Part shown: positions 1-64,000 of the stretch, one piece after another
Numbering within the stretch: position 1 is the stretch's first letter
Layout: each line of letters starts with the position of its first letter
Assembly: GCF_024436055.1 (NCBI RefSeq)
Contig: NZ_JANFNH010000006.1
Span: 62,001 to 126,000 of the forward strand
DNA: 64,000 nucleotides
Reading direction: 5' to 3'
Source: Streptantibioticus rubrisoli
Lineage (GTDB): Bacteria > Actinomycetota > Actinomycetes > Streptomycetales > Streptomycetaceae
The notes under the pieces: model-generated
Told to the model about the DNA's origin: nothing
Database searches by the model: none
Seen by the model: only the letters and a program-made list of their open reading frames with translations
Position numbers and translations under genes: made by a program

Positions 1-598
1 GCGGCCAGCAGCGCGATCTGCGGCGGCCCGAGCCGGGTCCCCGCGGCGAGGGCGGGCTCGCCCGCCGAAACGTCACTGCCCCGGGCGCGGACATGGGCGC
101 CGGGCTCCGCCGGCCGGTAGACCCGGACCTCGCCGCTGGCGCCGCCCGGGTGGGCGCTGTGGGCCCGCATGGTGGTGGCCGGGCCCGCGCCGAGCCCCGC
201 GTCGGTCCACTCGACGGGGACGACGGCCTGCGCGCCGGGCGGCAGCGGCGCGCCGGTCATGATCCGCGCGGCCTGCCCCGGACCGACGGTGGGCAACCGC
301 GCGTCGCCCGCCGCCACGTCGCCGATGACCTTGAGGACCACCGCGCTGTCCGCTCCGGCGCCCGCGATGTCGGCGACGCGCACCGCGTAGCCGTCCATCG
401 AGCTGTTGTCGAACGGCGGCAGTGCCACCGCCACCGTGACGTCCTCGACCAGTACGCAGCCGTGCGCGTCGTCGAGCGGCAGCTCGATGGGCTCAAGCGG
501 GGTCAGTCGCCGCAGGATGTCGTCGAGGTGGTCGTCCACCGACCACTCGCGGTCCGCCCCACCCCCGCCCGCCGCGCGGGCGGACTCATTCGGACTGC

Positions 599-602
<4 letters not shown>
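1..602 (-). CDS. moeA: Molybdopterin molybdenumtransferase MoeA, N-terminal part (cut by the left edge)
   Basis: MoeA inserts molybdate into adenylated molybdopterin, the last step of molybdenum cofactor synthesis in the cytoplasm. About 200 residues are present. The family motif FDNSSMDGYA lies near residues 63-72 and RIMTGAP near 112-118, followed by the region rich in Gly and Ala that links the first two domains. I chose the GTG at 602-600: it has a GGAGGAA ribosome binding site at good spacing, and it overlaps the galU stop (GTGA), so translation is probably coupled to galU. The rest of the gene lies beyond base 1. The galU-moeA order is also seen in mycobacteria. The identity is secure from the motifs. 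Confidence 0.93.
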
Positions 603-1507
<905 letters not shown>

Positions 1508-1587
1508 GTTCCGCACGATAACCGTTGTGCGTGAATAGAAATATGTGGTCCGCGTGAAAATCGCGGGCGTGATCACCAGGGGATGTA
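1508..1587. promoter_or_regulatory. Divergent promoter region between galU and the cyclo-ligase gene
   Basis: These 80 bases separate two divergent genes and include a short A+T-rich stretch (around 1535-1555) that stands out against the G+C-rich surroundings, as expected for -10 elements on both strands. I cannot assign exact hexamers with confidence. The AGGGGA just before the ATG at 1588 is the likely ribosome binding site of the cyclo-ligase. Confidence 0.4.
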
Positions 1588-2187
1588 ATGGGTCAAACCG
1601 ATCAGGGGGACACCGCCAAGATCACACTGCGTGCCGAACTCCTGGCGGCCCGCCGCGCGATGGCGCCGGAAGAACGGTCGGCGGCGGCCCGCGCGCTGGC
1701 CCAACACGGCCTTGAACTGCCGGAGTTGGCGGCGGCCCACACGGTCGCCGGATATGTGTCGGTGGGCGGCGAGCCCGGCACCCGGGAACTGCTCGACCTG
1801 CTGCGCGGGCGCGGGGTACGGGTGCTGCTGCCGGTACTGCGGTTCGACAACGATCTCGACTGGGCGGTGTACGGCGGCCCGGAATCGCTGGTGCGGGCCG
1901 GGCGCGGGCTGCTGGAGCCGGACGGCCCGCGGCTGGGGTGCGACGCGGTGCTGGCCGCCGATGCCGTGCTGCTGCCCGGGCTGGCGGTGGACGCGCACGG
2001 CGTGCGGCTGGGCCGCGGCGGCGGCTCCTACGACCGGGTACTGGCCCGGCTGGCGCGCGCTGGCGCGCATCCGGCGCTGGTGGCGCTGCTGTACGCGAGC
2101 GAGGTGGTCGCCCGCGTGCCCAGGGAGGCGCACGACCACCCCGTGCACGCGGTGATCACTCCGGACGGGGTCCGGCGCTTCCGGTAG
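1588..2187 (+). CDS. 5-formyltetrahydrofolate cyclo-ligase family protein
   Basis: The family converts 5-formyltetrahydrofolate to 5,10-methenyltetrahydrofolate using ATP, returning stored folate to one-carbon metabolism in the cytoplasm. The 199-residue protein shows the typical C-terminal phosphate/folate motif GRGGGSYDRVLARL near residues 141-155, preceded by LLPGLAVDAHG, and an Arg/Ala-rich N-terminal helix. The ATG at 1588 sits a few bases after AGGGGA. The neighbouring divergent galU-moeA pair matches the mycobacterial arrangement next to Rv0992c, an actinobacterial member of the same family. The actual substrate is inferred from the family. Confidence 0.88.
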   Translation: MGQTDQGDTAKITLRAELLAARRAMAPEERSAAARALAQHGLELPELAAAHTVAGYVSVGGEPGTRELLDLLRGRGVRVLLPVLRFDNDLDWAVYGGPESLVRAGRGLLEPDGPRLGCDAVLAADAVLLPGLAVDAHGVRLGRGGGSYDRVLARLARAGAHPALVALLYASEVVARVPREAHDHPVHAVITPDGVRRFR

Positions 2188-2256
2188 GCCGGTTCCGGCG
2201 GCTGCCGGGCGGCCTTGGGGGCGGGGGGTCTGAGGTGCGGTGGGGTCTGGAGTGCG

Positions 2257-2288
2257 GTGGGGTCTGGGGGCGAGCCCTCAGACCCCAC
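2257..2288. terminator. Bidirectional terminator hairpin
   Basis: A perfect 10-bp stem (GTGGGGTCTG at 2257-2266 with CAGACCCCAC at 2279-2288) continues as a G-T pair and GGG/CCC around a CGAG loop. It lies between the convergent ends of the cyclo-ligase and acylase genes, so it can serve both. There is no T-tract, as is common in streptomycetes. Just upstream, the block GTGCGGTGGGGTCTG occurs twice, which looks like a local duplication of the stem arm. Confidence 0.8.
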
Positions 2289-2293
2289 CGCCG

Positions 2294-5005
2294 CTACGGG
2301 GTCAGGGTCAGTTTGTCCTTGGTCCCCTTGTCGACCGCGCCGCCGGTGTAAGACCACTGCAGCAGCTGCCCGTTGACCCACATGTTGGTCTGGTCCGTGT
2401 AGTGGGCGCTGTAGGCGTGGCCCGAGGCACCGGTGAGGTTGATCCAGCGGGACCTGTCGAAATCGTCGAGGTTGACGATCATCCGCATCGACGGCACCCA
2501 GACCACGTCAAAGCCGCCCGCCGCGTTCCAGCCGCTGGCGTCGACCGCCGCCTCGCCGCCGCTGAGCTGCCACGGGCCGCGATTGAGCAGCCACTTGACC
2601 AGGGCGGGGTTGTCACCGCTGCCCAGCGTCTGGTTGCGCAGCTCCATCTTGTGCAGCCGCCCCCAGCTCCAGGTGTCGATGTTCTTGCCCAGTTTGGCGG
2701 TCAGTTCGAAGCGCGCGTCCTTCATCGCCTGGGCGAGCAGCTCGTCCCGGTTGTGGGCGGGCTCGCCCTTGGTGGTGGAGGTCCACCAGGGGCTGTCGGC
2801 GTTCGGCAGGACCTCGCGGACCACCTCGAACCACCGGTCACCGCCGTCCGGCTGCGCCTGCGACGGATCGCGCTGACCGCACTCGTTGACCAGGTGCTGG
2901 CCGCTGCCCAGGTTGTTGGCCTGGCCGGAGTCGTTGACCGGGGTCACCCACAGGCACTGGCCCTTGGGCCGCAGCTCCTTGGGCATCTTGTTGCCGAATG
3001 CGAGCTTGAGCGTGTTGCGCCACACCGCGTTGAAGTACGCGGCGGCGGCCGAGTCGGAGCTCTGGCTGAAGTCCCAGCCCTCCAGCAACTGCTGCGCCTG
3101 GCGGACGTAGGGGTCGGTGACATTGATCTTCAGCAGGTAGGGCACCAGCAGCTTGGCGATCTCGCTGCTGTTGTCCATCTGCATGGACTGCATGTCGTCC
3201 ATGGAGATCTTTCCGCCGCCCGTCAGCTTGGACTGGATCAGGTCGTTGATGCGCTGGCTTCGGGTGCCGTACCCCCAGTCGTCGGTGATCTCGTACGGGT
3301 AGTCCTTGGCGGCGACCGCCTGGTTGGCGGTGACGATGTAGCCGCGCTTGGGGTCCTCCTCGTACGGCAGCGCGGTGCGCGGCACCCAGCCGGTCCACTG
3401 GGCCCGCGAGTCCCAGCCCGGGGCGGGCCAGCGGCCGTCGAAGCCCTTGGCGCGGACCGGGATCTGGCCGGTCGCCTGGTAGCCGATGTGGCCCTTGGTG
3501 TCGGCGTAGACCAGGTTCTGCGCGGGCGCGGAGAAGTCCGCGGCGGCCGCCCTGAACTGGTCGAAGTCGGCGGCCTTGTCCACCGCGAAGACCGCGTCCA
3601 TGGTCTTGCCGGGGGTCAGCGCCGACCAGCGCAGCGCCACCGCGTAACCGCCGCGCCGGTCCGGCGCCGGGTCGGTGACCGGTGCCTCCTGGCCGACATT
3701 GGCCATCTCGTCGCTGACGTCGGAGATGACCGGCATCCCGTTGTTGGCGACCCGTACCGTGATGGTGCGGCTGCCGCCGCCCGCGACCTTGATGGTCTCC
3801 TGGCGGGTGGTGAACGGCACCTGCTTGCCGTCGAAGAGGTAGCTGTTCCCGGTGACCTTCTCCAGATACAGGTCAGTGGTGTCGGCGCCCATGTTGGTCA
3901 GGCCCCAGGCAATGTTCTGGTTGTGCCCGATCACCACCCCCGGCATTCCGGCGAAGGTGTATCCGGTGACGTCGTACGGGCAGGAGGCGCTCACCGTGCG
4001 GCAGTGCAGGCCCATCTGGTACCAGACGGACGGCAGTTGGGGCGCCAGGTGCGGATCGTTGGCGAGCAGCGGCTTGCCGGTGGTGGTGTACTTGCCGGAC
4101 ACCACCCAGGCGTTGGAGCCGATGCCGTTGCCGGTCGGTCCGAGCAGCGCGGGCATGTTGTCCACTGTCTTCGCCAGCGCGGAGAGTTGGCCGCTGGCGG
4201 AGTTGGTGCCGGGCGCCGAGGCGGTGCTCGTGCCGCCCTGCGGCACGAAGTCCTTGCCGCCGCCCGCGACCGTACCGCCGTCCACGATGGGCTGATTGCG
4301 GTCGTAGGGGTAGGCCGGATACAGCTGCTCGATCTGCGCGGTGCTCAACCTGCTGGTCATCAGGGCGCGGTCGATCTCGTCCTGCATGTTGCCGCGCAGG
4401 TCCCAGGCCATCGCCTTGAGCCAGGAGACCGAGTCCACCGGAGTCCACGGCTCGGGCTTGTAGCCGTTGCTGAGGTCCAGCGCGGTGTACTCCATCGACA
4501 GGGCGGCGCCGTGGTGGCCGGACAGATAGGCGTTGACACCGTCGGTGTACGCCCGCACGTTGGCCTTGGTCTCGGCGGACAGCTGGGTGTCCCACTCCTG
4601 CTGGGCGACCTGCCGCATGCCCAGGGTGCGGATGAACGCGTCGTTGTCCACGTCGCTGGAGCCGAACATCTCGGACAGTCGGCCCGCGGTGAAGTGGCGG
4701 CGCACGTCCATCTCGTAGAAGCGGTCCTGCGCCTGCACGTATCCCTGCGCGCGGAACAGGTCCGCCGTGGAGTCCGCGTAGATCTGCGGAATGCCCTGCG
4801 CGTCCCGGTCCACCCGCACCGGACCCGCCAGCCCCTTGAGTTGGAGCGTGCCGGTGGTCTGCGGGAAGGAGGCGCGGACCGTGCTGACCGTCCAGTACGA
4901 GCCGTAGCCGATGCCCGACACCAGGAGCAGTACGACCACGATGACGAGCAATCGTGCGCGGCGGCCCTTCTTCTTCGCGGGAGGGCCGGACGTGTTGGCG
5001 GGCAT
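2294..5005 (-). CDS. Penicillin acylase family Ntn hydrolase, membrane-anchored
   Basis: Members of this family hydrolyse amide bonds of acylated substrates (penicillins, acyl-homoserine lactones, echinocandin-type lipopeptides) after autocatalytic cleavage into two chains. The 903-residue precursor starts with a short basic stretch (KKKGRRAR) followed by one strongly hydrophobic segment at about residues 18-40, so it is exported and probably anchored. The predicted nucleophile is Ser297 in GSNAWVVSG, the start of the beta chain. Downstream are typical acylase blocks such as NDPHL and AWGLTNMGADTTD. The ATG at 5005 follows GAAGGA; an upstream in-frame start 15 codons earlier has no clear ribosome site. 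The substrate cannot be read from the sequence. Confidence 0.88.
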   Translation of the reverse strand: MPANTSGPPAKKKGRRARLLVIVVVLLLVSGIGYGSYWTVSTVRASFPQTTGTLQLKGLAGPVRVDRDAQGIPQIYADSTADLFRAQGYVQAQDRFYEMDVRRHFTAGRLSEMFGSSDVDNDAFIRTLGMRQVAQQEWDTQLSAETKANVRAYTDGVNAYLSGHHGAALSMEYTALDLSNGYKPEPWTPVDSVSWLKAMAWDLRGNMQDEIDRALMTSRLSTAQIEQLYPAYPYDRNQPIVDGGTVAGGGKDFVPQGGTSTASAPGTNSASGQLSALAKTVDNMPALLGPTGNGIGSNAWVVSGKYTTTGKPLLANDPHLAPQLPSVWYQMGLHCRTVSASCPYDVTGYTFAGMPGVVIGHNQNIAWGLTNMGADTTDLYLEKVTGNSYLFDGKQVPFTTRQETIKVAGGGSRTITVRVANNGMPVISDVSDEMANVGQEAPVTDPAPDRRGGYAVALRWSALTPGKTMDAVFAVDKAADFDQFRAAAADFSAPAQNLVYADTKGHIGYQATGQIPVRAKGFDGRWPAPGWDSRAQWTGWVPRTALPYEEDPKRGYIVTANQAVAAKDYPYEITDDWGYGTRSQRINDLIQSKLTGGGKISMDDMQSMQMDNSSEIAKLLVPYLLKINVTDPYVRQAQQLLEGWDFSQSSDSAAAAYFNAVWRNTLKLAFGNKMPKELRPKGQCLWVTPVNDSGQANNLGSGQHLVNECGQRDPSQAQPDGGDRWFEVVREVLPNADSPWWTSTTKGEPAHNRDELLAQAMKDARFELTAKLGKNIDTWSWGRLHKMELRNQTLGSGDNPALVKWLLNRGPWQLSGGEAAVDASGWNAAGGFDVVWVPSMRMIVNLDDFDRSRWINLTGASGHAYSAHYTDQTNMWVNGQLLQWSYTGGAVDKGTKDKLTLTP

Positions 5006-5089
5006 CGCTGTCCTTCGCGGGGCAGGGTGGGACCGAAGTGCTGGCAGCAACCATATGGGCAGCGGGCGCCCGCCAGGCAGGGGGACCCC

Positions 5090-5115
5090 GGAATGCCAAG
5101 ACCGGGTAAAATGTT
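5090..5115 (+). promoter_or_regulatory. SigR-type promoter (GGAAT-N18-GTT) of the antiporter gene
   Basis: GGAAT at 5090-5094 and GTT at 5113-5115 are separated by exactly 18 bases, matching the known consensus of SigR, the streptomycete sigma factor for thiol-oxidative stress. The start of transcription would fall near 5122, about 64 bases before the proposed CTG start of the antiporter. It lies in the divergent gap with the acylase gene. Confidence 0.62.
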
Positions 5116-5185
5116 AGAGAGCGAAACGAACTCCCGTTCAGGCAACCCCAGTACGGCCCGCCCCCTCGGATGGAAGGACCGCGCC

Positions 5186-6694
5186 CTGTCTGTCGAGCAC
5201 CTCAACGAAGTCCTGCTGGTCTCCGCCCTCGTCCTGCTCGTCGCGGTGGCGGCGGTAAGGGTGTCGTCCCGCAGCGGACTGCCGAGCCTTCTGCTCTACC
5301 TCGGCATCGGCGTGGCCATCGGCCAGGACGGCATCGGCGTCCAGTTCAACGACGCCGCTTTGACACAGGTGTTGGGGTACGCGGCCCTTGTGGTGATCCT
5401 CGCCGAGGGCGGACTCGGCACCAAGTGGGAGGAGATCAAGCCCGCGGTGCCCGCGGCGGCGGTGCTGTCCACGGCGGGCGTCGCGGTGAGCGTGGCCGTC
5501 ACGGCCGCCGCCGCGCACTTCCTGGTGGGGCTCGACTGGCGGCAGGCGCTGATCATCGGCGCGGTGGTGTCCTCGACCGATGCGGCGGCGGTCTTCTCCG
5601 TACTGCGCAAGGTGCCGCTGCCAGCCCGGCTGAACGGCGTCCTGGAGGCCGAGTCCGGCTTCAACGACGCCCCCGTCGTCATCCTCGTGGTCGCCTTCTC
5701 CACCGCGGGACCGGTCGAGCACTGGTACGTACTGCTCGGTGAGATCGCGTTGGAGCTGGCGATCGGCGCCGCGGTCGGCATCACCATAGGCAAGCTCGGC
5801 GCCCTCGCGCTCAAGCACGTCGCGCTGCCCGCCTCCGGTCTGTACCCGATAGCCGTGATGGCGCTCGCGGTGCTGGCGTACGCGGGCGGCGCCCTGGCGC
5901 ACGGCAGCGGCTTCCTCGCGGTCTACCTGGCCGCCCTGGTGCTGGGCAACGCGGCGCTGCCGCACCGGCCCGCCACGCGCGGGTTCGCCGAGGGCGTCGC
6001 CTGGCTGGCGCAGATAGGCATGTTCGTGCTGCTCGGTCTGCTGGTCAACCCGCGCGAGCTGAGCCCCGACCTGCTGCCCGCGGTGCTCATCGGGGCGGTG
6101 CTGACGCTGGTGGCCAGGCCACTGTCGGTGATCGCCTCGCTGACCCCGTTCCGCACCCACTGGCGCGAGCAGGCGCTGCTGTCCTGGGCGGGACTGCGCG
6201 GCGCCGTGCCCATCGTGCTGGCGACCATCCCGATGGTGCACCAAGTCGCCGACAGCCACCGGGTGTTCAACATCGTCTTCGTGCTGGTGATCGTCTTCAC
6301 CCTGGTGCAGGGCCCCACCCTGCCGTGGGTCGCCGGGCGGCTGCGGCTCGGCACCCCGGGGGCCGCCGCCGACCTGGGCATAGAGTCCGCGCCCCTGGAA
6401 CGGCTGCGCGGCCATCTGCTGTCGGTCTCCATACCCGAGCGGTCCCGGATGCACGGCGTGGAGGTCTCCGAGCTGCGGCTGCCGCCCGGCGCCGCGGTCA
6501 CCCTGGTGGTGCGCGAGGACCGCAGCTTCGTCCCGAGCCCGTCCACCGTGCTGCGGCGCGGCGACGAGCTGCTGGTGGTCGCCACCGACCAGGTGCTGGA
6601 CGCGGCCGAGCGGCGGCTGCGCGCGGTGGGCCGGGGCGGCAAGCTGGCGGGCTGGCTGGAAGGGCGCCCGTCCGCCGCCCGTCACCACCCGTAA
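5186..6694 (+). CDS. Potassium/proton antiporter, CPA family with C-terminal RCK_C (TrkA-C) domain
   Basis: This integral membrane protein exchanges cations, probably K+, for protons. Residues 1-400 form about 12 hydrophobic segments with Na/H-exchanger features, including an acidic TDAAAVFSVLR segment and GFNDAPVVI. The last 90 residues form a TrkA-C regulatory domain. I propose a CTG start at 5186: GGAAGGA lies 7 bases before it and the protein begins LSVEHLNEV at the expected point. The only upstream in-frame ATGs (5093, 5111) lie inside the SigR-like promoter, and the frame between them and 5186 contains a rare TTA codon. The product is 502 residues. The antiporter identity is firm; the start codon and ion are inferred. 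Confidence 0.87.
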   Translation: MSVEHLNEVLLVSALVLLVAVAAVRVSSRSGLPSLLLYLGIGVAIGQDGIGVQFNDAALTQVLGYAALVVILAEGGLGTKWEEIKPAVPAAAVLSTAGVAVSVAVTAAAAHFLVGLDWRQALIIGAVVSSTDAAAVFSVLRKVPLPARLNGVLEAESGFNDAPVVILVVAFSTAGPVEHWYVLLGEIALELAIGAAVGITIGKLGALALKHVALPASGLYPIAVMALAVLAYAGGALAHGSGFLAVYLAALVLGNAALPHRPATRGFAEGVAWLAQIGMFVLLGLLVNPRELSPDLLPAVLIGAVLTLVARPLSVIASLTPFRTHWREQALLSWAGLRGAVPIVLATIPMVHQVADSHRVFNIVFVLVIVFTLVQGPTLPWVAGRLRLGTPGAAADLGIESAPLERLRGHLLSVSIPERSRMHGVEVSELRLPPGAAVTLVVREDRSFVPSPSTVLRRGDELLVVATDQVLDAAERRLRAVGRGGKLAGWLEGRPSAARHHP

Positions 6695-6777
6695 CGCGGG
6701 TCCTTCGGCCCGCAGCGGCAGCCGTAGTGCGGCACCCCCGCCACGGCTGGCGGAACAAGCACCCGAAACCTGCCGTT

Positions 6778-6820
6778 AACATGGTGATGTTGTAAATCCC
6801 CAACTCTGCCTGACGCAGAG
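6778..6820. promoter_or_regulatory. Paired inverted repeats upstream of the MFS gene
   Basis: The 277-base gap between the antiporter and the MFS gene holds an A+T-rich block with AACAT-GGTG-ATGTT (6778-6791) followed by CTCTGC-N5-GCAGAG (6804-6820). Together they look like an operator/promoter region about 150-190 bases upstream of the MFS start. No regulator gene is adjacent, and the binding protein is unknown. Confidence 0.35.
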
Positions 6821-6971
6821 CTGGCGCGACCGCACGGCGGCCGCGGTCCCTCTGCCACCCCAACGGTGCGGACCGACGGTATCTACCGGCGCCCTGCGCG
6901 AGAGGACAGCTCTCGGCGCATCGCGTGGCAATCCCATCGGTGCGCTACCAGGCGGCAGAAAGGCCCAGGCC

Positions 6972-8261
6972 GTGGCAACCACGGTCCGCGAACACGACCG
7001 CGTGGACACCGGTCCCGAGATCGGCACCGGTACGCCCGCACAGACGAAGACCGAGCCCGCACGCCCCGGATACAAGCAGTTGCTGCGCACGCCGGACGCG
7101 TGGACGTTCCTGCTCCCCGGCTTCGCCGCTCGCCAGCCCTTCGCGATGCTGACCATCGGCATCGTGCTGCTGGTGCAGCACACCACCGGCTCCTACGGCA
7201 GCGCTGGCGTGGTCTCCGCGGTCACCGGCGTCTCCATGGCGCTGTTCGCCCCGCAGAGCGGCAAGCTGGCCGACCGCTTCGGCCAGGCCGCGGTACTGCT
7301 GCCGGGCGTCCTGGTGCACACCGCCGCCATCACCGCGCTGATCACCCTGGCCCTGGCGCACGCGCCCCTGTGGGCGCTGCTGGCCGCCGCGGTGCCCGCG
7401 GGCGCCTCGGTCCCGCAGGTCGGGCCGATGGTGCGGTCCCGGTGGGCGGCCAAGCTGAACGGCTCGCCGCTGATGTCGACGGCGGCCGCGTTCGAGTCGG
7501 TGACCGACGAGTTCACCTTCGTGGTCGGCCCGGTGCTCGCCACCGCGCTGTGCACCTCGGTGCATCCGGCGGCCGGTCTGGTCGCCGAGGCGGCGCTGAC
7601 CCTGGTCGGCGGTCTGCTGTTCGCCGCGCAGCGACGCACCGCGCCGGTGCCCAGCCGCGCGGGCGCCGGCGCCGCCGAACGGCACGTCTCCGCGCTGGCC
7701 GTGCCCGGTGTGCGGGTGCTGGCGACCGTGTTCTTGGGCATCGGCTCGGTGTTCGGCGGCATGCAGGTCTCCATGACCGCCTTCACCCAGGCGATCGGCC
7801 AGCCCGGCATCAATGGCCTGCTGTACGGCACGTTCGCGGCGGGCAACATGTGCGCGGGCATCGTGTGCGGCGCCATCGCCTGGAAGGTCACCCCGCAGCG
7901 GCGGCTGCTGCTGGCCTACCCGCTGCTGACGCTGGCCTGCTCGACGCTGTGGGCGGTGCACGCGGTACCGCTGCTGGGCGCGCTGGGCCTGCTGGTGGGG
8001 CTGTGCATCGCGCCCTCGCTGATCACCGGCTACACCCTCGTGGAGTCGCTGGTCCCGGCGGCGGCCAGGACCGAGGCGTTCACCTGGCTGACCGGCGCGG
8101 TGGCGCTGGGCCAGGCCGCCGCGGCCACGGTGTCCGGCCAGTTGGCCGACCACTTCGGGGCCAGCGCTGGCTTCCTCGTCCCGCTGGGCGGCACGGCGCT
8201 GGCGCTCGCCACCCTGCTGACGCTGCGCGGACGGCTGTCCGCCAGCCACCAGAACGGGTGA
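6972..8261 (+). CDS. Major facilitator superfamily transporter (12 TM, drug-efflux-like)
   Basis: A 429-residue inner-membrane transporter with about 12 hydrophobic segments after a polar N-terminal tail of about 45 residues. The stretch QSGKLADRFGQA fits the loop 2-3 signature of the superfamily (G-x-LaDrxGr). Many streptomycete genes of this type are annotated as multidrug or sugar exporters, but the substrate cannot be told. The GTG at 6972 follows AGAAAGG. The gene stands alone between the antiporter and the ruc-like gene. Confidence 0.82.
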   Translation: MATTVREHDRVDTGPEIGTGTPAQTKTEPARPGYKQLLRTPDAWTFLLPGFAARQPFAMLTIGIVLLVQHTTGSYGSAGVVSAVTGVSMALFAPQSGKLADRFGQAAVLLPGVLVHTAAITALITLALAHAPLWALLAAAVPAGASVPQVGPMVRSRWAAKLNGSPLMSTAAAFESVTDEFTFVVGPVLATALCTSVHPAAGLVAEAALTLVGGLLFAAQRRTAPVPSRAGAGAAERHVSALAVPGVRVLATVFLGIGSVFGGMQVSMTAFTQAIGQPGINGLLYGTFAAGNMCAGIVCGAIAWKVTPQRRLLLAYPLLTLACSTLWAVHAVPLLGALGLLVGLCIAPSLITGYTLVESLVPAAARTEAFTWLTGAVALGQAAAATVSGQLADHFGASAGFLVPLGGTALALATLLTLRGRLSASHQNG

Positions 8262-8324
8262 CGGACCGCCCGGACGGGGCATGCGGTGCCGGGTGTGACA
8301 CGGCTCGCGGTGGACTGAAGCGGC

Positions 8325-8350
8325 GGAATGCTGCACTATGGAGCGTTGTT
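8325..8350 (+). promoter_or_regulatory. SigR-type promoter (GGAAT-N18-GTT) of the Ruc-like gene
   Basis: GGAAT at 8325-8329 and GTT at 8348-8350 are spaced by exactly 18 bases, the SigR consensus. The -10-like GTT overlaps the first bases of the CIRCE operator, so HrcA bound to CIRCE would block this promoter. A vegetative-type promoter (TGGACT at 8311, 17 bases, CACTAT at 8334) overlaps the same place and is an alternative reading. Confidence 0.62.
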
Positions 8351-8375
8351 AGCACTCATTGAGTGAGAGTGCCAG
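8349..8375. promoter_or_regulatory. CIRCE element (HrcA operator)
   Basis: TTAGCACTC at 8349-8357, a 9-base spacer, and GAGTGCCAG at 8367-8375. The left arm is a perfect copy of the CIRCE consensus TTAGCACTC-N9-GAGTGCTAA, and the right arm matches 7 of 9. It overlaps the ribosome binding site AGGAGGA of the next gene and the predicted transcription start. CIRCE is the operator of the heat-shock repressor HrcA. Confidence 0.85.
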
Positions 8376-8384
8376 GAGGAGCAA

Positions 8385-8684
8385 GTGCCGACCTACCAGT
8401 ACCAGTGCACCGAGTGCGGCGAGCCACTAGAGGCCGTGCAGAAGTTCAGCGACGAGGCGCTCACCGAGTGCCCGAGCTGCCAGGGCAGGCTGCGCAAGGT
8501 GTTCTCCGCGGTCGGTGTCGTCTTCAAGGGCTCCGGCTTCTACCGGACCGACAGCCGCGGCACCTCGTCCAGCAGCAGCCCGGCGAAGTCGTCCTCGAAC
8601 GGCTCGGAGGCCAAGTCCTCCGGCGGCTCGGAGTCGAAGTCGTCCACCAGCACGGCGACCGCCTCCAGCACCCCGGCCGCCTGA
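8385..8684 (+). CDS. FmdB-family zinc-ribbon protein, probable redox-regulated chaperone (Ruc-like)
   Basis: A 99-residue protein with an N-terminal zinc ribbon (Cys8-x2-Cys11 and Cys29-x2-Cys32) followed by a low-complexity tail made mostly of Ser, Lys, Gly and Thr (residues 55-99). This matches the layout of M. tuberculosis Rv0991c (Ruc), a chaperone that prevents protein aggregation when its cysteines are oxidised. The control region agrees: a CIRCE heat-shock operator and a SigR-type oxidative-stress promoter lie directly upstream. The GTG at 8385 follows AGGAGGA. Most databases would label it only as an FmdB-family regulator; the chaperone role is inferred from architecture, promoter and synteny. 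Confidence 0.82.
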   Translation: MPTYQYQCTECGEPLEAVQKFSDEALTECPSCQGRLRKVFSAVGVVFKGSGFYRTDSRGTSSSSSPAKSSSNGSEAKSSGGSESKSSTSTATASSTPAA

Positions 8685-8718
8685 CCCGACGGGGCCGCAC
8701 ACCTTACGTCTCGCGTAC

Positions 8719-8748
8719 GGACCCCACCGAAGCACTCCGGTGGGGTCC
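8719..8748 (+). terminator. Terminator hairpin after the Ruc-like gene
   Basis: A perfect 11-bp stem (GGACCCCACCG at 8719-8729 with CGGTGGGGTCC at 8738-8748) with an 8-base loop lies 35 bases after the stop codon. No T-tract follows. It isolates the ruc-like gene from the phosphorylase gene, which starts at 8780. Confidence 0.8.
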
Positions 8749-8779
8749 TCGCCATGCCCGGCCGGGCTAGGGTGACGGC

Positions 8780-9628
8780 ATGACGCAGACCAGTAGCGCC
8801 CAGGCGGAGATAGGTGTCATCGGAGGGTCAGGTTTCTATGCCTTCCTCGACGATGTGACGGAAGTCACCGTCGATACACCCTACGGTCCGCCGAGCGACT
8901 CGGTGTTCCTCGGCGAGGTGGCCGGGCGCAAGGTCGCCTTCCTGCCCCGCCACGGCCGCAAGCACCATCTTCCGCCGCACCGCATCAACTACCGCGCCAA
9001 TCTGTGGGCGTTGCGCTCGCTGGGCGTCGCCCAGGTTCTGGGCCCCTGCGCGGTGGGCGGCCTGCGCGAGGAGTACGGCCCCGGCACCCTGCTCGTCCCC
9101 GACCAGTTGGTGGACCGTACGAAGTCGCGCGTCCAGACGTACTACGACGGCGAGGCGCTGCCCGACGGCCGGGTGCCGGGCGTGGTGCATGTGGCGTTCG
9201 CCGACCCGTACTGCCCGGTGGGGCGGCGCGCGGCGGTGCGCACCGCGCGGGCCGGTGGCTGGGAGGCGGTGGACGGCGGCACGCTGGTGGTGATCGAGGG
9301 GCCGCGGTTCTCCACCCGCGCCGAATCGCTGTGGCACGCGGCACAGGGCTGGGCGGTGGTCGGCATGACCGGGCACCCGGAGGCGGTCCTCGCGCGCGAA
9401 CTGGGCCTGTGCTACACGTCGTTGACCCTCGTGACGGACCTGGACGCGGGCGCCGAGCACGGCGACGGCGTCTCCCAGGAAGAGGTCTTCAAGGTCTTCG
9501 CGGCCAATGTCGCCCGGCTGCGGAACGTACTGTTCGATGTGGTCGGCGAGTTGCCGCGGAACGACGAGCGCGACTGTCTGTGCGCGCACGCGTTGGACGG
9601 TCTGGACACCGGCCTCGAACTGCCGTAG
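8780..9628 (+). CDS. mtnP: S-methyl-5'-thioadenosine phosphorylase
   Basis: The enzyme splits methylthioadenosine, a by-product of polyamine and ethylene-type pathways, into adenine and methylthioribose 1-phosphate for methionine and adenine salvage. The 282-residue protein has IGGSGFY at residues 14-20, the phosphate/ribose motif PRHGRKHHLPPHRINYRANLWAL and EGPRFSTRAE, characteristic of the MTAP/PNP-2 family. Length is normal. The ATG at 8780 is the first good start, with a modest GGGTGA ribosome site. A related purine phosphorylase activity is possible, since the family also includes methylinosine enzymes. Confidence 0.9.
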   Translation: MTQTSSAQAEIGVIGGSGFYAFLDDVTEVTVDTPYGPPSDSVFLGEVAGRKVAFLPRHGRKHHLPPHRINYRANLWALRSLGVAQVLGPCAVGGLREEYGPGTLLVPDQLVDRTKSRVQTYYDGEALPDGRVPGVVHVAFADPYCPVGRRAAVRTARAGGWEAVDGGTLVVIEGPRFSTRAESLWHAAQGWAVVGMTGHPEAVLARELGLCYTSLTLVTDLDAGAEHGDGVSQEEVFKVFAANVARLRNVLFDVVGELPRNDERDCLCAHALDGLDTGLELP

Positions 9629-9668
9629 TGCGCCCGCCGGTTGGGGAGGGCGATTGGGGAACGATGTG

Positions 9669-10136
9669 GTGAGCGAGCAGCAGCAGGAGCCCAAGCCCGG
9701 TCTGTTGGGCGGTTTCAAGGAATTCCTGACCCGCGGCAACGTGGTCGACCTGGCCGTCGCCGTAGTCATCGGGGCCGCGTTCACCGGGGTGGTCAACTCC
9801 GTGGTGAACGGCGTGATCAACCCGGTGGTCGGCGCGTTCGGCACCAAGGACCTGGCCAGTTACAAGGCGTGCCTGAAGGGTCCGTGCGGCTATGACTCCG
9901 CCGGGCACGTCACGCACGGCGTGGCGGTCCTTTGGGGCTCGGTGCTGGGCGCGGTGCTCAACTTCCTGATCACCGGCGCCGTCGTGTACTTCCTGATGGT
10001 GGTGCCGATGGGCCGCTACCTGGCCCGGCGGGCGGCCAGGCGCGCCAAGCAGGAGGAGGAGCACGCCGAGGTCGAGGCGACCGAGGTGCAGCTGCTGCGG
10101 GAGATCCGCGACGCGCTGGTGGCGCGCTCCTCGTAG
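9669..10136 (+). CDS. mscL: Large-conductance mechanosensitive channel MscL
   Basis: MscL opens under membrane tension to release solutes on osmotic downshock. The 155-residue protein has the TM1 signature GNVVDLAVAVVIGAAF followed by NSVVNGVINP, a second hydrophobic segment and a charged C-terminal helix. The periplasmic loop between TM1 and TM2 is unusual in holding two nearby cysteines (ACLKGPCGY). Of two adjacent GTG codons, 9669 is chosen because GGGGA lies 8 bases upstream. It follows mtnP by 40 bases and converges on the small gene after hrdD. Confidence 0.93.
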   Translation: MSEQQQEPKPGLLGGFKEFLTRGNVVDLAVAVVIGAAFTGVVNSVVNGVINPVVGAFGTKDLASYKACLKGPCGYDSAGHVTHGVAVLWGSVLGAVLNFLITGAVVYFLMVVPMGRYLARRAARRAKQEEEHAEVEATEVQLLREIRDALVARSS

Positions 10137-10140
10137 CGGG

Positions 10141-10344
10141 TCACAGGTGGTGCGGAGGCTTCTCGTCCAGGAACCGGGCGAGATCCGCCGCACCGCCACT
10201 GGGCCGCTCGCCCCAGCCGTCGTCCGAGTCATCCGCCGAGGGACGGTCGAACGGGTCGTCGAAGACCAGCCCGGGTGCCGTCTGCGGGTGCTCGGGGGCG
10301 TTGTCGGTGCTCATGGGGTCAAGGGTACGGTCGGCTCGGGTCAT
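10141..10344 (-). CDS. Small acidic protein coupled to hrdD
   Basis: A 67-residue protein rich in Asp, Pro and Gly with a DDSDDGWGERP stretch, ending in LARFLDEKPPHHL. I do not recognise a named family. Its ATG overlaps the hrdD stop (ATGA), which implies coupled translation with the sigma factor. A second possible start, ATG at 10314, would give 57 residues (MSTDNAPEH...), but neither has a strong ribosome site. It has no membrane segment or signal peptide. A role linked to the sigma factor would be guesswork. Confidence 0.55.
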   Translation of the reverse strand: MTRADRTLDPMSTDNAPEHPQTAPGLVFDDPFDRPSADDSDDGWGERPSGGAADLARFLDEKPPHHL

Positions 10345-11318
10345 GCCGCTTCGTGGTCGAAGCCGCGGTCCCGGGCCATCCGCTTCAGCTCGACGAGGGC
10401 GTGCTTCTCGATCTGCCGGATGCGCTCACGGGTCAGCCCGTGCTGCTTGCCGACCTCGGTCAGCGTGCGCTCCTTGCCGTCGTCCATGCCGTAGCGGGCG
10501 CGGATGATGGAGGCGGTGCGGCCGTCGAGACGGCCGATCAGGTCCTCGAGCTCCTCACGGCGCAGCATGACCAGGACCGAGTCCTCCGGCGAGGTGGCCG
10601 AGGTGTCCTCCACCAGGTCGCCGAACTGGGTCTCGCCCTCGTCGTCCACGGACATGTTCAAGCTCACCGGGTCGCGGGCCCAGTCGAGCACATCGGCTAT
10701 CCGCTCGGGCGAGGCGCCCAGCTCCGCGGCGATCTCGGCGGGCTCCGGGTCGCGCCCGTGCTCACGGTTGAACTCCCGCTGCACCCTGCGTATCCGGCCC
10801 AGCTCCTCCACCAGGTGGACGGGCAGCCGGATGGTGCGCGACTGATCGGCGATCGAGCGGGTGATGGCCTGCCGGATCCACCAGGTCGCGTACGTCGAGA
10901 ACTTGAAGCCCTTGGCGTAGTCGAACTTCTCAACCGCCCGGACCAGACCGGCGTTGCCCTCCTGGATCAGGTCGAGCAGCGGCAGTCCGCTGCGCGGATA
11001 GCGACGGGCGACCGCGACGACCAGACGCAGGTTGGAGCGAATGAAGATGTCCTTGGCGCGCGCCCCGGCCTTCACGAGTGCGCGCAGTTCCTCCTCGCTC
11101 GCCCCCGCGGCGGTCTCCCCCTCGTCGAGCAGGTGCTCGGCGAAGACCCCGGCCTCGATGACCCTGGAAAGTTCGACCTCCTGCGCCGCGTCGAGGAGCG
11201 GGGTCCGCGCGATCTCGTCGAGGTACATGCCGACCAGATCGCGGTCAGCCGCCTCGCCGCCAGAGGCGCGAACACTGCTGGGCCCATCGGTGCGACGGGC
11301 GACGGCACGGGTTGCCAT
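10341..11318 (-). CDS. hrdD: RNA polymerase group 2 sigma factor, HrdD type
   Basis: A 325-residue sigma-70 family protein containing regions 1.2 (DLVGMYLDEIARTPLL), 2 (NLRLVVAVARRYPRSGLPLLDLIQEGN and the -10-binding FSTYATWWIRQAI), 3, and a 4.2 helix-turn-helix (LTEVGKQHGLTRERIRQIE). It lacks the long N-terminal region of HrdB, so it is a non-essential group 2 factor. The N-terminus MATRAVARR and the overall text match what I know of streptomycete HrdD. The ATG at 11318 follows AAAGGGAG. HrdD is known as a SigR target in S. coelicolor, and a perfect SigR-type promoter is present upstream, which supports the assignment over HrdA or HrdC. Confidence 0.88.
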   Translation of the reverse strand: MATRAVARRTDGPSSVRASGGEAADRDLVGMYLDEIARTPLLDAAQEVELSRVIEAGVFAEHLLDEGETAAGASEEELRALVKAGARAKDIFIRSNLRLVVAVARRYPRSGLPLLDLIQEGNAGLVRAVEKFDYAKGFKFSTYATWWIRQAITRSIADQSRTIRLPVHLVEELGRIRRVQREFNREHGRDPEPAEIAAELGASPERIADVLDWARDPVSLNMSVDDEGETQFGDLVEDTSATSPEDSVLVMLRREELEDLIGRLDGRTASIIRARYGMDDGKERTLTEVGKQHGLTRERIRQIEKHALVELKRMARDRGFDHEAA

Positions 11319-11424
11319 GCGTGCTCCCTTTGCGTGGTTCGGTCGCGTAATCAGTGATCTCGTGTCTCGTGCTCTTGGGTCAGGCGGGCGGACACACCTT
11401 TCGGGTGCCCACTCAGTCGGAAAC

Positions 11425-11451
11425 AACGACTGGAATCCGGACAGAATTCCC
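11425..11451 (-). promoter_or_regulatory. SigR-type promoter (GGGAAT-N18-GTT) of hrdD
   Basis: On the minus strand GGGAAT (11451-11446) and GTT (11427-11425) are 18 bases apart, matching the SigR consensus exactly. Transcription would start near 11418, giving a leader of about 100 bases before the hrdD ATG. SigR control of hrdD is established in S. coelicolor. Confidence 0.82.
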
Positions 11452-11523
11452 AGGCAGCTCGCTCATTTTGCTGATCTTGCAGTATCCTGCGGGATTTCCC
11501 CGGGCGGACGGAGGAGCGTCGCC

Positions 11524-12033
11524 GTGGCGCATCACGCGGAAGCGCAGATCAGGCCGGGCACGCGGGCAGATCTGGAGCAGCTCACCGCCATCTACAACCA
11601 CTACGTCCTTCAGACGCACGTCACCTTCGACACGGTTGCCTTCACGCCTCAACAGCGGCGGCCGTGGCTGGCCGCCTACGCCGACCGCGGGCCGCACCGC
11701 CTGTTCGTCGCCGAGGCGGCCGGGCGACTGCTCGGCTACGCGACGAGCGGCCGGTTCCGCGCCAAGCCCGCCTACCGCACCTCGGTGGAGACGGCGGTCT
11801 ACTGCGCGGCGGACGCGGCCGGTCGCGGCACGGGCACGCTGCTGTACCAGACCCTCTTCGCGGCGCTGGCCGACCAGGGGCTGCACCGCGCCTACGCCGC
11901 CATCGCCCTGCCCAACGAGGCGTCGGTACGGCTGCACACCCGGTTCGGCTTCCGCGAGTGCGGCCGGTACGCGGAGTGCGGCCACAAGTTCGGCCGCTAC
12001 TGGGACGTGGCCCACTTCGAGAAGCCGCTCTGA
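11524..12033 (+). CDS. GNAT N-acetyltransferase, phosphinothricin/methionine-sulfone acetyltransferase type
   Basis: A 169-residue cytoplasmic acetyltransferase. Family features are the N-terminal IRPGTRADLEQLTAIYNHYV, the acetyl-CoA loop region around AAGRGTGTLLYQTLF and the C-terminal NEASVRLHTRFGF. This pattern is typical of the pat/bar and MddA (methionine sulfone/sulfoximine) group, so detoxification of glutamine-synthetase inhibitors is a reasonable guess. The GTG at 11524 follows GGAGGAG at 7 bases. It is divergent from hrdD. Confidence 0.85.
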   Translation: MAHHAEAQIRPGTRADLEQLTAIYNHYVLQTHVTFDTVAFTPQQRRPWLAAYADRGPHRLFVAEAAGRLLGYATSGRFRAKPAYRTSVETAVYCAADAAGRGTGTLLYQTLFAALADQGLHRAYAAIALPNEASVRLHTRFGFRECGRYAECGHKFGRYWDVAHFEKPL

Positions 12034-12213
12034 TCCGTCAGCCCGCCAAGCCGGGCCCTGGGGGCTCACCCCCACAAGACCCGGCGGCCCGGGGGCCTTG
12101 GGGCCTGCCCCCAGAAGAAGACTCCGCCGCGACGGCGAGCGACCCCCACGGCGGACCCCCGGCGGCACCGAACCCACCGCAACCCGGCAAACGCCACAGG
12201 CGGCGGTGGCCCG
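12034..12213. terminator. Convergent gap with several G+C-rich hairpins
   Basis: The gap between the acetyltransferase and marR contains GGGGG-CTCA-CCCCC (12060-12073) and, overlapping the marR stop, a 9-bp stem GGCGGCGGT/ACCGCCGCC (12199-12224). These can end transcription from both sides, but none has a T-tract, so which one works is uncertain. Confidence 0.4.
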
Positions 12214-12705
12214 CTACCGCCGCCAGGGCAGGTCCGCACCCCCACGAGGCGCGAGCCCCTCCGCCACGATCCGCATGATCTCCCCGAGCTGCCGCACCTG
12301 CTCCTGCGTGAGCCGGTCGAACAGCGCGCCCCGCACCGCCTCCACATGGCCGGGCGCGGCCGCCACCAGCGCCGCGAACCCCTCGTCGGTCAGCACCGCC
12401 ATCTGGCCGCGCCGGTCGGTGGGGCAGTCCTCGCGCCGTACCCAGCCGTTCTGCTCAAGGCGGGCCACCGCGTGCGACAGCCGACTACGGGTGATCTTCG
12501 AGCGCTCCGCGAGATCGGTCATCCGCATCCGGCGCTCCGGCGATTCGGAGAGCCAGACCAGCAGCGCGTAATAGGTGTGCGGCATTCCGGCGTCACGCTG
12601 CAACTGACGGTCGATGTGATCGGAGAGCAACTGGCTCGCCGCCAGATAGGCACGCCAGGTCTTCTGCTGTCCGTCATCCAACCAACGGGGTTCCGTCGTC
12701 GCCAT
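12214..12705 (-). CDS. MarR-family transcriptional regulator
   Basis: A 163-residue winged-helix regulator. The recognition part reads MTDLAERSKITRSRLSHAVARLEQNGWVRRE and the wing is DRRGQMAVLTDEG, both typical of MarR. Such proteins bind palindromes as dimers and release them on binding phenolic or other small ligands or on oxidation. The only Cys is in REDCPTD. The ATG at 12705 is directly preceded by GGAGGT. A TTGAA-N2-TTCAA palindrome lies 20 bases upstream and is probably its own operator. The adjacent DHA2 exporter on the same strand has its own terminator and a TetR gene, so control of that exporter is not assured. Confidence 0.88.
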   Translation of the reverse strand: MATTEPRWLDDGQQKTWRAYLAASQLLSDHIDRQLQRDAGMPHTYYALLVWLSESPERRMRMTDLAERSKITRSRLSHAVARLEQNGWVRREDCPTDRRGQMAVLTDEGFAALVAAAPGHVEAVRGALFDRLTQEQVRQLGEIMRIVAEGLAPRGGADLPWRR

Positions 12706-12724
12706 ACCTCCAGCCTACGACTGC

Positions 12725-12736
12725 TTGAACATTCAA
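12725..12736. promoter_or_regulatory. Palindromic operator TTGAA-N2-TTCAA upstream of marR
   Basis: A perfect 5-bp inverted repeat with a 2-base centre at 12725-12736, set in one of the few A+T-rich spots here, 20 bases before the marR start and after the terminator of the exporter gene. The position fits autoregulation by the MarR protein. Confidence 0.55.
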
Positions 12737-12744
12737 CGACGAAT

Positions 12745-12775
12745 GCCCCGCCTCCTTACGAGAAGGAAGCGGGGC
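12745..12775 (-). terminator. Terminator of the DHA2 exporter
   Basis: The stem GCCCCGC (12745-12751) with GCGGGGC (12769-12775) is extended, past one mismatch, by TCCTT/AAGGA around a 5-base loop. It lies 28 bases after the exporter stop on the minus strand and separates it from marR. Confidence 0.78.
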
Positions 12776-12803
12776 ACCGTCCGCGCCTCAGGGCGCGCGA
12801 CCG

Positions 12804-14324
12804 TCAGTGCGCGACGACCGGAACCGGAAGGTCCGCGATCTCGTCCGCACCGTCACCGGAGGCGGCCGAAGTCCCGCCCTGGTGGCCGGTGTTGATGGCG
12901 ACGAACGCGATCACCGCGGCGACCGCCAGGATCCCGACCGCCCACCAGATCGCGGTGGCGTACCCGTGCACCATGGCCTGCAGTTGGAGCAGCTTCGCGG
13001 CCTGCGGCGAGCGGACCCGCGCCAGGTGCGCGGTGGCGTACGAGGTGGTGGCGCTGGCCGCGATGGTGTTCAGCAGCGCGGTACCGATGGAACCGCCCAC
13101 CTGCTGCGAGGTGTTGACCATCGCGGAGGCGACACCGGCGTCGCGCGGCTGCACACCGTGCGTGGCCAGGCTCATCGCGGGCATGAACGCGGTGCCCATG
13201 CCCAGACCCAGCAGGACCAGGGCGGGCAGGATCAGCGCCGGGTAGGAGCTGTCGACCTTGATCTGGGTCAGGATCAGCATGCCGATGGCGGCGACCACGA
13301 AGCCCGGACCCATCAGCAGCCGCGGCCGCACCCGGGTCATCAGCCGGGCGCCGATCTGCGTCGAGCCGGTGATCATGCCGACGACCATCGGCAGGAACGC
13401 CACACCGCTGACCACCGGGGTGTAGCCCTTGACGACCTGCATGTAGTAGGTCAGGAACAGGAACAGCCCGAACATGCCGATCACGGCGAGGCCCAGCGAG
13501 GCGAACACACCACCGCGGTTCCGCTCGGTGACCACGCGCAGCGGCAGCAGCGGAGCGGCGACCCGGGACTCCACCGCCACGAACGCGAGCAGCAGCACGC
13601 CCGCCGCGATGAACAGGCCGACGGTGAGCCCGGCGCCCCAGCCGTCGGACTCGGCGCGGGTGAAGCCGTAGACCAGGGAGACCAGGCCGAGGGTGGCCAG
13701 CAGCACGCCGGGGATGTCCAGGCGGTTCCGGTTGCGGGTGCCCGCGGGCTCGTGGATCACGGTGATCGCACCGGCCGCGGCGACCACGGCGAAGCCGATG
13801 TTGACGAACAGCGCCCAGCGCCAGTTGAGGTACTCGGTCAGCACGCCACCGAGCATCAGGCCGATGGCCGCCCCACCACCCGCGATGGCGCCGTAGATGC
13901 CGAACGCCTTGGCGCGCTCCTTGGCCTCGGTGAACATCACCGACAGCAGCGACAGCGCGGCGGGTGCCAGCAGCGCGCCGAACACACCCTGCAACGCGCG
14001 GGCGCCGAGCAGCATGCCGGTGTTGACCGCGGCGCCGCCGAGCGCGGAGGCGCCCGCGAAGCCGAGCAGACCGATGATGAACGCGCGCTTGCGGCCCGCG
14101 AGGTCGGCTATTCGGCCGCCGAACAGCAGCAGTCCACCGAACGCCAGGGTGTAGGCGGTGATCACCCACTGCCGGTTGCCGTCGGAGATGTGCAGGTCGT
14201 GCTGGGCGGACGGCAGCGCGATGTTAACGATGGTCGCGTCCAGCACGACCATCAACTGGGCGATGGCGATGAATACGAGCGCTTTCCAGCGCCTCGGGTC
14301 GAGCGGGGGTGCGCCAGCAGGCAT
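12804..14324 (-). CDS. DHA2-family MFS drug exporter (14 TM)
   Basis: A 506-residue proton-driven exporter of the EmrB/QacA type. Visible signatures are LDATIVNIALPSAQHDL in TM1, QWVITAYTLAFGGLLLFGGRIADLAGRK after TM2 (motif A), and about 14 hydrophobic segments. The ATG at 14324 is preferred over a GTG at 14336 because AGGTGG lies at the right distance before it. It follows a TetR gene on the same strand by 87 bases, so the pair probably forms an inducible efflux unit. The drug specificity is unknown. Confidence 0.9.
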   Translation of the reverse strand: MPAGAPPLDPRRWKALVFIAIAQLMVVLDATIVNIALPSAQHDLHISDGNRQWVITAYTLAFGGLLLFGGRIADLAGRKRAFIIGLLGFAGASALGGAAVNTGMLLGARALQGVFGALLAPAALSLLSVMFTEAKERAKAFGIYGAIAGGGAAIGLMLGGVLTEYLNWRWALFVNIGFAVVAAAGAITVIHEPAGTRNRNRLDIPGVLLATLGLVSLVYGFTRAESDGWGAGLTVGLFIAAGVLLLAFVAVESRVAAPLLPLRVVTERNRGGVFASLGLAVIGMFGLFLFLTYYMQVVKGYTPVVSGVAFLPMVVGMITGSTQIGARLMTRVRPRLLMGPGFVVAAIGMLILTQIKVDSSYPALILPALVLLGLGMGTAFMPAMSLATHGVQPRDAGVASAMVNTSQQVGGSIGTALLNTIAASATTSYATAHLARVRSPQAAKLLQLQAMVHGYATAIWWAVGILAVAAVIAFVAINTGHQGGTSAASGDGADEIADLPVPVVAH

Positions 14325-14410
14325 GGGTGGGACCACCTAGGGATGCGGAGAAGGTAAGAAGTCGTGAAAAGGGAGGAAGGCTGATGCTATGCGGATGTTT
14401 CGGAGAACGC

Positions 14411-15055
14411 TCAGGATTTTTGCCGCAGGTCCTCGAACGTCACCGCGCTTCCCGGGAGTTGGGACCGTGCGGGGGCCCGTAGTCCGTCGAGGAAGAGTTG
14501 TAGATGGCGATGGGCGAATCGGTCGGTGTTGAAGCAGGCCGTGCCGGGCAGCGGCCGGGTGAGTTGGGACAGCGCCACCATCAGGTCGCCCGAGGCGACA
14601 TCGGTGCGGAGCTGTCCGGATCGGTGGGCACTGTCGATCAGGGCCTGCACGGCCACCGTCAAGTGATCACCTGCGACGACGAGTTCGGGGTCATCCTCTT
14701 CGAACGCGCCGGACAGCAGCGTACACAACGCGCCGATGCGCTCGTCGGCCGCTTCGTGCATGAACCGGCGCAGCGCCTCGAACGCGTCCGGCTCCTCGGC
14801 GAGCGTGGCCTCGGCCCGTTGCGCGACGCGGTCCATGACCGACAGCGTCACCGTACGGATCAGCTGCCCGCGGTCGGCGAAGTGACGGTAGAGCGTGGCG
14901 TTGCCGACCCCGGCCCGCCGGGCGATCTCGTCCAGCGGGAGGTCGGGACCGTGCTCCACGAACGCCTCACGGGCAGCGGTGACGATGCGTTCCCGGTTGC
15001 GGGACGCGTCCGCCCGCAGTCGGGGCCGCTGCTGCTCGATGGCGACACTGCCCAC
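14411..15055 (-). CDS. TetR-family transcriptional regulator of the exporter
   Basis: A 214-residue TetR-type repressor. The DNA-binding domain covers residues 15-60 with IVTAAREAFVEHGPDLPLDEIARRAGVGNATLYRHFADRGQLI; the rest is a helical ligand-binding domain. The GTG at 15055 follows AAAGGAG. It is upstream of the DHA2 exporter in the same direction, and a strong 9-bp inverted repeat lies 57 bases before its start. Local control of itself and the exporter is likely. Confidence 0.9.
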   Translation of the reverse strand: MGSVAIEQQRPRLRADASRNRERIVTAAREAFVEHGPDLPLDEIARRAGVGNATLYRHFADRGQLIRTVTLSVMDRVAQRAEATLAEEPDAFEALRRFMHEAADERIGALCTLLSGAFEEDDPELVVAGDHLTVAVQALIDSAHRSGQLRTDVASGDLMVALSQLTRPLPGTACFNTDRFAHRHLQLFLDGLRAPARSQLPGSAVTFEDLRQKS

Positions 15056-15111
15056 GATGGCGCTCCTTTCCGTCGCATAGCAGGTTTACGGGCCACAGCC
15101 CGCAGAAGGGA

Positions 15112-15136
15112 CATGGTTGGATTTCGGCCAACCATG
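15112..15136. promoter_or_regulatory. Inverted repeat, likely TetR operator
   Basis: CATGGTTGG at 15112-15120 and CCAACCATG at 15128-15136 form perfect 9-bp arms with a 7-base centre. A wider symmetry surrounds it: GTTTAC at 15084-15089 and GTAAAC at 15140-15145. The site is in the promoter region of the tetR gene and suits a dimeric repressor. A transcript hairpin is an alternative explanation. Confidence 0.6.
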
Positions 15137-15200
15137 GAGGTAAACGGGGAGAACTCCCCCGGATATTTCGGGGGTTCGTGTGACCTGCACCACGTTTGAG

Positions 15201-15410
15201 CTACGCGACGACACCAAGCGCCCGTCGCCGCCGCAGTGACGCGGCGTACGAGACCAGCAGCCCGCCCGCCGCCCAGGCGGCCAGCACCCACCAGGCCCGC
15301 GCGGTGGCGGCGCCGTGGAAGTAGACGTGGTTGCGCACCAGCGTGGTGGCCGCCCCCGTCGGCAGCGCCTGGCCGATCGCGCTCCAGAACGGCGGCAGCC
15401 TTGAGTCGGC
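15201..15410 (-). pseudogene. C-terminal fragment of a multi-pass membrane protein (DUF3533/ABC-2 permease-like)
   Basis: Directly after the doxX stop, and in the same frame, about 69 codons encode a text (LPPFWSAIGQALPTGAATT... then two hydrophobic stretches and a basic end) resembling the C-terminus of YhgE/Pip or ABC-2-type membrane proteins. There is no start codon or ribosome site for it, and the preceding codon is the doxX TGA. It looks like the remnant of a deletion that brought doxX next to a truncated gene. The family assignment is from memory and moderate. Confidence 0.5.
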
Positions 15411-15947
15411 TCAGTCGTCCGGAACGGCGCTGTTGGCCACGGCGAGCTGGTGCGCCCGGCGGCGCCTGATGACCGCGGTACCCGCGAGCGCGCTCGCGGT
15501 GAAGGCGAGCAGCACCGCCCGGGGCCGGTCGAGCACATGGCCGGTGACCTCGTCCAGCGAGTAGCGGCCCGGCCCCGCCACCGCGAGCCCCGCCGCCGAG
15601 TAGCCGAGGAACAGCGGATACTCAAAGCCGCCCGACTGCGCGAAGAACCCGGCCGGATAGTGCACCGCGACCGCGCCCGACATCGCCCCGGCCGCCACCG
15701 CTCCCGCAACGGGCGTGGCGAGCCCCAACGCCAGCAGCAGCCCGCCGCCCGACTCACCGAGCCCGGCGGCCAGCGCGCTCGGCCTGCCGGGCTTGAAACC
15801 CATCTGCTCCATGGCCGAGGCGGTGGCCTTCAGGCCGTGGCCGCCGAACCAGCCGAACAACTTCTGCGCGCCGTGTGCGAACAGCACCCCGCCGACACCC
15901 AGCCGCAGCGCGAGCAGTCCTAGGTCCTTGCGGTGCGTCAGGGACAT
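15411..15947 (-). CDS. DoxX-family membrane protein
   Basis: A 178-residue protein with four hydrophobic segments. The N-terminal GLLALRLGVGGVLFAHGAQKLFGWFGGHG is the DoxX signature. In actinobacteria DoxX-type proteins act in the membrane and have been linked to thiol/oxidative stress complexes, though the exact role of this one is unknown. The ATG at 15947 follows AAGGA. The 254 bases between it and the divergent atuA-type gene hold no other gene that I can see. Confidence 0.85.
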   Translation of the reverse strand: MSLTHRKDLGLLALRLGVGGVLFAHGAQKLFGWFGGHGLKATASAMEQMGFKPGRPSALAAGLGESGGGLLLALGLATPVAGAVAAGAMSGAVAVHYPAGFFAQSGGFEYPLFLGYSAAGLAVAGPGRYSLDEVTGHVLDRPRAVLLAFTASALAGTAVIRRRRAHQLAVANSAVPDD

Positions 15948-16201
15948 GACGGGTCCTTAAGATCGCGCGGTTGACGGACGGGCGGAGGAACCGGGTTGGC
16001 GGCGGGCGGCGGAACCAGGGCCTCCAGCTTCGCCGGGGCCGCGCGGGCCCGCCGCTCCTGCTAGGCCGACCAGGGGAGCTACCGCCCGGTAACGAGATCG
16101 CGGAAACGGGCGACAGCGCCGCGCCCCTACCGCTAGAAGGGGTGGAGCACGGCCCACTTCGACGACTCGACACCTGAAAACGTGATCTGGAGTGACGCCC
16201 G

Positions 16202-17959
16202 ATGACCCAGCCCCGTCCGTCCCTGCGCATCGCCAACTGCTCCGGCTTCTACGGCGACCGGCCCTCCGCCGCCCGGGAAATGGTCGAGGGCGGGCCCATC
16301 GACGTACTGACCGGCGACTACCTCGCGGAACTCACCATGCTCATCCTGTGGAAGGCCAGGCAGCGAGATCCACACGGCGGCTACGCGGTGTCGTTCCTCG
16401 CCCAGATGCGCGAGGTGCTCGGCAGCTGCCTGGAGCGCGGCATCAAGGTCGTCGTCAACGCGGGCGGCCTCAACCCGGCGGGCCTGGCGGCCAAGCTCGG
16501 CGAGCTGGCCGCCCTCGCCGGGCTGGCCCCGAAGATCGCCCATCTGGAGGGCGACGACCTGCTCCCGCGGCTTGCCCAACTCCAGGCCGCTGGCGAGGAG
16601 TTCGCGCACATGGCGACCGGTCAGCCGCTCGCCGACGCCGAGGTGCGGCCGGTGACCGCCAACGCCTACCTGGGTGCCTGGGGCATCACCGAGGCGCTGC
16701 GCGCCGGGGCCGACGTGGTCATCTGCGGGCGGGTCACCGACGCCTCGCTGGTCGTCGGGCCCGCCGCCTGGGCCTTCTACTGGGCGCCGGACGACTGGGA
16801 CCGGCTCGCGGGCGCCGTCACCGCGGGCCACATCATCGAGTGCGGCGCCCAGGCCACCGGCGGCAACTACGCCTTCTTCACCGAACTAGACCGCCCGGTC
16901 CACCCCGGCTTCCCGATCGCCGAGATGTACCCGGACGGCTCGTGCGTCATCACCAAGCACCCGGGCACCGGTGGGGCGGTCACCGTCGACACCGTCACCG
17001 CGCAACTGCTGTACGAGACAGACCGGCCCAGCTACGCCAACCCCGACGTCATCGCGCGCTTCGACACCGCCAGGCTGGCCCAGGAAGGCCCGGACCGGGT
17101 GCGGGTGGACGGTGTCAGGGGCGAGCCCGCGCCAAACACGCTCAAGGTCTGCCTCAACTACCAGGGCGGCTACCGCAACACGGCAACCTTCGTCCTCACC
17201 GGTCTTGACCTCGACGCGAAGGCCCGGTTCGCCGAGGACGCACTCCTCGACGCGGTGGGCGGCCGGGACGCCTTCGCCGAACTCGACATCCGACTGGACG
17301 GCCCGTATACATCCAACGGCACCGCACGGCTGGTGGTGACCGCCAAGGACCCCGACCAGCGCAAGGTCGGCCGCGGCCTGTTCACCGCCATCGCGGGCAC
17401 CGGGCTGTCCAGCTATCCCGGCTGCTATCTGGAGCAGGCCTCACCGCACGCCTCCGAGTACGGCATCTACTGGCCCGCACTGGTCTCCAGCGACGCGGTA
17501 CACCCCGAGGTGGTGCTGGCCGAGGGCACACGTATACCCGTGCCGCGCCCTCCCGTACGCGGCTACGCGGCAGAGCAGGATGTCCCGGCGGATCCGGCGC
17601 CCCCGGTGCCCGGGCCGTACGTCAGCGTTCCGCTCGGTACGGTCGCCGGGGCGCGCTCGGGTGACAAGGGCGGTGACGCCAATGTGGGGCTCTGGGTCCG
17701 CGATGACCTGGCGTACGGCTGGCTGCGCGGCCACCTGGACGTGGAGCGGCTGCGGCAGATGTTGCCCGAGGCGGCCGGGCTGGCCATCAGCCGCTACGAA
17801 CTGCCGAACCTGAGGGCGGTGAACTTCGTCATCCACGGCCTGCTCGGCGACGGCGTGGCCGCCGCCACCCGCCCCGACCCACAGGCCAAGAGCCTCGGCG
17901 AACAGCTGCGGGCCTGCCCCGTGGACATCCCGCGGGCACTACTGGAGCCGCGTATATAA
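16202..17959 (+). CDS. AtuA-family protein (DUF1446) with C-terminal AtuA-like domain
   Basis: A 585-residue cytoplasmic protein. Residues 1-450 match the acyclic terpene utilisation AtuA family (IANCSGFYGDRPSAAREMVEGGPIDVLTGDYLAELTM near the N-terminus, and VVNAGGLNP). Residues 480-585 form the AtuA-like ferredoxin-fold domain (GARSGDKGGDANVGLWVR). AtuA is needed for citronellol/geraniol breakdown in Pseudomonas, but its reaction is not defined. The usual partners (acyl-CoA carboxylase, enoyl-CoA hydratase) are absent nearby, so the pathway here is unknown. The ATG at 16202 follows GGAGTGA. Confidence 0.86.
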   Translation: MTQPRPSLRIANCSGFYGDRPSAAREMVEGGPIDVLTGDYLAELTMLILWKARQRDPHGGYAVSFLAQMREVLGSCLERGIKVVVNAGGLNPAGLAAKLGELAALAGLAPKIAHLEGDDLLPRLAQLQAAGEEFAHMATGQPLADAEVRPVTANAYLGAWGITEALRAGADVVICGRVTDASLVVGPAAWAFYWAPDDWDRLAGAVTAGHIIECGAQATGGNYAFFTELDRPVHPGFPIAEMYPDGSCVITKHPGTGGAVTVDTVTAQLLYETDRPSYANPDVIARFDTARLAQEGPDRVRVDGVRGEPAPNTLKVCLNYQGGYRNTATFVLTGLDLDAKARFAEDALLDAVGGRDAFAELDIRLDGPYTSNGTARLVVTAKDPDQRKVGRGLFTAIAGTGLSSYPGCYLEQASPHASEYGIYWPALVSSDAVHPEVVLAEGTRIPVPRPPVRGYAAEQDVPADPAPPVPGPYVSVPLGTVAGARSGDKGGDANVGLWVRDDLAYGWLRGHLDVERLRQMLPEAAGLAISRYELPNLRAVNFVIHGLLGDGVAAATRPDPQAKSLGEQLRACPVDIPRALLEPRI

Positions 17960-18123
17960 CCCGCCCTTGGCGCCGTACTGACCAGCCCTTGACCAAGATC
18001 GACGAACTGGCTGTGGGACTGCCCACATTGCCCGGGGCCGGGCGCTTGGCACACACCCGCGCTGCGTAATCTGGGGCCGCGTCGCCTGCATCGGGCTGGC
18101 GAGAGCACGGAGGGAACCGACCC

Positions 18124-18297
18124 GTGGACAACACCATCCTGCACAAGGCCATATTTCTGCTGCGCGACTGCCACGAGCCCGAGCAGCAGGTCGTCGAGGG
18201 CCTGAAGAACTACTTCCCCGAGCTGTCGCTCAGCGAGCGCGAGCGCTACGCCAGCGAGGCATGGGACATGGTGCACGGCAAGCACTCCGCGATCTGA
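18124..18297 (+). CDS. Small hypothetical protein, 57 residues
   Basis: A GTG at 18124 with GGAGGGA 8 bases upstream opens a 57-codon frame (starting VDNTILHKAIFLLRD, ending GKHSAI). High third-position G+C, a good ribosome site and a strong terminator right after it support a real gene. It reads as a helical, charged, soluble protein without signal peptide or membrane segment. I do not recognise a family. It lies between the AtuA-type gene and the NADH dehydrogenase with its own transcription unit. Confidence 0.72.
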   Translation: MDNTILHKAIFLLRDCHEPEQQVVEGLKNYFPELSLSERERYASEAWDMVHGKHSAI

Positions 18298-18312
18298 TCG
18301 CCGTCCCGCTTG

Positions 18313-18352
18313 ACCGGTGGCCGGACCCTCCGGGGTCCGGCCACCGGTTTTT
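18313..18352 (+). terminator. Strong intrinsic terminator with T-tract
   Basis: A perfect 16-bp stem (18313-18328 with 18333-18348; outer bases ACCGGTGGCC) with a 4-base loop is followed by five T residues. It lies 15 bases after the stop of the small gene. This is the best classical rho-independent terminator in the window. Confidence 0.93.
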
Positions 18353-18513
18353 CGTGCGCCGACGCTGCCCGCACCACCGCCTCAGCAGGCGGACCGCGGC
18401 CAACCCCAGAAAGATGGGGGGTGACCGCCGTGGAGGGGGCAGACGAGCAGTACGAAGGGCTCGCCCCCCGCGCGGCGACGGGCCCGAAGCGAAGGCGAGA
18501 AGGGACGGACACC

Positions 18514-19878
18514 GTGGCACGACCCAAGATCCTCGTAGTGGGCGCCGGATTCGCCGGAGTCGCTTGTGTACGCCGCCTGGAGCGCAGGCTCGCCCCGGCA
18601 GAGGCGGACATCGCCCTGGTCACCCCGAACTCCTACCAGCTCTATCTGCCGCTGCTGCCGCAGGTCGCCGCGGGAATACTGACCCCGCAGTCCGTGGCCC
18701 TCTCGCTGCGCCGTAGCACCAAGCACCGGACCAAGATCATCCCGGGTGGCGCCATCGGGGTGGACACCAGGTCCAAGATCTGCGTCATCCGCCTGATCAC
18801 CGGCGAGATCGTCAACGAGCGGTACGACTACATCGTGGTGGCCCCCGGCAGCGTCACCCGCACCTTCGACATCCCCGGACTGACCGAGCACGGGCGCGGT
18901 ATGAAGACGCTCGCCGAGGCCGCGTACATGCGCGACCACGTGATCACCCAGCTCGACCTGGCCGACGCCAGCCACGACGAGCAGGAGCGGGCCTCCCGGC
19001 TGCAGTTCGTGGTGGTCGGCGGCGGCTACGCGGGCACCGAGACCGCGGCCTGCCTGCAACGGCTGACCACGAACGCGATCAAGCGCTATCCGCGGCTCGA
19101 CCCCCGGCTCATCAAGTGGCACCTCATCGACATCGCGCCCAAGCTGATGCCCGAGCTCGGTGACAAACTGGGCCGCAGCGCACTGGAGTTGCTGCGTCGG
19201 CGCGGCATCGAGGTGTCGCTCGGGGTGTCGATCGCAGAGGCGGGCTCCGACAAGGTGACGTTCACCGATGGCCGGGTGCTGCCCTGCCGCACCCTGATCT
19301 GGACCGCGGGCGTCGTCGCCAACCCGCTGGTCGCCACGCTCGGCGCGGAGACGGTGCGCGGGCGGCTGGCGGTGACCGCCGAGATGACCCTGCCGGGGTT
19401 CGACGGAGTCTTCGCGCTCGGCGACGCGGCCGCGGTGCCCGACCTCGCCAAGGGCGACGGCGCGGTGTGCCCGCCCACCGCCCAGCACGCGCTGCGGCAG
19501 GGCAGGAAGGTGGCCGAGAACGTCATCGCGAGCCTGCGCGGCCAGCCCCTCCAGCCCTATGTGCACAAGGACCTGGGCCTGGTGGTCGACCTCGGCGGCA
19601 AGGACGCGGTCTCCAAGCCGCTCGGTGTCGAACTGCACGGCCTTCCGGCGCAGGCGGTGGCCCGCGGCTACCACTGGTCGGCGCTGCGCACCAATGTCGC
19701 CAAGGTCCGGGTGCTGACCAACTGGATGATCAACGCCTTCGCGGGCGATGACTTCGTGCGGATCGGTTTCCTGTCCCAAAAGCCCGCCAAACTGCAGGAC
19801 TTCGAGTACAGGGACGTGTACCTGAGCCCTGAACAGGTGCGCGAGCACACCGCATCTGTCATCGCCCGCGACAGCTGA
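18514..19878 (+). CDS. ndh: Type II NADH dehydrogenase (FAD-dependent)
   Basis: A 454-residue membrane-associated flavoprotein that passes electrons from NADH to menaquinone without pumping protons. Two dinucleotide-binding motifs are visible: VVGAGFAG at residues 8-15 (FAD) and VVVGGGYAGTE at about 166-176 (NADH). LGDAAAV follows in the FAD domain. A C-terminal helical region probably mediates membrane contact. I chose the GTG at 18514 after AGAAGGGA; an in-frame GTG at 18421 would add a 31-residue tail without family support. Its stop is 29 bases from the convergent GH59 gene. Confidence 0.88.
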   Translation: MARPKILVVGAGFAGVACVRRLERRLAPAEADIALVTPNSYQLYLPLLPQVAAGILTPQSVALSLRRSTKHRTKIIPGGAIGVDTRSKICVIRLITGEIVNERYDYIVVAPGSVTRTFDIPGLTEHGRGMKTLAEAAYMRDHVITQLDLADASHDEQERASRLQFVVVGGGYAGTETAACLQRLTTNAIKRYPRLDPRLIKWHLIDIAPKLMPELGDKLGRSALELLRRRGIEVSLGVSIAEAGSDKVTFTDGRVLPCRTLIWTAGVVANPLVATLGAETVRGRLAVTAEMTLPGFDGVFALGDAAAVPDLAKGDGAVCPPTAQHALRQGRKVAENVIASLRGQPLQPYVHKDLGLVVDLGGKDAVSKPLGVELHGLPAQAVARGYHWSALRTNVAKVRVLTNWMINAFAGDDFVRIGFLSQKPAKLQDFEYRDVYLSPEQVREHTASVIARDS

Positions 19879-19907
19879 ACACCTTCGACGTCTGAACCCC
19901 TCAGCGG

Positions 19908-22358
19908 TCAGCCAACCCGCGCCAACTGCCACTGCTGGTTGGCCCCGCCGTTGGACGGCCACTCGATCACCGACGCGCCGTCGGCGGTCGACTGGCCCTC
20001 GACGTCGGCGAGCATCCCGGTGGCGCGGTTCTCCAGGGTGACGTAGCCGTCGCCGGACGGAACGATCCGCCACTGCCCCGCGGCGCCCAACCGCCCACCG
20101 CGGATGTCGAGTCGGGTACCGGAGACCGGGTTGCCGCCCGGCGCCTCCAGCGCCTTGCCGCTTTGCACGCCGACCACCTCGTAGTAGCCGCCACCGGCGG
20201 GCCGCACCGTCCACCGCTGGTTGGCCCCGCCGTTGCCGCTCCACTGGTCGACGGCCGAGCCGTCGGCGGTGGCCTGGCCGACCACGTCGAGCGTCTTGCC
20301 GCTGTTGCGGTTGACCAGCCGGTAGGTGCCCGCGTACGGCCGCGTACGTCCTGGCGTCACACTGAGGTTGTCGAACTGCGCCTGGACGTACCCGGTCGTC
20401 CCGATCCCCGCCTGCCCGGCGCCGTACGAGGTGTCGTCGACCGTGCCGAGCGGGTGTCCGTCGATGGACGCGGTGATGGTCGCACCGTCGAAACCGAGCG
20501 CCAGCCGGTGCCAGCCGTCGCCCGCGGCCTGGGCGTCGGTGCCGTGGGCCAGCACCGTCACCTGGTGTGCGGTGTTGTTCCGCTCGACGGCCCAGGCGCC
20601 GCTGTGCGACAGCGACAGGTCGTAGGAGTCGATTCCGGCCGGGGAGAAGCCGCTTTGGGTGCCCACCCGTCCCAGCAGCCGTACCGCGCCGTCCTGGGTG
20701 AGCCGGGTGTCCACCGCGACCGTGTAGTCGGTCCAGCCGAGGTCGCCCAGCGTGGCGTACGGGTCTGACGGGTTGTCCCAGTTGATGGGCGCGGTCGGTG
20801 CCATCTGCTGGACGCACGTGCCGGACCGTCCGCCACCGCAGCGCACCGCCTCGAAGCTGCCCTGCTGCGCGGCGAGCAGGTGTGCCTCACCGCCGACTCC
20901 CGGGTGCTCGAAGTCGTCGCGGTACGGCAACGGCAGCGGGGAGCGAGCCGCGGAGCGCGCGGTTCCGGCGCCCTGCCCGGTGGTGGTGGTGACCGAGTAG
21001 ACCCGACCCGGTTGGAGGGCGAGCGTGTACACACCGTTCACCGGGGTGATGTCCGGCTGCCGCACCATGTAGTCACGCTGGTCGGCCGAGCCGAAGTCAC
21101 TGGACCACACGTGCAGCGCACCGACGGTCAGCCCGCCGGTCACCTTCAGCGTCATCGTCTGGGCCGCGGTCGCGTCCAGCGTCTCCACGACCGTGCTCCA
21201 CGCGCCGGAGTCCGGCGAACGCAGCGTCACATACGAGCCGTTGGCGCGGTTGCCGCCCAAGTAACCGCTGGCGGAGTCGAGGTAGTGCCAGCCGGGCCGG
21301 GTGAACTGGGTGGTGTGTGCCGTCGCCCAGGTGCTCTTGCCGACGCTGTACGCACCCGACCACGGCTGGTTGGCGGTGACCAACCCCATGGTGTTGTAAG
21401 GGAGGTTGGGATATACGGCGGCCACTACGGCCCAGTTGATATACGCCGTCAGCTTGGCGTCGATATATCCGCGGTTGACCGCCCTGGCCAGCGCGGCGCC
21501 ACCGGTGTTGTAGTCCTCGGAGCCGTTCTCGCTCGCCCACAGTTGCTTGCCGGTGGCGAGGGCGTCGGAGGTGGTGGAGCACTGGGTCATCGCGGACATA
21601 TAGCTGCACGGATAGTGCGTGCCGATGATGTCGACCGCCTTGTCGAAGGCGGAGTCACCGCGCATCGCGGTGGCCACGTCCCACCCGGAGTCGGCGCCCA
21701 CCACCTGGGTGTGCCGGTAGCCGCTGGCGGCGAGGGCGGAGTGCAGCTTCTCGTACCAGGCGGCGTTGTAACCGCGCTCGTTCCAGCCGCCGAGGTAGTC
21801 GATCGTGAGCCCGTGCTGCCTGGCGCAGCCGAGCCAGGCGACGAGGTAGTCGATGGTGTCCTGGGACCAGAAGTCGCCGCCGCCGATCCACCCCGGCGCG
21901 CCCCAGGCTAACCCGTACAGCCTGATCCCCGGGTTGCGGGCCTTGGCCTGCTCCATCAGCCACCACTCGTAGCCGGTACCGCAGTTGACGGCACCGCGCG
22001 CGTGCTCATGGCTGGCCTCGGCGCCGTCGGTGGAGTTGGTGTCGCCGCCGATCTCCACCTTGAGTATCTGCAGCGCGGCTCCGTAGCCGGGCTTGAACAG
22101 GTAGTCGAGTATCTGTCCGCGCTGTTTCGCCGGATAGTCGGTCAGCAGCCGGGTGTTGCCCCCGCCCCCGCTGATCGCCCCGACCCCGTCGAACGTACGT
22201 CCCGCGCCGCGCCCGTCCACGGTCACCGCGGTGACCGTCTGCGCCCTGCCTGCCGCCGCCGAGGACTGCCCCCCGACGAGCACCCCGATGACCAGCGCAA
22301 ACGCCCCGAGGGCGGCGATCCTGGCGGGAGCTCTCCCGCGAAACCGGTGGGTCCACAT
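19908..22358 (-). CDS. Secreted glycoside hydrolase family 59 (galactocerebrosidase-like) with ricin-type lectin domain
   Basis: An 816-residue exported enzyme. Residues 1-40 form a signal peptide (basic start, hydrophobic core, SSAAAGRA cleavage region). The catalytic barrel has GGWNERGY with the likely acid/base Glu194 and WASENGSED with the likely nucleophile Glu277, as in galactosylceramidases. A beta-rich domain follows, and the last about 145 residues are a ricin B-type lectin with NQRW and NQQW repeats. The likely target is beta-galactosides or galactolipids in the environment. The ATG at 22358 follows GGAGG at 11 bases; a TTG six codons upstream is possible but less likely. Confidence 0.88.
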   Translation of the reverse strand: MWTHRFRGRAPARIAALGAFALVIGVLVGGQSSAAAGRAQTVTAVTVDGRGAGRTFDGVGAISGGGGNTRLLTDYPAKQRGQILDYLFKPGYGAALQILKVEIGGDTNSTDGAEASHEHARGAVNCGTGYEWWLMEQAKARNPGIRLYGLAWGAPGWIGGGDFWSQDTIDYLVAWLGCARQHGLTIDYLGGWNERGYNAAWYEKLHSALAASGYRHTQVVGADSGWDVATAMRGDSAFDKAVDIIGTHYPCSYMSAMTQCSTTSDALATGKQLWASENGSEDYNTGGAALARAVNRGYIDAKLTAYINWAVVAAVYPNLPYNTMGLVTANQPWSGAYSVGKSTWATAHTTQFTRPGWHYLDSASGYLGGNRANGSYVTLRSPDSGAWSTVVETLDATAAQTMTLKVTGGLTVGALHVWSSDFGSADQRDYMVRQPDITPVNGVYTLALQPGRVYSVTTTTGQGAGTARSAARSPLPLPYRDDFEHPGVGGEAHLLAAQQGSFEAVRCGGGRSGTCVQQMAPTAPINWDNPSDPYATLGDLGWTDYTVAVDTRLTQDGAVRLLGRVGTQSGFSPAGIDSYDLSLSHSGAWAVERNNTAHQVTVLAHGTDAQAAGDGWHRLALGFDGATITASIDGHPLGTVDDTSYGAGQAGIGTTGYVQAQFDNLSVTPGRTRPYAGTYRLVNRNSGKTLDVVGQATADGSAVDQWSGNGGANQRWTVRPAGGGYYEVVGVQSGKALEAPGGNPVSGTRLDIRGGRLGAAGQWRIVPSGDGYVTLENRATGMLADVEGQSTADGASVIEWPSNGGANQQWQLARVG

Positions 22359-22423
22359 GCTGCCGTACGCCTCCAACTCATGGTTGGTCTTGGGCAGTTA
22401 CGTTTGGAGCACACTGAAGAATC

Positions 22424-22452
22424 AGACTCAACCAACCAGAAAGCGACGTCAA
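22424..22452 (-). promoter_or_regulatory. Possible promoter of the GH59 gene
   Basis: On the minus strand a TTGACG -35 box (22452-22447) and a weak GAGTCT -10 box (22429-22424) are 17 bases apart. TGGTTGGT at 22381-22388 and ACCAACCA nearby form a loose inverted repeat around it that could be a repressor site. The A+T content is locally high. The remainder of the gap to 22647 shows no gene. Confidence 0.35.
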
Positions 22453-22647
22453 CCCCCTCGACCACTCAGCGTGCCCCCACCATTCCTGAGCCGCCCCCAC
22501 GGGCGGGGCCGGCCCCCCGCCTCCCGCCTCCCGCCCCCATTCGCCTCCACGCCTCCATAGGCCTTGCGGAAAATACGGAGCCGCAGGTCAGAGGCTCTTC
22601 CGGAGCCAGTCCGGGAACGCTCCTCGTCAGGTGCCGCCGCCTTCGGG

Positions 22648-23316
22648 TCACACCGAGCGAATGATCCGGCCGCTCACCTCACCGGGCACGATGCGGATCC
22701 ACATCTCGCGTCGCCCTCCCGCCCAGGGACGGGCTCCTGGGCGCTCCGCCAAGGCGCGCACCGTGTCGGGATCGGTGATGTGGTCGGCCGTGCCGGTCAC
22801 CAGGACGCTCCAGCCGTTCCTCAACTGCTCGTCGATGTGGTCGGCTTCGAAGGCCAGTTGGTCTCCGGCAGCCACTGCGGCCGCACCTTCAGGGTCCGTG
22901 CGGTAGACGATGGTGTGGGCGTCGACCAGGAAGTTGACCGGGAGCACCATGGGACCGGTACCGGACGAGAGTCCCAGGCGGCCGATGCCGTGCGTGCCCA
23001 GCCGCTCCCAGCACTCGCGTGTTGACAGCCGCATGAGCACTGCACGAGCCGCCGCCGTTGGCTGACCGGGCGGTGTGTCGCGGCGGCCCGCCACCAGTTC
23101 CTCGTAGGACATCTCCAAAGCGGCGGCCAGCCGCATGAGGGCGGCGGGGTCGAAGTCACCGCTGGCCTTCTCCAGCTGGCGCAGGTAGGCGACGGACATG
23201 CCGGCTTGGGCGGCCAGTTCCTCCACTGTCATCCCAAGCTGACGGCGCCGCAGGGAGGCGCGGATGGCCATTGTGTCGTCGCCTGGGTCCTGTGGTGGCG
23301 TTCCTCCGTCGTGCAC
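22648..23316 (-). CDS. HTH domain fused to pyridoxamine 5'-phosphate oxidase-like split barrel (first copy)
   Basis: A 222-residue two-domain protein. Residues 15-75 form an XRE-type helix-turn-helix (MTVEELAAQAGMSVAYLRQLEKASGDF); residues 95-222 form a flavin/F420 split barrel (HGIGRLGLSSGTGPMVLPVNFLVDAHTIVYRTD, ending ELWIRI-type EMWIRIVPGEVSGR). Such proteins are common in actinobacterial hypoxia or dormancy clusters and may sense a flavin or F420 redox state, which is inference. The GTG at 23316 follows GGAGGAA. It is divergent from a paralogue, sharing a 259-base promoter region. Confidence 0.86.
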   Translation of the reverse strand: MHDGGTPPQDPGDDTMAIRASLRRRQLGMTVEELAAQAGMSVAYLRQLEKASGDFDPAALMRLAAALEMSYEELVAGRRDTPPGQPTAAARAVLMRLSTRECWERLGTHGIGRLGLSSGTGPMVLPVNFLVDAHTIVYRTDPEGAAAVAAGDQLAFEADHIDEQLRNGWSVLVTGTADHITDPDTVRALAERPGARPWAGGRREMWIRIVPGEVSGRIIRSV

Positions 23317-23575
23317 GCCCGTTCCTCCGTATGTTCACCGGTTGGTCGGCGGGCGCCGCCGCCCGACCGCTCCCTCTCCAGAGGATCAGAGGCATCGGCA
23401 TCCCGCCAGCGCTGACCGCCTGCGCCGGGCCTGCGGTGGCGGATCCGGGCGGCCGATTCCATCCTGTGTAGGGCGACGATCAGCAGCACAGGTCACAGGT
23501 GGTCCAGACGGGGACGCCCCTGATGTTCGCGGTCCACTCGGGGTGTGGAGACCGGAGCGGAGGAAGTAAACGGCG

Positions 23576-24259
23576 ATGTCAGAGCAGGAACCAGCCAGCA
23601 CCGCGCCCCGGTCCGGTGGGGCGGAGCGCAGTGACTTCGGGCGCCGGGTGGCCGCGCGGCGTCAGGAGCTCGGGCTGACGCGGGACGAGGTGGCCGCTCG
23701 GGCCGGTGCGGCGGCGGGCTACATCAGGTACGTCGAGGAGAATCCCGCCCTGCCCGATATCGCGTTGTTGCTGCGGATCGCCGGGGCGTTGGACACCACG
23801 GTGACGGAGCTGTGCGGTGGCAACGCCGACCTGCCGCCGGGGCTGGGGGAGGCCGCTTACCGGCCCGAGCTGGTGGCGTTGGACGAGGCGCAGTGCCGTG
23901 CCCGGCTGGCCACCCATGGCGTGGGGCGGGTCTCGGTGACGACCGAGGCGGGTCCGGCCATCATCCCGGTGAACTACTCCGTCATCGATGACGCGGTGGT
24001 GTTCAGAACAGCGCCGGGCACCGCGCCCGCGTCAGCATCCGGAACCAGGGTCGCCTTCGAGGTGGACCACATCGAGGAGGCGCTGAGCCAGGGCTGGAGT
24101 GTGCTGGTGGTCGGACCCGCCCAGCAGGTCACCGACCCCGACACCATCGAGCGACTGGTCGCCGAGGCGCGTAGCAAGCCCTGGGCGGGCGGCGATCGCG
24201 AGCTGTGGATCCGCATCGAACCGGAACACATCACGGGTCGTCTGATCCGGGTGCGCTGA
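23576..24259 (+). CDS. HTH domain fused to pyridoxamine 5'-phosphate oxidase-like split barrel (second copy)
   Basis: A 227-residue paralogue of the divergent neighbour: helix-turn-helix at residues 20-80 (GLTRDEVAARAGAAAGYIRYVEENPALPD) and split barrel at 100-227 (GVGRVSVTTEAGPAIIPVNYSVIDDAVVFRT, ending DRELWIRIEPEHITGR). The second barrel retains the conserved Pro-Val-Asn-Tyr strand. The ATG at 23576 follows GGAGGAA. Its TGA overlaps the ATG of the GH65 gene (TGATG), so the two are translated together. The promoter region has GGGG-ACG-CCCC at about 23509. Confidence 0.86.
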   Translation: MSEQEPASTAPRSGGAERSDFGRRVAARRQELGLTRDEVAARAGAAAGYIRYVEENPALPDIALLLRIAGALDTTVTELCGGNADLPPGLGEAAYRPELVALDEAQCRARLATHGVGRVSVTTEAGPAIIPVNYSVIDDAVVFRTAPGTAPASASGTRVAFEVDHIEEALSQGWSVLVVGPAQQVTDPDTIERLVAEARSKPWAGGDRELWIRIEPEHITGRLIRVR

Positions 24260-26682
24260 TGGCATCGAAGCGCGCACCTGACGCGCCTGGCCGACGGCCG
24301 GGCATGTCCGACTGGGCGTGGGAGTACGAGGGATACGACCCGGCCCAGGAGCGGTTGCGGGAGGCACTGTGCACCCTGGGCAACGGCTACTTCGCCACCC
24401 GTGGCGCCGCCAGCGAGTGCCCGGCGGGACCGGCACACTACCCCGGTACGTATGCTGCGGGTTGCTACAACCGCTTGGTCTCGGCCATCGGCGGACGACA
24501 GGTCGAGAACGAGGACCTGGTGAACCTCCCCAACTGGCTGCCCCTACGGTTCCGGATCCGCACCCCGGGCGCCGGGTGGTTTCTCGTCGACGGAGTGTGT
24601 CTGCGGGAGTACCGGCAGAGCCTGGACCTGCGCGGTGGCGTGCTCACCAGGCACATGCTGTTCGTGGACGAGCAGGACCGTCGCCTGGCCGTCGACCAGC
24701 ACCGCCTGGTCCACATGGCGGACCCCCACCTGGCCGCCCTCCGTACCCGTTTCACCGCGCAGAACTGGTCGGGCGAACTCGACGTTGAGTCCGCGCTCGA
24801 CGCAGACGTCGCGAACACGGGCGTCACCCGCTACCGCAACCTCGAAGGACACCACCTGACCGACTGGCGCACCGGCGCCGTCGACCCGGACGTGGCGTGG
24901 TTGCACTGCCGTACGTCCGCCTCCGACGTGGCGATCGCCATGGCCGCACGCACCCGCGCCACGACGGACGCCCGACCACACACCGAGCCGCGGGCCCGGA
25001 GCGTCGCGCAGTTCCTGACCGTGCCGGTCAAGCGCGGCAGGACCGTGTACGTCGACAAGACCGTCGCCCTGCACACCTCACGCGACACGGCGATCAGCGA
25101 CCCGCTGCACGCCGTGCTGGACCGGGTCGGTGCCGCACCGCCGTTCCCGGAACTGCTCGCGACACACCGCACGGCATGGGAGCACCTCTGGCAGCGGGCA
25201 GAGCTGCGGGTACCGGGGCAGGCCGGGCGGATCCTGCGCCTTCACCTGTTCCACGTGCTGCAGACGCTTTCCCCGCACACCGCCGAACTCGACGTCGGAG
25301 TGCCCGCTCGGGGACTGCACGGTGAGGCGTACCGCGGGCACGTCTTCTGGGACGAGTTGTTCGTCCTGCCCTATCTCAACCTGCACTTCCCCGAAGTCTC
25401 CCGAGCCCTCCTGACCTACCGCCACCGAAGACTTCCCCGGGCCTGCCGCGCCGCCAAGGAGTCCGGGCGCAGTGGTGCGATGTTCCCCTGGCAGTGCGGC
25501 AGCGACGGCCGGGAGGAAGCGCAGACGCTGCACCTCAACCCGCGGTCCGGCCGTTGGCTGCCCGATCACTCCCGGCTCCAGCATCACGTCGGCTCGGCTA
25601 TCGCCTACAACGTGTGGCAGTACTGCCAGGCCAGCGGCGACACCGAGTTCCTGCACACCAAGGGCGCCGAGATGCTGCTGCAGATCGCCCGCTTCTGGGC
25701 CAGCGCCGCCGAGTTCGACGCCGCGAGCGGGCGGTACCGCATCCGTGGGGTGGTCGGGCCCGACGAGTACCACGACGCCTATCCGGACGCCGCGCAGCCG
25801 GGGGTGGACGACAACGCGTACACCAACGTCACCGCCGCCTGGGTGCTGCAGCGCGCCCTGGACCTGTTCCGCTCGCTGCCGGTGCCGCGGCGGCAGGAAC
25901 TCTGCGAGCGCGTCGCCCTGGGCGCGGAGGAGCTGGACCGCTGGGAGGAGGTGTCCCGGAAACTGCGGGTTCCGTTCCACCAGAGTGTGGTCAGCCAGTT
26001 CGAGGGCTATGCGGACCTCGCCGAGCTCGACTGGCAGGGATACCGCCACCGCTACGGCGACATCCAGCGCCTGGACCGGATCCTGGAGAACGAGGGCGAT
26101 TCGACCAACCGGTACAAGGCGTCCAAGCAGGCCGATGTGCTCATGCTCGGCTACCTGTTCTCGCCCGGTGAACTCTCGCAGCTGTTCCGGCTGCTCGGCT
26201 ATGACATGGACGACGAGACCTGGCGAAGAACCGTCGACTACTACCTGCGCCGCACCAGCCACGGCTCCACCCTGAGCGAACTCGTGCACGGCTGGGTGCT
26301 CACCCGGACCCGGCGCGCCGGGGCGTGGAAGTACCTTCAGGACGCGCTCGCCGAGGACGTGACCGACCTACAGGGCGGAACCACGGCCGAGGGCATCCAC
26401 CTGGGCGCCATGGCCGGAACGCTCGATCTCGTACAGCGGGGCCTGACCGGACTGGAAACCCGCGAGGACGCGCTGTGGCTCGATCCCGCGCCGATCCCCG
26501 AACTGTCGCAGTTCAGCTTCTCCATCCGCTACCGGGGCCACTGGGGCGTCGCCCTGCACATGCAGCCCGGACGACTGCGCATCAGCGTTCCGTCCTCCGA
26601 GGAGCAACCCATCCGCGCCGTGCTGCCACACCGGGAAGTCAGCGTCGCTCCAGGTCACGCCCGGTGGCTGGACCTGATCTAG
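24259..26682 (+). CDS. Glycoside hydrolase family 65 protein (trehalose/maltose-type phosphorylase or hydrolase)
   Basis: An 807-residue cytoplasmic enzyme with the GH65 layout: N-terminal beta-sandwich with LGNGYFATRGA, a linker, an alpha/alpha barrel and a C-terminal sheet. The general acid is Glu503 in VVGPDEYHDAYP; KASKQADVLMLGYLF and HGSTLSELVHG are the usual substrate/phosphate-side motifs. The family includes trehalose, kojibiose and maltose phosphorylases and trehalases; I cannot decide between them. In M. tuberculosis a GH65 domain occurs in Rv2006, a DosR-regulon gene, which suits the dormancy context here. The ATG overlaps the upstream stop. Confidence 0.9.
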   Translation: MASKRAPDAPGRRPGMSDWAWEYEGYDPAQERLREALCTLGNGYFATRGAASECPAGPAHYPGTYAAGCYNRLVSAIGGRQVENEDLVNLPNWLPLRFRIRTPGAGWFLVDGVCLREYRQSLDLRGGVLTRHMLFVDEQDRRLAVDQHRLVHMADPHLAALRTRFTAQNWSGELDVESALDADVANTGVTRYRNLEGHHLTDWRTGAVDPDVAWLHCRTSASDVAIAMAARTRATTDARPHTEPRARSVAQFLTVPVKRGRTVYVDKTVALHTSRDTAISDPLHAVLDRVGAAPPFPELLATHRTAWEHLWQRAELRVPGQAGRILRLHLFHVLQTLSPHTAELDVGVPARGLHGEAYRGHVFWDELFVLPYLNLHFPEVSRALLTYRHRRLPRACRAAKESGRSGAMFPWQCGSDGREEAQTLHLNPRSGRWLPDHSRLQHHVGSAIAYNVWQYCQASGDTEFLHTKGAEMLLQIARFWASAAEFDAASGRYRIRGVVGPDEYHDAYPDAAQPGVDDNAYTNVTAAWVLQRALDLFRSLPVPRRQELCERVALGAEELDRWEEVSRKLRVPFHQSVVSQFEGYADLAELDWQGYRHRYGDIQRLDRILENEGDSTNRYKASKQADVLMLGYLFSPGELSQLFRLLGYDMDDETWRRTVDYYLRRTSHGSTLSELVHGWVLTRTRRAGAWKYLQDALAEDVTDLQGGTTAEGIHLGAMAGTLDLVQRGLTGLETREDALWLDPAPIPELSQFSFSIRYRGHWGVALHMQPGRLRISVPSSEEQPIRAVLPHREVSVAPGHARWLDLI

Positions 26683-26807
26683 GGCGCATCGGCACGGTCG
26701 CGCAACGGGCGCCACCCGGCGTCCCACCCGTTCGACTCGCCGGTCGGGGGTGTGGCGGGCAGCATGGAAGCGACCGCAAAGCCATCGATTCGCGGAGGCG
26801 AACCGCG

Positions 26808-26969
26808 ATGCCCCGGCGCGTCGCCGGTGAGTGCGAGCAGCGCGAGCGTGAAGGCGTACCGCGTCGGGGCACTCGCCGAACTGGGCGCTTCGAGTACCGG
26901 GCGTCGCAGCCCACCGACGTGAGGACCGAGGGCATCGAGGTGAGCTGGCTGACGGGTTGGTGCCGGTGA
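26808..26969 (+). CDS. Doubtful small ORF in the 350-base gap after the GH65 gene
   Basis: The gap 26683-27032 contains one short frame worth noting: ATG at 26808 with GGAGG about 9 bases upstream, giving 53 residues rich in Arg and Glu. Third-position G+C is only moderate, no family is recognised, and it may be untranslated leader of the next gene. I see no hairpin or other clear element in the rest of the gap. Confidence 0.25.
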   Translation: MPRRVAGECEQREREGVPRRGTRRTGRFEYRASQPTDVRTEGIEVSWLTGWCR

Positions 26970-27032
26970 CCGTTGCGAAGGCGCACGCCCGCCAGGGCGC
27001 ATCGGAGTACCCGAGTCCGGAGAGGCGGACCC

Positions 27033-29711
27033 CTGACAGGGACCGAGCGGTACGCGCTGCTGGCCGACGGGACGACCGTACGGATCCGCTCGGCATGCGC
27101 CGACGACCGTGACGGCGTGCGCTCGTTGTACGAGGGGATGTCCGAGGAGAACCTGCGGCTCCGGTTCTTTGGGGTGAGCCGCCGAGCGGCGCAGCAGGCG
27201 GCCGAGCGCGTCGCCCACTGCGACAAACCCGGATACCAGGCGCTGCTCGCCATCGTCGACGACGCGGTGGTGGGCATCGCCGACTACGAGTCGGACGATC
27301 CGCGAAGCGGTGCGACATGCGCGGAGATCTCCGTGGCCGTCGCGGACGCCTGGCATCACCGGGGTGTGGGCTCGCTGCTGCTGGAGCACCTGGTGCACGC
27401 CGCCCGGGAGGCTGGGATCACGACGTTCACCGCTGACGCGCTCGCCCACAACGCGGCCGTGCTGAAGGTCTTCGCGGACCTGGGGCTGGGCGTCTCCCGG
27501 CACTTCGAGGGGGCGGAAGTGCGGTGCCGCATACGGCTGGACGAGGACGAGACCTACCTGTCGGCGGTCGACTCGCGTGCGGCGAACGCGGACCGTGTGA
27601 GCCTGTCGCCACTGCTGCGGCCACGTTCCGTGGTCGTCGTCGGTGCGGGAACCAAACCCGGCTCGGTCGGCCGAGCCGTGCTGCGCAACATACGCGGCGG
27701 GCGGTTCACCGGCCGTGTCTGCGCGGTGAATCCACACGCCCACGCCATCGAGCACACCCCCGTCTACCCCTCGGTGAGCGACCTGCCCTATCCACCCGAC
27801 CTGGCGGTGGTCGCGGTGCCCGCTGCTGGTGTGCAGGAGGTGGCCGAACAGTGCGGCCGCAGAGGCGTCCGCGCACTGGTGGTGTTGACGTCGGGAGTCG
27901 ACGCCGCGGGGGCGTCGGCCCTCCTGGAGGCATGCCGCCGCCATGGCATGCGGCTGGTGGGACCGAACTGCCTGGGGCTTTCCAACACCGAAGCGGAAGT
28001 GGCGTTGGACGCGACGTTCGCCGCCCACCGACCGCTGCCGGGTAGTGCCGGGGTCGGCGTGCAGTCGGGCGGGGTCGGCATGGCGCTGCTCGACGGGCTG
28101 TCGCGGCTGGGCATCGGAGTGTCGTCCTTCGTCTCGCTCGGTGACAAGGTGGATGTCTCCAGCAACGACCTGCTGTGCTGGTGGGAGGGCGACGGCCACA
28201 CCGAACTGGCCCTGCTGCACCTGGAATCCTTCGGCAATCCGCGTGCCTTCTCCCGTACGGCACGGCGGGTGGCCCGGCAGATGCCACTGCTCACCGTCGA
28301 CGCCGGGCGCTCCGCCGCTGGCCGTCGCGCCGCCGCCGCGCACACGGCTGCGGCGGCCACTCCCACCATGACGCGGGGCGCGTTGTTCACGCAGGCGGGC
28401 ATCACCGCCACCCACACCATCGCGGAACTCCTGGACACCGCGGCCTTGTTGCACTCCCAACCGCTGCCCACCGGCGGATCGGTTGCCGTGGTGTCCAACG
28501 CGGCCGGGGCGGGGGTGCTCGCCGCCGACGCCTGCGTCGAGGCGGGTCTGACGGTCCCCGAGCTGCCTGCCCGCTTGGCCGCCGACCTCCTGGCCGATCT
28601 GCCCGCGGGGGCCTGCGCCGGGAACCCGATCGACGCCACGGCGGTTGTCGGCGCCGCCGCGCTGCGGGCCTGCGTGGACCGGCTCACCACCCACAGCCGT
28701 GTCGACGCGGTCCTGGTGGTGCTGGTACCCACCGCGCTGGTCGCCACCACCGGCGACGACCCCCGCCTGGCGCTCACCGGGCGCCGCCCTCGGCCGGTGG
28801 CGGCGGTCCTGCTCGGCCAGGCGGAAACCGTACGGTTGCTGCGTGACGGGGACAGTGGGTCGGTGCCCGCCTACGCCGACGCGACGTCCGCGGCCCGCGC
28901 GCTGGCCCGCGCGGTGACCCGCGCCGGGTGGCTCGCCGAGCCGCCCGGCACGATCCCGGAACTGGCCGGTATCGAGAGCGCTGGCGCGGCGTCGCTGGTG
29001 GGCGGGTATCTCGCGGAGCATCCGGACGGTGGCTGGCTGCATCCGCGCCAGTGTGCTGAGCTGCTTTCGTATTACTGCGTTCGGCAGTCGCCCTGGAGTT
29101 GGGCGGAGAGCGAGGAGGAGGCGGTCAGGGCTGCCGCGCTGCTGGCCGGTCGCGGCGGACTTGTGGCGCTCAAGGCCCATTGGCCCGGACTGACGCACAA
29201 GAGCGACAAGGGCGCGATCGCCCTTGACCTGGTCGGTGAGGCCGCCGTGCGGCGAGCCTACGGCGAATTCGCGGCGCGCTTCGGGGACTTGATGGCGGGT
29301 GTGGTGGTGCAGCCGATGGCGCCGCGGGGGGTGGAGTTGGTTGCGGGGATCGTGCAGGACGCGGTGTTCGGCCCGCTGGTGTTGTTCGGTCTCGGTGGTA
29401 CGGCAACCGATGTGCTCGCCGACCACGCGGCCCGGCTGGCACCACTGACGGATCGTGACGTCCACGCGCTGATCCGTGCGCCGCGCTGCGCGCCGTTGCT
29501 GTTCGGGCACCGGGGTGGCGATCCGGTCGACCTGGAGGGACTGGAGCAGTTGTTGTCGCGGCTGTCGCGGATGGCATGCGATCTGCCGGAACTGGCCGAG
29601 GCCGACCTGAACCCCGTGGTCGCCCGGCCAGACGGCGTCCTGGCGCTCGACGCCCGCGTCCGGCTGCTGCCCCGCCGCGCGCAGGACCCGTACCTGCGTC
29701 GCCTGCGCTGA
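27033..29711 (+). CDS. GNAT acetyltransferase fused to ADP-forming acyl-CoA synthetase-like domains (protein lysine acetyltransferase type)
   Basis: An 892-residue fusion. Residues 1-165 are a GNAT domain (HHRGVGSLLLEHLV is the acetyl-CoA loop). About 190-300 is a CoA-binding Rossmann domain (VVVGAGTKPGSVG), 310-500 succinyl-CoA-synthetase-like with His near 436 in AAAAHTAAAA, and 640-892 an ATP-grasp domain (GLVALKAHWPGLTHKSDKGAI). Proteins of this class acetylate and switch off acetyl-CoA synthetases. The usual HTG motif around the His is HTA, so synthetase activity may be lost. I propose CTG at 27033 after GGAGAGG; the TTG at 26973 lacks a ribosome site. Three bases separate its stop from the convergent permease. 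Confidence 0.87.
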   Translation: MTGTERYALLADGTTVRIRSACADDRDGVRSLYEGMSEENLRLRFFGVSRRAAQQAAERVAHCDKPGYQALLAIVDDAVVGIADYESDDPRSGATCAEISVAVADAWHHRGVGSLLLEHLVHAAREAGITTFTADALAHNAAVLKVFADLGLGVSRHFEGAEVRCRIRLDEDETYLSAVDSRAANADRVSLSPLLRPRSVVVVGAGTKPGSVGRAVLRNIRGGRFTGRVCAVNPHAHAIEHTPVYPSVSDLPYPPDLAVVAVPAAGVQEVAEQCGRRGVRALVVLTSGVDAAGASALLEACRRHGMRLVGPNCLGLSNTEAEVALDATFAAHRPLPGSAGVGVQSGGVGMALLDGLSRLGIGVSSFVSLGDKVDVSSNDLLCWWEGDGHTELALLHLESFGNPRAFSRTARRVARQMPLLTVDAGRSAAGRRAAAAHTAAAATPTMTRGALFTQAGITATHTIAELLDTAALLHSQPLPTGGSVAVVSNAAGAGVLAADACVEAGLTVPELPARLAADLLADLPAGACAGNPIDATAVVGAAALRACVDRLTTHSRVDAVLVVLVPTALVATTGDDPRLALTGRRPRPVAAVLLGQAETVRLLRDGDSGSVPAYADATSAARALARAVTRAGWLAEPPGTIPELAGIESAGAASLVGGYLAEHPDGGWLHPRQCAELLSYYCVRQSPWSWAESEEEAVRAAALLAGRGGLVALKAHWPGLTHKSDKGAIALDLVGEAAVRRAYGEFAARFGDLMAGVVVQPMAPRGVELVAGIVQDAVFGPLVLFGLGGTATDVLADHAARLAPLTDRDVHALIRAPRCAPLLFGHRGGDPVDLEGLEQLLSRLSRMACDLPELAEADLNPVVARPDGVLALDARVRLLPRRAQDPYLRRLR

Positions 29712-29714
29712 GCG

Positions 29715-30980
29715 TCAGCCGCGTCGCACCGCCCGGCGCACCGCGTACAGCAGCGCCCCGGCCGTCAGGACCGCGGCGCCGGACAGCACCGAGACGGCGG
29801 GCAGCGCGAACGCCAGCGCGGCGCACCCGATCAGTCCGGTGACCGGCACGAGCCGCGGCGGACGGCCCTCCTCCGGGCTCAGGGTCCATGCGGCGGCGTT
29901 GGCGATGGCGTAGTACGCGAGGACGCCGAACGAGGAGAACCCGATGACTCCCCGCAGGTCAGCGAAGGCGGCGGTGACCGCGACCACGGCACCGACGGCC
30001 AACTCGGCGCGGTGCGGTACGTGGAAGCGCGGATGCACGGCGGCCAGTGCGTGCGGGAGGTGACGGTCGCGGGCCATGGCCAACGTGGTACGCGAGACAC
30101 CCAAGATGAGCGCCAGCAGCGAACCGAGAGCGGCGACCGCCGCACCCACCCGCACCACGGGCGCCAGCCCGGCCAGCCCGGCGGTGCGTACCGCCTCGGC
30201 CAACGGCGCCGTGGCGCTGGCCAGCCCCGACGGCCCCAGCACGGTGAGAACCGCGACCGACACGGCCGCGTAGACGACCAGCGTGATGGCCAACGCGGTG
30301 GGGATCGCACGGGGGATGGTGCGCCGCGGGTCGCGCACCTCCTCACCAAGGGTCGCGATCCGTGCGTACCCCGCGAACGCGAAGAACAGCAGGCCCGCCG
30401 CCTGCAGCACCCCGCCGACGGTGGCGTCCGCCCCGACGTCGAGCCGTGCGGCGTCCGCCGAACCCGAGGTGAGGCAGCCGACGACCACGGCCGCCAGCAC
30501 CATTACGACGACCGCGACGATGGCCCTGGTGAGCCACGCCGCCTTGTGCACCCCGACGTAGTTCACCGCCGTCAGTGCCGCCACCGCGGCCACCGCCACC
30601 GCGTGCGCCTGGGACGGCCACACGTATCCGCCCACCGTCAGGGCCATCGCCGCGCAGGACGCCGTCTTCCCGACAACGAAGCCCCACCCGGCGAGATACC
30701 CCCACACCTCGCCCAGGCGTTCGCGTCCGTACACGTACGTGCCACCGGACGCCGGGTAGCGGGCGGCGAGCCGGGCCGAGGAGGTCGCGTTGCAGTACGC
30801 CACCACCGCGGCCACCAGCAGACCGAGCAGCAGCCCGGAACCGGCCGCTCTGGCGGCGGGCGCCAGGGCGGCGAAGATTCCGGCGCCGATCATCGACCCC
30901 AGGCCGATCACCACGGCGTCGAACACGCCCAGCCGCCGCCTGAGTTCGGGTGATCCCGCCGGGGTGGACCGCTCCGGCAT
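29715..30980 (-). CDS. APC-superfamily amino acid/cation permease
   Basis: A 421-residue membrane protein with about 12 hydrophobic segments. The TM1 signature VFDAVVIGLGSMIGAGIFAALAPAA and the TM6 region FAFAGYARIATLGEEVRDPRRTIPRAI are characteristic of amino acid-polyamine-organocation transporters. The ATG at 30980 follows GAGGAG. It lies 62 bases downstream of the hydrogenase large-subunit gene on the same strand, so it may belong to the end of that transcript, though a functional link is not evident. The substrate is unknown. Confidence 0.86.
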   Translation of the reverse strand: MPERSTPAGSPELRRRLGVFDAVVIGLGSMIGAGIFAALAPAARAAGSGLLLGLLVAAVVAYCNATSSARLAARYPASGGTYVYGRERLGEVWGYLAGWGFVVGKTASCAAMALTVGGYVWPSQAHAVAVAAVAALTAVNYVGVHKAAWLTRAIVAVVVMVLAAVVVGCLTSGSADAARLDVGADATVGGVLQAAGLLFFAFAGYARIATLGEEVRDPRRTIPRAIPTALAITLVVYAAVSVAVLTVLGPSGLASATAPLAEAVRTAGLAGLAPVVRVGAAVAALGSLLALILGVSRTTLAMARDRHLPHALAAVHPRFHVPHRAELAVGAVVAVTAAFADLRGVIGFSSFGVLAYYAIANAAAWTLSPEEGRPPRLVPVTGLIGCAALAFALPAVSVLSGAAVLTAGALLYAVRRAVRRG

Positions 30981-31042
30981 GGCGCACTCCTCGGTAGCGG
31001 GCTGGTTGGACGCTACGCCGAATCATGCCCCGTCGGACGCGG

Positions 31043-32404
31043 TCAGCGCACCCTGAGGTCGAGGAAGTGGGCCGAGCAGGAGATGCACGGGTCGTGGTTG
31101 CGGATGACCCGTTCGCACAAGGCGGTCAACTCGGCGTCGGTGGGCTCGCCGTCGCGCAACCGACCGCGCACCGTGCGGCGCAGATCCTCCTCGATCGCGC
31201 CCTGGTTCTGGGCGGTCGGCGGGACGAGGCTGGCGTCGGTGACGGTGCCTCGCGCGTCCAGGGTGTAGCGGTGGTACAGCAGGCCGCGCGGTGCCTCCGT
31301 CGCCCCGTGGCCGGTGGCGGCTCGCGGCGGAACCTCCACAGCCGGAGGCGACGGGGGCTCGTAGGCCTCGATGATGCGCAGCGCCTCGTCGATGGCGTAC
31401 AGCACCTCGACGGCGCGGACGATGATGCTGCGGAACGGGTTGCGGCATACCGTGCCCTGCCGGGGATCGCCGAGACCGGCGTCCCTGGCGGCCTCCAGGG
31501 CGACGGGGGAAAGCCATCGGCCGCTGATGGCATAGCGGGCCAGCGAGCCGGTCAGATGACGGCGGCCGTCCAGCACCGAATGGAGTGCGGTGGAGTACGG
31601 AACCTGGCGCTCGACGACGTGGTCGGAGAAGTCATGGATGTCGAAGGCCCTGGTGGGCAGCGCCCGGTCGGTGTCGGCGGGCAGCCCGGCGGCGCTCGGG
31701 GCAGTCATCGCGGTGGGGGTGCCGCACTCGATGGCATAGGTGCCGGGTTCGGCCAGGGCCAGCAGTTCGTGGTCGCATCCCGCCTCGGGGAAGTCGAAAC
31801 CCGCCACCCAGCGCACCAGGTCCGCCGCCGCGTCGCGTTCCCACCGCAACCGCTCGGCCAGTGGCCGCAGTTCGTCTCTGGTGGGAACGCGGTGGAAGCC
31901 GCCGACGCGGACGTTGATGGGATGGATGGAACGGCCGCCCAGCAACTCGACGATGCGGTTTCCGGCCTGTTTGAGCCGTAGACCGCGTTCGACCTCGGCG
32001 CGTTGGGTCCTGGCCAGTTCGATGACGTTGTCGACGCCGAAGAAGTCGGGTGCGTGTAGGAGGTGGATGTGCAGGGTCTGGCTCTCGATCCACTCGCCGC
32101 AGTACAGCAGCCGCCGCAGCGCCGCCAACTGGCCGTCGACCACCACCTGGCAGGCGTCCTCCACCGCACGGCAGGCGCTGAGTTGGTAGGCCACCGGGCA
32201 GATCCCGCACACCCGGGAGGTGAGGTCCGGCGGCTCGGTGTGGGCACGCCCGCGAAGGAACGCCTCGAAGAACCGCGGTGGTTCGTAGATCTTCAGTCGG
32301 GCCTCGGTGACCTCCCCCTCGCGCACGCATAGATGCAGCGCTGCTTCTCCCTCGACGCGGGCCAGGGCGCCGAGCTTCACCTCCCGTGTTCCATCGCCGT
32401 TCAC
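31043..32404 (-). CDS. NiFe hydrogenase large (alpha) subunit, group 3b-like
   Basis: A 453-residue catalytic subunit that splits or forms H2 at a Ni-Fe site. The metal ligands are Cys66 and Cys69 in [20 protein letters not shown] and Cys440 and Cys443 in DPCISCSAH near the C-terminus. Only seven residues follow the last His, as is usual for short-tailed group 3 enzymes. With the partner genes it matches bidirectional NAD(P)-linked group 3b hydrogenases (sulfhydrogenase type), known to be induced by hypoxia in M. smegmatis. The GTG at 32404 overlaps the small-subunit stop (GTGA). No hyp maturation genes are in this window. Confidence 0.92.
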
Positions 32405-33189
32405 CGTCTCGCTTCCTCTCGGGAGACGGCGTCGAACTCCGGGGCGGCGGTGTTGAAGGTGCGAAACGCCCTCACCACATCCAGGGTGTCCATCCCGTCG
32501 CGACGCAACAGGGGGATGAAGGCAGGGAAGTTGATGGAGTTCGACGGGCCGAAGCAGCCGTAGCAGCCCCGCCCGTACGCCGGGCACAGCGCGCCGCATC
32601 CGGCGTGCGTGACCGGACCGAGGCATGGGGTGCCGTGTGCCACGATCACGCAAGGGGTTCCGCGCTGCTTGCACTGGAAGCACACGCTGTGGTCCGGCAC
32701 GTCCGGCTTGCGCCCGGCGAGGAAAGCGGTGATGACCTCCACCAACTGGCCCCGGTCGATGGGGCAGCCACGCAGTTCCAGGTCCACGGGGACGTGCGCG
32801 CTGATCGGCGTGGAGGTGGCGAGCGTGGCGATGTACTCCGGCTTGGCGTAGACGACGGCACGGAACTCGGCCACGTCGGCGTAGTTGCGCAGCGCCTGGA
32901 CGCCTCCGGCGGTGGCGCAGGCGCCGATGGTCACCAACCTGCGGGAGACGGACCGGATGTGCTGGACTCGCTCGGCGTCCTGGCGGGTGGTGATCGACCC
33001 GTCGACCAGCGACAGGTCATAAGGGACTGGCCCGGCGGCACTGGACGCCTCAAGGAAGTAGGAGATCTCCACTTCCTCGGCGATGCCGAGCAGTTCGTCC
33101 TCGCAGTCGAGCAGGGTGAGTTGACAGCCGTCGCAGGAGGCGAACTTCCACACGGCGAGCTTCGGCCGCCGCCCGCCGTCGGTTGACAT
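32401..33189 (-). CDS. NiFe hydrogenase small (delta) subunit
   Basis: A 262-residue cytoplasmic iron-sulfur subunit that carries electrons from the Ni-Fe site. It starts with the proximal-cluster motif Cys19-x2-Cys22 ([14 protein letters not shown]), continues with GACATAGG, and has a Cys-rich stretch ([12 protein letters not shown], then [17 protein letters not shown]) for further clusters. No twin-arginine signal is present, as expected for group 3. The ATG at 33189 follows AAGGGAG and is one base from the preceding stop. It overlaps the large-subunit gene. Confidence 0.92.
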
Positions 33190-33190
33190 G

Positions 33191-34012
33191 TCACAACTCC
33201 CTTACGGACAACACTGATTGGGCTTGTGTCCAGGTGACGACGGGACCGTCGCGGCACAGCAGCAGCGGGCCGAGCTGGCAGTGGCCGCAGTGGCCGGTCG
33301 CACAGTGCATCGTGCGCTCCAAGGAGACCCGGATCCTGCCGGGATCCACGCCACGGTGGGCCAACTCGCGGGCGGCGGCCCGGATCATGACTTCGGGGCC
33401 GCAGACGAACGCCGTGGTGCGGGGCGGATCGAAGGCGGCCCGGTCAAGCAGGGCGGTCACCACACCGACATCGCCGGTCCAGGCGGCATCAGGCCGGTCC
33501 ACGGTCACCAAGGCCCCCCAGCGCCTTACCTCCTCGGCGTAGAGCAGGTCGCCGGGCGTGCGGGCTCCGATCAGGACGTTCAGCTGCCCGTAGTGTTCTG
33601 GTGCGGCGAGCACGCCGTGCACCAGGGGACGGAGCGGCGCCAGCCCGATACCTCCGGCCACCACCAGCAGGTCCCGCCCGGACGCGGAGCGCAGGTCCCA
33701 TGCGGTACCGAAAGGACCGCGGACCCCCACCTTCGTCCCGGGCCGCAGCGCCCACAGCGCTCTGGAAGTCGCGCCGACCGAACGGACCGTGTGAGTGAGG
33801 CGGTCCCCGTCGATGCCGCACACCGACAACGGGATGTCACCGACCCCGAAGGCGTAGACCATCGCGTACTGGCCCGGCGTGAACGCCGGAAGCGGCGAAC
33901 CCACCGGTTCCAGAGCGATCGTCGCAGTGTCCGCCGACTCCGTCGAGCAACCCGCCACCCGGTACGGGACGGGCACCGTCGCCACGGACACCTGCGGAGC
34001 GAGAATCGTCAT
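33191..34012 (-). CDS. Hydrogenase gamma subunit: FAD/NAD(P)-binding oxidoreductase with 2Fe-2S tail
   Basis: A 273-residue ferredoxin-reductase-type subunit that exchanges electrons with NAD(P)H. The FAD-binding barrel is at residues 10-100, the nucleotide-binding part holds [15 protein letters not shown] and [16 protein letters not shown], and the C-terminal [21 protein letters not shown] binds a 2Fe-2S cluster as in dihydroorotate dehydrogenase electron-transfer subunits. Its ATG overlaps the stop of the cyclic-nucleotide-fold gene (ATGA). The preference for NADH or NADPH cannot be read. Confidence 0.92.
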
Positions 34013-34479
34013 CGGGCCGGACCGCTCTCGTAGGCTCGCGACGTGTCAGGCCCGTACAGGTCGAGCAGGCGGGTGCGGGCGGATCTGAGCCGCCGACCGA
34101 TCACCTGGTCGCCGATGGCACGGAACAACGCCAGCCCGGCCGCCGGGTCCTCATCCATCGCGGCGCGCACCTGCGGTGCGTCGAACTCGTACGCCTGCAC
34201 GGCGGTGCGAGTGAGCGCTCCCAGGTGCCACTGGTACGGCTCGAACAGCCAGGACCAGCCGAGCAGTTCACCGTCACCGATCGTCTCGACGACGATCGCG
34301 CCCCGGCCCGGGATGTGTACGTCGAGGGCGATAAGCCCGGTGCGCACGAGCCAGAAGCGGTCGGCCGCGCTGCCTTCCTCGAACAGGCGGATGTCACCGG
34401 GGAAGGCGGTGTCGTGGGCGAAGCCGAGCAACCAGCCGCGCAGGGTAGGTGGCAGGGAGCTGAGGAAGCCTTCCGTCAT
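34009..34479 (-). CDS. Cyclic nucleotide-binding-fold protein without DNA-binding domain, inside the hydrogenase operon
   Basis: A 156-residue Crp-type beta-roll protein (FPGDIRLFEEGSAADRFWLVRTGLIALDVHIPG) that ends after one helix, so it lacks the helix-turn-helix of Crp/Fnr regulators. The usual phosphate-binding cassette is replaced by GELLGWSWLFEPYQWHLGAL, and the Arg-x-Ala-x-Val end is not evident, so cAMP binding is uncertain. It overlaps genes on both sides by ATGA and must be made together with the hydrogenase. A paralogue lies at 40386. It may sense a ligand or shape the complex; this is inference. Confidence 0.85.
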   Translation of the reverse strand: MTEGFLSSLPPTLRGWLLGFAHDTAFPGDIRLFEEGSAADRFWLVRTGLIALDVHIPGRGAIVVETIGDGELLGWSWLFEPYQWHLGALTRTAVQAYEFDAPQVRAAMDEDPAAGLALFRAIGDQVIGRRLRSARTRLLDLYGPDTSRAYESGPAR

Positions 34480-35621
34480 CGTGGCTGTCCTGCCGCCGCC
34501 CGCTCGGCGTTGAGCGCGTGCGCTTCCTCGGTGATGTCGATGCCGGTCGGGCACCACACGATGCACCGGCCGCAGCCGACGCACCCTGAGCTGCCGAACT
34601 GGTCGTGCCAGGTGCCGATCTTGTGGGTGAGCCACTGCCGGTAGCGGCTGCGCGGTGAGGAACGCACCGAGCCGCCGCCCGCCAGATGTGTGAAGTCCAG
34701 GTCGAAGCATGACTCCCAGCGCCGCCACCGTTCGGCGTGGTCACCGGTGAGGTCGGTGATGTCCTCGGTGCTGGTGCAGAAGCAGGTGGGGCACACCATC
34801 GTGCAGTTGCCGCAGGTCAGGCAGCGTGCGGTGGCATCGTTCCAGCGCTCGGCCTCCAGCGTGTCGCGCATCAGCGTCCGCAGGTCCACCGGTGGCATCG
34901 TTCGGCCCATGCGGTCCGCCGCCTCGGCAACCCGCTCACGCGCCGCCGTCCGCGTGGCCGGGTCGGCAGGGCGCTGTGGCAGTTCGGCCAGTACGGCCTC
35001 GCCCTCTTCGGTACCGGCCCGGACCAGGAAGCGGTGTCCCTCGTGGTCGAGCACCTCGGTCAGCGCCAGGTCGTAACCAGGGCCCACGGCGGGGCCGGTG
35101 CCCATGGACACGCAGAAGCAGGTGGCGCCCGGTTCCGTGCACTCCACGGCGACCACGAAGGCCCGCTGGCGGCGCCCGCGGTACCGGGCGTCGGCGTGCG
35201 GACCGCCGGTCAGCACCCGGTCCAGCACCTCGATGGCCCGCAGGTCGCACGGGCGCACGCCGAGGAAGGCGAAGGCGGGAGGCGGTGTCCGTTCCTCGCT
35301 GAACGCCAACTCGCCGTCGGCGCCACGCTCGGCGGTCCACTGCCGCTCCCGCGGCGGGTGCAGGAAGGTCTTCCACGACTGCGGGCCCGCGCTGTGCGCG
35401 AACCCGGCGCCGTCCGCCCGTCCCCGCAACCGGTAGCGACCCGCTTCCAGCTCGACGCCCCAGCCGTAGGGGAGTTCGTCGCCACCGGACAGCTCGGCCA
35501 GCACGATCGCCCCGTCGCGGACGGTCGGCCCGATGACCGTTCGACCGCGTCCGAGCAGGACGGCGATCAGCGCGTCCAGCCCCGCCTTGTCGATCACCGC
35601 GGGGGCGCCGCCGTCAGCCAT
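34476..35621 (-). CDS. Hydrogenase beta subunit: 4Fe-4S dicluster electron-transfer protein
   Basis: A 381-residue iron-sulfur subunit of the group 3b hydrogenase/sulfide-dehydrogenase-like type. Two C-terminal cluster motifs are clear: CLTCGNCTMVCPTCFC near residues 265-280 and CVGCGRCIVWCPTGID near 345-360. The N-terminal part (FLGVRPCDLRAIEVLDRVL) is the family domain also found in anaerobic sulfite reductase subunit A. It links the small subunit to the gamma flavoprotein. The ATG at 35621 has AGGAGGT 6 bases upstream and is the first gene of the operon, divergent from a CBS/BON gene. Confidence 0.9.
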   Translation of the reverse strand: MADGGAPAVIDKAGLDALIAVLLGRGRTVIGPTVRDGAIVLAELSGGDELPYGWGVELEAGRYRLRGRADGAGFAHSAGPQSWKTFLHPPRERQWTAERGADGELAFSEERTPPPAFAFLGVRPCDLRAIEVLDRVLTGGPHADARYRGRRQRAFVVAVECTEPGATCFCVSMGTGPAVGPGYDLALTEVLDHEGHRFLVRAGTEEGEAVLAELPQRPADPATRTAARERVAEAADRMGRTMPPVDLRTLMRDTLEAERWNDATARCLTCGNCTMVCPTCFCTSTEDITDLTGDHAERWRRWESCFDLDFTHLAGGGSVRSSPRSRYRQWLTHKIGTWHDQFGSSGCVGCGRCIVWCPTGIDITEEAHALNAERAAAGQPR

Positions 35622-35765
35622 CACCGACCTCCTGGTTGTCCCGTTCGGCCAGTATGTGTGGACCATGGTCGGTGGGCGGAGGCCGACTTCCGGGATGTGG
35701 CCCGAGTGGCCCTGTCCTTCCTTCGTACGGCCGCCAGCGCCGCTGCGCCCACCAACGGGCATCCG

Positions 35766-35779
35766 AGGACCTCAGACCC
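35766..35779 (+). promoter_or_regulatory. DosR/DevR-like box in the divergent hydB-CBS region
   Basis: AGGACCTCAGACCC lies 72 bases before the CBS/BON start and agrees with the mycobacterial DosR core GGGACT-N2-AGTCCC at about 10 of 14 positions. In the same 229-base gap, CGGG-N6-CCCG at 35691-35704 is a second symmetrical site, on the hydB side. A CATACT -10-like box for hydB is visible near 35650. Confidence 0.35.
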
Positions 35780-35850
35780 ATCGCGGTTTGGACCGCGTGG
35801 GCGGACGCTGGCAGTAGGAAGTCCCGCCGTCCAGCGGAGGAGAGGCCGCC

Positions 35851-36519
35851 ATGCCGCACAGCCCGCACATCGTCAGTGACGTGATGACACACACCGTCGT
35901 CGCCGTGGGTCGGAACGCCTCCTTCAAGGAGATCGTCCAGACCATGCAGCAGTGGAAGGTCAGCGCACTGCCCGTCCTCGAGGGCGAGGGGCGGGTGATC
36001 GGCGTCGTCTCGGAGGCCGATCTGCTGCCCAAGGAGGAGTTCCGCGACAGCGACCCGGCCCGGATGGAGCAGCTCCAGCGCCTGAGCGATCTGGCGAAGG
36101 CGGGCGCGACCACGGCGGAGCAGCTGATGTCCACCCCGGCGGTGACGGTCCACGCCGATGCCACGCTCGCCCAGGCCGCACGGGCCATGGCGCACGCGCA
36201 CGTCAAACGCCTGCCGGTCATCGACGCCGAAGGACATCTGGCGGGCGTGGTCAGCCGCAGTGACCTGCTGAAGGTCTTTATGCGCGGTGACCAGGACATC
36301 GAGGAGGAGATCCGCCGCGACATCATCGGGCTGCTCTTCCCCAGCGGCTCGCCGCCGGTCGACGTCACCGTCGACCAGGGCGTCGCCGTCCTGCGCGGCC
36401 AGGTGCCGGACGCTTCGCTCGTGCCCATCGCGGTTCGGCTGACGCGTGCGGTCGAAGGCGTGGTGGACGTCGAATGCGATCTCCTGTCAGCGCGGCAGAA
36501 GCGGTTCGAACCGTCCTGA
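35851..36519 (+). CDS. CBS-pair plus BON domain protein (first)
   Basis: A 222-residue cytoplasmic protein with two CBS domains (residues 8-60 with SALPVLEGEGRVIGVVSEADLL, and 90-145 with RLPVIDAEGHLAGVVSRSDLL) and a C-terminal BON domain (155-215, DVTVDQGVAVLRGQV). CBS pairs bind adenine nucleotides and report energy state; BON is usually a membrane or lipid-binding module. The type is frequent in actinobacterial dormancy clusters. The ATG at 35851 follows GGAGGAG. It ends 8 bases from the convergent CBS/BON gene. Confidence 0.88.
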   Translation: MPHSPHIVSDVMTHTVVAVGRNASFKEIVQTMQQWKVSALPVLEGEGRVIGVVSEADLLPKEEFRDSDPARMEQLQRLSDLAKAGATTAEQLMSTPAVTVHADATLAQAARAMAHAHVKRLPVIDAEGHLAGVVSRSDLLKVFMRGDQDIEEEIRRDIIGLLFPSGSPPVDVTVDQGVAVLRGQVPDASLVPIAVRLTRAVEGVVDVECDLLSARQKRFEPS

Positions 36520-36527
36520 GCGTCGCG

Positions 36528-37211
36528 TTATTCGGCGGACCGGAACGCCGGCCTGCCCTTGGTGTCATCGATGCGGTAAGTGAGCTGGTTGTCGACGTCG
36601 ACCACACCGCCCACGGCATGGCTGAGGCGTTCCGCCACAGGAATCGCGCTGCGCTGCTCCAGCATCCCGGTCAAGGTGACGACTCCGTCGTGCACCTTGA
36701 TGTCGATGTTCTCGGGATCAGCCCACAACACCCGCATGAACACGTCGCGTTGAATCTCCTCGCGGATCTCGTCGTCCGACCGGAGGTAGAGCCGCAGCAG
36801 GTCGCGGCGGCTGACGATGCCCACCAGTCGCCCCTGGTCGTCCACCACCGGCAGGCGCTTCACTCCACGACGCGCCATGATCCGCGCCGCCGCGGCGACG
36901 CTCGCCGCGGCGTTCACGGTGATCGCCGGAGCAGTCATGATGGCACCGGCGGTGAGGCCGGTTGCCTTCGGCCCGCGGTGGGACCTCCGGCGCAGTCCGC
37001 TCAGCGGGCCGGTGGGACGTTCTTCGCCCGATGTCTTGTCCAGCAGGTCGGCCTCCGAGACCACGCCCGTCAGTTTGCCGTCGTCATCCAGGACCGGAAG
37101 CGCGCTGATCTTCCGCTCCTGAAGGATCCGCACGATCTCCCTGTACGGGGTGTGCAGGCGAACGGCCGCGACATCCTTCGTCATCACATCGTGCACACTC
37201 GCCCCGACCAT
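36528..37211 (-). CDS. CBS-pair plus BON domain protein (second)
   Basis: A 227-residue paralogue with CBS domains at about 5-60 (SALPVLDDDGKLTGVVSEADLL) and 95-150 (RLPVVDDQGRLVGIVSRRDLL), a basic linker (GLRRRSHRGPKA) and a BON domain (IDIKVHDGVVTLTGML). The ATG at 37211 follows GGGAGGT; the frame remains open ten codons upstream but without support. A DosR-like box lies about 58 bases upstream. The likely role is nucleotide sensing in stress. Confidence 0.88.
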   Translation of the reverse strand: MVGASVHDVMTKDVAAVRLHTPYREIVRILQERKISALPVLDDDGKLTGVVSEADLLDKTSGEERPTGPLSGLRRRSHRGPKATGLTAGAIMTAPAITVNAAASVAAAARIMARRGVKRLPVVDDQGRLVGIVSRRDLLRLYLRSDDEIREEIQRDVFMRVLWADPENIDIKVHDGVVTLTGMLEQRSAIPVAERLSHAVGGVVDVDNQLTYRIDDTKGRPAFRSAE

Positions 37212-37268
37212 CGTTACCTCCCAGGGTCGTCCACTACGCACGCTAGGCCCTCCGAGCAGCCCGCGGCA

Positions 37269-37283
37269 GGGCCGAACGGACCC
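37269..37283 (-). promoter_or_regulatory. DosR/DevR-like box upstream of the second CBS/BON gene
   Basis: The pseudo-palindrome GGGCCGAACGGACCC (plus-strand text) is centred about 65 bases before the CBS/BON start at 37211. A TAGCGT -10-like box follows on the minus strand about 20 bases later, which would place the box at the -40 region expected for an activator such as DevR/OsdR. Confidence 0.38.
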
Positions 37284-37319
37284 GTCCTTCGAGGCACACG
37301 GACCCTCACGGCGCCGGTC

Positions 37320-38192
37320 TCATCGGTCCGGTACCACGGCGACGGGGCAGTGTGAGTGGTGCAGGACGGCGTGGACGACCGGTCCGAGGCGCAGCCCCAG
37401 CGGCCCGTGCGGGCGGTGCGCGGCCACCACCAGCAGGTCGGCCTCGGCCGACGCCTCCACCAGGGCGGTAGCCGCCCTGCTCACCACGACCTCCTGGGAC
37501 AGCTGCGCTTGCGGGTCGGTCAGATGCGCGGCCTCGACGGTGCGGGACAGCAGCGCCGTGTGCGCCGCCCGCAGCTCGCGCACCGTGTCGACCTGCGTGG
37601 CCATCAGCCCGACCTCGCCGAGCGGTTCCCACGCGTGCACCGCGCGCACCGAGGCGTGCCAGCGCGCGGCGGTGGTGACGGCGAACCGCACGGTCTGCGC
37701 GTCCTTCTCGTCCTGCACCCCGACCACAACCGTCCCGATCGGGGGCCGGGTCCGCTCACCGCGTACGACGACCAGCGGGCAGGTGGTGTGCGCCGCGACG
37801 CGCAGTGCGACGGATCCCAGCAGCAGGGCGGCGAAGCCGCCTCGTCCCCGGGTGCCGAGCACGGTGAGCGCCGCTCCGGCGGCGGCCGCCAGGACCGCCT
37901 GCGGCCCCTCCTCATAGGCGAGGGTGGCGGTGACCTTCAGGCCTGGATGCTCGCGCCTAGCGCGTTCTCCTGCCTCGTCCAGCATCGAGCGCGCCGCCTG
38001 CACGGTCAGCAGGTCCCCGTTGAGCGGGCCGGTCTCCTTGTCCGGATCCGGGGCGGTGCCGACCCCGTGCACGATGTGCAGCGCGCTGCCACGGTGGTCG
38101 GCCTCGGCCGCGGCCCAGTCCACGGCCCGGTCGGAGTCGTCCGAGCCGTCGACGCCGACCACGACGTCTCCGGCCCAGGTACTGGTGGTCAT
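37320..38192 (-). CDS. Tandem universal stress protein (first)
   Basis: A 290-residue protein with two UspA domains. Domain 1 (5-150) begins VVVGVDGSDDSDRAVDWA and has the ATP-loop pattern GTRGRGGFAALLLGSVA; domain 2 (160-290) ends HRPHGPLGLRLGPVVHAVLHHSHCPVAVVP, a less complete loop. Tandem USPs such as Rv2623 bind ATP and slow growth in hypoxia in M. tuberculosis. The ATG at 38192 follows GGGAGG and overlaps the stop of a small upstream gene (ATGA), so the two are coupled. Confidence 0.9.
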   Translation of the reverse strand: MTTSTWAGDVVVGVDGSDDSDRAVDWAAAEADHRGSALHIVHGVGTAPDPDKETGPLNGDLLTVQAARSMLDEAGERARREHPGLKVTATLAYEEGPQAVLAAAAGAALTVLGTRGRGGFAALLLGSVALRVAAHTTCPLVVVRGERTRPPIGTVVVGVQDEKDAQTVRFAVTTAARWHASVRAVHAWEPLGEVGLMATQVDTVRELRAAHTALLSRTVEAAHLTDPQAQLSQEVVVSRAATALVEASAEADLLVVAAHRPHGPLGLRLGPVVHAVLHHSHCPVAVVPDR

Positions 38193-38470
38193 GGCTGCCT
38201 CCCGTGCTCGTCGCCCCGCCAGCAGGCGGTCCGCCGCGCTCCGGCGGCCCGTCCGCGACGGACGAAGTCCTCGTGTCCAGCCTGCTCCACGGCGGGGTCC
38301 GCTGCCGCGAGCACTTCGGTCAGCTGGGGGATCCAGTGGTGGCACAGGGCCCGCGTCCGCTGGCGTGTGCGGGCCGCTTCGGTGCCGACGAGGCGGGCGG
38401 CGGCGCGGGCCACCACGTGCTCGGCGGCTGCGCGCACCGCATCCTGGTAAGTCCGCTGCGCGTGCGCCAT
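38189..38470 (-). CDS. Small protein translationally coupled to the universal stress protein
   Basis: A 93-residue frame from ATG 38470 (an extra TTG start at 38488 is possible). Third codon positions are almost all G or C, and its TGA overlaps the ATG of the stress protein, which argues that it is real. The first 60 residues read as alpha-helical (YQDAVRAAAEHVVARAAARLVG), and the end is basic and probably disordered. It has two cysteines and no signal peptide. No family is recognised and the ribosome site is weak. Confidence 0.55.
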   Translation of the reverse strand: MAHAQRTYQDAVRAAAEHVVARAAARLVGTEAARTRQRTRALCHHWIPQLTEVLAAADPAVEQAGHEDFVRRGRAAGARRTACWRGDEHGRQP

Positions 38471-38624
38471 AGCGGTGTTCCGTGGCAACGGCTCGGTGGC
38501 GGCCCGGACCGCCGCGACGTAAGAAACCCCGCGGGGTGGCGCACGCCCATGGACGTGACCCGCTCGACGTCGACCTGCGCGGCGGCAGCCGGGCGCGCCA
38601 CCTCCAGGGCGTGCTCTCCGCTCA

Positions 38625-38640
38625 GCGGGAAGATACCCGC
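38625..38640. promoter_or_regulatory. Inverted repeat GCGGG-N6-CCCGC in a divergent promoter region
   Basis: Perfect 5-bp arms at 38625-38629 and 38636-38640 with centre AAGATA, located between the divergent small/USP unit and the CBS gene. It resembles the CGGG-N6-CCCG site in the hydB-CBS gap. The rest of the 285-base gap shows no gene or remnant that I can name. Confidence 0.35.
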
Positions 38641-38755
38641 GGCCATGGCGGTTGGCCCCAGGAGACGGCCGGTCCGGTGTGCCCGCTGATCACCGTCGGC
38701 CCGAAGGCGGAATGAGGCGCGGACCAGACCGGAAACCGAAGCAGGAAGCCCGAAC

Positions 38756-39208
38756 ATGAAGATCTCCGACCTGATGATCTCGCCGCCTGTCACCGTCGCC
38801 CCTCAAGCCTCGGTGCGCTGCGCGGCACTCCGCATGCACGAGGAGTCCGTCGGATCTGTCCTCGTCGCCGAGGACGGCACCCTGCGCGGCGTGCTGACCG
38901 ACCGTGACATCGTGGTGCGCGCGGTCGTCGCCGGACTGCCGACGGAGACCACCACCGTCGCCGAGGTGATGTCCGACCACCCGGTCACCGTGGACGTCAC
39001 CGACAGCGTCGATGCCGCGTACCGTGCCTTCCGCAGGTCAGGAGTGCGTCGCCTGCCCGTGGTGGACGGTCATCGACTCGTCGGCGTACTGACCATCGAC
39101 GACCTGTTCCTCGACGTCTTCCAACGCTTCGCGGACCTCCTGGGGCCGGTGTCCTGGAGCACGCTGCAGGAACCACCGGCTCGCCGGTATCCCGCCGTCG
39201 AGACCTGA
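38756..39208 (+). CDS. CBS-pair protein, Hrp1-like
   Basis: A 150-residue protein made of two CBS domains only (MKISDLMISPPVTVAPQAS... and TVAEVMSDHPVTVDVTDSV...). Length and layout match M. tuberculosis Hrp1 (Rv2626c), a strongly hypoxia-induced DosR-regulon protein. It probably binds an adenine nucleotide or NAD-type ligand as a dimer. The ATG at 38756 follows AGGAAG at 8 bases. Confidence 0.87.
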   Translation: MKISDLMISPPVTVAPQASVRCAALRMHEESVGSVLVAEDGTLRGVLTDRDIVVRAVVAGLPTETTTVAEVMSDHPVTVDVTDSVDAAYRAFRRSGVRRLPVVDGHRLVGVLTIDDLFLDVFQRFADLLGPVSWSTLQEPPARRYPAVET

Positions 39209-39376
39209 CCCGCCCGCAGCCACGGCCCGGCTTAGATAGGCCGCGGTGCAGGGCCACCGGTATCTCCTGGTGTGGCGTCTGCGGACCTGTTCCGGCTGCA
39301 TCGGCATGGACATCACTGTCCGTCCGGCCCTGGAGGTTCGCGAGCACCGGCGAGGCGTGTGTCCGGTGGCCTGGCC

Positions 39377-39400
39377 TTGGCCCATTGGGCCGAACCTCCC
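39377..39400 (+). promoter_or_regulatory. DosR/DevR-like box upstream of the second universal stress protein
   Basis: GGGCCGAACCTCCC at 39387-39400 has the GGG-N8-CCC form of the DosR core and overlaps the symmetrical TTGGCCCA-T-TGGGCCGAA at 39377-39394. It lies about 96 bases before the stress protein start. The other 287 bases of this gap hold no gene I can support. Confidence 0.4.
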
Positions 39401-39495
39401 CGGTCGAAGGCCGTTGCACCCACGTCCCCCGGCCCGCGGGCTGACAGTCTGCTGGGTGAGTCCCACCGTGGTTCACCGAGAGGTGGTGAAGAGGC

Positions 39496-40362
39496 ATGTC
39501 CCGTCCCCTGGTCGTGGGCACCGACGGCTCGGACGGCGCACTGCGCGCGGTGGACTGGGCGGCCGACGAGGCGGCCCTGCGCGGTGCACCACTTCGCATC
39601 GTGTACGCGTCGCTGTTGGCGCACTACGAAGAGGCCGTGCCGTCTGTGCGTACCGCCCGCGCCTCAGGATCGGTGTTCACCCAACACATCGTGGCATCCG
39701 CCAGCGAACGCTGCGAGCGGCGCCACCCCGACGTGGCCGTATCCACCGAAATCCTCGCCGAGGACCCCGCGGAGGGACTGCTAGGCGAAGGCCGCGACGC
39801 TCTGGCGATCGTCGTGGGCAGCCGCGGCCGTGGCGAACTCGCCGCACTGCTGCTGGGCTCTGTCAGCCTGTCCGTCGCGGCCCGCGCCCAGTGCCCGGTG
39901 ATCGTCGTACGGGGTGACGAAGCGAAGCCCGACAGCGGCGATCGCTGGATCGCGCTCGGCGTGGGCGATCGGGGCACCGCGGCGGCGAGCGTGGACCTCG
40001 CCTTCACGGAGGCGGCGCTGCGAGGCACCGGAGTAGCGGCCGTCCATGCGTGGCGAAGCCCGGCGCCGACGGCCGGTACGGGTCAGTTGGACGATGCCGG
40101 GCAGTCCGCACAACGCGAGGCCGAGGAGTGGATGGATGATGCGCTGCGCGACGCCACGGCCGAGTACCCCGACGTCCCCGTGCGTCGTGATGTCGTCGAG
40201 GGCCACGCCCGCAAGACGCTGCTGGACGCGGCCCGTTCCGCCGAACTGCTCGTGGTGGGCGCCAGGCGACGCTCGGGTGCCTTCGGCCTGCAACTCGGTG
40301 TGGTGAACCACGCGATGCTGCATCACTCGCCCTGTCCGGTCGCCGTCGTGCCGCACGAGTAG
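39496..40362 (+). CDS. Tandem universal stress protein (second)
   Basis: A 288-residue double-UspA protein. Domain 1 has VVGTDGSDGALRAVDWA and GSRGRGELAALLLGSVSLSVA, a full ATP-binding loop; domain 2 ends ARRRSGAFGLQLGVVNHAMLHHSPCPVAVVP. The ATG at 39496 follows GAAGAGG. The gene is followed 23 bases later by a cyclic-nucleotide-fold gene and is probably co-transcribed with it. It is preceded by a DosR-like box. Confidence 0.9.
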   Translation: MSRPLVVGTDGSDGALRAVDWAADEAALRGAPLRIVYASLLAHYEEAVPSVRTARASGSVFTQHIVASASERCERRHPDVAVSTEILAEDPAEGLLGEGRDALAIVVGSRGRGELAALLLGSVSLSVAARAQCPVIVVRGDEAKPDSGDRWIALGVGDRGTAAASVDLAFTEAALRGTGVAAVHAWRSPAPTAGTGQLDDAGQSAQREAEEWMDDALRDATAEYPDVPVRRDVVEGHARKTLLDAARSAELLVVGARRRSGAFGLQLGVVNHAMLHHSPCPVAVVPHE

Positions 40363-40385
40363 TGGCCCTAAGGAGGCGCAACCAT

Positions 40386-40859
40386 ATGACCGGCCAAGGC
40401 CCCAGTCTGGGCTCGGCGTTCCTTCGTGGGATCCCGGCTGCCAAGCAGAGGATTCTGATGGAGTTGAGCCATGAGGTGACCTTCGCCGCTGGCCATCGAA
40501 TCTTCCATGAGGGCGGCAGGGCGGACCGTTTCTGGGTGTTGCGCTCCGGCCGGGTCGCGCTCGACGTGCACGTGCCAGGGCGTCAGACAGCCGATGTGGA
40601 GCTGCTGGAGTCCGAAGACCTGCTGGGCTGGTCCTGGTTGTTCCCGCCGTACGTGTGGCATTTGGGCGCGAGAGCGCTCACCGAGGTGCGCGCCGACGAG
40701 TTCGACGCGGAGGCGGTGCGTGCCCTGTGCGTGGGGGACCCGGAGCTGGGACAGGCGGTCGCGCTGGCCGTGGCGGCTGTCGTCGGCCACCGCCTGGTAA
40801 CGGCACGTACCCGGCTTTTGGACCTGTTCGCGCCGTACGGCAGTGGCGAGCGCGGATGA
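40386..40859 (+). CDS. Cyclic nucleotide-binding-fold protein without DNA-binding domain (second copy)
   Basis: A 157-residue paralogue of the protein in the hydrogenase operon. The shared, unusual motif reads EDLLGWSWLFPPYVWHLGAR, and the start of the roll is FAAGHRIFHEGGRADRFWVLRSGRVALDVHVPG. No helix-turn-helix follows. The ATG at 40386 has AAGGAGG 9 bases upstream; a GTG at 40362 in frame is less likely. Its co-transcription with a universal stress protein suggests a stress-sensing partner role, which is inference. Confidence 0.84.
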   Translation: MTGQGPSLGSAFLRGIPAAKQRILMELSHEVTFAAGHRIFHEGGRADRFWVLRSGRVALDVHVPGRQTADVELLESEDLLGWSWLFPPYVWHLGARALTEVRADEFDAEAVRALCVGDPELGQAVALAVAAVVGHRLVTARTRLLDLFAPYGSGERG

Positions 40860-40874
40860 CGAACGGCGCTGGCG

Positions 40875-41260
40875 TCAACGCACCTCTATCCGACGGCTGC
40901 CGGTTCGGCGCCGCGGGACGATGCGCATCCACAGCTCGCGTTCGCCTCCCGGCCAGGCAGTGGTGTACGCCCGCTCGGGCAGTCGCTGCGCGGTGTCCGG
41001 GTCCGCGACCCGGGAGATCCGCCGACGACCAGCACGCTCCCACCCTGGCTGGGCGCTTCGTCGATCCGGTCCACCTCGAAAGCCACCTCGGTTCCGTCAG
41101 CGGCCGCCAGACTGTGGTCGTAGGTGGTGCGGAAGGCGACCACGTCGATGTCCATCGTGTAGTTGACCGGCATGATCACCAGGCCATCGGCGGTGTTCAG
41201 CGAAACTCTGCCCACCCCGTGCGCGGGCTCGGCACTCCTGCCGAGCCATCTCCACCAAGT
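40875..41260 (-). pseudogene. Frameshifted pyridoxamine 5'-phosphate oxidase-like (split barrel) gene
   Basis: The minus strand encodes a third split barrel, but in pieces. The middle (HGVGRVSLNTADGLVIMPVNYT... to SVLVVGG) is in one frame. From about 41010 the family text continues only in another frame (RVADPDTAQRLPERAYTTAW, then GGERELWMRIVPRRRTG) down to a TGA at 40877-40875. The stretch before the middle (LVEMARQECRARA) is again in a different frame near 41220. At least two frameshifts are therefore needed. No helix-turn-helix is seen. Sequencing error is an alternative, but two shifts in 300 bases make decay more likely. Confidence 0.75.
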
Positions 41261-41377
41261 GGGGATGGTAGGAAGCCCTGCCCCGGCCGGGCGGTTCCTC
41301 CGCCGTGCGCGGCTGCCGTCACGTCCATCGTGGACCAGCCGACGGCCACCCGCTCGGGTAGGGCGGCCCACCGGCAA

Positions 41378-41392
41378 GGGGCCTTCGTCCCC
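41378..41392 (+). promoter_or_regulatory. DosR/DevR-like box upstream of the third CBS/BON gene
   Basis: GGGGCC-TTC-GTCCCC at 41378-41392 is the best match in the window to the mycobacterial DosR core GGGACT-N2-AGTCCC, and is nearly symmetrical. It lies 100 bases before the CBS/BON start, similar to the spacing at the stress protein gene at 39496. Confidence 0.45.
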
Positions 41393-41491
41393 GTGCGGGG
41401 GGCGAGGGCGCATCGGACACTTGTGGTGAGGACATCCGCCCCGGTGAGCGCTCGGGCCCGCGTGCGGCGTGCGTGAGAGGAGACGGGGATC

Positions 41492-42175
41492 ATGCGGCAC
41501 AGAAACGTCAGCGATCTCATGACGACTGCGGTCGTCACCGTACGGCGGGACACGACGTTCAAGGAGATCGCCGGACTACTCGCGGAACATGACATCACAG
41601 CCGTACCCGTGGTGGACGACAACGACCGCCCGGTGGGCATGGTCTCCGAGGCCGACCTGTTGCGCAAACAGGCCGGACAGCCCGACCCGGCGGGGCTGCT
41701 AGCCGAGGCGTTCGAGCGCTCCGAGCCCGGGACGCATGCGTGGCAAGCGGACCTGGCCAAGGCCGCCGCCACCTCGGCGGAGTGGCTGATGACCACCCCC
41801 GCGGTGACCGCCCGCCCTGAGTGGACGGTGGTGGAGGCGGCCCGTGTGATGGAGCAGCACAAGGTCAAGCGGCTGCCCGTGGTCAACGAGGCAGGGCAAC
41901 TGGTCGGCCTGGTCAGCCGTGCTGACCTGCTGCGGGTCTTCCTCCGCCGCGACCAGGCCGTGCGCGAGGAGATCATGGACGACGTGCTCGTCGGCACCCT
42001 GCGGCTGGCGCCGACCGACGTCACCGTCAACGTCGTCGACGGACAGGTGACCCTGACCGGCACTGTCGAGCGCCGCAGCCTCATCCCGTTGGTGGCGCGG
42101 CTGTGCCGAGGTGTGGACGGTGTCGTCAGCGTCGAGGCACGACTGGACTACCGGCTCGACGACGAGGGCGCCTAA
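41492..42175 (+). CDS. CBS-pair plus BON domain protein (third)
   Basis: A 227-residue protein with CBS domains at about 5-60 (AVPVVDDNDRPVGMVSEADLLRK) and 95-150 (RLPVVNEAGQLVGLVSRADLLRV) and a BON domain (DVTVNVVDGQVTLTGTV). It is more like the other two CBS/BON proteins here than chance would allow, so the three probably arose by duplication. The ATG at 41492 follows GGAGACGGGG. It precedes a universal stress protein by 26 bases, a likely operon. Confidence 0.88.
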   Translation: MRHRNVSDLMTTAVVTVRRDTTFKEIAGLLAEHDITAVPVVDDNDRPVGMVSEADLLRKQAGQPDPAGLLAEAFERSEPGTHAWQADLAKAAATSAEWLMTTPAVTARPEWTVVEAARVMEQHKVKRLPVVNEAGQLVGLVSRADLLRVFLRRDQAVREEIMDDVLVGTLRLAPTDVTVNVVDGQVTLTGTVERRSLIPLVARLCRGVDGVVSVEARLDYRLDDEGA

Positions 42176-42201
42176 GCCCACCCCGCGAAACCGAGGCAGC
42201 G

Positions 42202-43071
42202 ATGAACACACCGTCCGCGGACAGCGTCGTGGTGGGATTCGACCGGTCACAGGCGGCGGCGGGAGCGCTGCACTGGTCGGCCGACGAGGCCGCCCGGCGT
42301 GACACGGAACTGCACATCGTGCACGCCCTGGGGTTCTATCAGCCGGACACCAGCCATCAGAGCCTTGCCGACAAGGACCTACTGGCCGCCGAGGAGGACG
42401 TGGAGCAGGCGGCACGTCTGGCCCAGGAGGGCCGCGAAGGTCTGGTGGCAACCTGGGAAGTGGTCTGGGGCGATCCGGTGGCCGCACTCATCCGCGTGTC
42501 CAGGCAAGTCGCGCTGGTCGTGGTCGGTGCTCGGGGGCTGAACCGGTTCACTGCGGTCTTGCTCGGTTCGGTGAGTCAACGAGTGGCCGCGCACTCGGTC
42601 GGCCCCGTCGTCGTGGTGCGCGGCACACAGGACAGAGGCGACGTGGCCATACCGGGCGCGGTCGTGCTCGGAGCCGCCCCCGGCGAGTCGCCCCAGGCGG
42701 TGGAGTTCGCGTTCGCCGAGGCAGCCCGCTGGCACGCGCCACTGCACGTGGTCCGGGCTTGGATGTACCCACAGGCACTACCGGGCTACCTCGCGGTGCC
42801 ACCGCCGGACGCCGAGGAACACGTCGCCATGGAACGAGCCGAGCTGGCGGACATGTTGGCCAGCGGGCGCAACGCCTTCCCCGACGTGGACGTGACGGTG
42901 GAGATCCGGCTGACCGAGCCGGAGGAGGCACTGATCAACGCGTCCCACACGGCCCACCTGGTGGTGGTGGGGGCGCGACGCCATCGCCCCTCGTTCTCCA
43001 TGCCACTGGGCAAAGTGGTCCAACGCGTTCTGCACCACGCCCATTGCCCGGTCGCGGTGATACCGACCTGA
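42202..43071 (+). CDS. Tandem universal stress protein (third)
   Basis: A 289-residue double-UspA protein. Domain 1 begins VVVGFDRSQAAAGALHWSADEA and has a changed loop, GARGLNRFTAVLLGSVSQRVAAH, still of the G-x2-G-x9-G(S) type; domain 2 ends ARRHRPSFSMPLGKVVQRVLHHAHCPVAVIP. The ATG at 42202 follows GAGG at 6 bases. It forms a unit with the upstream CBS/BON gene and closes the stress island. Confidence 0.88.
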   Translation: MNTPSADSVVVGFDRSQAAAGALHWSADEAARRDTELHIVHALGFYQPDTSHQSLADKDLLAAEEDVEQAARLAQEGREGLVATWEVVWGDPVAALIRVSRQVALVVVGARGLNRFTAVLLGSVSQRVAAHSVGPVVVVRGTQDRGDVAIPGAVVLGAAPGESPQAVEFAFAEAARWHAPLHVVRAWMYPQALPGYLAVPPPDAEEHVAMERAELADMLASGRNAFPDVDVTVEIRLTEPEEALINASHTAHLVVVGARRHRPSFSMPLGKVVQRVLHHAHCPVAVIPT

Positions 43072-43204
43072 CCGCGCGCCGGTCATTGTGCCGGTCTCTT
43101 CCGCCTCTCCGCTCGTAGCGTGGAACGCATCAAGGCGCCGAGGAAGTGCGTCCGTGCCTGGCAAGAAGCACCCCACAAGGAGCGGGAGGCCGAATGGTCG
43201 ACCG

Positions 43205-43303
43205 GGAGTGCGGCTGCCGCGGCCGGTGGACGAGCGGGAGCTGTTTCGCCTTCAGACGGAGCTCGTCAAGTCGCAGGAATGGTACGGGTCAACGGGGTTC
43301 GAG
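43205..43303 (+). pseudogene. N-terminal fragment of polyphosphate kinase 2 (PPK2)
   Basis: About 33 codons read RLPRPVDERELFRLQTELVK followed by SQEWYGSTGF, matching the N-terminal helix of PPK2 enzymes (typically ...ELFRLQTELVKLQEW...). The Walker A region that should follow immediately is missing, and the downstream reading frames show nothing related. The gene has been truncated, leaving a scar in the 454-base gap between the stress island and the tRNA gene. PPK2 genes are common in such islands. The match is short, so confidence is moderate. Confidence 0.5.
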
Positions 43304-43482
43304 AAGACCCCATCTACACCGACGCTGGAACCGAGACCACATACGTCAGCAACGACGGCAAACCCAGCCGATCATGAACGAGGCTGAGGCATCAGCCTCA
43401 ACCCATCACCCCGCCCCGATCCGCTACCCTGTCTGGGACCGCCACCTCGGTGGCGGTCGCACCCTTGCCACAACCGAGGCGA

Positions 43483-43501
43483 AATACTCACTCAGAGTAT
43501 T
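43483..43501. promoter_or_regulatory. A+T-rich palindrome AATACTC-N5-GAGTATT before the tRNA gene
   Basis: Perfect 7-bp arms at 43483-43489 and 43495-43501 with centre ACTCA, 25 bases upstream of tRNA-Arg. The form resembles TetR-family operators, but no such regulator is next to it. It may be an operator left behind by the deletion that removed ppk2, or a site acting on the tRNA promoter, whose -10 region (TATTCA at 43499) it overlaps. Confidence 0.45.
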
Positions 43502-43525
43502 CAGCCACGCTTTACGCAAGGCCCC

Positions 43526-43598
43526 GCCTCCATAGCTCAGGGGATAGAGCACCGCTCTCCTAAAGCGGGTGTCGCAGGTTCGAATCCTGCTGGGGGCA
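43526..43598 (+). tRNA. tRNA-Arg (anticodon CCT)
   Basis: A full cloverleaf can be drawn: acceptor arm GCCTCCA with TGGGGGC, D arm GCTC/GAGC, anticodon stem CCGCT/AGCGG with loop CTCCTAA (anticodon CCT), T arm GCAGG/CCTGC with loop TTCGAAT, and discriminator A. The CCA end is not encoded. It reads AGG arginine codons, rare in high-G+C genomes. Confidence 0.96.
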
Positions 43599-43774
43599 CC
43601 TCGCGTCGCCCCCGCGGCGGTTGCGGTGGAGGCCCGGGTCGGCCGGTGATCAGCCGGGGCCTGGGCCTTGGTCGTTTCTTGGGCCAAGGGCACGGCCCTC
43701 GGCCGCGCCCGCGCTGGCGCCGCGGCTTAGGGCGGCGCGGCCGTGCCGCGAGGGGCGGGCGGTGGGCGTCCTGG

Positions 43775-43783
43775 TTATCCACA
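43775..43783 (+). other. DnaA-box-like nonamer upstream of recQ
   Basis: TTATCCACA, the perfect E. coli-type DnaA box, lies 41 bases before the recQ start. A second identical copy is at 50018. Isolated boxes away from the origin can titrate DnaA or regulate nearby genes, but chance occurrence is possible. Confidence 0.3.
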
Positions 43784-43823
43784 GGCCGCCTCGCGGTTCG
43801 CGTGATTCTCCTAGCATGGCCGG

Positions 43824-45722
43824 ATGACTCCCCTGGAAAACGGTTCCGTAGCCGCTGTCGCCGACGTTGAGCCCGGTCTGCCCGTGGATGTACTGCGGCG
43901 GGTGTTCGGGTATGACGCGTTCCGCGGGGAGCAGCGGGAGATCGTCGAGCATGTGGTCGGCGGGGGCGACGCGCTGGTCCTCATGCCGACCGGTGGTGGC
44001 AAGTCGTTGTGCTACCAGATCCCCGCGCTGGTGCGGCCCGGCGTGGGCGTGGTGATCTCGCCGCTGATCGCGTTGATGCAGGACCAGGTGGACGCGCTGC
44101 GGGCGCTGGGGGTACGGGCCGGGTTCCTCAACTCCACGCAGGACTTCGACGAGCGGCGGATGGTCGAGGCGGAGTTCCTCGCCGGGGAGCTGGACCTGCT
44201 CTACCTGGCGCCGGAACGGTTGCAGAGCGAGGCGACGTTGAGCCTGCTCGACCGCGGTGAGGTCGCGCTGTTCGCGATCGACGAGGCGCACTGCGTCGCA
44301 TCCTGGGGGCATGACTTCCGGCCGGACTACCTCGCGCTGTCCGCGCTGCACGAACGCTGGCCCAAGGTGCCGCGCATCGCGCTGACCGCCACGGCCACCA
44401 AGGCCACGCACGCCGAGATCGCCGCCCGGCTGAAGCTGGAGGACGCCCGGCACTTCGTGGCCAGTTTCGACCGGCCGAACATCCAGTACCGCATCGCCAC
44501 CAAGAACGACCCGAAGAAGCAGTTGCTCGACCTGCTGCGCACCGAGCACGCCGGGGACGCGGGCATCGTCTACTGCCTGTCCCGCGCCTCCGTGGAGAAG
44601 ACCGCCGAGTTCCTGGTGCGCAACGGCATTGAGGCGCTGCCGTACCACGCCGGGCTTGACGCGCGCACCCGTGCCGCCAACCAGGCGCGCTTCCTGCGCG
44701 AGGACGGTCTGGTGGTGGTCGCCACGATCGCGTTCGGCATGGGAATCGACAAGCCGGACGTGCGGTTCGTGGCCCACCTCGACCTGCCCAAGTCCATCGA
44801 GGGCTACTACCAGGAGACCGGGCGGGCCGGGCGGGACGGTCTGCCGTCCACCGCGTGGCTGGCGTACGGGCTCCAAGACGTCGTGCAGCAGCGGAAGTTG
44901 ATCGAGACCTCCGAGGGCGACGACGCGCACCGGCGCCGACTGACCGCGCACCTCGACGCCATGCTGGCGCTGTGCGAGACGATCGACTGCCGCCGGGTGC
45001 GGCTGCTCGCGTACTTCGGCCAGCACAGCGAGCGGTGCGGCAACTGCGACACCTGTCTGACGCCGCCGGAGTCCTGGGACGGCACTGTCGCAGCGCAGAA
45101 GCTGCTGTCCACCGTGGTCCGCCTCAAGCGGGAACGGAACCAGAAGTTCGGCGCGGGGCAGATCATCGACATCCTGCTGGGCCGGAAGACCGCCAAGGTC
45201 ATCCAGTTCGACCATGACGCGCTGAGCGTCTTCGGTATCGGCACGGAGTTGCGCGAGGCCGAATGGCGCGGCGTGGTGCGCCAACTCCTGGCACAGGACC
45301 TGCTCGCCGTCGAGGGCGAGTACGGCACGCTGGTGCTCACCGACAGCAGCGGCGAGGTGCTGCGCGGGCAGCGCCAGGTCATGCTGCGCCGCGAACCGGA
45401 GCGGCCGACCCGCACCGCCAAGGAGCCGAAGGCCGCCCAGGCCGGACGCAAGGTCCCAGTCGACCTGCCGGAGGCGGCAGTTCCGGTCTTCGAGCTGCTG
45501 CGCGCCTGGCGTGCGGCCACCGCGAAGGAGCAGGGCGTGCCCGCGTATGTGATCTTCCACGACGCGACGCTGCGGGAGATCGCCACCACCGTGCCGAGCA
45601 CCCTTGACCAGCTCGGAACGATCAGTGGCGTCGGCGAGAACAAGCTGGCGAAGTACGGCCAGCCCATCCTGGACGTCCTCGCCGGTCAGCCAGAGGGAAC
45701 GGAGGCGGACGACACCCACTAG
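43824..45722 (+). CDS. recQ: ATP-dependent DNA helicase RecQ
   Basis: A 632-residue 3'-5' DNA helicase acting in recombination and fork repair. Motif [17 protein letters not shown] is at about residue 52, DEAH ([19 protein letters not shown]) at 153, and motif [14 protein letters not shown] about 330. The zinc-binding part has [12 protein letters not shown], followed by an RQC winged helix and a C-terminal HRDC domain (residues 545-620). All standard domains are present. The ATG at 43824 is the first in-frame start before the homology; its ribosome site is weak. A DnaA-like box lies just upstream. Confidence 0.95.
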
Positions 45723-45769
45723 CCGCCACCAGACGGCACCCGCCGGCCATCAGGCGGGAGTGCCACCAG

Positions 45770-45795
45770 GGAATACCCCTAGGGGGTATAAGGTT
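45770..45795 (+). promoter_or_regulatory. SigR-type promoter containing a CsoR-type copper operator
   Basis: GGAAT at 45770-45774 and GTT at 45793-45795 are 18 bases apart, the SigR pattern. Most of the spacer is the palindrome ATACCCC-TA-GGGGGTAT (45773-45789), the well-known type of CsoR operator in copper genes. A bound CsoR would cover the promoter. It lies 50 bases upstream of the copper ATPase start. Confidence 0.72.
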
Positions 45796-45844
45796 ATGTA
45801 CGGCGCAAGGAGCTGCCATACCGCCACACCGGGAGTGAGCATCG

Positions 45845-48133
45845 ATGACCACCCCACCCGCCGCGACCCCGACCACGGCGTCGGCCCCCGCCACGGCCCC
45901 CGGCACAGCGGGAGCCGCCGAGGCCGAGCTGGAGATCGGGGGGATGACCTGCGCGTCGTGCGCCGCCCGCATCGAGAAGAAGCTCAACCGGATGGACGGC
46001 GTCACCGCCACCGTCAACTACGCCACCGAGCGGGCCAAGGTCAGCTACGGCCCCGGCCTCACCGTCGCCGACCTCATCGCCACCGTGGAGGCCACCGGCT
46101 ACACCGCCGCCCTCCCCGCGCCACCCGCGGCGGAAGCTGACCAGCCCACCGCCGACGAGGCCCCGGACGAGCTGGCCGTACTGCGCCAACGGCTGCTCAC
46201 CGCCGTCGTGCTCGCCGTACCGGTGATCGCCATGGCGATGGTCCCTGCACTGCAGTTCCGCGACTGGCAGTGGCTCTCCCTCACCCTCACCGCGCCCGTG
46301 GTCGTCTACGCCGCCTGGCCGTTCCACCGGGCCGCCTGGACGAATCTGCGCCACGGCGCGGCGACGATGGACACGCTGATCTCGATGGGGACGCTGGCGG
46401 CGTTCGGCTGGTCGCTGTGGGCGCTGTTCTTCGGGGACGCCGGAATGCCGGGCATGAAGCACTCCTTCGAGCTGTCGATCTCCCGCACCGATGGTGGCGG
46501 GAACATCTATCTGGAGGCAGCGGCCGGGGTGACCGCGTTCATCTTGGCCGGACGGTACTTCGAGGCGCGCTCCAAGCGGCGCGCGGGCGCAGCGCTGCGC
46601 GCCCTGCTGCACCTGGGCGCCAAGGACGTGGCGGTGCTGCGCGGTGACCGTGAAGTGCGCGTACCCGTCGCGGAGTTGGCGGTCGGCGACCGGTTCGTGG
46701 TGCGTCCCGGGGAGAAGATCGCCACCGACGGTGTGGTGGTGGACGGCACTTCGGCGGTGGACGCCTCGATGCTCACCGGTGAGTCGGTGCCCGTCGAGGT
46801 GGCACCCGGCGCCACGGTCGCCGGCGCCACGGTGAACGCGGGCGGCCGGATCGTCGTCGAGGCCACCCGGATCGGCGCGGACACCCAACTGGCCAGAATG
46901 GCGAGGCTGGTTGAGGAGGCGCAGAACGGCAAGGCGGCGGCCCAGCGGCTCGCTGACCGGATCTCGGCGGTCTTCGTGCCCGCCGTCATCACCCTGGCGC
47001 TGGCCACCCTCGGCTACTGGCTGATCGCCGGTGCGGGCGCCGCCGCGGCGTTCACCGCGGCCGTCGCCGTACTGATCATCGCCTGCCCTTGCGCGCTGGG
47101 TCTGGCGACGCCGACCGCGCTGATGGTGGGCACCGGACGCGGCGCCCAGCTCGGCATCCTGATCAAGGGGCCGGAAGTGCTGGAGACCACCCGTGAGGTG
47201 GACACCATCGTGCTGGACAAGACCGGCACGGTGACCAGCGGCGTGATGGCACTCACCGACATCGTGACCGCCGACGGCGTGGACGCGGACCGTACGCTGC
47301 GGCTGGCGGGCGCCCTGGAGCACGCGGCCGAGCACCCGATCGCCAAGGCCATCGCCCGCGCCGCCGAGGAGCGCACCGGTCCGCTGCCCACCCCCACCGA
47401 GTTCACCGCCGTACCGGGCGTGGGCGTGCGCGGTGTGGTCGACGGACACACCGTCACCGTCGGCCGCGCCGACACCCCGCTGCCCGCCGAACTGCGTGAC
47501 GCCAAGGAGCGCGCGGAGGCCGCCGGTCGCACCGCCGTCGTCGTCACCGACGGCGGCCGACCGAGCGCCGTGCTGGTGGTCGCCGACACCGTCAAGCCCA
47601 CCAGCGCCGAGGCGGTACGGCGGCTGCGCGAGCTGGGGCTGACGCCGGTACTGCTGACCGGGGACAACCAGCGGGCCGCCCGGGCGGTCGCCGCCGAGGT
47701 CGGCATCGCCGCCGACCAGGTGATCGCCGAGGTCATGCCGGAGGACAAGGTCGAGGTCATCAGACGGTTGCAGCGTACGGGACGCAGCGTCGCGATGGTC
47801 GGTGACGGCGTCAACGACGCGGCCGCGCTTGCCCAGTCGGACCTGGGCCTGGCCATGGGCACCGGCACCGACGCGGCCATCGAGGCCGGTGATCTGACCC
47901 TGGTGCGCGGCGACCTACGGGTCGCGGCGGACGCCATCCGGCTGGCCCGGCGCACCCTCGGCACCATCAGGGCCAATCTGTGCTGGGCCTTCGGCTACAA
48001 CGTGGCCGCGCTGCCGCTGGCCGCGGCCGGACTGCTCAACCCGATGATCGCGGGCGCCGCGATGGCGTTCTCCTCGGTCTTCGTGGTGGGCAACAGCCTG
48101 CGGCTGCGAAACTTCCGGCCGGTGGACCGGTGA
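45845..48133 (+). CDS. copA: Copper-exporting P1B-type ATPase
   Basis: A 762-residue membrane pump that exports Cu(I) at the cost of ATP. One N-terminal metal-binding domain has GMTCASC (Cys36, Cys39); about eight membrane helices follow, with the ion site Cys414-Pro-Cys416 in [16 protein letters not shown]. The phosphorylated Asp458 is in DKTGT; TGES, the HP of EHPIAKA and [10 protein letters not shown] are present. The ATG at 45845 follows GGGAGTGA. Control by a CsoR-type repressor is likely from the upstream operator. No csoR or copZ gene lies beside it. Start and class are clear; copper rather than silver is inferred. Confidence 0.94.
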
Positions 48134-48337
48134 GCCGCGTACCCAACCGGTGCGCGACGGGCCGGTGAACGCCCGGCGGCACGCGGTCGCCGTTTGGATC
48201 CCGTTTTGCGAAGCGGCAGGTGAGCGGACGTAGGGTGACGAGTGGCGGCCGTGAGCGACCAGCCCACCGGCCGTACGACCTCATCGGCCCGCACTACCCC
48301 ACCGGCCCGGCCCGCCGGTCGACGACGAGGAGCAACG

Positions 48338-49996
48338 ATGCCCGAGACCCCAGCAGACCACGCCGCCCGGCTGGACCGGTTGCCGCAGTGGGAAGCGCTC
48401 GGCAAGCACCGCGAGCAGTTGGGGGAGGTGCATCTGCGGGACCTGTTCGCCGCCGACTCCGAGCGCGGCCAGCGCTACACCCTGACCGTCGGCGACCTGC
48501 ACATCGACTACTCCAAGCACCTGGTGACCGACGAGACGCTCACCCTGCTGCGCGAACTGGCCGAGGCTCGCGGGGTGACCGCGCTGCGTGACGCGATGTT
48601 CCGCGGTGAGAAGATCAACGTCACCGAGAACCGCGCGGTACTGCACACCGCGCTGCGCGCACCGCGCGATGTGGTGGTCAAGGTGGACGGCGAGAACGTG
48701 GTGCCCCGGGTGCACTCGGTGCTCAACAAGATGTGCGTGTTCGCCGACAAGATCCGCTCCGGTCACTGGACCGGGCACACCGGGAAGCCCATCAAGAACA
48801 TCGTCAACGTCGGCATCGGCGGCTCCGACCTGGGCCCGGCCATGGCGTACGAGGTGCTCCGCCCGTACACCGCGCGCGATCTGACGTTCCGCTTCGTGTC
48901 CAACGTGGACGGCGCCGACCTGCATGAGGCGGTGCGGAACCTGGATCCGGCCGAGACGCTGTTCATCATCGCCTCGAAGACCTTCACCACCATCGAGACC
49001 ATCACCAACGCCAAGTCGGCGCGTTCCTGGCTGCTGAAGGGCCTCGGCGCCGACGAGAGCGCGGTGGCCAAGCATTTCGTGGCACTGTCCACCAACACGG
49101 AGAAGGTCGCAGATTTCGACATCAACACGGACAACATGTTCGAGTTCTGGGACTGGGTCGGCGGCCGCTACTCGTACGACTCGGCGATCGGCCTGTCGCT
49201 GATGATCGCCATCGGTCCGGACCACTTCCGTGAGATGCTGGCTGGCTTCCACTTGGTGGACGAGCACTTCCAGACGGCGCCGATCGAGGCCAACGCGCCA
49301 TTCCTGATGGGGCTGTTGGGCGTCTGGTACGGAAACTTCCACGACGCCCAGTCGCATGCCGTGCTCCCCTACAGCCACTACCTGTCGCGCTTCACCGCCT
49401 ATCTGCAGCAGCTCGACATGGAGTCCAACGGCAAGTCCGTGGACCGGGACGGCCGCCGGGTCAACTGGCAGACCGGGCCGGTGGTGTGGGGCACTCCGGG
49501 CACCAACGGACAACACGCGTACTACCAGTTGATCCACCAGGGCACCAAGCTGATTCCGGCCGACTTCATCGGCTTCGCCCAACCGATCGCGGAGCTCGGT
49601 GAGCTGGCCGACCACCACGACCTGCTGATGGCGAACTTCTTCGCGCAGACCCAGGCGCTGGCCTTCGGCAAGACCCCGGAGGAGGTCACCGCCGAAGGCG
49701 TGCCCGCCGAGCTGGTGCCGCACAAGACGTTCGTGGGCAACCACCCGACCACCACCATCCTGGCCAAGGAGCTGACGCCCTCGGTTCTCGGCCAACTGGT
49801 CGCGCTCTACGAGCACAAGGTGTTCGTCCAGGGCGCGATCTGGAACATCGACTCCTTCGATCAGTGGGGCGTCGAGCTGGGCAAGGTGCTGGCCAAGCGC
49901 ATCGAGCCCGCGCTGACCGAGGGCGCCGAGGTGCCCGGCCTCGACTCGTCCACCAGCGCGCTGGTACGGCAGTACCGCTCGCTGCGCGGACGCTGA
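48338..49996 (+). CDS. pgi: Glucose-6-phosphate isomerase
   Basis: A 552-residue glycolytic enzyme interconverting glucose 6-phosphate and fructose 6-phosphate. Signatures include [28 protein letters not shown], the substrate-site block [32 protein letters not shown] and near the end QWGVELGK. Length matches the long E. coli-type family. The ATG at 48338 follows GAGGAG; the longer open frame from 48242 has no ribosome site. No pentose-phosphate genes are adjacent, although streptomycetes often place pgi near them. Confidence 0.96.
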
Positions 49997-50017
49997 CCCC
50001 GGTGGCTACGACCAACG

Positions 50018-50026
50018 GTTATCCAC
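50018..50026 (+). other. DnaA-box-like nonamer after pgi
   Basis: A second perfect TTATCCACA, located in the convergent gap between pgi and the carboxypeptidase gene. The sense of the element is as at 43775. Alone it is weak evidence of function. Confidence 0.3.
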
Positions 50027-50039
50027 AGCGTGGGTATAA

Positions 50040-50086
50040 CTGGGCCGCGTTTTTGACGGTAAAACCCCCCGGCCGGGGTGGCCCAG
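50040..50086. terminator. Hairpin region between pgi and the carboxypeptidase gene
   Basis: CTGGGCC at 50040-50046 pairs with GGCCCAG at 50080-50086, enclosing CCCCGGCC-GGGG (50067-50078) and a TTTT/AAAA pair. It sits in the gap of two convergent genes and can end both transcripts. The exact fold is uncertain. Confidence 0.45.
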
Positions 50087-50141
50087 GGTGGGCGACCGCG
50101 GCCTGGTACTTCGGCTCGGCCCCAGCCGAGACCGGTCAGCC

Positions 50142-52691
50142 TCAGCCGATGCGGGTCAACTTGCTACCGAGTCCCGGCGCGTTGAGGTCCGACTGCAGCG
50201 CGACCGGAACCTTCACCTGCCCGGGACCGCTGCCCACCGTCAGCGTGCCCACCGTGGCGCCCGCCTTCGCCGAGTGCGGCACTCCGGACGAACCGGCGTT
50301 CAGCGCGATGTCCACCTTCAGCCCGGCCCAGCCGACCGCCTGCACGTCCTGTGTGGCGACCACCGGCGTCCTGCCGCCCAGGCCGTCGTCGACATAGCCG
50401 ACCACATCGCCCTTCTTGATCACCTGCTCGGAGGTAAGCGACTGCTGGGCGGCCATGATGAGCTGCCGCCCAGCGGCCAGCACGGTGTCGATGATCGCGG
50501 GCTTGTACTGGCCCATCACCGCGCCGATGATCAACTGCGTGGTGCCGCCCACCTGCTTGACGGCGGCGAAGACCAGGTTGCCACCCGCCCTGGTGCTGGT
50601 GCCGGTCTTGATGCCGACGGTGTTGTTGAGCGGAACCAGTCCGTTGTAGTTGCGGTAGGTGTCGCCGCTGGCGGCCTTGTACGAGGGCTTGGCGACGATC
50701 TCCCGGAACACCTCGTTGCTCATCGCCTGCCGGGCCAGCTTGATCTGGTCGACGGCGGTGCTCACCGTGGTGGCGTCCAGGCCGCTCGGGTCGGTGTAGG
50801 TGGTGTTGGTCATCCCGAGGTCCTTCGCGGCCGAGTTCATCTTCTTCGCGAACTCCGCCTCGGAACCGGCGTCCCAACGCGCCAGCAGACGCGCGATGTT
50901 GTTCGCCGACGGAAGCATGATCGCTTCCAGCGCCTCGTACTCGCTGATGCTCTGTCCCGCGGTCACCTTGACCACCGACTCGTTCTCCCGGCTGACGTCC
51001 GCCGCCGCCTGCGGGTCGACCTTGATCAGGGGGCCGCTCTCACCGTGCTTCAGCGGATGGTCGCGCAGGATGACATAGGCCGTCATCACCTTGGCGACGC
51101 TCGCGGTGGGCACCGGCTTCTGCGGGCCGAACGCGCCCATGCCGCCGAGGCCTTCCACCTCCACAGCCGCCTGGCCCTCGGTCGGCCACGGCATGGACGG
51201 CGCCGCCCCGCCGAACGTGTACGAGGCCGGGCTGGTCAGCGTCAGCTTCGGGCTGGGCAACGGGCGCACCGCCTGCACCACGACGAAGATGATCGCCAGC
51301 AGCGCGACCAGCGGCGTCCAGATCTTGATCCGGCGCACCGCGGAGCGCAGCAGGGTCGGCGGCGGGGGCGGGGTGTTGGTCAGCTCGGCCAGCAGCTTCA
51401 GCGGCTCACCGGGAACGGGCGGCAACGGCTGCTGCTTGGTCCGCTCAACGGGTTCCGGTTCGGCCTCCGCCCGGGCGGCCTTGGCCGAGGGCTCGCTGGG
51501 CTTGGCCGCCTCCTGGTTGGGAAGCGGCACACTGGGCGCCGCGCTGGCCGCCGCCGCGCCCGGCTGGGTGGGCTTGGCCGGGGGCTGGACGGGCTTGGCC
51601 GGGGCCTCGGCGGAGGAGCGCTGAGCGGGCTTCGCCGGGGCGGGAGTTGGCTTCTCGGACGCGGGGGCGGCCGAGGGCGCGGGCTTCTCGAACGCGGGGG
51701 CAGCCGAGGGCGCGGGCTTCTCGGACGCGGGCGTCGGCTTCGCAGAAGCGGGCGACGACGCGGTGGGCTCGGCAGCCGAGGGCTTCGCCAGGGGCGTACT
51801 GGCCGACGGCTGGCCGGACTTGGCAGCGGCGCTCTCCTGCTTGGGTTGCGTCCGCGCTTCCGCATCAGGCTCCGCTTCGCTCTTGGCGGCGCCCGGCTCG
51901 CTGGCGGCGCGCGGCTCGCCGGTGGCGTCCGCTTCGCTCTTGGCGGCGCCCTCCTGAGCGGGCTCGGCGGCGCCCTCCTGAGCAGACTTCGCGGTGCCCT
52001 CGGCCTCCGCCGCGGGCGTGGAAGGCCGCGCCGCCGGGGCGTCAGCGGACGACGGCTTCGCCGGGGACTTCTCCGGCGCGGGCTTGTCGTCCGCCACCTT
52101 CTTGGCAGCAGCCGGAGCGGCGTCGCCCTTCGACTGGCCGGTTTTCTCCTTGCCGTCGCCGGACGCGTCGGAGTCGGCAGCCTGCGCACCCGGCGCGGCC
52201 GCAGACCTTCCCGTACCAGGGCCGTTGACGGAACGCTTCTCTTGATCGTCTTCCGCTTGGGACCCCGTCGAGGACTTCTCTTCGGCCTTCGCGGAAGTGC
52301 CGTCCGCCGTCCGGGACTTCGCGTCCCGTGCAGCCGGAGTCGACACACGACCACTGTTGGACGTACCGGAGCGCTGGCCGGAGCCCGGTTCCGCTACGTC
52401 ATCCGACGTAGATTCAGCCGGGTCGCCCGCCGGGTGCTCACGCCCGGCGCGCTCGGTGACCGCGGTGGCGGAGCGGGCCGCGCCGTCGCCCGCGGGCACC
52501 CGGATCCGCATCGTCATCGTCGGCTCAGGCGCGCCGTCTTGCTCCGTACCGTCGGCCGCGGCGCCGTCAGTTGACCCGGTCCGCTTCACCGCGAGCCTCG
52601 GGTCTAGCTTGTCGCTATTTTTCCCCGTACGTTCCGTCGTCTCCCCCGACGACCGCCGCTGTTCCGCCCTGCCGGGGGAATCGCCCGCCAC
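50142..52691 (-). CDS. D-alanyl-D-alanine carboxypeptidase (PBP5-type) with a 450-residue disordered N-terminal tail
   Basis: An 849-residue penicillin-binding protein that trims the terminal D-Ala from peptidoglycan. Residues 1-450 are low complexity, dominated by Ala, Pro, Glu, Lys and Ser, with repeats such as SEKPAPSAAPAFEKPAPS. One membrane helix (IWTPLVALLAIIFVVVQAV) is at about 454-475. The catalytic domain carries the three active-site motifs: Ser531-x-x-Lys534 (SVAK), Ser595-x-Asn (SAN) and Lys695-Thr-Gly. The tail precedes the helix, so it is expected to be cytoplasmic. The GTG at 52691 follows GGGAGG at 7 bases. Confidence 0.9.
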   Translation of the reverse strand: MAGDSPGRAEQRRSSGETTERTGKNSDKLDPRLAVKRTGSTDGAAADGTEQDGAPEPTMTMRIRVPAGDGAARSATAVTERAGREHPAGDPAESTSDDVAEPGSGQRSGTSNSGRVSTPAARDAKSRTADGTSAKAEEKSSTGSQAEDDQEKRSVNGPGTGRSAAAPGAQAADSDASGDGKEKTGQSKGDAAPAAAKKVADDKPAPEKSPAKPSSADAPAARPSTPAAEAEGTAKSAQEGAAEPAQEGAAKSEADATGEPRAASEPGAAKSEAEPDAEARTQPKQESAAAKSGQPSASTPLAKPSAAEPTASSPASAKPTPASEKPAPSAAPAFEKPAPSAAPASEKPTPAPAKPAQRSSAEAPAKPVQPPAKPTQPGAAAASAAPSVPLPNQEAAKPSEPSAKAARAEAEPEPVERTKQQPLPPVPGEPLKLLAELTNTPPPPPTLLRSAVRRIKIWTPLVALLAIIFVVVQAVRPLPSPKLTLTSPASYTFGGAAPSMPWPTEGQAAVEVEGLGGMGAFGPQKPVPTASVAKVMTAYVILRDHPLKHGESGPLIKVDPQAAADVSRENESVVKVTAGQSISEYEALEAIMLPSANNIARLLARWDAGSEAEFAKKMNSAAKDLGMTNTTYTDPSGLDATTVSTAVDQIKLARQAMSNEVFREIVAKPSYKAASGDTYRNYNGLVPLNNTVGIKTGTSTRAGGNLVFAAVKQVGGTTQLIIGAVMGQYKPAIIDTVLAAGRQLIMAAQQSLTSEQVIKKGDVVGYVDDGLGGRTPVVATQDVQAVGWAGLKVDIALNAGSSGVPHSAKAGATVGTLTVGSGPGQVKVPVALQSDLNAPGLGSKLTRIG

Positions 52692-52713
52692 CCAAGCCTC
52701 CCGTACACATCAG

Positions 52714-52739
52714 GCGGGGCGCCTCACCCGGCGCCCCGC
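52714..52739. other. Perfect 10-bp hairpin in the leader of the carboxypeptidase gene
   Basis: GCGGGGCGCC (52714-52723) and GGCGCCCCGC (52730-52739) enclose a 6-base loop, about 23 bases upstream of the GTG start and just before the ribosome site. Because the gene and GPP34 are divergent, there is nothing to terminate here, so it probably folds in the mRNA leader. The remaining 284 bases of the gap show no gene. Confidence 0.45.
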
Positions 52740-52975
52740 TGCCGATATCCAGTGTCCCGGACCAGTGTCCTGCCCGCGCCCGCGCCCTCGCCGCCTGACC
52801 CGCCGATCCCACCGCAACCCAATGGGGAACAGCCGGTCCACGCCACACGACGCCGCCGCCACCCCGCTAGACGAGAACGACATACCTACCGGTTCCCGCA
52901 GATAAGGCAAAGGCACTCTCGACACATCGGTGTGAGAGGCGTCACCCTGTCATTCATCCACGCGGGGAGGCATGG

Positions 52976-53680
52976 ATGGGCAGGAGCCGCAGAACAATTC
53001 CGGAGGAGCTGTTGCTGCTCGCCCTGGACCCGACGACCGGGACCACGGCGCAGCCGCAGTCACTCGACCTTGGTCTGGCCGGGGCACAGCTAGTGGAGCT
53101 GGCCCTGGCAGGACGGATAGCCCCGGACGGGGATCGTATCGCCGTGGTGCATCCGCGGCCGACAGGTGATCCGACCCTGGACACCGCACTGGAACTGCTG
53201 CGCAGGCGCGGCAGCCCGGTGCGCGCCGTCCACTGGATCGGCGGGCCCCGGTTGGGGCTGCGCCAGACGTATCTCGCGCACTTGGAACGCTGCGACATGG
53301 TGCACGCCGTGCCGGGCCAGATGTGCGGGGTACTGCCGACGACCCGCTACCAGGCGACCGACAGCGCGGTCAGCCGGGAGATCAGGGCCCGGCTGGACAA
53401 CGCGATCCGCACCGGCGTACCGCCGGACCCGCGGACCGCGGCGCTGGCCTCACTCGCCCACGCGGTGGGCCTCGGCAAGCACCTCTACCCCGGTAACGAA
53501 GGCCGGTCCTCGCGATCGCGCCTACGGGACCTCATCAGGTACGACCCGATGGGCGGCTTGGTCGCGCACGCCGTGATGGACGTGCAGAACGGCGTGGCGG
53601 TACAGCCGCGACGAGCACCCGCCCAGGCCGCACAGGCCCGTGCCGCCGGTCGCGGCATGGCCAGGGCAGGAGCTCGTTGA
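52976..53680 (+). CDS. GPP34-family protein (Golgi phosphoprotein 3-like)
   Basis: A 234-residue soluble protein of the GPP34 family, which in eukaryotes binds phosphatidylinositol 4-phosphate on Golgi membranes; many streptomycetes have several copies of unknown role. Family traits are the N-terminal IPEELLLLALDPTTG, LAGAQLVELALAGRI, the central LGLRQTYLAHLERCDMVHAV, and the helical C-terminal part LASLAHAVGLGKHLYP. A basic Ala/Arg-rich tail ends it. The ATG at 52976 follows GGGGAGG at 5 bases. Confidence 0.88.
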   Translation: MGRSRRTIPEELLLLALDPTTGTTAQPQSLDLGLAGAQLVELALAGRIAPDGDRIAVVHPRPTGDPTLDTALELLRRRGSPVRAVHWIGGPRLGLRQTYLAHLERCDMVHAVPGQMCGVLPTTRYQATDSAVSREIRARLDNAIRTGVPPDPRTAALASLAHAVGLGKHLYPGNEGRSSRSRLRDLIRYDPMGGLVAHAVMDVQNGVAVQPRRAPAQAAQARAAGRGMARAGAR

Positions 53681-53805
53681 CGCCCCTCGGGCGACCGGAT
53701 GACCCGGCCCGTGACACCGTCCGACACCCATCGGACGCGAAAGCCACGGACACAGCACCGACCCACACCCCCGTCCCCATGACCCGGTACGGGAGCCGCT
53801 GAAGG

Positions 53806-53850
53806 GCGCGAGGCGGTGAACCGGCCGAACACCGGTTCACCGCCTCGCGC
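53806..53850 (+). terminator. Very strong terminator hairpin after the GPP34 gene
   Basis: A perfect 19-bp stem (53806-53824 with 53832-53850; it begins GCGCGAGGCGG) with a 7-base loop. It lies in the 333-base gap between GPP34 and the HTH gene, 125 bases after the GPP34 stop. The rest of the gap shows only the HTH promoter region, with A+T-richer text around 53870-53990. Confidence 0.82.
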
Positions 53851-54013
53851 GTTCCGCTGGTACCGCACAGCTAATTGCTCCCGTTCTTCTGCGCAGCGTT
53901 GACCTCTGGTGGCAGGCTGCTGACCGGCAGTACACCGGTCGTACAAGAGCAGGTACCTGAACTCCTACAAGAGCAGCGGTGCCGGTGCGGTTCACAGTCG
54001 GAGGTGCAGTTCC

Positions 54014-54871
54014 GTGGCGTCCAACGTCAATCCCACTGTCAGGCGACGCAGACTGGGTTCGGAGCTGCGCAAACTCCGTGAGACCAAGGGCATGACGGCG
54101 GAGGAGGTCGCCGCCCGGCTCCTGGTGTCGCAGTCGAAGATCAGTCGGCTGGAGAACGGCCGCCGCAGCATCAGCCAGCGCGACGTACGCGATCTGTGCG
54201 GTGTGTACGGCGTGGAGGACCACCGCATCGTGGAATCGCTGATGCAGATGGCCAAGGAGTCGCGTCAGCAGGGCTGGTGGCACGCCTTCGGCGATGTCCC
54301 GTACAGCGTCTACATCGGCCTTGAGACCGACGCCGTCTCGTTGCGGGTCTACGACTCGCTGATCGTCCCCGGCCTGCTGCAGACCCCGGACTACGCCAGG
54401 GCCGTGATCGAGGGCATGTGGCCGGAGGCGACCGTCGCCGAGGTGGAGAAACGTATCCAGGTGCGGCTCAAGCGGCAGGAACGAATCACCGACCCGGTCA
54501 GCCCGGTGCGGTTCTGGGTGGTGCTGGACGAGGCGGCGCTACGCCGGGTCACCGGCAACGCGCGCATCATGAGCGAGCAGTTGGACCACCTGGTGGAGTA
54601 CAGCACGATGCCACACGTCACGCTGCAGATCCTGCCGTACAGCGTCGGCGCCCACCCGGGGATGTACGGCGAGTTCGCGATCCTGGAGTTCGAGGACGCC
54701 TCGGACGCGTCCGTGGTCTATCTGGAGGGCATGACCAGCGACCTGTACCTGGAGAAGCCCAGTGATGTGCAGGACTACTGCGTGATGTACGAGCACCTGC
54801 GGGCGCTGGCACTCAGCCCGGAACAGTCACGGCAGTTCATGAACAAGGTCGCCCGCGAGTACGTCCCGTAG
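54014..54871 (+). CDS. Scr1-type helix-turn-helix protein with DUF5753 domain
   Basis: A 285-residue regulator. Residues 12-70 are an XRE helix-turn-helix (LGSELRKLRETKGMTAEEVAARLLVSQSKISRLENGRR). The rest is the DUF5753 domain typical of actinobacterial regulators (YIGLETDAVSLRVYDSLIVPGLLQTPDYARA, VRFWVVLDEAALRRVTG). Such proteins bind a small DUF397 partner encoded next door, an arrangement described as toxin-antitoxin-like and tied to development. The GTG at 54014 follows GGAGGTG. The DUF397 gene follows after 194 bases. Confidence 0.92.
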   Translation: MASNVNPTVRRRRLGSELRKLRETKGMTAEEVAARLLVSQSKISRLENGRRSISQRDVRDLCGVYGVEDHRIVESLMQMAKESRQQGWWHAFGDVPYSVYIGLETDAVSLRVYDSLIVPGLLQTPDYARAVIEGMWPEATVAEVEKRIQVRLKRQERITDPVSPVRFWVVLDEAALRRVTGNARIMSEQLDHLVEYSTMPHVTLQILPYSVGAHPGMYGEFAILEFEDASDASVVYLEGMTSDLYLEKPSDVQDYCVMYEHLRALALSPEQSRQFMNKVAREYVP

Positions 54872-55065
54872 AGCCCTGGAGTGCTCCGGTGTCGCATGCG
54901 GCGCCGGAGGCTACACCGTCGTCACTGATGACGGAAGAGGTGAATGGGATATGCCATCCGGTCGAGTGAACAGCGGCTCCAGGAAGTGATGTTGCCGAGT
55001 AGCGTCGTTCGCGTCGCCAAGGGGTCGACAACTCCCCAATCATCTCGGCTATTTCGGAGCTGACC

Positions 55066-55284
55066 ATGAACAACCAGCAGACCAGCCAGGGCATCACGGC
55101 CGCGTGGAAGAAGTCCTCGCACTCCGGCGCACACGGCGCGTGCGTGGAGGTGCGCACCCCCGGGGCGCAGGCCGTGGCGGTGCGCGACTCCAAGGACCCG
55201 CAAGGACCTTCGCTGTCCTTCACCTCGGAGTCCTGGGCGGCCTTCATCGCCGGTGTGGAGGCGGGCGCCTTCGACCTCGCCTGA
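55066..55284 (+). CDS. DUF397 protein, partner of the Scr1-type regulator
   Basis: A 72-residue protein with the DUF397 core: WKKSSHSGAHGACVEV, then VAVRDSKDPQGPSLSFTSESWAAFIAGVEAG. DUF397 proteins sit beside Scr1-type HTH genes across Streptomyces and modulate them. The ATG at 55066 has GGAGC upstream at short distance. The gene is preceded by a 194-base gap of lower G+C that may hold its own promoter. Confidence 0.93.
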   Translation: MNNQQTSQGITAAWKKSSHSGAHGACVEVRTPGAQAVAVRDSKDPQGPSLSFTSESWAAFIAGVEAGAFDLA

Positions 55285-55472
55285 GGTCCGGTCGCCGCAG
55301 CGCGATATCCCTTCTCGTCACAAACACCGCCGCGAGCCGCGGCAGTTACACCGGCAGTAACACCAGAGTCCCTCTCGACTGGTCGCCGTCCTGGCCGAGG
55401 GGGCTCGTTGCTGTTCAAGTCCCTTCGCAGGGAACGGACTTCGGTTCCGGTCTGCGAAGCACCGCTCTTATT

Positions 55473-55499
55473 GGGTGGCTACCCGGCCCGGCGCCACCC
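55473..55499. terminator. Possible terminator between DUF397 and the convergent hydrolase gene
   Basis: GGGTGGC (55473-55479) pairs with GCCACCC (55493-55499) over a 13-base loop. Another small hairpin, CCCT-TCGC-AGGG within AAGTCC/GGACTT, lies at 55417-55441. Either could end transcription in this convergent 259-base gap. Confidence 0.35.
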
Positions 55500-55543
55500 G
55501 CCCTTCGCCGTAAGGGGTTCGGGGCGGGTGGCCGGGCACGGGA

Positions 55544-56638
55544 TCACCCCGAGACCGGGTAACGCTGCAGCCAGGCGCTGGCGCCGGTCAGGGCGGCGCC
55601 CTGGGTCATCTGCATCGCGAAGTCGTCCGCCAGCTGGAGGATCGCCCCCCGGCCCTCCAACTCCACCACCCACGCGGGCGGCAGCGCCGTGTCGCCGTGC
55701 TGGACGCCGAGCAGGTTCCCGCAGATCGAACCGGTGGAGTCGCTGTCGCCGGAGTGGTTGACGGCCAGCAGCAGCCCATGCCGTACGTCCTCGGCGACCA
55801 GCGCGCAGTAAACCCCGATGGCCAGCGCCTCCTCGGCGGTCCAGCCCTGGCCGAGCGCCTCGACCCGCTCGGCGGACGGCGGCCCCTGACGGACCGCGTC
55901 CAGCGCGGCGTGCAGCGCCTGGGTGGTCTCCTCATGGCCGGGCTGGGCGGCCAGGAGCGCCAGGGCCTGCTGTACGGCCTGCTCCAGCGGACTGCCGTGC
56001 GCCAGCGCGTGCGTGATCACCGCGAACGCCCCGGCCGCCAGGTATCCGGTGGGGTGACCGTGCGTCTGCGCGGCGCACTCCACCGCCAGTTGGAAGACCA
56101 GCCCCGGCTCCCATCCGACCAGCAGGCCGAACGGCGCGGAGCGCATCACCGTGCCGCAGCCCTTGGAACCAGGGTTCTTCGGCTGGGCGAGGGTGCCCAT
56201 CCGGTCGTCGCCGAGGCCGGAGAGGCAGGCGCGGCCGGGGGCACGCTGGGAGTACAGCCACTCCTCGCGGGCCAGCCAGCCCGCGTCGGCGTCCCGCTCG
56301 TCAGGGCCCCAGTCGGCTTGGGTGGCGGCCCAGCGGAGGTAGGCACGGTGCACGTCCGTCGGCGGGTGCCAGGTCCCGGCGTCGCGGCGGACATGGGCGC
56401 GGATCAGCCCCTCCACCGTGAACAGGCTCATCTGGGTGTCATCGGTGATGGCGCCGCGCCGCCCGTAGGCGGGGACGTAGTCGGTGACGCCCGCCGCACC
56501 GTGCTTGTCGCGGATCGCCGCCAGCGAGTCGAACTCGATACCGGCGCCCAGCGCGTCGCCGATCGCCCCGCCGAGCAGGCAGCCTCTCACCCGGCTGCGG
56601 AAGTCCTGTTGCTCCGCCCGCCCCCATATTTCGGCCAC
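55544..56638 (-). CDS. ADP-ribosylglycohydrolase family protein
   Basis: A 364-residue enzyme of the DraG/ARH family, which removes ADP-ribose from proteins or small molecules using two Mg ions. Metal-binding motifs are visible: GCLLGGAIGDALGAGIEFDSL at residues 19-39, ITDDTQMSLFTVEGLI, and near the C-terminus NHSGDSDSTGSICGNLLG. Length fits the family. The GTG at 56638 follows GGGGAG. It lies 47 bases after the FO synthase gene on the same strand, so the two probably share a transcript. Confidence 0.92.
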   Translation of the reverse strand: MAEIWGRAEQQDFRSRVRGCLLGGAIGDALGAGIEFDSLAAIRDKHGAAGVTDYVPAYGRRGAITDDTQMSLFTVEGLIRAHVRRDAGTWHPPTDVHRAYLRWAATQADWGPDERDADAGWLAREEWLYSQRAPGRACLSGLGDDRMGTLAQPKNPGSKGCGTVMRSAPFGLLVGWEPGLVFQLAVECAAQTHGHPTGYLAAGAFAVITHALAHGSPLEQAVQQALALLAAQPGHEETTQALHAALDAVRQGPPSAERVEALGQGWTAEEALAIGVYCALVAEDVRHGLLLAVNHSGDSDSTGSICGNLLGVQHGDTALPPAWVVELEGRGAILQLADDFAMQMTQGAALTGASAWLQRYPVSG

Positions 56639-56685
56639 GCCTCAACTCCCCTTCTCAGTTGGCCGCTTCACTGTGTCGATTCTTC

Positions 56686-59280
56686 TCAGCTGTCCAGGAC
56701 CGGCAGCAGCTCGGGCAGGTGGCCGTCCGAGGCCAGCCCGGCCGCCCGGCGTTCCTCCGGAACCGTGCCGTACAGGGTGTCCCGCTGCCGGGCCGGTCGG
56801 CCCGCCGCTTCGGCGATGGCGACCAGGTCGCGGATGGAGCGGTAGGACCCGTAACTGGAGCCCGCCATTCGGGAGATGGTCTCCTCCATCAGCGTGCCGC
56901 CCAGGTCGTTGGCGCCCGAGCGGAGCATTTCGGCCGCCCCTTCGGTGCCCAGTTTCACCCAGCTCGTCTGAATGTTACGGATATGCGGATGGAGCAGCAG
57001 CCGGGCCATGGCGGTGACCGCGCGGTTGTCCCGGTGGGTCGGCCCGGGTCGGGCGATGCCCGCGAGATACACCGGCGCGTTGGTGTGGATGAACGGCAGG
57101 GTGACGAACTCGGTGAACCCCCCGGTCTCCTGCTGTATCTCGGCGAGCAGCCGCAGATGGCCCAGCCAGTGCCGGGGTTGGTCCACGTGCCCGTACATCA
57201 TGGTGGAGGAGGAGCGGATGCCCAGTTGGTGGGCGCTCTTGATGACCTCCACCCAGGTGGCGGTGGGCAGTTTGCCCTTGGTGAGGACCCAGCGCACCTC
57301 GTCGTCGAGGATCTCGGCGGCGGTGCCGGGGATGGTGTCCAGGCCGGACTCCTTGGCCCGTTGCAGCCAGTCGCGGATGGACAGTCCGGTGCGGGTGGCG
57401 CCGTTGGCCACCTCCATCGGCGAGAAGGCGTGCACATGCATGCCGGGCACCCGGTCCTTGACCGCCCGGGCGATGTCGAAGTAGGCGGTGCCGGGCAGGT
57501 CGGGGTGGATGCCGCCCTGCATGCACACCTCTGTGGCGCCCACCTCCCAGGCCTGCTGGGCACGGTCGGCCACCTGTTCAAGGGAGAGGGTGTAGGCGTC
57601 GGCGTCGGTGCGACGCTGGGCGAAGGCGCAGAAGCGGCAGCCGGTGTAGCAGACGTTGGTGAAGTTGATGTTCCGGGTGACGATGTAGGTGACCTCGTCG
57701 CCGACCGCGTCGCGCCGTACGTCGTCGGCGATCCGGCACAGCGCGTCCAGCGCTGGCCCCTCCGCGTGGAGCAGGGCGAGCGCCTCGGCGTCGGTGAGCC
57801 GCGTGGGGTCGTCGGCGGCGGTGGACAGGGCGGCGCGTACGTCGGCCTCGATGCGGTCCGGGACGGTGCCGGGCGCGGCCTGTTCACGCAGTGCCTCCCA
57901 GTCGCCGTACACCTCGTCGAAGTCGTTCCTGCGGTCGCTGGTGCGGCCTTCGGTGTCGATGGCGGTGTGCAGATCGGTGCGCCCGCTGGCGGTGAAGACC
58001 TCCTCAGGCTCCTGCCAGGGCAGGCCGGTGGGCTGGGCGTCCTCCACCGCCAGGCCGCTGTCCGGGTCGGCCAGTGCCCGTACGTGCGGCAGGACGCGCG
58101 GGTCGAGCCAGGGTTCGCCGCGCTTGACGAACTCCGGGTAGATGGTGAGGCGTTCACGCATGGCGAAGCCGGACTCGGCGGTGACGGCGCGCAGTTGGTC
58201 GATGTGCGGCCAGGGGTGCTCGGGGCTGACGTGGTCGGGGGTGAGCGGGGAGACGCCGCCCCAGTCGTCGATGCCCGCGGCGATGACCCGCGCGTACTCG
58301 CCCGCGATCAGGTTCGGCGGCGCCTGGATGCGGGCGGCGGGGCCAAGGATCAGCCGGGCAACGGCGATGGTGGCCACCAGGTCGTCCAGCTCCGCGTCCG
58401 GCATGCCGCGCATCGGGGTGTCCGGTTTGGCGCGGAAGTTCTGGACGATCACCTCCTGGACGCCGTGGTACTGCCGGGCCACCGTGCGGATCGCGAACAG
58501 CGACTCGGCGCGCTCGGTGTACGTCTCGCCGATTCCGATCAGGATGCCCGTGGTGAACGGCACGTTGGAACGGCCCACGTCGTGCAGCACCCGCATGCGC
58601 ACGGCGGGGTCCTTGTCCGGGGAGCCGTGGTGCGGGCCGCCCGGCTGCGACCACAGCCGGATGGCGGTGGTCTCCAGCATCATGCCCATGGAGGCCGCGA
58701 CCGGCTTGAGGCGCTGTACGTCCGTCCAGGACATCGCGCCCGGATTGAGGTGCGGGAGCAGCCCCGTCTCCTCCAGCACCCGGATCGCCATCGCCCGTAC
58801 GTAGGCCACGGTGTCGTCGTAGCCGTGGGCGTCCAGCCACTCGCGGGCCTGCGGCCACCTGTCCTCGGGGCGGTCGCCGAGCGTGAACAGGGCTTCCTTG
58901 CAGCCGAGTTCGGCACCGCGCCGGGCGATGGCCAGCACCTCGTCGGGGGACAGGAACATCCCCTCGCCCGCGCGCCGCAGCTTGCCCGGCACAGTGGCGA
59001 ACGTGCAGTAGTGGCAGCGGTCCCGGCACAGCCGGGTCAGCGGGATGAAGACGTTGCGCGCGTAGGTGATCACGCCCGGACGTCCGGCCGCCTCAAGGCC
59101 CGCGTCCCGCACCCGTGCGGCGACCGCGGCGAGGGTGTCGAGGTCCTCACCGCGCGCTCGCAGCAGGACGGCCGCCTCGGCGACGTCCAACGCGACACCG
59201 CTGCGGGCGCGGCTCAGCGCACGTCGCATGGCGTTGGCGGTCGGTGTCGGCTCCTCGGGGCGCGGCAGGCTGGTGTCCAT
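56686..59280 (-). CDS. fbiC: FO synthase, bifunctional CofG/CofH (FbiC)
   Basis: An 864-residue enzyme making the deazaflavin FO, the chromophore of coenzyme F420, from tyrosine and a ribityl-uracil. It has two radical-SAM domains: CofG with Cys85-x3-Cys89-x2-Cys92 ([11 protein letters not shown]) and CofH with a second CxxxCxxC near residue 543 ([11 protein letters not shown]). The full actinobacterial fusion is present. The ATG at 59280 lies 7 bases after a TATGCT -10-like box, so the transcript may be leaderless; no clear ribosome site precedes it. F420 made here can serve the luciferase-like enzymes encoded next to it. Confidence 0.96.
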
Positions 59281-59286
59281 TCACCG

Positions 59287-59292
59287 AGCATA
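59287..59292 (-). promoter_or_regulatory. Possible -10 box for a leaderless fbiC transcript
   Basis: TATGCT on the minus strand (59292-59287) ends 6 bases before the A of the fbiC ATG, the spacing expected if transcription starts at the start codon itself. No convincing -35 box is seen. Confidence 0.35.
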
Positions 59293-59413
59293 CGAGCGAC
59301 CACCGACAGCACCAGCGATGCCGCCCTGCGCGGTTTGTCACAGGCATGCCCAGGAATAGCGGCCGCGTACGGTCCGGCGCGGTTCGGCCCCGCGACGCGG
59401 CCCCGGCCGTGCG

Positions 59414-60229
59414 TTACAGGTACTGGGCGTAGCCGTCGAGGGTGCGCAGCGCCTCGTCGGCTCCGGAGGGCGGCAGCATGACGACGACCTCCTCGATGCC
59501 CAGGTCGCCCAGCCTCGCGAGCTTGTCCGCGCTGGGCCGCACCCCGTAGGGCACCACCTGCGGCTCGCCCGCGCGGCCCGCCTCCGCCCAGGCGGCGCGC
59601 AGTGCGGGCAGGTGCTCGGCCGGGTCCTGGCCGACCGGCAGCCAGCCGTCGGCGTATCCGGCGACGTCCGCGAACAGCCTCGGTCCGGGCGCGCCGCCGA
59701 GCAGGACGCGCAGGCCCTTCGGCTTGGGATACGCCTCGCTGGGCTCGACGTGGACGAACTCGCTGTCGTACCCGGTTGGTTCGGGCGCCCACAGGGCGCG
59801 CATCGCCGCCATCTTGTCCCGGACGATGGTGCGGCGCCGCTTCCAGTCCACCCCGTGATCGGTGGCCTCCTCCTCGTTCCACCCTAGGCCCACACCGAAG
59901 GTGAACCGGCCGCCTGAGAGGTGGTCAAGGGTGGCGACCTGTTTGGCGAGCACAATGGGGTCGTGCTGGGCCACCAGGGTGATCCCGGTGCCGAGTACGA
60001 GGCGCTCGGTGACGGCGGCGGCAGCGCCCAGCGCGGTGAACGGGTCGAGGGTGCGGCTGTACTCGCGCGGCAGTTCCCCGCCGAACGGGTAGGGGCTCTT
60101 GCGGGAGACCGGGATGTGGGTGTGCTCGGGCAGGTAGAGCCCGGTGAATCCACGCTGCTCAAGCTCCCGCGCGAGTTGGACGGGGCCGAGGGTCTCATCG
60201 GTCAGAAAGATCATGGTCGAGATACGCAC
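59414..60229 (-). CDS. LLM-class F420-dependent oxidoreductase
   Basis: A 271-residue luciferase-like monooxygenase family protein, probably using F420. Typical text: GFTGLYLPEHTHIPVSR, ERLVLGTGITLVAQHDPIVLAKQVATLDHLSGGRFTFGVGLGWNEEEATDHGVDW. The domain is a single TIM barrel. The GTG at 60229 follows GGAGGTG at 7 bases. It sits 133 bases upstream of fbiC in the same direction, which supports the F420 link. The substrate is unknown. Confidence 0.9.
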   Translation of the reverse strand: MRISTMIFLTDETLGPVQLARELEQRGFTGLYLPEHTHIPVSRKSPYPFGGELPREYSRTLDPFTALGAAAAVTERLVLGTGITLVAQHDPIVLAKQVATLDHLSGGRFTFGVGLGWNEEEATDHGVDWKRRRTIVRDKMAAMRALWAPEPTGYDSEFVHVEPSEAYPKPKGLRVLLGGAPGPRLFADVAGYADGWLPVGQDPAEHLPALRAAWAEAGRAGEPQVVPYGVRPSADKLARLGDLGIEEVVVMLPPSGADEALRTLDGYAQYL

Positions 60230-60448
60230 TGCGAGCACCTCCGGGTTCGGGCGACTTTTGCCCGGTCTTGTCTCTTCCCGTACGTGGTCGCATCGAATCT
60301 GAGATAGCTCCGGCACGGCGCGCAACCGCTGCGGCGTTCCTGCCGAAGCTGTTGGGGGGCTCGCCAGCCAACGTAGGAGCCGCAGCGGCGCGCGGTCACG
60401 CGGCGGGCCGAAACCGCCGCGTCCGACAGGGGATCCGCCGCGGGTGGT

Positions 60449-62179
60449 CTACCGTGTCGAGACCGTCTCCGTGTCGCGCCCAGAGCGCAGCACCGTCCCC
60501 GGGACGGCGCCGGTCACCACCGCGTCGCGGACGGTCTCCACGCCGTTCACCCGTACGCTCACCACGCCCTGCGCCCTGGAGTCCAACCGCGGGCTGTCGC
60601 CCGGCAGATCGTGCACCAGCGTCGCGGGTCCGGCATCGATCCGCTCCGGGTCGAAGAGCACCAGGTCGGCGAGGTAGCCCTCGGCGATCCGGCCGCGTCC
60701 GCGCAACCCGTACAGCCTGGCCGGATCGCCGGTGAGCATACGCACCGCACGCTCCAGCCCCACCAGCTTGCGCCCGCGCAGGCAGTCCCCGAGGAACCGC
60801 GTCGTATACGGCGCACCGCACATCCGGTCCAGATGCGCGCCCGCGTCCGAGCCACCCAGCATGACGTCCTCATGCTCCCAGGTCTGCCGCCGCAGCTCCC
60901 AGCTCGCGGGGTCGTTGTCCGTGGGCATGGGCCAAAGCACGGTACGCAGTCGGTCGTTGGCACATATATCCACCAGTGCCTCGAAGGGCTCCTGGCCGCG
61001 CTCCGCGGCGATCTCGCCCACCCGTCGACCGCTCAGTCCGGCGTTCTCCTCGGAGTACGTATCCCCGATGACGTAGCGTCCGAAGTCCGCCAGCCGCCGG
61101 AAGACGCCCGCCTCCGGGCTCTCCGCCCGGCGCCGCATCTCCGCCCGTACCAAGGGGTCCTTGAGTTTCGCGATCCGCTCGTCCACCGGCAGGGCGAGGA
61201 TCTCCCCCCATCCGGGAATCAGATTGAGCGCGCAGAAGGTGCCGAGCGACATGTTCATGGGGGTGAGGATCGGCATGGTCAGTGCCACCACCCGGCCACC
61301 CGCCTTACGGGCCATGGCGGATGCGAGCAGTTGCCGTGGAACACGTTCGGGGACGGCCGCGTCAATGGTCAGCACGTTCCAGTTGAGCGGTCGCCCGGCG
61401 GTTGCGCTCATGGCGGACAGCAACTCGACCTCGTCGTCCGAGAACCGGTCCAGGCATCCGGCGACTATCGCCTCCATCTGCGTGCCCTCGTGTTCCCCGA
61501 CCGCCTGGCACAGCGCCAGCAACTCCTCGCGGCCCGCGTACCGCGACGCCACCGGTTTGCCGTCCCCGTCGGTGTGCGTGGACGACTGCGTCGTCGAAAG
61601 GCCCCATGCGCCCGCGTCCATCGACTCATGGAAGAGCCACAGCATCCGTTCCCACTGCCGCGCGGTGGGCTGCCCGCCAATGGCGTCCTCGCCCATGACA
61701 TGCCGCCGCAGTGCGCAATGCCCCACCATGAAACCGGCGTTGACCGCGATCCGCCCGTCGAGCGCGCCGAGGTATTCGGCGAACGAGGCCCAGTTCCAGT
61801 CGACCCCGTCCTCAAGGGCCTTGAGCGACATGCCCTCGACCTTGCACATCATGCGCCGTGTGTAGTCGGCGTCCCGCGGCCTGAGCGGTGCCAGGGTGAA
61901 TCCGCAGTTTCCGCCCACAATGGTGGTCACACCGTGGTTCATGGACGGCGTCGCGAAGGGGTCCCAGAACAACTGGGCGTCATAGTGCGTGTGCGGATCG
62001 ACGAATCCGGGGGTGAGCACCAGCCCGGCCGCGTCCTGAGCGCTGCGCACGCTTTCCGCGGTGCTGCCGGGGGCGGTGATGGAGGCGATTCTGCCGCCTC
62101 TTATTCCGATGTCGGCGAGGTACGAGGGCGCGCCCGTGCCGTCCACCACGGTGGCGCCTTTTATCAGGTGGTCAAGCAT
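60449..62179 (-). CDS. N-acyl-D-amino-acid deacylase (amidohydrolase family)
   Basis: A 576-residue zinc amidohydrolase. The metal motif DPHTHYDAQLFWDP starts at residue 61 (His63, His65), and the catalytic Asp region is GGSDAGAHLDRM. Members release D-amino acids from N-acyl-D-amino acids or act on related amides; some are broader. Length is slightly larger than classical D-aminoacylases (about 480-500) and closer to actinobacterial relatives. The ATG at 62179 follows GGAGGGGAA. It is downstream of two LLM genes and separated by a hairpin. The exact substrate is inferred. Confidence 0.88.
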   Translation of the reverse strand: MLDHLIKGATVVDGTGAPSYLADIGIRGGRIASITAPGSTAESVRSAQDAAGLVLTPGFVDPHTHYDAQLFWDPFATPSMNHGVTTIVGGNCGFTLAPLRPRDADYTRRMMCKVEGMSLKALEDGVDWNWASFAEYLGALDGRIAVNAGFMVGHCALRRHVMGEDAIGGQPTARQWERMLWLFHESMDAGAWGLSTTQSSTHTDGDGKPVASRYAGREELLALCQAVGEHEGTQMEAIVAGCLDRFSDDEVELLSAMSATAGRPLNWNVLTIDAAVPERVPRQLLASAMARKAGGRVVALTMPILTPMNMSLGTFCALNLIPGWGEILALPVDERIAKLKDPLVRAEMRRRAESPEAGVFRRLADFGRYVIGDTYSEENAGLSGRRVGEIAAERGQEPFEALVDICANDRLRTVLWPMPTDNDPASWELRRQTWEHEDVMLGGSDAGAHLDRMCGAPYTTRFLGDCLRGRKLVGLERAVRMLTGDPARLYGLRGRGRIAEGYLADLVLFDPERIDAGPATLVHDLPGDSPRLDSRAQGVVSVRVNGVETVRDAVVTGAVPGTVLRSGRDTETVSTR

Positions 62180-62239
62180 GGTCCATTCCCCTCCGCGGAA
62201 AGTGGGTGCGAGGGTGCGCGGCCCAGTGGGTCGGCCCGG

Positions 62240-62277
62240 CCGGAGCCGTGCGACGGGCCGCCGCCGCACGGCTCCGG
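62240..62277 (-). terminator. Hairpin between the LLM gene and the deacylase gene
   Basis: A perfect 13-bp stem (CCGGAGCCGTGCG at 62240-62252 with CGCACGGCTCCGG at 62265-62277) with a 12-base loop lies in the 308-base gap. It probably ends or attenuates transcription from the LLM gene. The gap otherwise holds no gene that I can see. Confidence 0.65.
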
Positions 62278-62487
62278 ACCGGGTCGGGAAGCGACGGCCC
62301 GGGAAGCCGTCGCCGTACAGGGGGCGCCACAGGCCCGCGGCGCCGTCCGGGCCGGGTAACCGGTTGAGCAATCAGGCGAAGTCCGCCGCGGTTCGGCAGT
62401 GCCCTGAAAGGCGCCGGGAACCGCGCGGCCAGCCACGATGGTGCTTGAGACGATCGACCGGACATCGCCGCACTCCCAGCGGAGCCC

Positions 62488-63615
62488 TTAGCCCCGCGCC
62501 GCCTGGCGGAAGCGGGTGGTCCGGTGCACCGGGTCGGTGTCGATCTTCGGGATGACGTGCTCTCCGATGAGCTTGATCGTCGTCAGCGTGTCCTGGTACG
62601 GCACGCCCACCGGCAGTCCGAACGCCAACTGGTCGGCGCCCGCCGCCTCCCACCGCCTGCACTGCGCGAGGACCTCGTCCGGATCACCGCAGATCATCAA
62701 CTCCTCGGCGATCAACAGGTCGATGATCTCCGGGGTGTAGTCCGGCAGGAGTTCCGGCCACCGCGGGATTCCCTCGGGCCTGGGGAAGGTGTCGTGGTAG
62801 CGGAACAGCAGCGACTGCAGGTAGTTGAGATTGCTGGAGACCGCGATCTCCCGGGCCTTCTTCGAGGTTTCGGCGCATATCGCGGTGGAGGTCACCATCA
62901 CGTTGTCGTTGACGAAGTCGGCGACCGGTTCGGCGTCGCGTACGGCGGTCTTGTACGAGTCGACCACCCACTCCATGTCGGAGACCTTCTGCACGCTGAA
63001 CCCCAGTACCCCAAGGCCCTTTCTGGCGGCCATGGCGTACGAGGGCGGCGATCCCGCCGCGTACCACATCGCGGGGTGCGAGCCACCGTACGGCTTTGGA
63101 AGGATCTTGCGCGGGGGGAGCGACCAGTGCTTTCCCTTGAACCCCTCGTATGTGTCCTGGAGCCACATCTTGGGGAACTCGGCGATGGTCTCCTCCCAGA
63201 TCTCCTTGGTGTGGTTCATGTCGGTCACCCCGGGGAGGAAGCCGAGGATCTCATGGCTGCCCGCGCCGCGTCCGGTGCCGAACTCGAAGCGGCCGCCGGA
63301 GAGATGGTCGAGCATCGCGACCCGCTCGGCGACCTTCGCGGGATGGTTGACCTGCGGCAGCGGATTGAAGATTCCGGAACCAAGGTGGATGCGTTTCGTG
63401 GCATGGGCCAGATAGCCGAGGAAGACATCATTGGCCGAAAGGTGGGAGTACTCCTCCAGGAAATGGTGCTCGCTCGCCCAGGCGTACTTGAAACCCGACC
63501 TGTCGGCCTGAATGACGTACTCGGTCTCCTCCAGCAGCGCGTGGTGCTCGGCCTCCGGGTCGGCCTTCGCCCGACTCGCGGGCACATATCCCTGTACGAA
63601 GATCCCGAATTCCAA
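62488..63615 (-). CDS. LLM-class flavin-dependent oxidoreductase
   Basis: A 375-residue bacterial-luciferase-like protein. Characteristic blocks are ASEHHFLEEYSHLSANDVFLGYLA, LGSGIFNPLPQVNHPAKVAERVAMLDHLSGGRFEFGTGRGAGSHEI and a C-terminal LMICGDPDEVLAQCRRWEAAGADQLAFG. These resemble FMN-dependent long-chain alkane or nitrilotriacetate-type monooxygenases rather than the F420 group. I chose the TTG at 63615: GAGGAG lies 7 bases upstream and the protein then starts LEFGIFVQGYVP, as in relatives. An ATG eight codons upstream has no ribosome site. Confidence 0.87.
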   Translation of the reverse strand: MEFGIFVQGYVPASRAKADPEAEHHALLEETEYVIQADRSGFKYAWASEHHFLEEYSHLSANDVFLGYLAHATKRIHLGSGIFNPLPQVNHPAKVAERVAMLDHLSGGRFEFGTGRGAGSHEILGFLPGVTDMNHTKEIWEETIAEFPKMWLQDTYEGFKGKHWSLPPRKILPKPYGGSHPAMWYAAGSPPSYAMAARKGLGVLGFSVQKVSDMEWVVDSYKTAVRDAEPVADFVNDNVMVTSTAICAETSKKAREIAVSSNLNYLQSLLFRYHDTFPRPEGIPRWPELLPDYTPEIIDLLIAEELMICGDPDEVLAQCRRWEAAGADQLAFGLPVGVPYQDTLTTIKLIGEHVIPKIDTDPVHRTTRFRQAARG

Positions 63616-63712
63616 GATCGCTCCTCGAAGCGGTACCACGTTTCTGACGTAGCGTCAGATTCACTCGACTCTCGCAGCGCCCGCCGGAACCGTCAATACC
63701 CGGGCACCGGGA

Positions 63713-64000
63713 TCAGTTGAGGTGCGGCGCGACATCGGCGGCGAACGCCTCCATCTGGTCGAGCAGTTCGGTCACACCACGGCTGCGGAAGCGGACCTGT
63801 ATCTGCCCGACGCCGATCCGTGCATACTCACGCAGCGACTCGGCGATGGCCTCCCCCTTGCCGGAGAGTGCGCGACGCCCCACCCGCCAGGACGGCTCGC
63901 CTATGTACACCGGCTCGGTGATCGCCCCGATGTCCAGTGGCTCACCACGGCGCAGCCGGACCAGCTCCGCTATCCGGTACGGAAGTTGGCCTCGCGGATC
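63713..64000 (-). CDS. LLM-class oxidoreductase, C-terminal part (cut by the right edge)
   Basis: The last 95 codons of a gene that continues past base 64000. The text DIGAITEPVYIGEPSWRVGR... IGVGQIQVRFRSRGVTELLDQMEAFAADVAPHLN matches the end of luciferase-like oxidoreductases, including the helix that closes the barrel. It precedes the other LLM gene by 97 bases in the same direction, so the two and possibly the deacylase belong to one catabolic cluster. Confidence 0.8.
   Translation of the reverse strand, partial: DPRGQLPYRIAELVRLRRGEPLDIGAITEPVYIGEPSWRVGRRALSGKGEAIAESLREYARIGVGQIQVRFRSRGVTELLDQMEAFAADVAPHLN

Follow-up and report, generated by a model that had tools for sequence, protein, structure and literature searches.

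A CIRCE operator, a SigR-type promoter motif and a putative housekeeping promoter upstream of a ruc/fmdB-type gene in Streptomycetaceae

A small zinc-ribbon gene of Streptantibioticus rubrisoli is preceded by two regulatory motifs that run into each other, a GGAAT-N18-GTT box of the SigR type and a CIRCE operator. This raises the question of whether the gene is controlled by heat and thiol stress together, and whether its product is a chaperone. The window analysed is the whole stretch of 64,000 nucleotides around the gene. The sequence elements, their conservation, the presence of hrcA and sigR-rsrA in the genome and the orthology of the gene were observed directly (Table 1). The best overall explanation is a Ruc-type redox chaperone whose gene would be driven by two nested promoters under one HrcA/CIRCE site, and its probability is put at about 0.74.

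Table 1. Positions of the features discussed (numbered in the window unless a contig is named)
Feature	Position	Strand	Remarks
TGGACT, putative housekeeping (HrdB-type) -35	8311-8316	+	invariant block
GGAAT, SigR-type -35	8325-8329	+	next base a purine in every distinct composite
CACTAT, putative housekeeping -10 (CANNAT)	8334-8339	+	17 nt after TGGACT
GTT, SigR-type -10	8348-8350	+	TT common to CIRCE
CIRCE operator (HrcA site), TTAGCACTC-ATTGAGTGA-GAGTGCCAG	8349-8375	+	0 expected in shuffles
ruc/fmdB-type gene	8385-8684	+	99 aa, GTG start, Cys8/11/29/32 zinc ribbon, Ser-rich tail
SGFY motif SGFYRTDSR (residues 50-58)	8532-8558	+	invariant SGFY...D(S)
Hairpin, 11 bp, GGACCCCACCG-loop-CGGTGGGGTCC	8719-8748	+	3' of the stop codon, without a clear T run
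FmdB-type paralogue of the same genome (L128)	C28:21756-21899	-	Cys-rich-tail family, no CIRCE

The CIRCE operator and the SigR-type promoter

The CIRCE operator that a first-pass annotation had described at this locus is present (TTAGCACTCATTGAGTGAGAGTGCCAG). It differs from the perfect 9+9 repeat (TTAGCACTC-N9-GAGTGCTAA) by two mismatches, and no such match is expected in shuffles of the window. The start codon lies nine bases past its end, and the last AG of the operator forms part of the ribosome binding site AGGAGG (8374-8379). When up to three mismatches were allowed, only three loci in the genome carried CIRCE, with two copies before groES, two before groEL2 and one before the ruc/fmdB-type gene. 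The genome also encodes HrcA (334.8 bits in the profile search, over the cut-off). The hairpin that CIRCE could form in the transcript was not exceptional in a fold test (z -1.1), and for this reason no RNA-level role of CIRCE is claimed.

Across the actinomycetes, CIRCE with at most four mismatches was found before 130 of 138 orthologue loci, a set that includes some close relatives, and before 48 of 55 when the genomes were drawn evenly over the class. None of 14 FmdB paralogues, the one in the same genome included, was preceded by CIRCE; the best candidates had 7-10 mismatches.

Two side observations concern loci without the operator. A second FmdB-type family of actinomycetes (L155-L168) has a Cys-rich tail with CCGGGCC-like ends and no CIRCE. 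The few orthologues lacking CIRCE include L098, L101, L109, L114, L116, L122 and L140, and five of them come from genomes of only 1.3-1.7 Mb; the pattern suggests that HrcA control of ruc may have been lost with genome reduction.

The GGAAT-N18-GTT box is likewise found at 8325-8350 (GGAATGCTGCACTATGGAGCGTTGTT). By itself this motif is weak evidence, being common by chance: it occurs five times in the window against 0.39 expected, and 77 times in the whole genome against about 45 expected from base composition. The significance of the SigR box/CIRCE composite therefore lies in its conservation within the family and not in the motif count. The exact composite, GGAAT-N18-GTTAGCACTC-N9-GAGTGCCA, occurs in 163 of 200 Streptomycetaceae genomes and the reversed control in none, so that both motifs are kept letter-perfect in these relatives. 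The two T's at 8349-8350, in which the first-pass annotation had seen the box and CIRCE overlap, belong to this conserved arrangement. Its attribution to streptomycetes can be upheld for the Streptomycetaceae; the source genus is represented by only three species in the collection. Among 21 Streptomycetaceae loci, 15 carried the strict SigR box (0.04 in shuffles), and the others had GAAAT or AGAAT in register.

As the TT of GTT belongs to CIRCE as well and is constrained by it, the independent evidence for SigR is limited to GGAAT, the purine that follows it and the C/G before TT. A purine follows GGAAT in every distinct composite compared, and SigH is reported to prefer GGAAYR (PMC4803200). 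C precedes GTT in 19 of the 21 distinct composites. The base before CIRCE is by definition G in composites; of 59 loci lacking the composite, 43 have A at this position. Because the conserved purine and G lie outside both the housekeeping hexamers described below and CIRCE, they speak for a real SigR promoter. RsrA was found in the genome (100.3 bits in the profile search), with the SigR gene adjoining. Sequence and comparative evidence thus support both CIRCE and the SigR-type promoter as genuine.

Outside the Streptomycetaceae, the strict SigR box was detected at 21 of 109 orthologue loci (0.32 in shuffles), and the other 88 carried CIRCE without it. In Actinomadura and Spirillospora the box and CIRCE are 16 nt apart, in Nonomuraea 4 nt, with the box upstream in each case; in Nocardia and Rhodococcus the overlap is again two bases. 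The composite was also found in 48 of 121 genomes of the family of a genome with a similar composite; as one sequence is the same as in R. spongiicola (L088), this would be the Rhodococcus family. Most of these composites read GTTGGCACT, with the same 2-bp overlap, and in one genus of this family the sites abut (GTTCTAGCACT). By this comparison, nearly all orthologues share the CIRCE layer, the SigR box being lineage-specific, and the 2-bp overlap recurs in two distant families; both points are new here.

Three further GGAAT-N18-GTT sites in the window were noted. One is on the minus strand (11450-11425), about 100 nt upstream of the gene for an HrdD-like sigma factor of the principal type (start 11318, minus). 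In S. coelicolor, hrdD is among the known targets of SigR (PMC9205884), so this site serves as an internal positive control. Another, at 45770-45795, falls on a CsoR-like palindrome, ATACCCCTAGGGGGTAT (45773-45789), and precedes the gene for a copper P-type ATPase (45845-48133); a nearly identical sequence, GGAATACCCGTGGGGGGTATAGGGTT, is located elsewhere in the genome (C26:24927). A copper operator may lie within a SigR-type promoter here, or else the match arises by chance from the operator's own sequence. The third (5090-5115) is found just where a potassium/proton antiporter gene (NF003716) begins.

A third conserved element enclosing the SigR -35

The SigR promoter had been named as the target of HrcA in the first-pass annotation. 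That promoter is genuine, but the account was incomplete, as a conserved element, TGGACT-N17-CANNAT, had been missed. Of the 163 Streptomycetaceae genomes with the composite, 162 have TGGACT 7-10 nt before GGAAT, and the block is present in all but one (TGGACG) of the 25 distinct aligned sequences. In the family alignment it stands eight or nine bases before GGAAT, and CANNAT follows it after 17 or 18 bases. The relaxed pattern T(T/G)GACN-N17/18-(C/T)ANNNT was matched at 21 of 21 Streptomycetaceae loci, ending 9-10 nt before CIRCE (0.13 in shuffles), and at 35 of 109 loci of other families (0.61 in shuffles). At 30 of those 35 loci the -10 ends on the T with which CIRCE begins. The Streptomycetaceae have about ten more bases between the -10 and CIRCE, a gap occupied by the SigR -10. 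A strict sigma-70 consensus scan of the region found no promoter; TGGACT-N17-CACTAT departs from TTGACA/TATAAT. On its simplest reading the element, which is also new here, is probably a housekeeping promoter, and the SigR -35 lies within it. An added housekeeping promoter layer at ruc is thus likely, and the SigR promoter is probably not the only one capped by HrcA.

A different role for TGGACT would be as the site of an additional regulator instead of a -35, which is compatible with control by SigR and HrcA. Within the family the block varies hardly more than CIRCE does, which exceeds the conservation expected of a housekeeping -35, and it keeps an almost constant distance from GGAAT. However, that distance shifts by one base in about ten genomes, and other families also have a TGGAC-N17/18-(C/T)ANNNT pair with promoter-like spacing whose position relative to CIRCE changes. 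An additional regulator is therefore regarded as unlikely.

It is more doubtful still that only CIRCE is functional and the SigR box incidental, which would leave an HrcA-repressed heat-shock gene with TGGACT-N17-CANNAT as its sole promoter. The many orthologues with CIRCE and no strict box (88 of 109), the frequency of GGAAT-N18-GTT by chance and the abutment of the housekeeping-type element on CIRCE, with the first CIRCE base shared at 30 of all 109 loci, would fit such a gene. Against it, GGAAT is kept in register with GTT in 163 of 200 family genomes, and the constant purine after GGAAT and the C before GTT (19 of 21) fall where no constraint is expected in a housekeeping spacer or downstream of it. 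SigH control has also been published for M. tuberculosis ruc (PMC7448276).

The zinc-ribbon protein and its kinship with Ruc

The gene directly after both sites, which starts with GTG at 8385, encodes a CxxC...CxxC zinc ribbon as had been claimed. In profile searches its product matched PF09723 (Zn_ribbon_8, 6.8e-16) and TIGR02605 (CxxC_CxxC_SSSS, 4.4e-21), both over the cut-off. Its cysteines are at positions 8, 11, 29 and 32. The tail (residues 59-99) had been called Ser/Lys-rich; it is Ser-rich, with 18 Ser, 6 Ala and 5 Thr in 41 residues, but the 3 Lys do not make it strongly Lys-rich. The AlphaFold model was of low confidence (mean pLDDT 59.3) and contained no secondary structure past residue 40. 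Searches with the protein gave no useful match among solved structures, and a search of a plasmid collection gave no match. Downstream of the gene, the fold of 8700-8765, which covers the 3' hairpin, reached -31.8 kcal/mol (z -3.7). A strict terminator scan did not find this hairpin. It is likely a terminator, and it suggests that the gene is a monocistronic unit.

The likeness to M. tuberculosis Ruc (Rv0991c) put forward earlier is borne out. The four cysteine positions are identical, and the stretches MPTY.YxCTxC, D(D/E)ALTxCxxCxGRLRK(V/L)F and AVGVVFKG match Ruc fragments translated from primers published in PMC7448276. The 99-aa product is thus very likely a relative or orthologue of Ruc. 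In Ruc, zinc is bound by C8/C11/C29/C32 and the tail is hydrophilic and variable; the oxidised protein blocks luciferase aggregation, and this chaperone activity depends on oxidation (PMC7448276).

An alignment of 20 actinomycete orthologues revealed a set of invariant residues, namely F47, K48, G49, S50, G51, F52, Y53, D56 and S57. The published inactive truncation of Ruc (RucNterm) comprises residues 1-49 and ends at VVFKG (PMC7448276). From its relatives we infer that M. tuberculosis Ruc also has SGFY, in which case the truncation would have taken away SGFY...DS along with the disordered tail. Since both are gone from RucNterm, the published conclusion that the disordered tail is needed does not separate it from SGFY...DS. 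The published truncation therefore leaves open which of the two serves chaperone activity, and a specific motif can now be pointed out.

The FmdB family was named after a putative regulator of formamidase. Given this name and the many functions that zinc ribbons serve, the protein might be a stress-induced FmdB-type regulator or metal-handling ribbon with no chaperone activity, but this is improbable, since the neighbours with profile matches in the window are an MFS transporter, MTA phosphorylase and MscL, with no formamidase (fmdA) among them, groES and groEL2 share the CIRCE wiring with the gene, a separate FmdB paralogue in the genome lacks CIRCE, and Ruc, with the same cysteine positions, has demonstrated holdase activity.

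Proposed working of the locus and comparison with known systems

For a Ruc-type chaperone under two nested promoters, occupancy, start sites, induction by heat and diamide and chaperone activity in streptomycetes can be predicted as follows. The housekeeping-type promoter TGGACT-N17-CACTAT would start transcription at about 8346-8348 and the SigR promoter at 8356-8360, that is, at or within the single CIRCE. HrcA on its site (8349-8375) would lie over or directly beside each start and keep both promoters off at normal temperature. Heat or protein misfolding would release HrcA, and thiol oxidation would free SigR from RsrA. Full output would need both the loss of HrcA and SigR, and diamide alone would have little effect unless HrcA is lost too. 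The zinc-bound protein is probably inactive, and oxidation of its four cysteines would turn it into an ATP-independent holdase.

HrcA keeps Ruc low in M. tuberculosis at 37 C; the level is high in an hrcA mutant, where heat raises it further, an increase that the authors credit to SigH (PMC7448276). It is from this HrcA/SigH logic that a weak response to diamide alone is predicted here while HrcA stays. For M. tuberculosis ruc, repression by HrcA, induction by SigH and the overlap of their sites have all been published, as has the proposal that HrcA and the sigma factor compete (PMC7448276). The central idea of the first-pass annotation, dual control with HrcA blocking an overlapping promoter, was thus a correct transfer but not a new mechanism. 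A literature search, with the subscription SigR-regulon literature outside its scope, found neither a Streptomyces description of HrcA/SigR-type ruc wiring nor expression or binding data for the streptomycete gene.

A more far-reaching proposal is tentative and itself rather doubtful. It holds that ruc control in actinomycetes may go back to an old HrcA-capped housekeeping promoter, to which several lineages independently added a SigR/SigH promoter, so that heat and disulfide stress would feed an AND-type gate. The essential element of the chaperone may, on this view, be SGFY...DS and not the Ser-rich tail. Through the comparison, wiring known from a single pathogen is extended to an entire class of soil bacteria that includes tractable laboratory strains, and a compact natural example is gained in which two sigma factors and one repressor share about 65 bp. 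Both the gate logic and the active element of the chaperone family become directly testable in a non-pathogen.

Among known systems, the S. coelicolor SigR regulon shares the GGAAT-N18-GTT promoter with this locus. Hsp33 is alike by analogy through Ruc, in that oxidation of a four-cysteine zinc switch turns a holdase on, but a sequence relation between Hsp33 and Ruc is not reported (PMC7448276). The direct HrcA targets in M. tuberculosis are the Hsp60/Hsp10 genes and ruc (PMC7448276), so that operator and genome-wide target set are the same as here; within this genome, groES and groEL2 have tandem CIRCE pairs, whereas ruc has a single copy. The closest system is M. tuberculosis ruc. There, too, the HrcA operator overlaps an ECF promoter of the SigH/SigR type, groES/groEL are co-regulated, and the protein combines a Cys8/11/29/32 zinc ribbon with a hydrophilic tail. 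Holdase activity has been shown for Ruc and is predicted for the streptomycete protein. The conserved housekeeping-type element around the SigR -35 and the extension of CIRCE into the ribosome binding site were seen here as differences from M. tuberculosis ruc. A second start site lies 19 nt upstream in M. tuberculosis (PMC7448276), and given this site two promoters may operate there as well.
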